DNA of 23,398 nt from a virus. The notes below the pieces were generated by a model that was not told the DNA's origin, searched no databases, and worked only from the letters and a program-made list of their open reading frames with translations. Shown here piece by piece: positions 1 through 23,398 of the stretch. Within the stretch, counting starts at the first letter, position 1; the number at the start of each line of letters is the position of its first letter. Where the stretch lies: positions 1 through 23,398 of IMG/VR virus record IMGVR_UViG_3300027156_000047; one strand, written 5' to 3'. The position numbers and the translations under genes are program-made.

Positions 1-2
1 TG

Positions 3-116
3 TCAGAAGTGGGTGCTTTACTCTTGCGACAGATGCTCGTAGGGGGTGGCGATTATCCACACCAACTCATTGCTAATCATGTGATTAGCAGTATCAAAGA
101 AACGGAGGCAAAATAA
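3..116 (+). CDS. C-terminal end of an unidentified protein (5' truncated)
   Basis: An open frame enters from the left edge and ends at TAA 114..116. The visible tail is about 37 residues, ending in KETEAK. The stop shares one base with the ATG of the next gene (TAATG), the same coupling seen throughout the window. GGAGGCAAAATA at its end supplies the ribosome binding site for that gene. Too little is visible to name a family. Confidence 0.65.
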   Translation, partial: SEVGALLLRQMLVGGGDYPHQLIANHVISSIKETEAK

Positions 117-517
117 TGGGGCAATACCATCACCTTGTCAATTATGACAAGAAAGAAGCCGTCTATCCCTACGAACTAGGGCTAGGCGCAAAGCAAGTCG
201 AACAACTAGGTGCTTTCAACGGCACTATGGCAGACGCTCTCTATCTGCTAGTAATGACTAGCCCTAACGCTGGAGGTGGCGACCTGCCATTGACTAGCGT
301 GTCTGGGCGATGGGCTGGCGACCGAGTCATGGTTGTCGGTGATTACACCGAAGACAATAACGTTCCATCTATCCCAAATGCAAGCCAACTCTATGGCATG
401 GAATGCAATGACATAACTAGGGAGGTAGCAGAGGCGCTACAAGTAGCGTTCAACCGCAAAGTTCGGGATTCATTCTGGCATCCCGATTACATCGACAAGG
501 AGGAAACAAATGCCTAA
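116..517 (+). CDS. Conserved phage hypothetical protein, 133 aa
   Basis: The protein begins MGQYHHLVNYDKKE and contains GTMADALYLLVMTSP near residues 36-50 and GRWAGDRVMVVGDYTE near 64-79. I recognise this pattern from hypothetical proteins of actinophages and actinobacteria, but I know of no assigned function. There is no signal peptide or membrane segment; it looks soluble and globular. The start is fixed by GGAGG seven bases upstream and by the TAATG overlap with the preceding frame. Its end overlaps the next start by eight bases, so it belongs to the early plus-strand operon. Existence is well supported; function is unknown. Confidence 0.85.
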   Translation: MGQYHHLVNYDKKEAVYPYELGLGAKQVEQLGAFNGTMADALYLLVMTSPNAGGGDLPLTSVSGRWAGDRVMVVGDYTEDNNVPSIPNASQLYGMECNDITREVAEALQVAFNRKVRDSFWHPDYIDKEETNA

Positions 518-728
518 GTATCTCGTATGGCAGAAGCGCGAGTTCATGTTCTACCAAGAGGTAGAAGCGGACTCAGAAAAGAAAGCAATAGATGTTGCCT
601 TCGAAGAAGGCGACTGGGAACAAGACCAAAACTATGCCGAGCATGAATACACAGTCGAGCTCGTGCCTAGTAAATACCAACCAGAGGTTGACGACCTCGT
701 GAAGAATGAGGAGGAAAGTAATGGCTGA
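510..728 (+). CDS. Small acidic hypothetical protein, 72 aa
   Basis: The N-terminal half reads as a beta strand (YLVWQKREFMFYQEVEAD), a helix (SEKKAIDVAFEEGDWE) and a second strand (EYTVELV), followed by an acidic tail. This beta-alpha-beta layout with an 'EADSEKKAI'-type turn is common in tiny phage proteins that modify host functions, but no specific role can be assigned. A similar layout appears in the 79-residue protein at 2077..2316. AAGGAGGAAAC lies just before the ATG, and the gene overlaps both neighbours by eight bases. Confidence 0.8.
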   Translation: MPKYLVWQKREFMFYQEVEADSEKKAIDVAFEEGDWEQDQNYAEHEYTVELVPSKYQPEVDDLVKNEEESNG

Positions 729-867
729 AGATGCAATAAGTTGGGGTGAGTTAGCAGAACTAACTCATGAAACACAAGTTCAGAAGTTTAACTTCTGTAT
801 GTGTGAAGATAATGATGGGCAAGAAAACCCATACGAAGACTGCCCGAACTTGGAGGCAAGGCTATGA
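721..867 (+). CDS. Small acidic hypothetical protein, 48 aa
   Basis: A 49-codon frame (MAEDAISWGELAELT...) starts inside the end of the previous gene, behind GAGGAGGAAAGTA, and stops with TGA inside an ATGA overlap with the next start. Both junctions are typical of this operon, which is the main argument that it is real. The second half contains CMCED and a later Cys (DCPN), so metal binding is possible but speculative. No family is recognised. Confidence 0.7.
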   Translation: MAEDAISWGELAELTHETQVQKFNFCMCEDNDGQENPYEDCPNLEARL

Positions 868-1130
868 CAGACGTGACTCTATACAACTGGATAACAGTTG
901 ATGGTGTTGAGTGGGGTGTTCACCTATGGGGTGAACTCGAAGAGTATAAAGATGGAACACGACAAGTCGTGGATATCGAAGCGCGATACATACTGCCTGA
1001 TGGCAAGGAGGTGCTGGCTGACGATGAACCAGACGGCATACCAGATGACGTAGAAAACCTAGCCAGTGGTCTGCTTGACGACCCTCGCACCAGCGATGAC
1101 ATGCTAGAGCACGGCGCGAGGTGGGGATAG
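864..1130 (+). CDS. Acidic hypothetical protein, 88 aa
   Basis: Starts at the ATG of an ATGA overlap, with TTGGAGGCAAGGCT upstream. The protein is rich in Asp and Glu, with strand-like segments at the N-terminus (VTLYNWITVDGVEWGVHLW) and a loop-rich acidic C-terminus. No motif or family is recognised. A small acidic early phage protein could be a DNA mimic or an inhibitor of a host enzyme, but the sequence does not decide this. It is followed by the first real gap of the operon, at 1131..1194. Confidence 0.8.
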   Translation: MTDVTLYNWITVDGVEWGVHLWGELEEYKDGTRQVVDIEARYILPDGKEVLADDEPDGIPDDVENLASGLLDDPRTSDDMLEHGARWG

Positions 1131-1143
1131 CGCGTGTTCTTTT

Positions 1144-1162
1144 AGCACATCAAAGATGTGCT
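1144..1162 (+). promoter_or_regulatory. Intercistronic hairpin
   Basis: AGCACATC (1144..1151) and GATGTGCT (1155..1162) form a perfect 8-bp stem with a three-base AAA loop, in the gap between the genes at 864..1130 and 1195..1341. No T-run follows, so a classic terminator is unlikely. It may be an RNA processing or stabilising structure, or an operator, because a perfect inverted repeat can also bind a dimeric protein. Which of these applies cannot be told from sequence. Confidence 0.5.
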
Positions 1163-1171
1163 TATGAATAG

Positions 1172-1189
1172 CCAACCAACCGAAAGGAG
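1172..1189 (+). repeat. CCAACCAA leader motif, copy 1
   Basis: CCAACCAACCGAAAGGAG sits directly before the start at 1195. The same CCAACCAA block followed by a purine-rich ribosome binding site recurs at 2056..2069 and 2571..2594. All three copies are in gaps with no coding sequence, immediately upstream of a gene that is not start-stop overlapped with its predecessor. Confidence 0.55.
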
Positions 1190-1194
1190 AAGCG

Positions 1195-1341
1195 ATGTAT
1201 GAAGACAAGACAGTAGAAGAGTTATATGCATTGGCTAACGATGCAGAAGACTTGGCTCATGGTTTGTTCGCTAAAGCCGTGAGCCTTCGGGCTCAAGCCA
1301 AAAGCAAGCAACAGGCACAGATAGACGAAGGGAAATCATGA
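1195..1341 (+). CDS. Small hypothetical protein, 48 aa
   Basis: A 49-codon frame beginning MYEDKTVEELYALAND, behind a strong AAAGGAGAAGCG ribosome binding site. It reads as one long amphipathic helix or a helical hairpin, with no Cys and a Lys/Gln-rich C-terminus. Its stop forms an ATGA overlap with the Gp88-family gene, so it is probably translationally coupled to it. No family is recognised. The good ribosome binding site and overlap make it likely to be real despite its size. Confidence 0.7.
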   Translation: MYEDKTVEELYALANDAEDLAHGLFAKAVSLRAQAKSKQQAQIDEGKS

Positions 1342-2045
1342 CGAAACTCAAGCGGTCTAATGACCGCAAGGTAACCAACCTAGCAACGCCGAATGGCAAG
1401 CGGTCAGCAATCGCCAACACATTCGGCTTGCCTAGTGGCAAGCAATACTCATGCCCTTATGCAACTAGTATCTGCGAGAAGATTTGCTACGCAGGTAAGT
1501 TAGAGAAGATGTATACCTCAGTTCGTGAAGTCTTACTTCACAACTGGAATGCACTTCGCAACGCTAACAAGTATGACATGTGGGCAATGCTCGACACCAT
1601 GCTTATCGAATTCAAAACTGAATGCGATACCAAAGGTATCGAGAAACTATTCCGTATCCACTGGGACGGCGACTTCTTCAACGCCGATTACACATGGGCA
1701 TGGAAGATAGCAATAGAAAATAATCCAGACATCCAGTTCTGGGTGTATACACGCAACCCTGACGCAGCTCGTGCGTTACGTAACATTCCCAATCTCTCGC
1801 TGTATTACTCTGCAGATGCAGAGAACTGGGAGTTCGCACCGCAAGGTGTGAAGATTGCATACTTAGGTGACACCTTTGACCTTGCTAAGCAAGCCATGCT
1901 AGCAATGACAGGCAAGCCTGCTGCTGCATGTCCCGAACAACTCAAGCGCATCCCACTCATCTCCGAAAAGGGTGGAGCCTGTGCGGTATGCCGTCTATGT
2001 ATAGATGGTAAGTCCGACATTCGATTCAGTATCTCAAAGAGATAG
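1338..2045 (+). CDS. Gp88-family cysteine-rich phage protein, 235 aa
   Basis: The N-terminus (KLKRSNDRKVTNLATPNGK, then IANTFGLPSG) and the cluster C39-x6-C46-x3-C50-Y match what I know of the 'Gene product 88' family of actinophages (named after a mycobacteriophage protein). A second cluster near the end is C198, C215-x2-C218-x2-C221. Between them lie RIHWDGDFFNADYTWAW (106-122) and FWVYTRNP (134-141), an alternating strand/helix pattern that could be a barrel-like enzyme core. The biochemical role of the family is not known to me. Seven conserved-looking Cys suggest a metal or iron-sulfur site; this is inference. The start follows GAAGGGAAATC within an ATGA overlap. Confidence 0.82.
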   Translation: MTKLKRSNDRKVTNLATPNGKRSAIANTFGLPSGKQYSCPYATSICEKICYAGKLEKMYTSVREVLLHNWNALRNANKYDMWAMLDTMLIEFKTECDTKGIEKLFRIHWDGDFFNADYTWAWKIAIENNPDIQFWVYTRNPDAARALRNIPNLSLYYSADAENWEFAPQGVKIAYLGDTFDLAKQAMLAMTGKPAAACPEQLKRIPLISEKGGACAVCRLCIDGKSDIRFSISKR

Positions 2046-2055
2046 GAAGCAAGAC

Positions 2056-2069
2056 CCAACCAAAGGAGG
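2056..2069 (+). repeat. CCAACCAA leader motif, copy 2
   Basis: CCAACCAAAGGAGG precedes the start at 2077. Here the CCAACCAA block runs straight into the ribosome binding site AAAGGAGG. See the copies at 1172..1189 and 2571..2594. Confidence 0.5.
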
Positions 2070-2076
2070 CAACACA

Positions 2077-2316
2077 ATGGCACACTATGATGTAACAGTT
2101 ATAGTCGAGTTCAGTGGAGAAGTTCACGCTGACTCAAGAGAAGAAGCAGAGGAATACGCTTACTCAAATTGGAGCGCAGACAGTGGCGCTCAGATTCAGT
2201 ATTACGGCGTAGTCAGCACGAAAGCAAAAGAAACCAACGAGGTAACCGATGAGGTAGACAACTGCCCATCTGGTGGTTGCCCAGATATCGAAGAAGAAGA
2301 GGAGGACGTAGCATGA
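2077..2316 (+). CDS. Small hypothetical protein with acidic tail, 79 aa
   Basis: I chose the ATG at 2077 because AAAGGAGG lies eight bases upstream. The frame is open further upstream, to 2005, but that would overlap the Gp88-family gene. The fold pattern is strand (YDVTVIVEFSGEVHAD), helix (SREEAEEYAYSNWS), strand (AQIQYYGVVS), then a tail containing CPSGGC and a run of Glu. It resembles the layout of the protein at 510..728, so the two may be distant relatives. Function is unknown. Its stop is inside an ATGA overlap with the next gene. Confidence 0.75.
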   Translation: MAHYDVTVIVEFSGEVHADSREEAEEYAYSNWSADSGAQIQYYGVVSTKAKETNEVTDEVDNCPSGGCPDIEEEEEDVA

Positions 2317-2558
2317 CAGACACAATCGTATCCGTCCCGAAAGTAGGTGATGTCTGCGCCAATGGCGCAACCATCATCGATATCAAGCCGACATTCGGTG
2401 AAGGCTGGATTGTCCTATGCCTGTTCGCCCAGTCTAAGTACCACCCATACGTAACATGGTGGGCTTACTGGACGGACTCAGGCAAGCTATCCACAAGCAT
2501 GGGTCATTATCATGACCAACTCTCACAGGCGATTGTTGACTTCGCTGGTCGCTCGTGA
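2313..2558 (+). CDS. Hypothetical protein, 81 aa
   Basis: Starts at the ATGA overlap (2313), preceded by GAGGAGGACGTAGC. The frame continues upstream but without a better start. The sequence is beta-rich: a short GDVCANGATIIDIKPTFGEG hairpin, then aromatic-rich strands (VTWWAYWTD). It resembles small SH3-like or beta-barrel phage proteins in general character only, and I do not recognise a family. The last 23 bases contain a strong promoter -35 element for the next gene. Confidence 0.72.
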   Translation: MTDTIVSVPKVGDVCANGATIIDIKPTFGEGWIVLCLFAQSKYHPYVTWWAYWTDSGKLSTSMGHYHDQLSQAIVDFAGRS

Positions 2559-2564
2559 GATAAT
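2536..2564 (+). promoter_or_regulatory. Sigma-70-like promoter for the DUF932 gene
   Basis: TTGACT (2536..2541) and GATAAT (2559..2564) are separated by exactly 17 bases. Each hexamer differs from the TTGACA/TATAAT consensus at one position. The -35 is inside the end of the gene at 2313..2558 and the -10 begins right after its stop. Transcription would start near 2571, at the CCAACCAA leader, and run into the gene at 2600. This is the clearest promoter I could find in the window. Confidence 0.65.
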
Positions 2565-2570
2565 ACTCTC

Positions 2571-2594
2571 CCAACCAACCAACTAACGAAAGGA
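2571..2594 (+). repeat. CCAACCAA leader motif, copy 3
   Basis: Positions 2571..2594 read CCAACCAACCAAC, then TAACGAAAGGA, just before the ATG at 2600. The CGAAAGGA part is shared with copy 1. With the predicted promoter at 2536..2564, this copy would form the very 5' end of the mRNA. Confidence 0.55.
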
Positions 2595-2599
2595 AATAC

Positions 2600-3568
2600 A
2601 TGACAACAACACGCAGAATGTCAGCAAATATCGCTGGCTCCGCAGTAACCGCTACATCCGCACAGGATGCAGCACAACAGGCTGGTCTGGACTGGCACGT
2701 ATCACTGGCTGAACTAGAAGCACTAGCAGTCAGTGACAATGGAGTCAGTAGACTCAAGGTTCCAGACAGGTTCGCTACTATCCGTACCAACAAGGATGGT
2801 GAGCAGGCAGCGCTCGGCACTGTCGGCACACGATACAAGGTGTTCCAGAATGGAGAGATGTTCTCCGCACTGGATGCACTAGTTGATTCAGGTGAAGCAC
2901 GATACGCCAACGCAGGTGAACTGCGTGGCGGTGCTCAAGTCTGGATGCTCTTGGAGTTACCAAGAGAGGTCAAGATTGCTAGCGACCCACATGCTGCATA
3001 CCTACTAGCTCGAACATCACACGATGGTTCATGCTCACTAGGTGTAACGCCAGTAGTCAACCGACTCTTCTGCTCCAACCAAATCAGTGGCATCTTCCGT
3101 AAGGATTGCAAGTATTCCTTGCAACATACGACCAATGCCAGACTGCAGGTAGAGCAGATGCGTACGATGCTCAGCGTAATCTACACAGGTATCGAGTCAT
3201 ACGAAACCATCGCTGACAAGTTACTCAATGACCCAGTCAATGACTATCAAGTAGAAGGAATGTTCCGCAGAATGTGGACGCTACCATCTACTATTGAGAA
3301 AGCACCTTACTACTCGCTCAGCACTGGCGAAAGACGTACCTACAATCGTGTTACAGATGCAAGGAACACAGCGTTCAACATCTACAAACACAGCAGCACA
3401 CAGGAGAACATCCGAGGAACTGCGTTCGGTGCGTTCCAAGCAATCGTTGAGTACCTAGACTGGAACTCACACAAGTCCGAGGCTACCCGTGCAGAACGAG
3501 TAATCTCAGGCAAGTACGACAAGCTCAAGAGCAAGGCTCTTGATGTAGTCCAACTAATAGGAAGGTAA
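2600..3568 (+). CDS. DUF932-family phage/plasmid-like protein, 322 aa
   Basis: The protein matches the DUF932 (phage/plasmid-like, TIGR03299-type) family as I know it. It has an N-terminal WHVSLAELEAL, then a VGTRYKVFQNGEMFSALDALVD segment near residues 75-96, GGAQVWMLLELP near 109-120, and a VNRLFCSNQISG motif near 151-162. Members are about 300-370 residues and occur in phages and plasmids of many bacteria; no biochemical role is firmly established. It has its own promoter and leader, which suggests higher or separately timed expression than the small genes around it. The start follows GAAAGGAAATAC. Confidence 0.88.
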   Translation: MTTTRRMSANIAGSAVTATSAQDAAQQAGLDWHVSLAELEALAVSDNGVSRLKVPDRFATIRTNKDGEQAALGTVGTRYKVFQNGEMFSALDALVDSGEARYANAGELRGGAQVWMLLELPREVKIASDPHAAYLLARTSHDGSCSLGVTPVVNRLFCSNQISGIFRKDCKYSLQHTTNARLQVEQMRTMLSVIYTGIESYETIADKLLNDPVNDYQVEGMFRRMWTLPSTIEKAPYYSLSTGERRTYNRVTDARNTAFNIYKHSSTQENIRGTAFGAFQAIVEYLDWNSHKSEATRAERVISGKYDKLKSKALDVVQLIGR

Positions 3569-3569
3569 C

Positions 3570-3809
3570 ATGACTAACCCATTACAGAAATACCTCAAGT
3601 CAGACCCGCCGTATGTGCAACCGCCACTCACCCCAAGGGTGGCGCAGTACATACTCAAGGCGCTTGATTACCTACATATACACTCAATCGACAAGAAGCA
3701 ACCTGCTCTTATAGAGCAGCCACTTCATGACAATACCGAAGCACTGATTACAGATGTAATCATGTATGCCCCAGAGGAGGACGATAACGATGGGCAAACT
3801 ACAGGATAA
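3570..3809 (+). CDS. Small hypothetical protein, 79 aa
   Basis: Starts one base after the DUF932 stop. The ribosome binding site AGGAAGG overlaps the end of that gene, so translation is likely coupled. The sequence has a Pro-rich N-terminal stretch (SDPPYVQPPLTPRVAQYI), a helix, and an acidic C-terminus (APEEDDNDGQ). It is not recognised as any family. Its last 20 bases overlap the next gene in a different frame. Confidence 0.75.
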   Translation: MTNPLQKYLKSDPPYVQPPLTPRVAQYILKALDYLHIHSIDKKQPALIEQPLHDNTEALITDVIMYAPEEDDNDGQTTG

Positions 3810-4029
3810 AAGAACGCTAACAACCAAGCCAGCCAGTGAGATTGTATTAACCCCACTCGCTGGTTGGACTTGGTATTGTGGGTATCATGACACAGCAGGT
3901 CAAGGCGATGACTTCGAAGAAGTCCAGTTCATGGCTGGGTGTCACATTACCTATCACGAGAAAGTGTACGACCAGCATGATGTATGCGAGCTCTACTATC
4001 GTGAACACAAAGAAAGGAAGGAAGCATGA
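3790..4029 (+). CDS. Hypothetical protein with Cys/His pairs, 79 aa
   Basis: The ATG at 3790 is chosen because AGAGGAGGAC lies just upstream. The open frame reaches 3766 but without a ribosome binding site. The middle reads WTWYCGYHDTAG, followed by FMAGCHITYHEKVYDQHDVCELYY: three Cys and several His whose spacing (C..H, C-H, H..C) suggests a small zinc-binding fold, although no standard finger pattern fits exactly. The C-terminus is charged (REHKERKEA). Its stop is inside an ATGA overlap with the next gene. Function unknown. Confidence 0.75.
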   Translation: MGKLQDKRTLTTKPASEIVLTPLAGWTWYCGYHDTAGQGDDFEEVQFMAGCHITYHEKVYDQHDVCELYYREHKERKEA

Positions 4030-4160
4030 CTATACATCTAGCAAGTGTCATTCTCATCTGTGCTTATTGCAACGCAGAGATTGAGCGACGCACTGAAGAA
4101 GAAGCACGTCAAGGACTGGCTGAACACCATACTTACGTGCAGTGTATGAAGGGATACTGA
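4026..4160 (+). CDS. Mini zinc-finger-like protein, 44 aa
   Basis: A 45-codon frame that starts in an ATGA overlap and stops in a TGATG overlap with the next gene. Residues C12-x2-C15 and H35/H36...C40 give a compact C2HC-type arrangement around a charged helix (EIERRTEEEARQGLAEHH), which looks like a single small zinc finger. GAAAGGAAGGAAGC precedes the ATG. DNA or protein binding is plausible but inferred from the pattern only. Confidence 0.68.
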   Translation: MTIHLASVILICAYCNAEIERRTEEEARQGLAEHHTYVQCMKGY

Positions 4161-4480
4161 TGTCACGACTACGTCCGACTGAAATCAAGTTGGTTGCCAA
4201 CTTGCTTGACCCAGATGACACTAACTCCGAAAGTGCTACGCAATTGGCAGAGGAAATCATCGAAGCTCTTGATGAATCAAGAGGCAAACGTGATTCCTTT
4301 GTTCTCGTAGGACAACTAGCGCAATGGGCTCCAGTCCAAGCGTGGGGTGACTTCAGTACCAGACTACAGGCACACAAGTTCGCATCACACCTTGGCTCCC
4401 CCGATACTGGGGGAGGTAAGGCGGTGGTCTGTCGCTTGGAACTACCAGAAAAATTTTTGGAAAGGATTGGAGGTAAATAA
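4160..4480 (+). CDS. Hypothetical protein, 106 aa
   Basis: The start at 4160 overlaps the preceding stop by one base; an upstream in-frame ATG at 4142 lies inside the previous gene and lacks a good ribosome binding site. The N-terminal half is predicted helical and acidic (LVANLLDPDD..., ATQLAEEIIEALDE). The second half reads FVLVGQLAQWAPVQAWGDFSTRLQAHKFAS and ends with strand-like VVCRLELP. It has the look of a small phage-typical alpha/beta protein. No family is recognised. GGAGG in its last codons serves the next gene. Confidence 0.75.
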   Translation: MSRLRPTEIKLVANLLDPDDTNSESATQLAEEIIEALDESRGKRDSFVLVGQLAQWAPVQAWGDFSTRLQAHKFASHLGSPDTGGGKAVVCRLELPEKFLERIGGK

Positions 4481-4623
4481 TGTGGACATTCGTATACATC
4501 GTTCTCGCTGCGTACATAGCCTATCGCATAGGTAAACGTACAGGTGAGCAAAGGATGTACCAGTTATGCAAGAACGCTGACCAAGTACAACGTGAGTTCT
4601 TCTCGCGTCTTACTACTAAGTAG
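4480..4623 (+). CDS. Small single-pass membrane protein, 47 aa
   Basis: A 48-codon frame that starts in a TAATG overlap behind GGATTGGAGGTAA. Residues 2-17 (WTFVYIVLAAYIAYRI) form one membrane segment. The Lys/Arg that follow (GKRTGEQR) suggest the C-terminal part stays in the cytoplasm. It is the last gene of the plus-strand block. Its TAG at 4621..4623 overlaps the end of the convergent glycosyltransferase gene by eight bases. No family is recognised. Small membrane proteins of this kind in phages can act in exclusion or lysis control, but there is no direct sign of either. Confidence 0.68.
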   Translation: MWTFVYIVLAAYIAYRIGKRTGEQRMYQLCKNADQVQREFFSRLTTK

Positions 4624-5437
4624 AACCATCCGAAGGGGCGGGGGCTTGTGCCTCCGCCTCTTTTTCTTTACGCGCCTGAGCTTGCATGGAATTAGCCATC
4701 GTAATCCAATACAACTTATAGTATTCCTCATCAAATGCAAACCGCTTCATGTGTTTTACTGTCGCTCCTGTATGTACATGCAATGGAATCCCAGCCTCTT
4801 TCATCTTCATGAAGAACTGGATGTCCTCACCAATGAAAGTATCCTTGGCGGTATTGGAATCATCCATTGATTCAATAAAGAATGAGATGTCACCATGGAA
4901 CTCTCGCATCTTGTCAGCCACTGACCTGTGCATGAGAAGGAATCCAAACCCAGCGTAATCAACCCTGATTAATTCATTGGGTGGCAGGGGATGGACATAA
5001 CTCATCAAGTATTTGTCACCCTCAACCGCTGTGAACACAGCAGGATAAGGCTCCATCACTGAGTTCTCCATCTGCTTAGAGATGAAGTAGGTTCCGCTAA
5101 CAATAGGTCGCTCAACTGCATGAGCAGACTTCCATACCAACTGTAAAGCTTCGTTCGTAAGAACGATATCGCTATCAACCCAGAGTAACCAATCAAAGTT
5201 AGTCTTCTTATGCCAGACATCGAATGCTGTCTGGCGTTGTCTTCCTATCTGATTACCCTGCACACGCTGTGCGCTAGTAATAGGCAGCCCAGCAGTTAGG
5301 ATTGTATAGACAACACCTTCCATGAACTTGCCATCGACTATCCCGTTGTCGCACCAGACCATCATGATTTGATTATTCGGTGGGCTGGTAACTGCTGGCA
5401 CTTTAATCTGCTTTGAGGGATTGCCTGACTTACCCAC
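4616..5437 (-). CDS. GT-A-fold glycosyltransferase, 273 aa
   Basis: The sequence has the hallmarks of a small GT-A (family 2-like) glycosyltransferase. There is an N-terminal strand MMVWCDNG, a NxxGRQRQTAFDVW segment near 62-75, the metal- and nucleotide-sugar-binding DxD at D88-S89-D90 (WVDSDI), a GFGFLLMHRSVADKM acceptor-side segment near 163-177, GED (203-205), and a late His in GATVKHMKRFAF. Likely roles are glycosylation of phage DNA, of a virion protein or of the host surface; the sequence does not choose between them. The start is GTG at 5437, behind AAGGAAAAAATA, overlapping the previous stop by one base. The Ala/Pro-rich tail is encoded over an opposing terminator. Confidence 0.85.
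   Translation of the reverse strand: MGKSGNPSKQIKVPAVTSPPNNQIMMVWCDNGIVDGKFMEGVVYTILTAGLPITSAQRVQGNQIGRQRQTAFDVWHKKTNFDWLLWVDSDIVLTNEALQLVWKSAHAVERPIVSGTYFISKQMENSVMEPYPAVFTAVEGDKYLMSYVHPLPPNELIRVDYAGFGFLLMHRSVADKMREFHGDISFFIESMDDSNTAKDTFIGEDIQFFMKMKEAGIPLHVHTGATVKHMKRFAFDEEYYKLYWITMANSMQAQARKEKEAEAQAPAPSDGST
4633..4670 (+). terminator. Rho-independent terminator of the plus-strand operon
   Basis: The arms 4635..4645 and 4650..4660 pair over 11 bp, including two G-U wobbles (core GGCGGGGGC / GCCTCCGCC) around a TTGT loop. TTTTTCTTTA follows at 4661..4670, and AA at 4633..4634 can extend the stem. It begins ten bases after the last plus-strand stop codon. It lies entirely within the minus-strand glycosyltransferase gene, in the codons for that protein's Ala/Pro/Glu-rich C-terminal tail. 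Confidence 0.8.
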
Positions 5438-5604
5438 TATTTTTTTCCTTTTTTCTTTCTTGCTGCTGCTGCGTTGTCTACTAGGTTTGGATACGGTCTA
5501 CCTGCTGCCTTGGCACGAGCCTTTGCTGCTGTCTTCTGCTCAGGTGTAAGTGGTGTTGATGTCTTCTTTGGATTAGTTGTCTTCCAGAATGGTTTCTTCT
5601 TCAT
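5437..5604 (-). CDS. Lys/Arg-rich mini-protein, 55 aa
   Basis: A 56-codon frame with one-base overlaps on both sides (TAATG with the sigma-like gene upstream, TAGTG with the glycosyltransferase downstream). It is very basic (MKKKPFWKTTNPKK... and a terminal ARKKKGKK) and has a central helix TPEQKTAAKARAKAAGRPYPNLVDNAAA. I recall an 'AGRPYPNLVDN'-type motif in small basic proteins of actinophages, of unknown function. The charge suggests nucleic-acid binding. The tight overlaps are the main evidence that it is translated. Confidence 0.72.
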   Translation of the reverse strand: MKKKPFWKTTNPKKTSTPLTPEQKTAAKARAKAAGRPYPNLVDNAAAARKKKGKK

Positions 5605-6242
5605 TAGTATGGTGTTACCCCTCCGAGATATTCAGTTATATCTCTTAGTCCTTTGTTAATAATCTGCTCCACCCTTTGTGGAGAGATGTCCCAGTATTCG
5701 GCTATCACTGCAAGAGATTCATCGCCTGCATATTTTGATTTTAATATCTGATGTGTACGTAAGTCGAGCTTCTTCAATGCTCTATCTACATCAGACAACA
5801 TAGCCAATAGATTGTTACCTTCGTTCGGTTGCTTCTTTGCTTTAACGCCATGGATATCTGGGTCCATTACTTGGTTAGTTAAATGTGCATCGTCAGAACC
5901 AATAACCTTGATGAGAGTTTCAATCATAGCCAGACGATAGAAGTACTCATCTCCTAGTTCATACCCAAGAGCACGAGCCTTCTCCTTGCGAGCGTATCGC
6001 TCGCCTGCCCTACGTATGAACGTACTGAAAGCTTTGTATCCTTGTCTGCGTTCTATCTCATCTTCGCGGAGTAGGTACTCGGATACTTTATCCTTACGCT
6101 TCCATGCGTATTCATTCATAGCCTGCTTGACATCCGCAGGCTCAACAAACCTATGATATCTTTTAGATATATTCCAAGCAATCGTGCTTGTTATCTCATT
6201 AATGACTGACCATATCTCATGGTCTTTACTTAGATTAGTCAA
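5604..6242 (-). CDS. Sigma-70-like / HTH transcription regulator, 212 aa
   Basis: Residues about 158-203 (KLDLRTHQILKSKY, then LAVIAEYWDISPQRVEQIINKGLRDI) have the layout of sigma region 4: a short helix, then a helix-turn-helix ending in the typical 'S.QRV.QI...GL..I' recognition helix. The N-terminal 110 residues are helical and charged and could correspond to a degenerate region 2, but I see no clear -10-binding motif. It may redirect host RNA polymerase to phage promoters or act as an anti-sigma-type regulator. Its position in the replication operon fits a middle gene that switches on the late structural operon (inference). The ATG at 6242 overlaps the previous gene by eight bases. Confidence 0.65.
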   Translation of the reverse strand: MTNLSKDHEIWSVINEITSTIAWNISKRYHRFVEPADVKQAMNEYAWKRKDKVSEYLLREDEIERRQGYKAFSTFIRRAGERYARKEKARALGYELGDEYFYRLAMIETLIKVIGSDDAHLTNQVMDPDIHGVKAKKQPNEGNNLLAMLSDVDRALKKLDLRTHQILKSKYAGDESLAVIAEYWDISPQRVEQIINKGLRDITEYLGGVTPY

Positions 6243-6525
6243 ATGATTTCACCAAATATTCCACAGCCTTGAGCATCAACTTGATGTCATCGTTAAGTAA
6301 ACCAAGCGCACGATTATGATTAGAGCAGAGCAAGCCTCGCACCTGTCCAGTCTTGTGGTCATGGTCTATGTCAAGAGCTCGTCTGCCTTCAGGTTCCTTG
6401 CCACAGATATAACAGCCACCATTCTGGGAATCAAGCATGTCTTTGTATTCTTCAACGCTGATACCATAACTACGGATGCGGGATATGCGTTGCTCTTCGT
6501 AAGTTTTATTTCTGTTTCTCGGCAT
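6235..6525 (-). CDS. Endonuclease VII-like HNH nuclease, 96 aa
   Basis: The core matches the recombination endonuclease VII superfamily: YGISVEEYKDMLDSQNGGC, then C38-x2-C41 and C67 with H70 as the zinc site, and the catalytic LDIDHDHKTG (51-60) followed by VRGLLCSNHNRALG. Proteins of this family resolve branched DNA or nick it. At 96 residues it is little more than the catalytic domain, about the usual size for actinophage members. I start it at the ATG at 6525; a GTG at 6543 is also in frame. It overlaps the Nmad1 gene by about 20 bases. Confidence 0.9.
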   Translation of the reverse strand: MPRNRNKTYEEQRISRIRSYGISVEEYKDMLDSQNGGCYICGKEPEGRRALDIDHDHKTGQVRGLLCSNHNRALGLLNDDIKLMLKAVEYLVKSFD

Positions 6526-6820
6526 ACTTCGCCCACACTCCACGCTGTACCATTAGTGCGATGATTGCATAGTTCGCCAAGTCAACAAATGAATCTTCTA
6601 AAGATTCATTGTTCGGTGTAACCTTTTTATATATCAGGTTCTTTAACCGTTCCAGCTTGTCGGACATACGTACCATCAGCCCATTGGTTGCGCCACCTGG
6701 CGCATGCCAGATGTTGTATGGACCATAGTCGATTTGTTTTTTTACCAGGATTGCTAAGAGTTCATCGTAAATTTTTTGTGCATCCTCTTCAAACTGAAGG
6801 ATGGTTGTTTCGTCTGACAC
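6506..6820 (-). CDS. Nmad1 / DUF1599-family protein, 104 aa
   Basis: The pattern Q29-I-DYG-PYNI, then GGATNGLMVRMSDKLERL (42-59), then ESLEDSFVDLANYAIIAL (72-89) fits the DUF1599 / 'nucleotide modification associated domain 1' family, an all-helical MazG-like fold. Members sit in phage operons and are predicted to act on modified or non-canonical nucleotides; direct biochemistry is limited. D76, D80 and N83 lie where metal-binding residues of the fold are expected. The start is GTG at 6820, behind TAGGGGTTCC. It ends inside the endonuclease VII-like gene. Confidence 0.8.
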   Translation of the reverse strand: MSDETTILQFEEDAQKIYDELLAILVKKQIDYGPYNIWHAPGGATNGLMVRMSDKLERLKNLIYKKVTPNNESLEDSFVDLANYAIIALMVQRGVWAKYAEKQK

Positions 6821-6827
6821 GGAACCC

Positions 6828-7475
6828 CTATTCGTCTAACGCATTAATCAACTTGGTTAATGCTTGAGCTCCTTGGTCTGTAATTATACTATTGATATCG
6901 CTGTCAGGCGGAAGCGACACGCGGAACGCTTGGGGTATTGCATCAGACAAACGTCTGGCTAGTTCTTGTCCTGGGTTGGAGCCATCCTCTTTGATGTCAT
7001 TATCTGTGGCTATAACAACGCGACCAATCCCGTCAAAACAACGGCTAAAATGAGGCTTCCAAGCATTAACGCCAGCCACAGCGACAGCAGGATGCCCAGC
7101 AAGAGTTGCAGATATCGCATCAATCTCTCCCTCTACTATTAGTATCTCACGGACTGCATGAAGAATAGCATTGACATTGTATAGGTGGTGCTTCTGACCA
7201 GTAGGTATCATGTACTTAGGTTCTCCGTTATCTATACGACGGAACTTAAACCCAACAACACCAGCCTCTGTTATGTATGGAATTGATAGGTGGTTCTTGA
7301 GCCTGTCCTCATGACCTGGTGCAGCCTCAGTAACGTAACCAAGCTTAAACAATTCAGCGCCATCCATGATGCCACGCTTTATTAGATACGCCTCGGCTGG
7401 TGAACCAGCAAGGTTGCCATGGTATGTGTTGGCTGCCTTAGTCCAAAGGTCAATTAGCTTTTGGTTTGGTTTCAC
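6828..7475 (-). CDS. DNA primase catalytic (TOPRIM) subunit without zinc finger, 215 aa
   Basis: This is the RNA-polymerase part of a DnaG-like primase. The N-terminal subdomain runs from about 25 to 105 (YLIKRGI, FKLGYV, LSIPYITEAGVVGFKFRR, KHHLYNV), followed by a TOPRIM domain with the catalytic Glu in ILIVEGEIDA (E115) and the acidic pair in VVIATDND (D158, D160). It lacks the CHC2 zinc finger that normally precedes this core and the helicase-binding C-terminus; the finger is on a separate gene at 8002..8331. I chose GTG at 7475 because AGGAGAAGAA precedes it and it makes a GTGA overlap with the protease gene. The longer open frame to 7556 would overlap that gene by 85 bases. Confidence 0.88.
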   Translation of the reverse strand: MKPNQKLIDLWTKAANTYHGNLAGSPAEAYLIKRGIMDGAELFKLGYVTEAAPGHEDRLKNHLSIPYITEAGVVGFKFRRIDNGEPKYMIPTGQKHHLYNVNAILHAVREILIVEGEIDAISATLAGHPAVAVAGVNAWKPHFSRCFDGIGRVVIATDNDIKEDGSNPGQELARRLSDAIPQAFRVSLPPDSDINSIITDQGAQALTKLINALDE

Positions 7476-8005
7476 TTCTTCTCCTGCCTGTGAACTGTGA
7501 AAGGAGGAGCAGTATACACATCGTTCTTTGCTGCAACCTGCATCGCTCTCTTCCAATTGGCTCCAGATGCAATAGCACCTATGGCATAGGATGACCCCGA
7601 CCCTAAACCATAGATGCCATCATCGCGTAGGAAGACTGAGTACGTATCATCCACCTCGTAGATGGTTCCGTTCACAGCCATTAAAAAAAGAAACTCATAC
7701 TCTTCTGCCTTCTCATCATGAACGAATCCATTATCACGTAAACATTCACGTAGGTTAGGGATGACAGTTGTAATCATAAAATGATAGATGTCTTTTGTAT
7801 TAGCTGGTATGGCTGGCGGTTTCCATATGTGTTGGACTATGTCACATGGTTGAGTAGTGCCAGCACCAGCGATTAAAAACTTACCGCGTTTAGTAATCTT
7901 AGTTACGATTGGATGTGAGTAAGGACGACCCTTCTCTGTGGTTGTCCTACTATCGGCTGCTATCAAGCAGCCGTTTGGTTCTTGTATACCTATTATGGTT
8001 GTCAT
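7472..8005 (-). CDS. HslV/proteasome beta-like Ntn-hydrolase, 177 aa
   Basis: The start MTTIIGI...GCLIAADSRTTT matches the N-terminal-nucleophile protease fold of HslV and proteasome beta subunits. After Met removal, Thr1 would be exposed without a propeptide, as in HslV. The other catalytic features are present: Asp17 (AADSR), a Lys about 35 residues in (VTKITK), a glycine turn AGAGTT, and GLGSGSSYAIGAI where the proteasome GSG/Ser-129 motif lies, followed by the typical A..AKNDVYTAPP end. It should form a barrel-shaped peptidase, but I see no HslU/ClpX-like unfoldase in the window. It lies between the two primase pieces, with four-base overlaps on both sides. Confidence 0.87.
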   Translation of the reverse strand: MTTIIGIQEPNGCLIAADSRTTTEKGRPYSHPIVTKITKRGKFLIAGAGTTQPCDIVQHIWKPPAIPANTKDIYHFMITTVIPNLRECLRDNGFVHDEKAEEYEFLFLMAVNGTIYEVDDTYSVFLRDDGIYGLGSGSSYAIGAIASGANWKRAMQVAAKNDVYTAPPFTVHRQEKK

Positions 8006-8331
8006 CGAACCGACCTTAATCTAGGTGGAGTCCAACGACTACTAGACTTACGTCCTCGTTTCGGAGCTGCGCTCTTCGACTCCTTGCCTATGTTTTTCTC
8101 TGACCATTTACGAGCGTCGGGGTATGTTAAGTTTTCACGAGCCATGACAATCTGTATACCAGCGCCACTTCCGTTACACGCATAACATACCCAGACACCC
8201 TTCTCTGAATTAACCGAGGCAGACTTACGTGAGTCATCATGTACAGGGCAATGGATTGATTTGTCCCCACCCATAGGTAGGTCTAATCCATAATGACGGA
8301 ACACTGCCTCAAGGAATTCAGGTTGGTTCAT
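8002..8331 (-). CDS. Primase CHC2-type zinc-binding protein, 109 aa
   Basis: Residues C28-x2-H31 (HCPVHDD) and C49-x2-C52 (VCYACNGSG) form the CHC2 zinc finger used by DnaG-like primases to recognise template start sites. The surrounding FLEAVFRHYGLDL, SASVNSEKGVWVCY and GAGIQIVMARENL complete the domain (about 1-80). The last 30 residues are very basic (APKRGRKSSSRWTPPRLRSVR) and could bind DNA or the catalytic subunit. No TOPRIM domain follows; the frame ends in a four-base overlap with the HslV-like gene. It probably works in trans with the TOPRIM protein at 6828..7475. Confidence 0.88.
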   Translation of the reverse strand: MNQPEFLEAVFRHYGLDLPMGGDKSIHCPVHDDSRKSASVNSEKGVWVCYACNGSGAGIQIVMARENLTYPDARKWSEKNIGKESKSAAPKRGRKSSSRWTPPRLRSVR

Positions 8332-8334
8332 TTG

Positions 8335-8715
8335 CTAATACCAATTCCTTTCCTGGTGGAACCTGTACGCCCCGCACCAAGTGTCGTATCTATGTAGCAC
8401 ATACTTGTGTGCCTCTTGTGTTTGTTTGAGTAGTGACCACCCTGGCTTTGCCCAGAGTAGTTGCCATACTCCACGTGCTCCACTTGATTTGTTGTGGGAG
8501 TCCACGTTGTATCGGCTCTCTTTGTATGCAATCTGAATTGCACATTGAGCCTCGCGCTTGTCTGTTGTAACTTGAGTTATCGCAAGCTCCACTCGTTCCT
8601 TCTTGTCTGTAATGACAGACAATTTCTTTTCGAATGTGAGCACTGGTGATATAGCCTGGGCTGGTGTTGCGATTGGCAACAACAATCCAAACAGAGTTAC
8701 TAACATCAACTGCAT
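8335..8715 (-). CDS. Exported transglycosylase-like (SLT/Rpf-type) protein, 126 aa
   Basis: The first 21 residues form a signal peptide (hydrophobic LVTLFGLLLPIA, then TPAQA for cleavage). The mature part has a lysozyme-fold pattern: CAIQIAYKESRYN with the likely catalytic Glu66, SSGARGVWQLL where SLT enzymes have S..GA.G..Q, and an ending GAYRFHQERNWY similar to the terminal strand of actinophage transglycosylase-like domains. C58 and C114 could form a disulfide once outside. It sits among replication genes, far from the lysis cassette, so it would be made early or mid infection and sent through the host Sec system. RBS AAAGAGG precedes the ATG. Confidence 0.8.
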   Translation of the reverse strand: MQLMLVTLFGLLLPIATPAQAISPVLTFEKKLSVITDKKERVELAITQVTTDKREAQCAIQIAYKESRYNVDSHNKSSGARGVWQLLWAKPGWSLLKQTQEAHKYVLHRYDTWCGAYRFHQERNWY

Positions 8716-8753
8716 AGTTACCTCTTTTCATTTTGTGATGCGCTGTCACTGCC

Positions 8754-9107
8754 TCACTGATGTCCATTGTAACCTGCCTGTTTCAGCAGATTCACCCAGA
8801 GTTCCGCAGGCATTACTGCATACGACTCTGAGATATTAGATGTGCCACGCTTTTTAATTAGCACAACGCCTGTTTCTGCATCCGCATGAGTCATCTCATC
8901 TTGTAGTTCTCTGAGATAACCAGGGATATCTATTCGCTTTTCATTCTTACATTCTATTACAACGCCATTGATTCCGTCTATGTCCCCGACATCATCGTGC
9001 CGACCTGCGCCGTACGCCCGTTCAGCACAGTGGTATCCCATACTGACAAGCCATTTAACTACATCACGTTCGTACTGCGAGCCTTTGCGTTTGGATGGCG
9101 TTGACAT
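8754..9107 (-). CDS. Holliday-junction-resolvase-like PD-(D/E)XK nuclease, 117 aa
   Basis: The sequence has the compact resolvase layout: KRKGSQYERDVVKWL with Glu13, a GAGRHDDVGDIDG loop holding the motif Asp42, and VVIECKNE with E52-x-K54 as the metal-binding pair, followed by a helix (GYLRELQDEMTHAD) and GVVLIKKRG. This fits Hjc-like or related single-domain endonucleases that cut branched DNA. Length is typical. It starts directly after the stop of the 45-residue peptide gene (adjacent TAA ATG), and the ORF is followed by a 38-base gap carrying the next ribosome binding site. Confidence 0.83.
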   Translation of the reverse strand: MSTPSKRKGSQYERDVVKWLVSMGYHCAERAYGAGRHDDVGDIDGINGVVIECKNEKRIDIPGYLRELQDEMTHADAETGVVLIKKRGTSNISESYAVMPAELWVNLLKQAGYNGHQ

Positions 9108-9245
9108 TTACCACTCGATGCTAAACCAAAAGAAAGCTAGGTCTATACTGAAACTAAACCTGTCAATATTTATACCAACACCAAACCTGGTTAGGCTGTA
9201 GCCTAAACTAAATCTACCGACGGTTAATGACCAATGTCTTTTCAT
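9108..9245 (-). CDS. Tiny beta-patterned peptide coupled to WhiB, 45 aa
   Basis: A 46-codon frame starts in an ATGA overlap with the whiB-like stop and ends immediately before the resolvase ATG, filling the only gap between those genes. The peptide alternates polar and hydrophobic residues and repeats an R-F-x-hydrophobic-x theme: GRFSLGYSL, TRFGVGINI, DRFSFSIDL, ending in AFFWFSIEW. That pattern suggests a three-stranded sheet or a membrane-active beta peptide. No Cys, and no helix-forming stretch. I do not recognise a family with confidence. Confidence 0.68.
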   Translation of the reverse strand: MKRHWSLTVGRFSLGYSLTRFGVGINIDRFSFSIDLAFFWFSIEW

Positions 9246-9508
9246 GTGTAATCCTTTACTAGTATCTCTTGTAGAATTATTTTTCTTTTACTCCTGAGTT
9301 TCTTACGTTCAAGTGGTGTGGTTCCACCCCACATACCGAACGACTCGTGCCTTACTGCCCATTCCAGACATTTATTCTTGACCATACAACTGTCACATAT
9401 TCTACGAGAGAGGTTGTATATATCAGTACCGCTTCCTCCTTCTTCTGGAAAGAAGAACTCGATACCAACTTCTCTACATAGCCCCCTGGTCAGGTCTGGA
9501 AATCTCAT
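9242..9508 (-). CDS. WhiB-family iron-sulfur transcription regulator, 88 aa
   Basis: C11, then C38-x2-C41-x5-C47 are the four Cys that bind the [4Fe-4S] cluster in WhiB-like proteins. G58-M-W-G-G62 is the family's beta-turn, followed by TPLERKKLRSKRK, a basic DNA-binding tail. WhiB proteins act by binding region 4 of the primary sigma factor; they are found in Actinobacteria and their phages, which makes this the best host marker in the window. The ATG at 9508 has GAAAGGGAAACAC upstream and overlaps the previous gene by 35 bases. Confidence 0.93.
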   Translation of the reverse strand: MRFPDLTRGLCREVGIEFFFPEEGGSGTDIYNLSRRICDSCMVKNKCLEWAVRHESFGMWGGTTPLERKKLRSKRKIILQEILVKDYT

Positions 9509-9902
9509 TTGTGTTTCCCTTTCGTAGTAACTTCATTGCGGACAATAAATTTTCTATCGTAACCAAGTAACCTTTACTTCGGTTCGGGGGAATCTCACAA
9601 GTAATCTCATGACCCCAGTTCTTGACTACGTATCTTACGTAATCTGTCGGAACCATAATCACACCTTCTTCTAAGACGAATGCCCAGTAATCAGCTTGTG
9701 TTACTGATAAACCAGATGGTTCCCAAGATTGGGATTTAAGATACCAGCATTCAACTTCAATGTAAACATTGTTTGTCTTGTGCCACTTGCGGTCACGCTT
9801 TACTTCAACAGTTTTACCATTAGTAAGAAGTTGTTTAACAAGTTGCTCACCTTCTTGACCATAGTTAAAATCTAAATCGAAACTTGATTTAGTTATTTCC
9901 AT
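9474..9902 (-). CDS. PD-(D/E)XK-type nuclease-like protein, 142 aa
   Basis: FDLDFNYGQEGEQLVKQLL at the N-terminus, TVEVKRDRKWHKT (E33-x-K35) and VYIEVECWY follow the motif order of small restriction-like or resolvase-like nucleases. SGLSVTQADYWAFVL is a typical 'G...T.ADYW' segment, after which the protein continues with MVPTDYVRYVV. The catalytic acid is probably Asp9 or Asp11. A role in processing DNA ends or branches fits the neighbourhood but is inferred. The start overlaps the helicase gene's end by ten bases; the 3' end overlaps whiB by 35 bases in another frame. Confidence 0.72.
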   Translation of the reverse strand: MEITKSSFDLDFNYGQEGEQLVKQLLTNGKTVEVKRDRKWHKTNNVYIEVECWYLKSQSWEPSGLSVTQADYWAFVLEEGVIMVPTDYVRYVVKNWGHEITCEIPPNRSKGYLVTIENLLSAMKLLRKGNTNEISRPDQGAM

Positions 9903-10726
9903 TGACCCAATGTCCTTGCTCTAAACAATTCTGTCGATGAGTTATATAAAGTCATCTTGCTAGCTTCCGCTGCTAACGTTATGTATTCCTCTGCATTAGG
10001 GTCAGACTTACCATGTCGATTCTTAACCACAGCCACACGATAAACGTTGGCTATGCTATCCAGCGCCACGGACAGGACTAGTTCTGGTAGGGCTGCAACC
10101 TTGCCCATCAGAGCCTTACGTGGCGCTGGGTAGTTTGGCTTAGACATCTTCTCGTTCTCAGATACGTGATGCAGAACGATGAAGGCGGTTTCATATTCAC
10201 GTGCCATATAGTGAAAGGCGGACATAGCGTCGCGTAACGCTGTCCATTCGTTGTCGCTGGCTGCAGCGACGTTCATTAAATTATCTACATATACTGCTGT
10301 CGGCGCAGCACCGTGCAGTTCAATCCAAGCCTCGACCTCTTCCTCGATATCTTGTAACGAGGGAGCTGGGTCAAATGCAAATCGAACATGTGCTGCGCCT
10401 TCAGCTAACGCATCTTCTAGGAGAACACTTGCTTCAGTGTCCATGATTCTCTCAACATCAGCCACTTCTCTGTCCATAATGATTGCACCTGCACGAGTTG
10501 CAATCGTTCTTGAATCGGAATCCGCTGAGATATATAACGCTGGAACTTTTGAAGTAATGGCGTACCACAATGCAAGTAGAGTTTTACCACCACCTGGTTG
10601 TCCTGCAATTAAATGCAGTTGTGCTTGACGAAAAGCAACCTGGTTAGCAGTAAGGACAGGGAGCACCTCTGGTAATTGCTTACCAGCAGGTGACTCCACA
10701 CCCACTACTTGCAATAGTGAACGCAT
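9893..10726 (-). CDS. DnaB-like replicative helicase core (RecA fold), 277 aa
   Basis: The protein is a RecA-type ATPase. The Walker A motif is AGQPGGGKT (41-49), followed by LYISADSD, Walker B AVYVDNLMN with Asp148, and FIVLHHVSE (182-190) as the sensor/His motif. The late VVKNRHGKS segment holds a likely arginine finger. This is the motor domain of DnaB/RepA-like helicases. The N-terminal primase-binding domain of DnaB (about 170 residues) is absent; only about 35 residues precede the core. It would form a hexamer that unwinds phage DNA with the split primase encoded downstream. It lies two bases after the preceding stop. Confidence 0.87.
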   Translation of the reverse strand: MRSLLQVVGVESPAGKQLPEVLPVLTANQVAFRQAQLHLIAGQPGGGKTLLALWYAITSKVPALYISADSDSRTIATRAGAIIMDREVADVERIMDTEASVLLEDALAEGAAHVRFAFDPAPSLQDIEEEVEAWIELHGAAPTAVYVDNLMNVAAASDNEWTALRDAMSAFHYMAREYETAFIVLHHVSENEKMSKPNYPAPRKALMGKVAALPELVLSVALDSIANVYRVAVVKNRHGKSDPNAEEYITLAAEASKMTLYNSSTELFRARTLGQWK

Positions 10727-10728
10727 GT

Positions 10729-11190
10729 CTAGCCTTTAAGCCAGACAGTTTCTGCTTCCGCAGCACCAGGCTTGAACGGCTTCGGTCCCTTGATTGGGTC
10801 AAACCAACCAACGTAAGCCTTCCCTGCCTTTGATATGCCCTTCTTCTTGGCATACTTGCCACGTCCATCTGGTAGGTCTGGAGCATCTGGATGTCCATAT
10901 GTCCATTCATTACCGTACTTATCTTTGACTACCTCAATGGTCTGAGGTGATGATGCAGGCTGAGGGTTCATGCCAGCATCTTGAAGCACCTGTATTGCTT
11001 GCTCCATGTTTGGTGCGTATGCATTACCAGATGGTCTGTTAACCAGTAATGATTGCAAACTCTGTGCTTCGTTGATTGCATCAACTGCTGCCATTAAGTT
11101 TGCCTTGAATTCAGCAATACTCATACCGCGAACGGTAAATAAGTCTTGCCCGTTTAGCTTGCCAGTATACGAAAACGTAGACTCAGTCAT
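10729..11190 (-). CDS. Hypothetical replication-operon protein, 153 aa
   Basis: The first 45 residues (TFSYTGKLNGQDLFTVRGMSI, then AEFKANLMAAVDAI) resemble a small strand-helix module common in actinophage replication regions. A Pro/Ala/Gln-rich linker (about 50-85) leads to a C-terminal part with KYGNEWTYGHPD and a basic GKYAKKKGISKAGKAY. Its place between a nuclease and the helicase would suit a single-stranded-DNA-binding or loader protein, but no diagnostic motif is visible and I leave the role open. The start is in an ATGA overlap with the nuclease stop. Confidence 0.78.
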   Translation of the reverse strand: MTESTFSYTGKLNGQDLFTVRGMSIAEFKANLMAAVDAINEAQSLQSLLVNRPSGNAYAPNMEQAIQVLQDAGMNPQPASSPQTIEVVKDKYGNEWTYGHPDAPDLPDGRGKYAKKKGISKAGKAYVGWFDPIKGPKPFKPGAAEAETVWLKG

Positions 11191-11858
11191 CTACCTTTTC
11201 CTTTCTTTCCCTGTGTTGTAGGTATTTGCAGAGGGAATTCTTTTGAACCCATGGCTGGGCATTTCTCTTGGAACGAACACATCTTACAATTTTCACCAAC
11301 GGATGGTGGGAACCAGCCTTTAGACACGGAGTCATTCATTGCACCGAATACATAATCAAAATAATCTATACTCAAATGGGATAAGTCAAATAGGTCATCG
11401 AGTTGACCTTGTCTTGTCATGAAGAACGCACCGAACTTTGGTCGGATGCCATACATTTTCTCAATACCACTGGCATATAAGCCAGCTTGAATCATACCGA
11501 ATGGTGTCCTAGCACCAGTCTTGAAGTCAACTATTACCAAGTCTTCCCCCACTTGGTAAACGACATCAAGGATAAAGCGAACAGGTGTGCCTCCGAAAAA
11601 CACACTTGCATCCCACTCGATGCCAGGACGACCATCAGGCATTGTAGCAATTTTCCAACCAGATTGTGCATACCATTTCTGATAAGCCTCAACCTGCTTG
11701 AGTCCATCGCTTTGCCAGAACGATAGGTCTTCCCCGTCTGGGCGAGCTATGGTCTTGCGACCAGCAGTTCTCCATTCAGAACTAGGAATACCTGTTTGTT
11801 CTTCGACATCTCTAACAGATTCATTAAATATTTCAAGCCACTTCTCAGTAAAAATCAT
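11187..11858 (-). CDS. Cas4/RecB-like nuclease, catalytic part, 223 aa
   Basis: FILDVVYQ (Asp98), LVIVDFKTG (D111-x-K113) and MIQAGLYASG (the conserved Gln-x3-Tyr) are motifs II, III and QhXXY of RecB/Cas4-type exonucleases. Near the end C191-x2-C194-x5-C200-P gives three of the four Cys of the iron-sulfur cluster of Cas4/AddB-like members. What should precede it is missing here: the first Cys (CPxKYY) and the G..xH motif. Both are on a separate short gene at 12041..12247. Three ATGs in a row open the frame (11864, 11861, 11858); I use the last because GAAGG is then correctly spaced. Confidence 0.85.
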   Translation of the reverse strand: MIFTEKWLEIFNESVRDVEEQTGIPSSEWRTAGRKTIARPDGEDLSFWQSDGLKQVEAYQKWYAQSGWKIATMPDGRPGIEWDASVFFGGTPVRFILDVVYQVGEDLVIVDFKTGARTPFGMIQAGLYASGIEKMYGIRPKFGAFFMTRQGQLDDLFDLSHLSIDYFDYVFGAMNDSVSKGWFPPSVGENCKMCSFQEKCPAMGSKEFPLQIPTTQGKKGKGR

Positions 11859-12075
11859 CATCATCCTTCGGAGTATAGTCTGGGTTATCTATAGGGGTGG
11901 GGGTAGTCATCGGCGACCCACAGGTCGCACAGAAGGAATCAGTAAACCACATAACGAGCTCGTAGTCTTGGAAGATAGCACGAACGATTTGCATGTTGGA
12001 GCCACAGTTAATACATTCATTGCTGGGTATCCCCCTCTGGTTAATTAGATTCTTGTTGGGTTCTATAGAACTCAT
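11845..12075 (-). CDS. Zinc-ribbon protein inserted between nuclease halves, 76 aa
   Basis: C21-x2-C24 (ECINCGSNM) and C49-x2-C52 (FCATCGSPM) form a zinc ribbon, with a helix/strand between them (IVRAIFQDYELVMWFTDS) and an acidic tail (DDDDFY). Its first 35 bases overlap the end of the N-terminal nuclease piece, and its end overlaps the start of the catalytic piece. The three frames are therefore likely translated in sequence. Whether it joins the nuclease complex is unknown. GGAG lies about ten bases before the ATG. Confidence 0.75.
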   Translation of the reverse strand: MSSIEPNKNLINQRGIPSNECINCGSNMQIVRAIFQDYELVMWFTDSFCATCGSPMTTPTPIDNPDYTPKDDDDFY

Positions 12076-12247
12076 GGTTCATCCACTCCAACATTGAATG
12101 CACGGCAGAGCCAGCAGCCAGGTAGACGGCTGGTTTTTCTGGGACCATTGCAATCTTGCTAAGGTAGTATTTCTGAGGGCAGGATTGCCAGGTAGATAGC
12201 TGGCTATACGACCTATGTGGGGGGAGTTCAGGCATACCATGTATCAT
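12041..12247 (-). CDS. N-terminal piece of the Cas4/RecB-like nuclease, 68 aa
   Basis: SYSQLSTWQSCPQKYYL (13-29) is the classic start of Cas4/AddB/PD-(D/E)XK exonucleases, with C23 the first cluster Cys. It is followed by AAGSAVHSMLEWM (44-56), containing His50 of motif I. The frame then stops at TAA, well before the catalytic Asp and Lys, which are on the gene at 11187..11858. It is the first gene of the minus-strand replication operon. The start is uncertain: ATGs at 12256, 12247 and 12235 are possible and none has a strong ribosome binding site. Confidence 0.8.
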   Translation of the reverse strand: MIHGMPELPPHRSYSQLSTWQSCPQKYYLSKIAMVPEKPAVYLAAGSAVHSMLEWMNHEFYRTQQESN

Positions 12248-12332
12248 AGAACACATTACCAACTTTCTTAGGTAGCGACACGCATCGTTTTTAACCAATA
12301 GTGTGATAGGGTCGGGGGTGGTGGGAGGGAAA

Positions 12333-12351
12333 GGCTCGCTTAAGGCGAGCC
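12333..12351. promoter_or_regulatory. Perfect hairpin ahead of the orphan plus-strand gene
   Basis: GGCTCGC (12333..12339) and GCGAGCC (12345..12351) pair perfectly around TTAAG. It lies 13 bases before the ATG at 12364 and about 85 bases before the minus-strand operon's first gene. No T-run follows on either strand, so it may be an operator or a leader structure rather than a terminator. The interval 12299..12332 is G-rich (GTCGGGGGTGGTGGGAGGG) and I see no clear promoter in it. Confidence 0.55.
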
Positions 12352-12363
12352 GTGAAAAGAAAT

Positions 12364-12501
12364 ATGAATGAAGAAATAGAAAAGTTTATTCAGAAGATTG
12401 AAGATGCAAAGATTCCCGTCAAGGATGAATGGTCCGAGGGTCTTAACATGGGACTGGACTGGGCAATAAGGATACTAAAGAAAGATAAGTCTGCCTACTA
12501 A
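12364..12501 (+). CDS. Orphan plus-strand small protein, 45 aa
   Basis: A 46-codon frame (MNEEIEKFIQKIEDAKIP...) is the only plus-strand gene supported right of 4623. It is predicted to be two amphipathic helices: residues 2-17, and 24-42 with the segment WSEGLNMGLDWAIRIL. GAAAAG precedes the start by about seven bases. It ends 11 bases before a strong terminator hairpin. Codon usage and the helical pattern look natural, and small proteins with a 'W.EG.N.G..WAI' segment seem familiar from phages, but I cannot name a family. Confidence 0.62.
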   Translation: MNEEIEKFIQKIEDAKIPVKDEWSEGLNMGLDWAIRILKKDKSAY

Positions 12502-12512
12502 TGCAAAAAGAA

Positions 12513-12534
12513 GGGGGAACCGTTTGGTTCCCCC
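12513..12534. terminator. Bidirectional rho-independent terminator
   Basis: GGGGGAACC (12513..12521) and GGTTCCCCC (12526..12534) form a perfect 9-bp stem with a GTTT loop. On the plus strand TATCTTTCT follows, for the 45-codon gene. On the minus strand TTCTTTTTG follows, which suits transcripts of the late operon ending at 12550. Stops for both directions are within 16 bases of the hairpin. Confidence 0.88.
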
Positions 12535-12549
12535 TATCTTTCTGGCTCC

Positions 12550-12768
12550 CTACCATTCAGGTGGAGCTACTGCGAGCGCATCTAGCGTGGCTAAATTGAT
12601 GCACCCGACTGCTGGGATGGAAAGCTTATGTTGCAAACCCCTAAGCACTTCAGCGAGGGAAGCATCTAGCACATCATCTCCAGCGATATTGAGTGCCACC
12701 CTAACTGCTTCTACCAATGGGTGGCGCTCTCCTGGCGATACCAGGGATATTAGTTTGTTCTCTTGCAT
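12550..12768 (-). CDS. Small PG-binding-domain-like protein, 72 aa
   Basis: HPLVEAVRVALNIAGDD followed by EVLRGLQHKLSIPAVGCINLATLDAL resembles the second half of a peptidoglycan-binding domain 1 ('..fQ...gl...G.ld..T..aL'), with the helix-loop-helix spacing intact. It is short for the family and no catalytic domain is attached. As the last gene of the late operon, next to a tail protein, it could be a virion-associated wall-binding factor. This similarity is by pattern only. The ATG at 12768 overlaps the stop of the tail gene by one base. Confidence 0.6.
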   Translation of the reverse strand: MQENKLISLVSPGERHPLVEAVRVALNIAGDDVLDASLAEVLRGLQHKLSIPAVGCINLATLDALAVAPPEW

Positions 12769-14681
12769 TACTGAATTGGAACTTCGTTATCGATAGTCTG
12801 TAGTTGTATCGTAACTATTCCACCGAATCCTGTTGCGAATGAGGGTGGAGCAGTCTGCTCAAATTGGACAGCACGGATTGTACAGACTCGTTCTTCTCCC
12901 GAAGAAAAGTCTTGGTAGAGTACCGCTCCTCCATTTTGTTCAATGCGTTCCAGATAACTAATCCGTTCCCATGGTGCGGATACTCTTGTGACTCCATTCG
13001 AATCTCTTTCTTCTTCATAGCATAGCAATGGGATAGTAAGTGTACGGGAACGAAGTGGTGCTGGTAGAGCACGACACTGCCATTCCTCTACAGTCGGACC
13101 AACTGTTGCACTGCTTGTGCTACGAGTTAAGGTCAATGTAATTTCAAAATGGTCAGATGGTTGCAAGCTTGCCGACAATTGAAAGTCAGTCGAACCAGTA
13201 AGTGGTATTGATTCAATACCTGTGGATACTCCATCTTGATTGGCTACTGAGAAACCTACTGTTCCTCCAGTACCTTCGGTCCTAACCGCAAGAGATACTG
13301 GTTGTTTATTTTCTGCAGTACCCCAACGAATTAATCCAGAGCTGATAGTTCCAGATGTACAAAGTTCTGTTGCATGTTCGGTCCATACACCAGATGCACC
13401 AACTATGAACTTACGTGCAGTGGTTCCAATAAAACAGACACCTACTATATCTGCTGAATCCGTAGCAAGGTCGGCAGCGTAGGCATAGCCATTGTCTATT
13501 GCTTGACCTAAATCAACACGCCACAATCCTTTAATTGCATTGATGGCATAGTTACGAGTCGCGTATATATATCTATTATTAAATGCAATGTCTTTGACAT
13601 CGCCAACAACACTGAGTGGTCCATAAGTAAAACTTAATCCGTCAGTACTTTGTTCTCCAACACGAAGCCCAGAAGTAGTAGCCATAACTACGTACTCGTT
13701 TAAGTATGTCCGAATTTGGTGCAAGGTTTCACCGCGAGGTAGCTCGGCAATAACGATTGGGTCTTTGATTGAAGCTAGCGGTGATGCTAAATCTATAGAG
13801 AAAGACAACACACGTGATATAGCGCCAAGTGTATAGCCAATTATGATAGCACTGTTTAGTTCACCGACTGATTCCCATACCAAGTTAGAATCTTTGAATG
13901 TGTATCGCTCTTCTGTATTACCCATAGTTGTTGGGGTAGAGGTAGGAAACCTAGATAGTTCATAGACTACGCATTGCGTAGTATCTTCTTTGACTCCGAT
14001 AACAATACGGTCTTTAACAAAGCCAATAGCCTGGACAGTAAATGTAGTAACACCGTTTGGTTTAGACCAAAGCTTGGTTACAGATAGTGAAGTGCTTACT
14101 GAATAGATACCATCACTAGCACCAACAATAGCGCTGTTACCATCTGATGATATAACTTGAGCTGTTACTGAAGTTGCAAGAGATGTTGATGTACTGGCAT
14201 TAGTAGAACCATTGTAATAAAAAACATTACCGCTTTGAATATAAAATGCGCCATTGTTCACCGTGGCAGGCTTAGCGGTTATAGTTGTAGTAGATAACTG
14301 TGTAGTCTTAGGTAGAAGTTTTATCTCACCGACATTCCATACATCAATATTATTAGATTCGTAGAATCTAAATTGGTCAGATGCGTTAGAATCATAAAAG
14401 CGTTCACCAGCACCGTGATGCCAGGATGTAGCAGACCTAAGCCACCAGTTGGATAACGATTGCTCACCAGCGGTAGAGCTCTGGTCAATACGTTCTTTCT
14501 GGTATGTCGTAGTAATACGACTAATTTTGTTTTGGTCATTGGCAGCAGACAGCCAAGCAGTACCACCTATTGCATAGCTTGCAGCAAAATCTTCGCGTCT
14601 GTATCTAACCAACGCCGTAGGAATTGCTTGACTAAAGATAATCGGTAGGTCACCAACAAGGTCTTTGTTATTTGTTGCCAC
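12768..14681 (-). CDS. Large tail / virion protein, 637 aa
   Basis: The sequence is beta-rich throughout, with repeating short strands and turns: blade-like segments such as IVGASDGIYSVSTSLSVTKLW and IVIGVKEDTTQCVVYELSRF. These suggest a beta-propeller in the middle (about 130-420) followed by two beta-sandwich parts. An N-terminal segment (SLSNWWLRSATSWHHGAGERFY, then FRFYESNNIDVW) recalls tail-associated proteins I know from actinophages. It may be a tail nozzle or baseplate-type component. It lies after the lysis genes, so it is unusually separated from the other structural genes. Assignment to the tail is by context and composition. Confidence 0.7.
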   Translation of the reverse strand: MATNNKDLVGDLPIIFSQAIPTALVRYRREDFAASYAIGGTAWLSAANDQNKISRITTTYQKERIDQSSTAGEQSLSNWWLRSATSWHHGAGERFYDSNASDQFRFYESNNIDVWNVGEIKLLPKTTQLSTTTITAKPATVNNGAFYIQSGNVFYYNGSTNASTSTSLATSVTAQVISSDGNSAIVGASDGIYSVSTSLSVTKLWSKPNGVTTFTVQAIGFVKDRIVIGVKEDTTQCVVYELSRFPTSTPTTMGNTEERYTFKDSNLVWESVGELNSAIIIGYTLGAISRVLSFSIDLASPLASIKDPIVIAELPRGETLHQIRTYLNEYVVMATTSGLRVGEQSTDGLSFTYGPLSVVGDVKDIAFNNRYIYATRNYAINAIKGLWRVDLGQAIDNGYAYAADLATDSADIVGVCFIGTTARKFIVGASGVWTEHATELCTSGTISSGLIRWGTAENKQPVSLAVRTEGTGGTVGFSVANQDGVSTGIESIPLTGSTDFQLSASLQPSDHFEITLTLTRSTSSATVGPTVEEWQCRALPAPLRSRTLTIPLLCYEEERDSNGVTRVSAPWERISYLERIEQNGGAVLYQDFSSGEERVCTIRAVQFEQTAPPSFATGFGGIVTIQLQTIDNEVPIQ

Positions 14682-14690
14682 GATTTACCC

Positions 14691-15200
14691 CTACTTCTTA
14701 GATGGACAGTGCTGACAGCATTTAGATGTATCTTCTGCTGGGTAAGCTTTCTTTACTGGTATGGCAGCAACGGCTGCCTTAACTTGATTAATCAACTTAG
14801 GTTGATTCATCCACCAGAACCAAGGACTAGTGTCATTGCCATGACCGTCATTGATAGAAATGTGCATGTGCTTGGTATGTGGGTTACTTCCTGCATAACC
14901 CCTGTTACCTAGTTCAGCTTTCTCAGCCGACCAAATCTTGCTATCAAAAATTAGGTAACTGACTCGTGCATCTTCTTTTAGTTTCTCAAAAATAACAGCG
15001 CAGTCAATACCATTAGCTGGGTCATGAGTAAGGTCTACTGCTAGCCCAGTATTGTGGTCCGAAGTCGGACTCGCCTTGAGGTGAGCAGCACTGGGCAGGA
15101 GCCCATCGCTTGCCTTCTTGCGTTTCGGTTTTAACGCCGTCGCTTGACGGAGCACAGCAATTGCAGCAGGCGTGGCTTTCTTGGCTACAGTTGGTTTCAT
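14691..15200 (-). CDS. Endolysin, M15-type peptidase, 169 aa
   Basis: SDHNTGLAVDLTHDP (47-61) and HTKHMHISI (108-116) are the zinc-binding motifs of peptidase M15 enzymes (VanY / endolysin peptidases), with H49, D56 and H113 as likely ligands. It would cut peptide bonds in host peptidoglycan. The N-terminal 45 residues are basic and Lys-rich; the last 35 include AAVAAIPVKKAYPAED and a terminal CCQHC cluster, which is unusual and may bind metal or act as a small anchoring tail. No signal peptide, which fits release through the two holin candidates just upstream. It overlaps one of them by four bases. Confidence 0.87.
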   Translation of the reverse strand: MKPTVAKKATPAAIAVLRQATALKPKRKKASDGLLPSAAHLKASPTSDHNTGLAVDLTHDPANGIDCAVIFEKLKEDARVSYLIFDSKIWSAEKAELGNRGYAGSNPHTKHMHISINDGHGNDTSPWFWWMNQPKLINQVKAAVAAIPVKKAYPAEDTSKCCQHCPSKK

Positions 15201-15400
15201 TCATTTGACTTTCCCGCTATTAGTTCAAATAAACTGTCAATACGTTTCTCTAATCTATCGACGGTGTCTTTGACACTTGACCCCCCATTGGGGCGAAGTT
15301 CATAGAGATAATGTTTAACCATCCAACGGACAGCACCAGCAAAGCCAGCAGTTAAAGTAAGTATTGCTACGGCTAATGCTGCCCATTCGTTGGGACTCAT
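15197..15400 (-). CDS. Holin-like membrane protein with coiled-coil tail, 67 aa
   Basis: Residues about 6-27 (WAALAVAILTLTAGFAGAVRWM) form one membrane segment. They are followed by a charged linker and a helix DTVDRLEKRIDSLFELI with coiled-coil spacing. A single membrane helix plus coiled coil next to an endolysin gene matches many actinophage holin or holin-partner genes. It starts in a one-base overlap with the upstream membrane protein and ends in an ATGA overlap with the endolysin. Confidence 0.78.
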   Translation of the reverse strand: MSPNEWAALAVAILTLTAGFAGAVRWMVKHYLYELRPNGGSSVKDTVDRLEKRIDSLFELIAGKSNE

Positions 15401-15609
15401 TACTCTGTCTTACCGAACGCTGAATCAGATGTATCTAAAGCACGGAGCAAGACGGGCAGCACTGCCACCACTCCTGCTGTGAAGATAGCCTTGGCTCCCG
15501 ATGCGTCAACAGTGAAGATATCCCCACCAGTAGCAGTAAAGGCAGCAAGGCAAGCACCAATAAAATGGCGCACGTAGCTTTTAATAGCCGATACGGTTTT
15601 TTCATTCAT
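15400..15609 (-). CDS. Holin candidate, 69 aa
   Basis: Two hydrophobic stretches (about 12-27, VRHFIGACLAAFTATG, and 40-58, AIFTAGVVAVLPVLLRAL) separated by a short polar loop, with charged ends (MNEKTVSAIKS and SDSAFGKTE), give the usual small holin layout. It is the first gene of the lysis group and is directly followed by a second membrane protein and the endolysin. Which of the two membrane proteins is holin and which is antiholin cannot be decided from sequence. AAGGAGAAACAA precedes the ATG. Confidence 0.8.
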   Translation of the reverse strand: MNEKTVSAIKSYVRHFIGACLAAFTATGGDIFTVDASGAKAIFTAGVVAVLPVLLRALDTSDSAFGKTE

Positions 15610-15619
15610 TTGTTTCTCC

Positions 15620-16024
15620 TTAGTTTTCTATTGGTAGTTCTACTTTAATCCATTCTTTGTTTATTTCAGACCATATCCAAAAATAATCATCGCTATTTTC
15701 TGGTTTAGAAACTGGTGCTTCCCATTGAAAAGTAGCATAATTCAATTTCCAAGATGGATAAGGTTGTGGTGCAATAAATACGTCAAAATCTTTATCGTAT
15801 TTATATCCAATGCCAGCATAGTTTGCACGGATATTTCCGTTGTAAGAAGTACGTTTGCAAGTTAATCCTTCAAACTCAGGACGAGAAGCATAAAATGCTT
15901 CCCAAGCCTCAGATGAACCACCAACTTGTGTACCATCTAAATCAGTTTGAGTTACATCTTCATCAACACCAGTAATTACATTAACTACTATGTTGTCTTT
16001 ATTTATAAACGCATAATGTGCCAT
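15620..16024 (-). CDS. Conserved tail-region protein, 134 aa
   Basis: The protein begins MAHYAFINKDNIVVNVITG and contains YNGNIRANYAGIGYKYDKDFDVFIAPQPYPSWKLN, then FQWEAPV. This closely follows a small family common in marine and cyanobacterial phages ('R.NYAGIGY.YD...DAF..P.PYPSW.L......W..P'), found near fibre genes, whose job I do not know. I use the ATG at 16024, in a TAATG overlap with the adhesin gene; a further-upstream in-frame ATG at 16033 lies inside that gene. Probably a virion or fibre-associated protein. Confidence 0.8.
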   Translation of the reverse strand: MAHYAFINKDNIVVNVITGVDEDVTQTDLDGTQVGGSSEAWEAFYASRPEFEGLTCKRTSYNGNIRANYAGIGYKYDKDFDVFIAPQPYPSWKLNYATFQWEAPVSKPENSDDYFWIWSEINKEWIKVELPIEN

Positions 16025-17592
16025 TATGACCAACTCACATTCCCTGTGCCAGCAGTAAATTTTTTATATGAAAAAGAACCATCAGTACCTGTTACATCAG
16101 CAGTTAGTCCAGCACCAACTGTAATAGTCCTAGAACTTGGATAGCGAAGAATTACAACGCCTGAACCACCAGCTCCACCTGTAGTACTAGAACGACCATT
16201 GCCACCGCCACCACCGCCTGTATTAGCAGTTCCAGCACCAGCAGTTCCAGAACTAGCACCAGCACCACCACCACCGCTTCCGCCTGAAGTAGTTCCAGAA
16301 TACTTCCCAGAACCCCCGCCGCCGCCAAAAGTTAGTGATGAGCCTGTAATGCTAGTTGCTGTACCATCGCCGCCTGTGTTACCAGCGTTTACCGCTGCTG
16401 CACCTGTTCCTCCACCACCACCAGCAGAGTTTCCGCCACTAACGCCGTTTCCACCTCTAAATCCTTGATTTTCTGTCCCTGCTCCTCCTTGTGCATTACC
16501 ACCTCCTGCTCCACCGCCACCTCCGCAACCACCAGAAGTTCCTGCCCCACTGGAAGGTCCACCACCAGCACCACCAGCAGTAGAAGTTATACTAGAAAAT
16601 ACAGAGTTAGTACCAGAAGTACCAGGGTTACCGCCGTTTGCACCTCCTGCACCACCGCCACCAACAGTCACAGTTACGCTAGCGCCAACACCAACATTTA
16701 ATGCAGATTCTAAAGTACCACCACCACCAGTAGCAGTAACACTACAACGCATACCACCTGCACCACCACCGCCTGACCCTTCGCTGTTGCCAGCCTCATT
16801 ACCAGAACCGCCACCTCCACCACCAGCAACAACAAGATAATTTACTGTAACAAGCGTAGGAATAGTTACAGAGTTAGTAGCAGTTGAGTCAGCACAAGTA
16901 CCATTAGCATTAGTTGCTTTAACTTTAAAAGTATAAGAAGAACCTTGGGTTAAACCAGTAAATGCATATGACGTAGAACTTGTAGATGCAGCAGTTTGCG
17001 GAGTTCCAGCAGTTGTTCCATTAAGAAACGGAGTAATTGTTATAGAGGTAAGGTTTTTACCACCATTGTTAGTATTAGTCCAAGTTACTGTTACATCTGA
17101 CGTTGTACCAGATGTGCTTGCTGTGCCAATAGTTCTTACTTCTGGTAAAGTTGTAGGAGTCACTGGTACTGCCTCTGGAGTATTAACAGAAGTTCCAAAA
17201 TCATTTGCTGAATTACCATAAAGAGTATAAGATGTTCCTGGAGTAAGACCAGCAATAGTTACAGTTGTTCCGCTACTAAAAGCGCTATGTCCTCCAGCAG
17301 TAGTAAAAGCATTACGCTGACCAACTAATCCACCACCTGCGCCATCGGTAAATACTACAGATAGTTTTCCAGCAGTAGATGTATAAGCATCAGTTGTTGA
17401 AGCATCTGTTGGAGTTGCAATTGTTGGCGGGGTTGGCGGTGCAGAACAAGCAATAAATTCAGAGCCATCAAAAATTTCAAGAAGACCTAATTGGCCATTG
17501 TAATAAACATCGCCCACCACAGCGCTGGCTGGTCTACCTGCCGTATTACCTGTAGGAATGCCACCCTTAAAAGGATATTGTGATAGTGCCAT
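16024..17592 (-). CDS. Fn3 plus glycine-rich adhesin / tail fibre, 522 aa
   Basis: The order is: a short N-terminal attachment part (1-50, with GDVYYNGQLGLLEIFDG, typical of fibre starts), two fibronectin-III-like beta sandwiches (about 55-147 and 152-246, each ending in a TPGTSYTLYG or TQGSSYTFKVKATN type segment), then a glycine-rich domain from about 251 to 485. That domain has more than a dozen GGGG-type runs and ends in GGAGGSGVVILRY. Such Gly-rich domains are known to form packed polyglycine-II helices in phage adhesins, with the loops between runs contacting the receptor. The last 35 residues are beta-rich. This is the best candidate for the host-recognition protein. Confidence 0.82.
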   Translation of the reverse strand: MALSQYPFKGGIPTGNTAGRPASAVVGDVYYNGQLGLLEIFDGSEFIACSAPPTPPTIATPTDASTTDAYTSTAGKLSVVFTDGAGGGLVGQRNAFTTAGGHSAFSSGTTVTIAGLTPGTSYTLYGNSANDFGTSVNTPEAVPVTPTTLPEVRTIGTASTSGTTSDVTVTWTNTNNGGKNLTSITITPFLNGTTAGTPQTAASTSSTSYAFTGLTQGSSYTFKVKATNANGTCADSTATNSVTIPTLVTVNYLVVAGGGGGGSGNEAGNSEGSGGGGAGGMRCSVTATGGGGTLESALNVGVGASVTVTVGGGGAGGANGGNPGTSGTNSVFSSITSTAGGAGGGPSSGAGTSGGCGGGGGAGGGNAQGGAGTENQGFRGGNGVSGGNSAGGGGGTGAAAVNAGNTGGDGTATSITGSSLTFGGGGGSGKYSGTTSGGSGGGGAGASSGTAGAGTANTGGGGGGNGRSSTTGGAGGSGVVILRYPSSRTITVGAGLTADVTGTDGSFSYKKFTAGTGNVSWS

Positions 17593-17906
17593 TATGAAAT
17601 CTCCACTCCACTGATGTGGATTGACACAGCAGTTGTAGATGCAAAGCCAGTAATAGTTTTTGCTGGGTTAGCAGCAGGTATAACCTGCTTCATATCAAAC
17701 CCAACCACAGAGTTAGCAGCAAGGCTAACCGCTGGAATAATCACTATGCCATCAAGAGCAATGGTTGCTGTTGATGCAGAGGTGGCTGCGTTAGCCAACA
17801 CGATGTTGGTTACTACCGCCACGCTAGATGTGTTTGGTGCTGTGTATAGTGTTGCTGAGGATGTGGCAGCTGCTGTTCTAGCCAGTGCCTTACTTGTTGT
17901 AGCCAT
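17592..17906 (-). CDS. Small virion-like protein, 104 aa
   Basis: An Ala/Thr/Val-rich beta protein without charged clusters: the pattern ATLYTAPNTSSVAVVTNIVLANA, then ATIALDGIVIIPAVSLAANSVVGFD, reads as an eight-strand sandwich. Its SATLYTAP..TSSVAVVTNIVLAN segment is of a type common in small phage surface or fibre-associated proteins, which bind on the virion outside. It sits between a chaperone-like gene and the adhesin, with a one-base overlap to the latter. Function is inferred from context only. Confidence 0.72.
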   Translation of the reverse strand: MATTSKALARTAAATSSATLYTAPNTSSVAVVTNIVLANAATSASTATIALDGIVIIPAVSLAANSVVGFDMKQVIPAANPAKTITGFASTTAVSIHISGVEIS

Positions 17907-17935
17907 TAGTTACTACATACCTTTCTGTTTGTTTG

Positions 17936-18157
17936 TTAGGATAGTAAAAGTTTTGCTTCGTCTTCGGTGATGCCTAGTTTGTCAAGCAGGGCTGCCTTTT
18001 GGGTGGCCTTTGCTTCGGCTTCGGCTTTGGCTAATTCTGCTTTTGCAGCATAATAAGCAATATCAGATTCCCATTGTGCCAATTCTTCAGCGTTCATTTC
18101 GCGTTCTACAATTTCATTTGTTTCAGTATTGTGAAACATAATTGTTGGTTTAGTCAT
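17936..18157 (-). CDS. Fibre-assembly-like protein with helical tail, 73 aa
   Basis: A short beta hairpin (TIMFHNTETNEIVEREM) leads into a long charged helix (about 24-55, rich in Ala, Glu and Lys) and ends with ALLDKLGITEDEAKLLLS. The ending 'LL.KLGIT.DEA.LLL' is frequent in small phage proteins next to fibre genes, which act or are presumed to act as fibre-assembly helpers. It follows fibre 2 directly (one-base overlap), which fits. No proof of the role is visible. Confidence 0.7.
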   Translation of the reverse strand: MTKPTIMFHNTETNEIVEREMNAEELAQWESDIAYYAAKAELAKAEAEAKATQKAALLDKLGITEDEAKLLLS

Positions 18158-19035
18158 TATTTTACTCCGTAAATGTAAACTGTGCCTGATAAATTCTGAG
18201 AACCAAATAAAGTCAAATTGGTGATTGCTGCGCTTGCGTTATAGTTGCCATAAGTGTGATACCAACCTGCCTGAGAACTATCATTAAAGTTGAGGACTCT
18301 ACATTCAAAAGCAATTTTGCTCGTATCAGTTACGCGGAAAACATCCATAGAACCACTCAATGCACTTTGATAAGCACTACTCGTTCCTAATTGATTTGTG
18401 ATTTCAAAACTTGATTGATTTTGTGGCACTTGGAAATCGCCTGCACCGCCCATATATTTACGCCATTGGCCGTAAATGTGATTGCTTCCAGTGTCAGCAT
18501 TAAACCTTCCAAAGAATGTGCCATTGTTTGAAGCAGCGTGAACTTCTCTAAATAAGACCAAGAGATTAACATAACCTGTAGGTGCTATTGTTATTGAGTT
18601 GCTAGTACCAGTAAGCGTAGTTGTGCTTAGTAAAGTTAAACTACCACCACTAGCAGGAGCAGCCCATTTAAGGCCTGTGCTTTCCGCAGAGTCAACCGAA
18701 AGAAGGTAGCCTGCAGTAGATGCAACGGTTAGACGGCTTACTGTATCGTTTGCAGAGCCAACTAGTAAGTCACCTTTGGCATCTACTAAAGACTTGGCAA
18801 TAGCACCATTAGCCAAGTCATAGGCTGACTTAACGGAGTTAGGTGTGGAAGCCTTAGTAGTTGATGTGCTAGCAGTAGAATCTTCAAGTTGTACTGCACC
18901 TTTTTGGGATGTGGTTCCATCTTGAATACTAACAGTTACTGTGCCTGATGTTCCGCCACCTGTAAGGGGCGTTGATGCGGTAATTGCGTTTATGTCTGCA
19001 GCAAAGTTATCCGCAAGCGTTCTTGCTTTTGTCAT
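18157..19035 (-). CDS. Tail fibre 2, 292 aa
   Basis: After an N-terminal MTKARTLADNFAADINAI, the segment SQKGAVQLEDST, then TTKASTPNSVKSAYDLANGA (about 43-78) is the phage tail-fibre repeat known from T4/lambda-type side fibres (Phage_fiber_2). It is followed by AKGDLLVGSANDTVSRL (86-102) and STAGYLLSVDSA, another frequent fibre segment. From about 130 on, the protein is beta-rich and looks like a receptor-facing head domain (LVLFREVHAASNNGTFFGRF, ending VYIYGVK). It overlaps fibre 1 by one base. Confidence 0.82.
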   Translation of the reverse strand: MTKARTLADNFAADINAITASTPLTGGGTSGTVTVSIQDGTTSQKGAVQLEDSTASTSTTKASTPNSVKSAYDLANGAIAKSLVDAKGDLLVGSANDTVSRLTVASTAGYLLSVDSAESTGLKWAAPASGGSLTLLSTTTLTGTSNSITIAPTGYVNLLVLFREVHAASNNGTFFGRFNADTGSNHIYGQWRKYMGGAGDFQVPQNQSSFEITNQLGTSSAYQSALSGSMDVFRVTDTSKIAFECRVLNFNDSSQAGWYHTYGNYNASAAITNLTLFGSQNLSGTVYIYGVK

Positions 19036-20855
19036 TAAAATACCCCCATGATTGCTAATATGTTTTGTTCTTGTTGACCTGTATCAAAGTTGTTTTGGGT
19101 TACAGCATTAGCGACTTCAAAAGAAGTAAAAGTAATAATTTCTAATATGTCGTCAACAGCCAAGGCAGCTAAAGAAGTAATGCTTGAGCCATTGCTTGCC
19201 GTGTAGTCAGAGTTACGAACTAGTAGCACACCGTTTAGATATACTTGTTCTTTGTTAACTAAGTAAGAAAGAGTTGCACTGTTTGCATCTACCCCGCTGA
19301 AAGAAGTTTCTCCACCAGCTGCTATATATTTATAGCGGAAGATTTCAGCTGAGGATGAGATTGAACCCCACGATGCTCCACCCCATACAAACATAAGATT
19401 GGTGGTTGTGTTCCAATATAAAGCGCCTGTTGCTAGAGCGTTTCCATCATTATCTAAAGATGGAGCCGAAGCTTTAGCACCTAAATACTTATCATCAAAC
19501 GAATCAAAACTTGCAGCAGCAGATGATGCTGACGTAGCAGCAGCAGCTGCATCTCCTACAATACTTGCTGCGCTAGCTGCTGCGCTGGCAGCAGAAGTAG
19601 CAGCACTTGATGCACTGGTTGCAGCAGCGGTTGCCGAGTTAGCAGCACTGGTTGCTGAAGTTTGAATAGTAGCCACGGAAGCTGCAGCGGTAGTCGCACT
19701 ATTAGCAGCGCTTGTAGCGCTGGTTGCTGCAGAGGTCTGTGATGTTAAAGCACTAGATGCTGACGTAGAAGCCGATGATGCAGATGTAGCAGCAGCAGTA
19801 GCCGAAGAAGCAGCAGCGGTTTCACTTGATGCTGCAGCGGTTGCATACCCTGCAATTGAGGCAACAGATGCTGCAGCTGTGGTAGCACTATTGGCTGCAC
19901 TGGTTGCACTTGTTGCTGCAGACGTTGCAGATGTTGCTGCCGAAGTTTGGCTAGTTAATGCAGATGAAGCACTAGTTGCTGCTGCTGTTGCAGACGCTGC
20001 TGCTGATGTAGCAGAAGTGGTTGCAGAAGTTTGAGATGTAAGAGCAGAGGATGCTGAAGTGGCAGCAGCTGTTGCTGACGCAGCAGCACTAGTTGCTGAA
20101 GTTGCTGCAGCAGTAGCTGAGCTTGCAGCTGATGTAGCAGATGTTTGAATAGTAGCCACTGAGTTAGCAGCGGATGTAGCTGACGTTGCAGCGGATGCAG
20201 CAGAGGTTGCTGCTGCAGTAGCGCTGGTTGCTGCCGATGCTGCGGATGTCGCAGCAGCAGCAACTTGAGCGTCAGCAAAGTCTTTACGAACAGCATCGCT
20301 AGATGATGTTGGTGTAGCAAGGTTTGTAATCTTAAATCCACCAGCAGATAGGTTAGAACCTAAAGTTGCGGTGGAGTATGTGCCACCAGTAATTGTTGCG
20401 GTAGATGTAAACGTACCGCTGATTGTTGCACCAGCAATGGTTGGTGTATTAACTGTTGGTGATGTAAGAGTCTTAGAAGCCAGGGTCTGTGCTCCGCCAG
20501 TTCCTACAATATCTCCAGTTACTCCGTGTGCTGATGTGCCAGCCTCATGTGTACGAAAATCCGAAAAGTCTAAAGCAGAAACACCGTGTTCTACTGTTGC
20601 TCCAACTGAGTGTGACTTACCACTAGTTCCATCAACAGCGCGAGTTACCGTATATGCAGTACCAACAAGGGCGGTTACCGTTACGATTTCTTCGTTGGCG
20701 GTATCCTTTTCAAGAATAAGTGTAAATGGGTACTGCGATGGTAAACCAGTGGCAGCAGCCAGCGTCAAGCTTGTGCTTGTCGTGCTTGCATCAACCGCAC
20801 TAGACAGTGTTGTCTTAGCTGCGGTAGAGCTATAATAACGTGAAATTGTTGGCAT
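19035..20855 (-). CDS. Tail fibre 1 with Ala/Ser/Thr heptad shaft, 606 aa
   Basis: The parts are: an N-terminal beta domain (about 14-93) ending in VTRAVDGTSGKSHSVGATVEH; a linker with LTSPTVNTPTI-type fibre repeats (100-203); a shaft of 35 uninterrupted heptads (204-448); then KYLGAKASAPSLDNDGNALATG, a small widespread fibre motif (456-490); and a C-terminal domain with VYLNGVLLVRNSDYTASNG (538-556) and IITFTSF. The heptads (typically S-A-T-S-A-A-T) suggest a long Ala-packed trimeric coiled coil. The N-terminal domain resembles the one in the adaptor-like protein upstream. It is likely a long fibre attached to the tail or neck. Confidence 0.83.
   Translation of the reverse strand: MPTISRYYSSTAAKTTLSSAVDASTTSTSLTLAAATGLPSQYPFTLILEKDTANEEIVTVTALVGTAYTVTRAVDGTSGKSHSVGATVEHGVSALDFSDFRTHEAGTSAHGVTGDIVGTGGAQTLASKTLTSPTVNTPTIAGATISGTFTSTATITGGTYSTATLGSNLSAGGFKITNLATPTSSSDAVRKDFADAQVAAAATSAASAATSATAAATSAASAATSATSAANSVATIQTSATSAASSATAAATSATSAAASATAAATSASSALTSQTSATTSATSAAASATAAATSASSALTSQTSAATSATSAATSATSAANSATTAAASVASIAGYATAAASSETAAASSATAAATSASSASTSASSALTSQTSAATSATSAANSATTAAASVATIQTSATSAANSATAAATSASSAATSAASAAASAASIVGDAAAAATSASSAAASFDSFDDKYLGAKASAPSLDNDGNALATGALYWNTTTNLMFVWGGASWGSISSSAEIFRYKYIAAGGETSFSGVDANSATLSYLVNKEQVYLNGVLLVRNSDYTASNGSSITSLAALAVDDILEIITFTSFEVANAVTQNNFDTGQQEQNILAIMGVF
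19512..20246 (-). repeat. 35 in-frame heptad repeats within fibre 1
   Basis: Codons 204-448 of fibre 1 divide without a gap into 35 seven-residue units. All but two begin with Ser, and Ala is dominant at positions 2, 5 and 6. Larger blocks recur: a 28-residue block is repeated almost exactly back to back (units 8-11 and 12-15), and SVATIQT appears as units 5 and 28. The DNA is accordingly rich in GCAGC and GCTGC-type words and could expand or shrink by recombination. Confidence 0.9.
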
Positions 20856-20858
20856 TGA

Positions 20859-21758
20859 TTACCTCGTATACTGGATAGTGTTAAGGAATTTATCTTGTTG
20901 CTTGGCAATTTCCTCTTGCAAGCGAACAGTGTAAAGCTGAAATATATATTTTGCTGTGCTGGTAGAAGCGCCAGCTGCAACTGGTTGGTCCAAAACATCC
21001 GCAGATACCGTAGTTGCTGTGACTTTTCCAGGGTCTACTGTGGATAACAAACGATACATAGCACCAAGACGAACTACGTCTTCGCAAGATGCTGGAAGAC
21101 CACTAACAGTTAACTCTTGGTTATCTGTAATTACTGTTGGAAACTTTGTATATTGCACATTGACTGTACGACCAGGCATTGGTGATTCTTTGAGAATCAA
21201 GGCTGTCTTGATAGATGCCGTGGTAGTGTCATAATAGTTTTTATCTATTCGATAGTTCTTAATAATCTGCCATACACCAGTTGAGTCTGGTAAGTCCCAT
21301 GAGATACCAACAACATCTTCTACCGCATCTGGCAGTATGTATGAATAGTCAGAACCATCAAAAGTAAATGTATGGTATGAAACACAAGGGAAGGTCATTC
21401 CTTTTATGGTTTCAAGGATTGCTCTCTTTGCTTGAGTTCTTGGGAAGATTGGATTGTTTCTTACGACCGAGCCAGTAACATGGCTTGTTGCTGTTGTGCC
21501 ACGCCAGCCACGTCCTATTGTATTACCTGAAACTCCAAGCACCTGGATACTACCGCTAGCAGCAATAACTTTCTTTAGATAAATAAGTTCATCATCTATT
21601 TCAACAATGCCTTTACTAAGCGCTGTTGAGTCATCGACCAACATGGTTAAATCTCCAGCAGTAGCTGCGCTAGTAATCACAGTTACGGATTCTTGGTTCT
21701 TGACATAAGAGTTTACTTCGCCAAGGGTTTGTTCAGTCAGTTGGTTTAATGTTGCCAT
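20859..21758 (-). CDS. Adaptor / head-tail-connector-like protein, 299 aa
   Basis: An N-terminal helix (MATLNQLTEQTLGEVNSYV) precedes a beta domain (about 25-102) ending in TIGRGWRGTTATSHVTGSVVRN. Next comes PRTQAKRAILETIKGM and a mixed region with YILPDAVEDVVGISWDL and IIKNYRIDKNYYD. The C-terminal part is helical (RLGAMYRLLSTVDPG, LQEEIAKQQDKFL). The order and size fit phage proteins that dock on the portal or neck; the name is by context. Its beta domain is similar to the start of fibre 1, transcribed next. Confidence 0.72.
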   Translation of the reverse strand: MATLNQLTEQTLGEVNSYVKNQESVTVITSAATAGDLTMLVDDSTALSKGIVEIDDELIYLKKVIAASGSIQVLGVSGNTIGRGWRGTTATSHVTGSVVRNNPIFPRTQAKRAILETIKGMTFPCVSYHTFTFDGSDYSYILPDAVEDVVGISWDLPDSTGVWQIIKNYRIDKNYYDTTTASIKTALILKESPMPGRTVNVQYTKFPTVITDNQELTVSGLPASCEDVVRLGAMYRLLSTVDPGKVTATTVSADVLDQPVAAGASTSTAKYIFQLYTVRLQEEIAKQQDKFLNTIQYTR

Positions 21759-22012
21759 TATGCCTTTGCTGCCCTTCCGATAAGGTCAGATGCCCTGACC
21801 GCGTTTTGAATGTCTTTCATTTTTGTTGTAGCAGGTTGTATTCCTTGCTTGCGAGCTTCACGATAAGCGCTTAATTCTTTATCGGTATTCTTTATATCAG
21901 CCATTACAGTTAGATTAGATATGCTGAGATTAGCTGCACGAAGGCAGTCACCCCAACTTTCATGGTTTTGGGTAGGGCATCCAGTTCTACACTTCGACAA
22001 TGTATTCACCAT
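21758..22012 (-). CDS. Small conserved head-region protein, 84 aa
   Basis: The N-terminal part SKCRTGCPTQNHESWGDCLRAAN has three Cys and is a pattern I know from small actinophage structural-region proteins; the C-terminal part (DKELSAYREARKQGIQP, then SDLIGRAAKA) is helical. Role unknown. ATG at 22012 and GTG at 22009 are both possible starts; GCAGG is better spaced to the GTG. It overlaps the previous gene by about 25 bases and the adaptor by one base. Confidence 0.75.
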   Translation of the reverse strand: MVNTLSKCRTGCPTQNHESWGDCLRAANLSISNLTVMADIKNTDKELSAYREARKQGIQPATTKMKDIQNAVRASDLIGRAAKA

Positions 22013-22241
22013 ATCCTGCAGCAGTTAACTCTGCTGCCTCTGAGTCAGTAATTGGGTTGTCATATCCACCACGAAGCACTTTGTCATAATCAGCCAAGCT
22101 GCTATCTTGTGGTGAAACTATGGTTGACCAAGTTCCGTTACTTTTGACAACTGTTTTTCCCCAGTTGTATGCAACAAACCATAAGTCGTATTGACGACCA
22201 AGTTTGATTTTCATGCTTGGACCACGGAATATTTTTGCCAT
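21987..22241 (-). CDS. Small head-region protein, 84 aa
   Basis: Starts at ATG 22241 in a TAATG overlap (an in-frame ATG six bases further up is inside the previous gene). A beta-rich protein: MKIKLGRQYDLWFVAYNWGKTVVKSNGTW, then LADYDKVLRGGYDNPITDSEAAELTAAGYGEYI. The last segment looks like a small helix-turn unit common to phage head or tail completion proteins, but I do not recognise the family. Function is inferred from position only. Confidence 0.72.
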   Translation of the reverse strand: MAKIFRGPSMKIKLGRQYDLWFVAYNWGKTVVKSNGTWSTIVSPQDSSLADYDKVLRGGYDNPITDSEAAELTAAGYGEYIVEV

Positions 22242-22516
22242 TACCATTTAGCCTTATCTGCCCAGTATGCTGCTGACATAACGCCTTTAGCTATGTTCTT
22301 AGAATGACGAGCTTTGAATGATTGACGACGTTGGCGATAGGATTTTGTTTCTCCAGATTTCTTAGGAGAACCAGATACGCCTTGCTGACCAAACCTAATT
22401 GTCTTTACTTGTGTGCCAGATTTGGCTACGACAATATGAGATTTGGTTGGATGACTTGGAGTACGTTTAGGTTTATTAAAACCCGATACTCCTGCCCTCT
22501 TTAGTCTTGGGTCCAT
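22241..22516 (-). CDS. Basic conserved phage protein, 91 aa
   Basis: The protein is strongly basic and has the segments KRTPSHPTKSHIVVAKSG, TIRFGQQGVSGSP and, at its end, RRQSFKARHSKNIAKGVMSAAYWADKAKW. This ending ('FKARH.KNI.KG..SAAYWA.K.KW') is shared by a family widespread in marine phages (possibly DUF6321) whose function is unknown to me. Its position near the capsid gene and its charge suggest contact with packaged DNA. The first 41 bases overlap the preceding small gene in another frame. Confidence 0.8.
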   Translation of the reverse strand: MDPRLKRAGVSGFNKPKRTPSHPTKSHIVVAKSGTQVKTIRFGQQGVSGSPKKSGETKSYRQRRQSFKARHSKNIAKGVMSAAYWADKAKW

Positions 22517-22646
22517 TCTTATTATACTCTCCGTACTTTCCTAGTACCGATTGAATACGTCCGTCTTTACGAACACGAACTATCATTCCGTTTTTAATCT
22601 GTATTGGGTTAAAGCCATGATGTGGCTTGTATCGACCCGATGACAT
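22476..22646 (-). CDS. Small basic hypothetical protein, 56 aa
   Basis: A 57-codon frame starts in a TAATG overlap with the Lys-rich gene upstream and runs 41 bases into the next gene in another frame. Segments are GRYKPHHGFNPIQIKNGMI, VRVRKDGRIQSVLGKYG and a final KNGPKTKEGR; a beta hairpin with basic loops is likely. I do not recognise a family with certainty. Without it there would be a 130-base gap in an otherwise gapless region, which favours it being real. Confidence 0.66.
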   Translation of the reverse strand: MSSGRYKPHHGFNPIQIKNGMIVRVRKDGRIQSVLGKYGEYNKNGPKTKEGRSIGF

Positions 22647-22795
22647 TAGTAAGCTTTCTTGCTCATTTTCTTTATCATTGCCTTTTTAACCGCAGGCTTT
22701 ACTACCATCTTCTTGCCAGTCTTCTTGGCTGCTTTCTTAGCCATAGCCATTCCGCTTGCAGTATAAGGGAACTTCTTTCCGTTTACATTTGGCAT
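22646..22795 (-). CDS. Lys-rich mini-protein, 49 aa
   Basis: A 50-codon frame starting two bases after the previous stop. The N-terminus VNGKKFPYTASGMAMAKKAAKK is a pattern I associate with tiny basic proteins next to phage capsid genes; the remainder is Lys/Ala repeats (MVVKPAVKKAMIKKMSKKAY). The high charge suggests DNA binding inside the head or a role in assembly. GAAGAATAACA upstream is a weak ribosome binding site, so coupling to the gene upstream is likely. Confidence 0.7.
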   Translation of the reverse strand: MPNVNGKKFPYTASGMAMAKKAAKKTGKKMVVKPAVKKAMIKKMSKKAY

Positions 22796-22797
22796 TG

Positions 22798-23025
22798 TTA
22801 TTCTTCCTCTATCTCTTCTTGTATTGTTTCTATGTCTTTTTCTGTGTACTCTGGTGCTTCTAGTTCCCAGTCAGGAAGATGACGAATCATTAACTCCCAT
22901 GCTTCACCTTCTGAAAAACCTGCCGAAGCAAATGAGTTGTATAACTCATGAGCCTGATGTGCGTACTGCTGGAGTGGTGTAAAAAAATCTAAGGATAATT
23001 CTTCAGCCTTTTTCTTTTTAGCCAT
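22798..23025 (-). CDS. Small acidic head-region protein, 75 aa
   Basis: After a basic start (MAKKKKAEEL) the protein is helical (TPLQQYAHQAHELYNSFASAG, GEAWELMIRHLPDWE) and ends in a run of acidic residues (TEKDIETIQEEIEEE). Strong AACAGGAGGAACATG marks the start. It is the first gene after the major capsid protein, separated from it by a hairpin. It could be a capsid accessory or regulatory protein; no family is recognised. Confidence 0.78.
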   Translation of the reverse strand: MAKKKKAEELSLDFFTPLQQYAHQAHELYNSFASAGFSEGEAWELMIRHLPDWELEAPEYTEKDIETIQEEIEEE

Positions 23026-23040
23026 GTTCCTCCTGTTGAG

Positions 23041-23066
23041 AAGAGGGGTGGTTGCCCACCCCTCTT
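23041..23066 (-). terminator. Hairpin after the capsid gene (leaky terminator or processing site)
   Basis: AAGAGGGGTGG (23041..23051) and CCACCCCTCTT (23056..23066) form a perfect 11-bp stem with a four-base loop, starting 10 bases after the capsid stop on the minus strand. It is followed by CTCAACAGGAGG, not a T-run, so full termination is unlikely. It may protect the capsid mRNA end or lower transcription of the genes downstream. Confidence 0.7.
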
Positions 23067-23076
23067 ACTTTGTAAA

Positions 23077-23397
23077 CTACGCAGTTGCGATGCTTGACTT
23101 TGACTTAATGACGTAGCGAGCTTCTTTACGGTAGATGTTCCAACCGAGAAGACCCTTCCATCCAGCGGGACGGAAACGCATTAACTTGTCAGTTACAGGA
23201 CCGATGACTGTCTTTGGCTCGTATGCAACAGCCTCAATAAGAGCCTGCTTTCCGAGTAGAACAGTTGCGTATACCTTTGATGTACCAGAACCTGAAATAG
23301 ATTCAGCACGAGCAGTTTCAATATAACGAACCTGGTCGAACACACCAATTTCACCAGACCAAAGGTTGGCTACGCCAGCCTCTGTGTAGGTGTGAGG
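23077..23397 (-). CDS. Major capsid protein, C-terminal end (5' part outside the window)
   Basis: The frame is open to the right edge. The visible 106 residues contain NLWSGEIGVFDQVRYIETARAE and VYATVLLGKQALIEAVAYEPKT, then WKGLLGWNIYRKEARYVIKS. The 'GEIG.F..VR.IET.RA' and 'GWK...G..I' segments match the end of HK97-fold capsid proteins of the N4-gp56 type as I know them. An internal GTG at 23343 is not the start. It would be the shell protein of the phage head, and it is the most upstream late gene seen here. Confidence 0.82.
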   Translation of the reverse strand, partial: PHTYTEAGVANLWSGEIGVFDQVRYIETARAESISGSGTSKVYATVLLGKQALIEAVAYEPKTVIGPVTDKLMRFRPAGWKGLLGWNIYRKEARYVIKSKSSIATA

Positions 23398-23398
23398 T

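Follow-up and report, generated by a model that had tools for sequence, protein, structure and literature searches.

Can one iron-sulphur nuclease be built from two proteins, and does a third gene, lying between the two that encode it, hold the enzyme together? This question is raised by a locus on the minus strand of a 23,398-base virus record (IMGVR_UViG_3300027156_000047, positions 1-23,398; this whole stretch is referred to as the window), where an N-part gene, a zinc-ribbon gene and a C-part gene overlap and replace the single exonuclease gene of related phages (Table 1). An initial annotation, made from the sequence alone, had read the locus as a Cas4/RecB-like nuclease split over two genes, with the zinc-ribbon protein perhaps holding its halves together; the overlaps that it described between all three frames were confirmed and are listed in the table.

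Table 1. Features of the split nuclease locus and its operon in the window
Feature	Positions	Strand	Details
N-part gene, 64 aa (MPELPPHRSYSQLSTWQSCPQKYY...GSAVH...)	12041..12235	-	First cluster Cys C19; motif-I His H46
Zinc-ribbon gene, 76 aa (CxxC...CxxCG..MT.PTP.D)	11845..12075	-	C21/C24/C49/C52; between N and C in clade A only
C-part gene, 223 aa	11187..11858	-	D98, D111-x-K113, Q124xxxY128, C191, C194, C200
N/zinc-ribbon frame overlap, 35 nt	12041..12075	-	Zinc-ribbon frame +1 to N; 31-35 nt kept in relatives
Zinc-ribbon/C frame overlap, 14 nt	11845..11858	-	C frame +1
-10 promoter hexamer TATGAT	12243..12248	-	7 nt before the N start codon
153-aa gene after the C-part	10729..11190	-	ATG overlaps the C stop by 4 nt (ATGA)
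DnaB-like helicase, same replication/recombination operon	9893..10726	-	phrog_243, 7.7e-74

Genomic setting of the locus

The window carries WhiB (9242-9508), sigma factor (5604-6242) and glycosyltransferase (4616-5437) genes together with DnaB-like helicase, primase and RusA-like genes, a set in keeping with the family of freshwater actinophages first isolated on Ca. Planktophila (PMC10202952). Among the genes annotated in this fragment, the neighbours of the locus are phage replication genes, and no cas1, cas2 or other CRISPR genes were noticed among them. In Mycobacterium, Rhodococcus, Gordonia, Streptomyces and Propionibacterium phages, the unsplit exonuclease gene is likewise followed by a DnaB-like helicase gene. 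In what follows, clade A is the window's own clade, and clade B is a second, distant split clade that includes the cultured Planktophila phages LanE43AprE7 (E7) and F5.

The 153-residue gene that follows the C-part gave no match in a profile search of families; its counterpart at the same place in F5 matches phrog_364 (1e-13), in Cutibacterium phage PAC4 the counterpart matches phrog_1890, with a weak match to phrog_364 as well, and its product might act together with the exonuclease. A perfect inverted repeat (GGCTCGC-TTAAG-GCGAGCC, 12333-12351) separates the N promoter region from the genes that follow, and is probably a terminator or insulator. Beyond it, a short ORF on the opposite strand (12352-12501, +; EEIEKFIQKIEDAKIPVKDEWSEGLNMGLDWAIRILKKDKSAY) has a relative in E7 and F5 that sits between the helicase and the RusA-like gene, and has been relocated within the genome, as the zinc ribbon has. 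The DNA primase region (6506-7556, -) may likewise span two ORFs (compare the annotation in Streptomyces phage Success and Cutibacterium phage PAC4); actinophages seem often to have split primases.

N and C are neighbouring segments of an iron-staple-type nuclease

Both chains match the PD-(D/E)XK family profile PF12705 above its cut-off (positions 3-50 for N, 113-247 for C), as well as phrog_1870 (at 11-68 for N; 4.9e-59 at 74-297 for C), and N additionally matches phrog_69 (4.6e-12). On these PF12705 and phrog_1870 positions, N and C are neighbouring segments of a single domain, which lacks almost nothing. Judged by these profiles and by its motifs, N and C together are one RecB/AddB/Cas4-type 'iron-staple' PD-(D/E)XK nuclease. 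The match to the CRISPR-associated Cas4 profile PF01930 fell below its cut-off (15.9 versus 22.7 bits), and a PDB sequence search with N+C gave no significant match.

The motifs of the family are distributed over both chains: the motif-I His is carried by N, and the motif-II Asp (D98), motif III (D111/K113) and Q124/Y128 are carried by C. The initial annotation had placed these latter residues, together with C191, C194 and C200, on a separate 223-residue protein; they are found there, and in our alignment these C-part residues, catalytic and Cys alike, are invariant across clade A, clade B and the unsplit relatives. On N, H46 and C19 are invariant among the 56 distinct sequences. The four cluster cysteines, one N-terminal (C19, N chain) and three C-terminal (C191/C194/C200, C chain), are invariant in both split clades. 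A single cluster in AddB and Cas4 is bound by four cysteines, one N-terminal and three C-terminal (PMC4176176, PMC3466216). The Cas4 proteins Pcal_0546 and SSO1391 can dispense with the cluster for nuclease activity (PMC4176176), so that the role of the cluster may lie in stability more than in catalysis; in 3L0A, from the related DUF3799, the bound metal is zinc, not iron (PMC3466216).

When N and C were aligned with full-length phage exonucleases, the gap fell just past the motif-I helix, where the unsplit chains differ in length, and the start of the C-part lay near a Met of the unsplit Mycobacterium and Gordonia proteins. In an AlphaFold2 model of an unsplit metagenomic relative, L242 (mean pLDDT 93.7), the break falls in a short surface loop of six residues (51-56) that follows the motif-I helix and connects helices 34-50 and 57-78. 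Structure comparison gave AdnA (Z 17.3), ACE1 (17.2), AddB (15.2), Dna2 (13.7) and Cas4 (13.6) as the folds closest to the L242 model. Modelled alone, the window's C-part had a well-predicted core, a Cys module at a pLDDT of about 53-64 and a best Z of 10.2, for the core only. The low pLDDT of the lone Cys module looks as if this module needed N, though a different alignment or the lack of context may be all that lies behind it.

The split recurs in two clades

Viral contigs were scanned with the C-part and a divergent C-part, and also with the zinc ribbon and with the helicase; many contigs were returned repeatedly, and more divergent arrangements may lie beyond the best 80 loci taken per scan. 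The proposed split, with a zinc-ribbon gene between the two nuclease genes, is real: the order N-Zn-C was found in every listed clade A relative whose contig covers the region, the matches listed comprising 56 distinct DNA sequences of N, 55 of the zinc ribbon and 69 of C.

A weak zinc-ribbon match then pointed to the Planktophila phages E7 and F5, in which the nuclease is broken in this loop too, N and C there forming a direct overlap. Used as a query, the E7/F5 C-part had 308 relatives, and among the best 80 of these 308 and the isolates all records with both pieces (78/78) are split. Unrelated genes occupy the junction in some clade B contigs: one ORF of about 110 residues, Lys-rich and coiled-coil-like, in L450 (5682-6011) and L460 (5661-6005), and two ORFs, spanning about 960 nt, in L432-434 (L432:4338-5310). 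None of the ORFs between N and C, whether zinc ribbon, Lys-rich or other, gave a confident match to a homing endonuclease, although such a gene could conceivably once have sat at the junction and since been lost. A search for the same split with the same neighbour, which the initial annotation had called for, thus has two answers: clade A is always N-Zn-C, and clade B is split without a zinc ribbon in between.

Unsplit relatives form a separate group. The best 80 contigs listed for a Rhodococcus-phage query were all unsplit, each tabulated cultured relative gave one continuous match, except E7 and F5, which gave two pieces, and the 85 unsplit relatives that were fetched, including Mycobacterium, Rhodococcus, Gordonia, Streptomyces and Cutibacterium phages, stand apart from the split clades. 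The earlier statement that relatives carry all elements on one chain holds for these single-gene relatives, but not for clade B. A search for intermediates with a variant CPxKYY motif yielded four contigs, none of them an intermediate, and scans of bacterial and archaeal genomes with the C-part found no relative.

Both genes are under selection, and long records show no intact copy

With codons in the gene overlaps trimmed, median dN/dS in clade A was 0.029 for N (56 distinct sequences), the lowest of the three genes, 0.044 for the zinc ribbon and 0.100 for C; in clade B the medians were 0.064 for N and 0.088 for C. By this measure all three genes are under strong purifying selection in clade A. 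Taken together, the recurrence of N-Zn-C in every covering clade A relative and dN/dS values of 0.03, 0.04 and 0.10 go far beyond chance.

These data also bear on the idea that the broken gene is a product of decay or of sequencing or assembly error, sequencing error being the outcome that the initial annotation had itself named as fatal to its claim. Individual contigs are indeed damaged, with a stop inside C in L032 (845-1567) and an N lacking its start, including the Cys, in L029 (1689-1961), each seen in a single contig. The same split is, however, found in identical form in both sequenced isolates and in independent contigs that number well above a hundred, dN/dS lies at 0.03-0.10 and the catalytic residues are invariant. 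Comparison across contigs and isolates thus refutes an origin by error or decay, to which we attach practically no probability.

An intact nuclease paralogue was found in none of 26 records of 39-43 kb, in each of which the family profiles detect one N and one C, with a further pair in the record G022 alone. In G022 (the record of L441, 41 kb) N/C pairs with slightly different scores lie near both ends (C1:40-763 and 40194-40950), and the second pair is either a terminal overlap of strain variants or a real duplication. Since no whole copy exists in these 26 long records, the nuclease, if the phage has one, must come from two pieces.

N and C are most likely translated separately

The N-part had been described as a 68-residue protein, starting at 12247 and with its Cys at position 23. 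The ORF (stop at 12041), the cluster Cys and the motif-I His stand, but 12235 (64 residues) is the likelier start, because 12247 falls within the -10 hexamer, TATGAT (12248-12243), which includes the ATG chosen in that reading. The start codon at 12235, the Met of M..LPPH, is universal in relatives. Of the 53 distinct upstream sequences in clade A, 52 (22 of 23 clusters) have TANNNT 6 or 7 nt ahead of the N ATG, and other spacings are mostly rare; a leaderless transcript would show just this spacing, and the N mRNA of clade A is probably leaderless. The downstream genes, zinc ribbon and C-part, begin inside the preceding gene, and the C-part ATG at 11858 is universal in relatives.

Programmed frameshifting or RNA splicing might instead fuse the frames into one chain, in which case the enzyme would not be truly split. 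Overlapping frames are indeed the rule, in most relatives as in the window, and the frame relation is constant. Two +1 shifts would nevertheless be required, the usual type being -1, N and C each have a conserved start codon, and in clade B the pieces can lie well apart: in L450 and L460 the C gene starts at a GTG about 300 nt away, with a Shine-Dalgarno site (AAGGAG) of its own, and in L432-434 N and C are separated by two genes over about 960 nt. Splicing fares no better, since an Rfam search of the window found no intron match and clade B leaves no room for an intron. On the strength of the frame relations, the separate starts, the inserts of up to about 960 nt and the Rfam result we rejected both a frameshift and an intron, and regard fusion into one chain as very improbable. 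The separate starts, the signals of the L450/L460 C gene and these limits on frameshifting make it most likely that N and C are translated separately.

A probable ancient gene fission

A maximum-likelihood tree of 48 rows, covering both split clades and the unsplit relatives, places the two split clades on one side of a branch (96/90), so that the split requires one change. The tree groups two long-branched clades, and long-branch attraction could still have some part in this. The best reading of these sequences is an ancient gene fission in an ancestor of a family of freshwater actinophages. As genes have entered an already split junction in clade B, fission first, with the zinc ribbon inserted afterwards, would be the simpler order; the reverse, insertion first and later removal, could also have occurred.

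Two chains, probably one enzyme

How, then, would the pieces work? We consider it likely that the locus encodes one iron-staple exonuclease as two separately translated chains, which assemble into one enzyme with the cluster stapling them together. With four invariant cysteines on two chains and no intact copy in the 26 long records, an Fe-S cluster built across N and C is the natural reading of the sequences. Comparison shows that the single gene of an ancestor was broken in the loop after the motif-I helix, a break kept by all descendants seen, and that the zinc-ribbon gene lies in the break in clade A, with nothing or other genes there in clade B. N would then be made from the leaderless transcript (in clade A) and C from its own start by coupled translation, after which the two would associate: the N helix with the motif-I His would pack onto the catalytic core of C, and Cys19 of N would join Cys191, Cys194 and Cys200 of C in one Fe-S cluster, stapling the chains. 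The resulting enzyme would process DNA ends as its unsplit relatives do, and the zinc-ribbon protein would have a separate job of its own.

A division of labour without reassembly would also account for two conserved genes, C alone acting as the nuclease, or as a nuclease-dead DNA binder, and N being a small regulator conserved for another reason. C retains all catalytic acids, the Lys and QxxxY, and some Cas4 proteins need no cluster. Yet what N retains is exactly the family's motif-I His and first cluster Cys, its dN/dS is lower than that of the zinc ribbon or of C, C keeps three Cys that lack a fourth ligand unless N supplies one, and the C-part alone is modelled less confidently; we therefore judge a division of labour unlikely. 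A stronger form of the two-chain reading, in which the Fe-S cluster is an obligate inter-chain staple whose assembly switches the enzyme on, and the zinc ribbon a dedicated assembly or metal-handling partner that joined the clade A operon, strikes us as rather improbable.

The zinc ribbon is probably a passenger

The zinc-ribbon protein has only weak Pfam zinc-ribbon matches; profile searches assigned it to no confident family, and it had no significant match in cultured phages. An apparent match in Bifidobacterium phage Bbif-1 was dismissed as chance, lying on the wrong strand of the ssb gene. The clade B homologue (35-39% identity) has the same four-Cys pattern and a TAPTPxD ending, and stands alone about 5 kb from the nuclease on the opposite strand.

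The initial annotation had suggested a three-part enzyme, and the zinc-ribbon protein might accordingly be a required bridge, chaperone or metal donor joining N and C. In clade A its gene is invariably placed between those of N and C, overlaps both and is under strong purifying selection, and a homologue is present in 23/23 split records and 0/17 unsplit records, although the search profile was derived from the split clades themselves and its silence in unsplit phages is weak for that reason. A clade A and a clade B genome moreover share dozens of homologous ORFs that are missing from RER2 and ACFishhook, including the terminase and capsid regions and the large structural-end ORFs; shared descent thus suffices to explain the co-occurrence, which is uninformative. 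The role of holder is not supported by comparison with clade B, where N and C overlap directly or flank one or two unrelated genes and the zinc ribbon lies far from the junction. A required zinc ribbon accordingly seems to us rather improbable. Because close relatives lack it at the junction, it is probably not essential, and on the present sequences we regard it as probably a passenger, not a required bridge.

Comparison with known systems

Should the two-chain reading be true, this would be, to our knowledge, the first of the AddB/Cas4/Dna2 iron-staple nucleases with a staple that has to join two proteins: loss of the cluster should separate the chains, and what the cluster is for would become directly testable. 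The split is fixed across a large group of viruses whose hosts, lake bacteria, are very abundant, and it can be studied in culture, since E7 and F5 both grow on Ca. Planktophila LanE-43. For annotation, about one fifth of the nuclease, with one motif and one cluster residue, is easily overlooked as a hypothetical protein of 61-68 residues. The junction itself is a broken gene that tolerates varied inserts, and shows genes in pieces evolving without a visible homing endonuclease.

The closest known counterpart is the actinobacteriophage Cas4/RecB-like exonuclease (phrog_1870/phrog_69; Mycobacterium phage ACFishhook gp71, Rhodococcus phage RER2 Orf49 and the Cutibacterium phage exonuclease), homologous to N+C over its full length at about 25-31% identity and sharing the motifs, the four Cys and the position upstream of a DnaB-like helicase and primase. 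It differs in being a single polypeptide in all tabulated cases, and in that no zinc-ribbon homologue was detected among the 17 unsplit records searched. AddB, AdnA, Dna2, Exo5, CRISPR Cas4 and the Cas4-family ACE1 are likewise single chains or domains, whereas here the ligand Cys lie on two chains.

The initial annotation knew of no description of such a three-part arrangement; the split itself has more precedent than this suggests, as split phage enzymes acting as two chains are known: the NrdA of Aeromonas phage Aeh1 and gp43 of phage 25 work in pieces (PMC2988022). Mitochondrial cox2 is reported to have undergone insertional fission into two complementary genes (PMC5374615), in a different organism, protein and compartment from the split nuclease. 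NrdA and gp43 resemble our locus in being broken by a gene in the middle, with tight gene overlaps, and the pieces work as one enzyme there, as we infer that they do here, where two nearby genes encode what in relatives is a one-chain enzyme. Where the gene between their pieces is known, it encodes a homing endonuclease, and their splits are local; the split described here has a zinc ribbon, nothing or other genes between its pieces, concerns what is by sequence an Fe-S-type nuclease, and marks a whole phage group.
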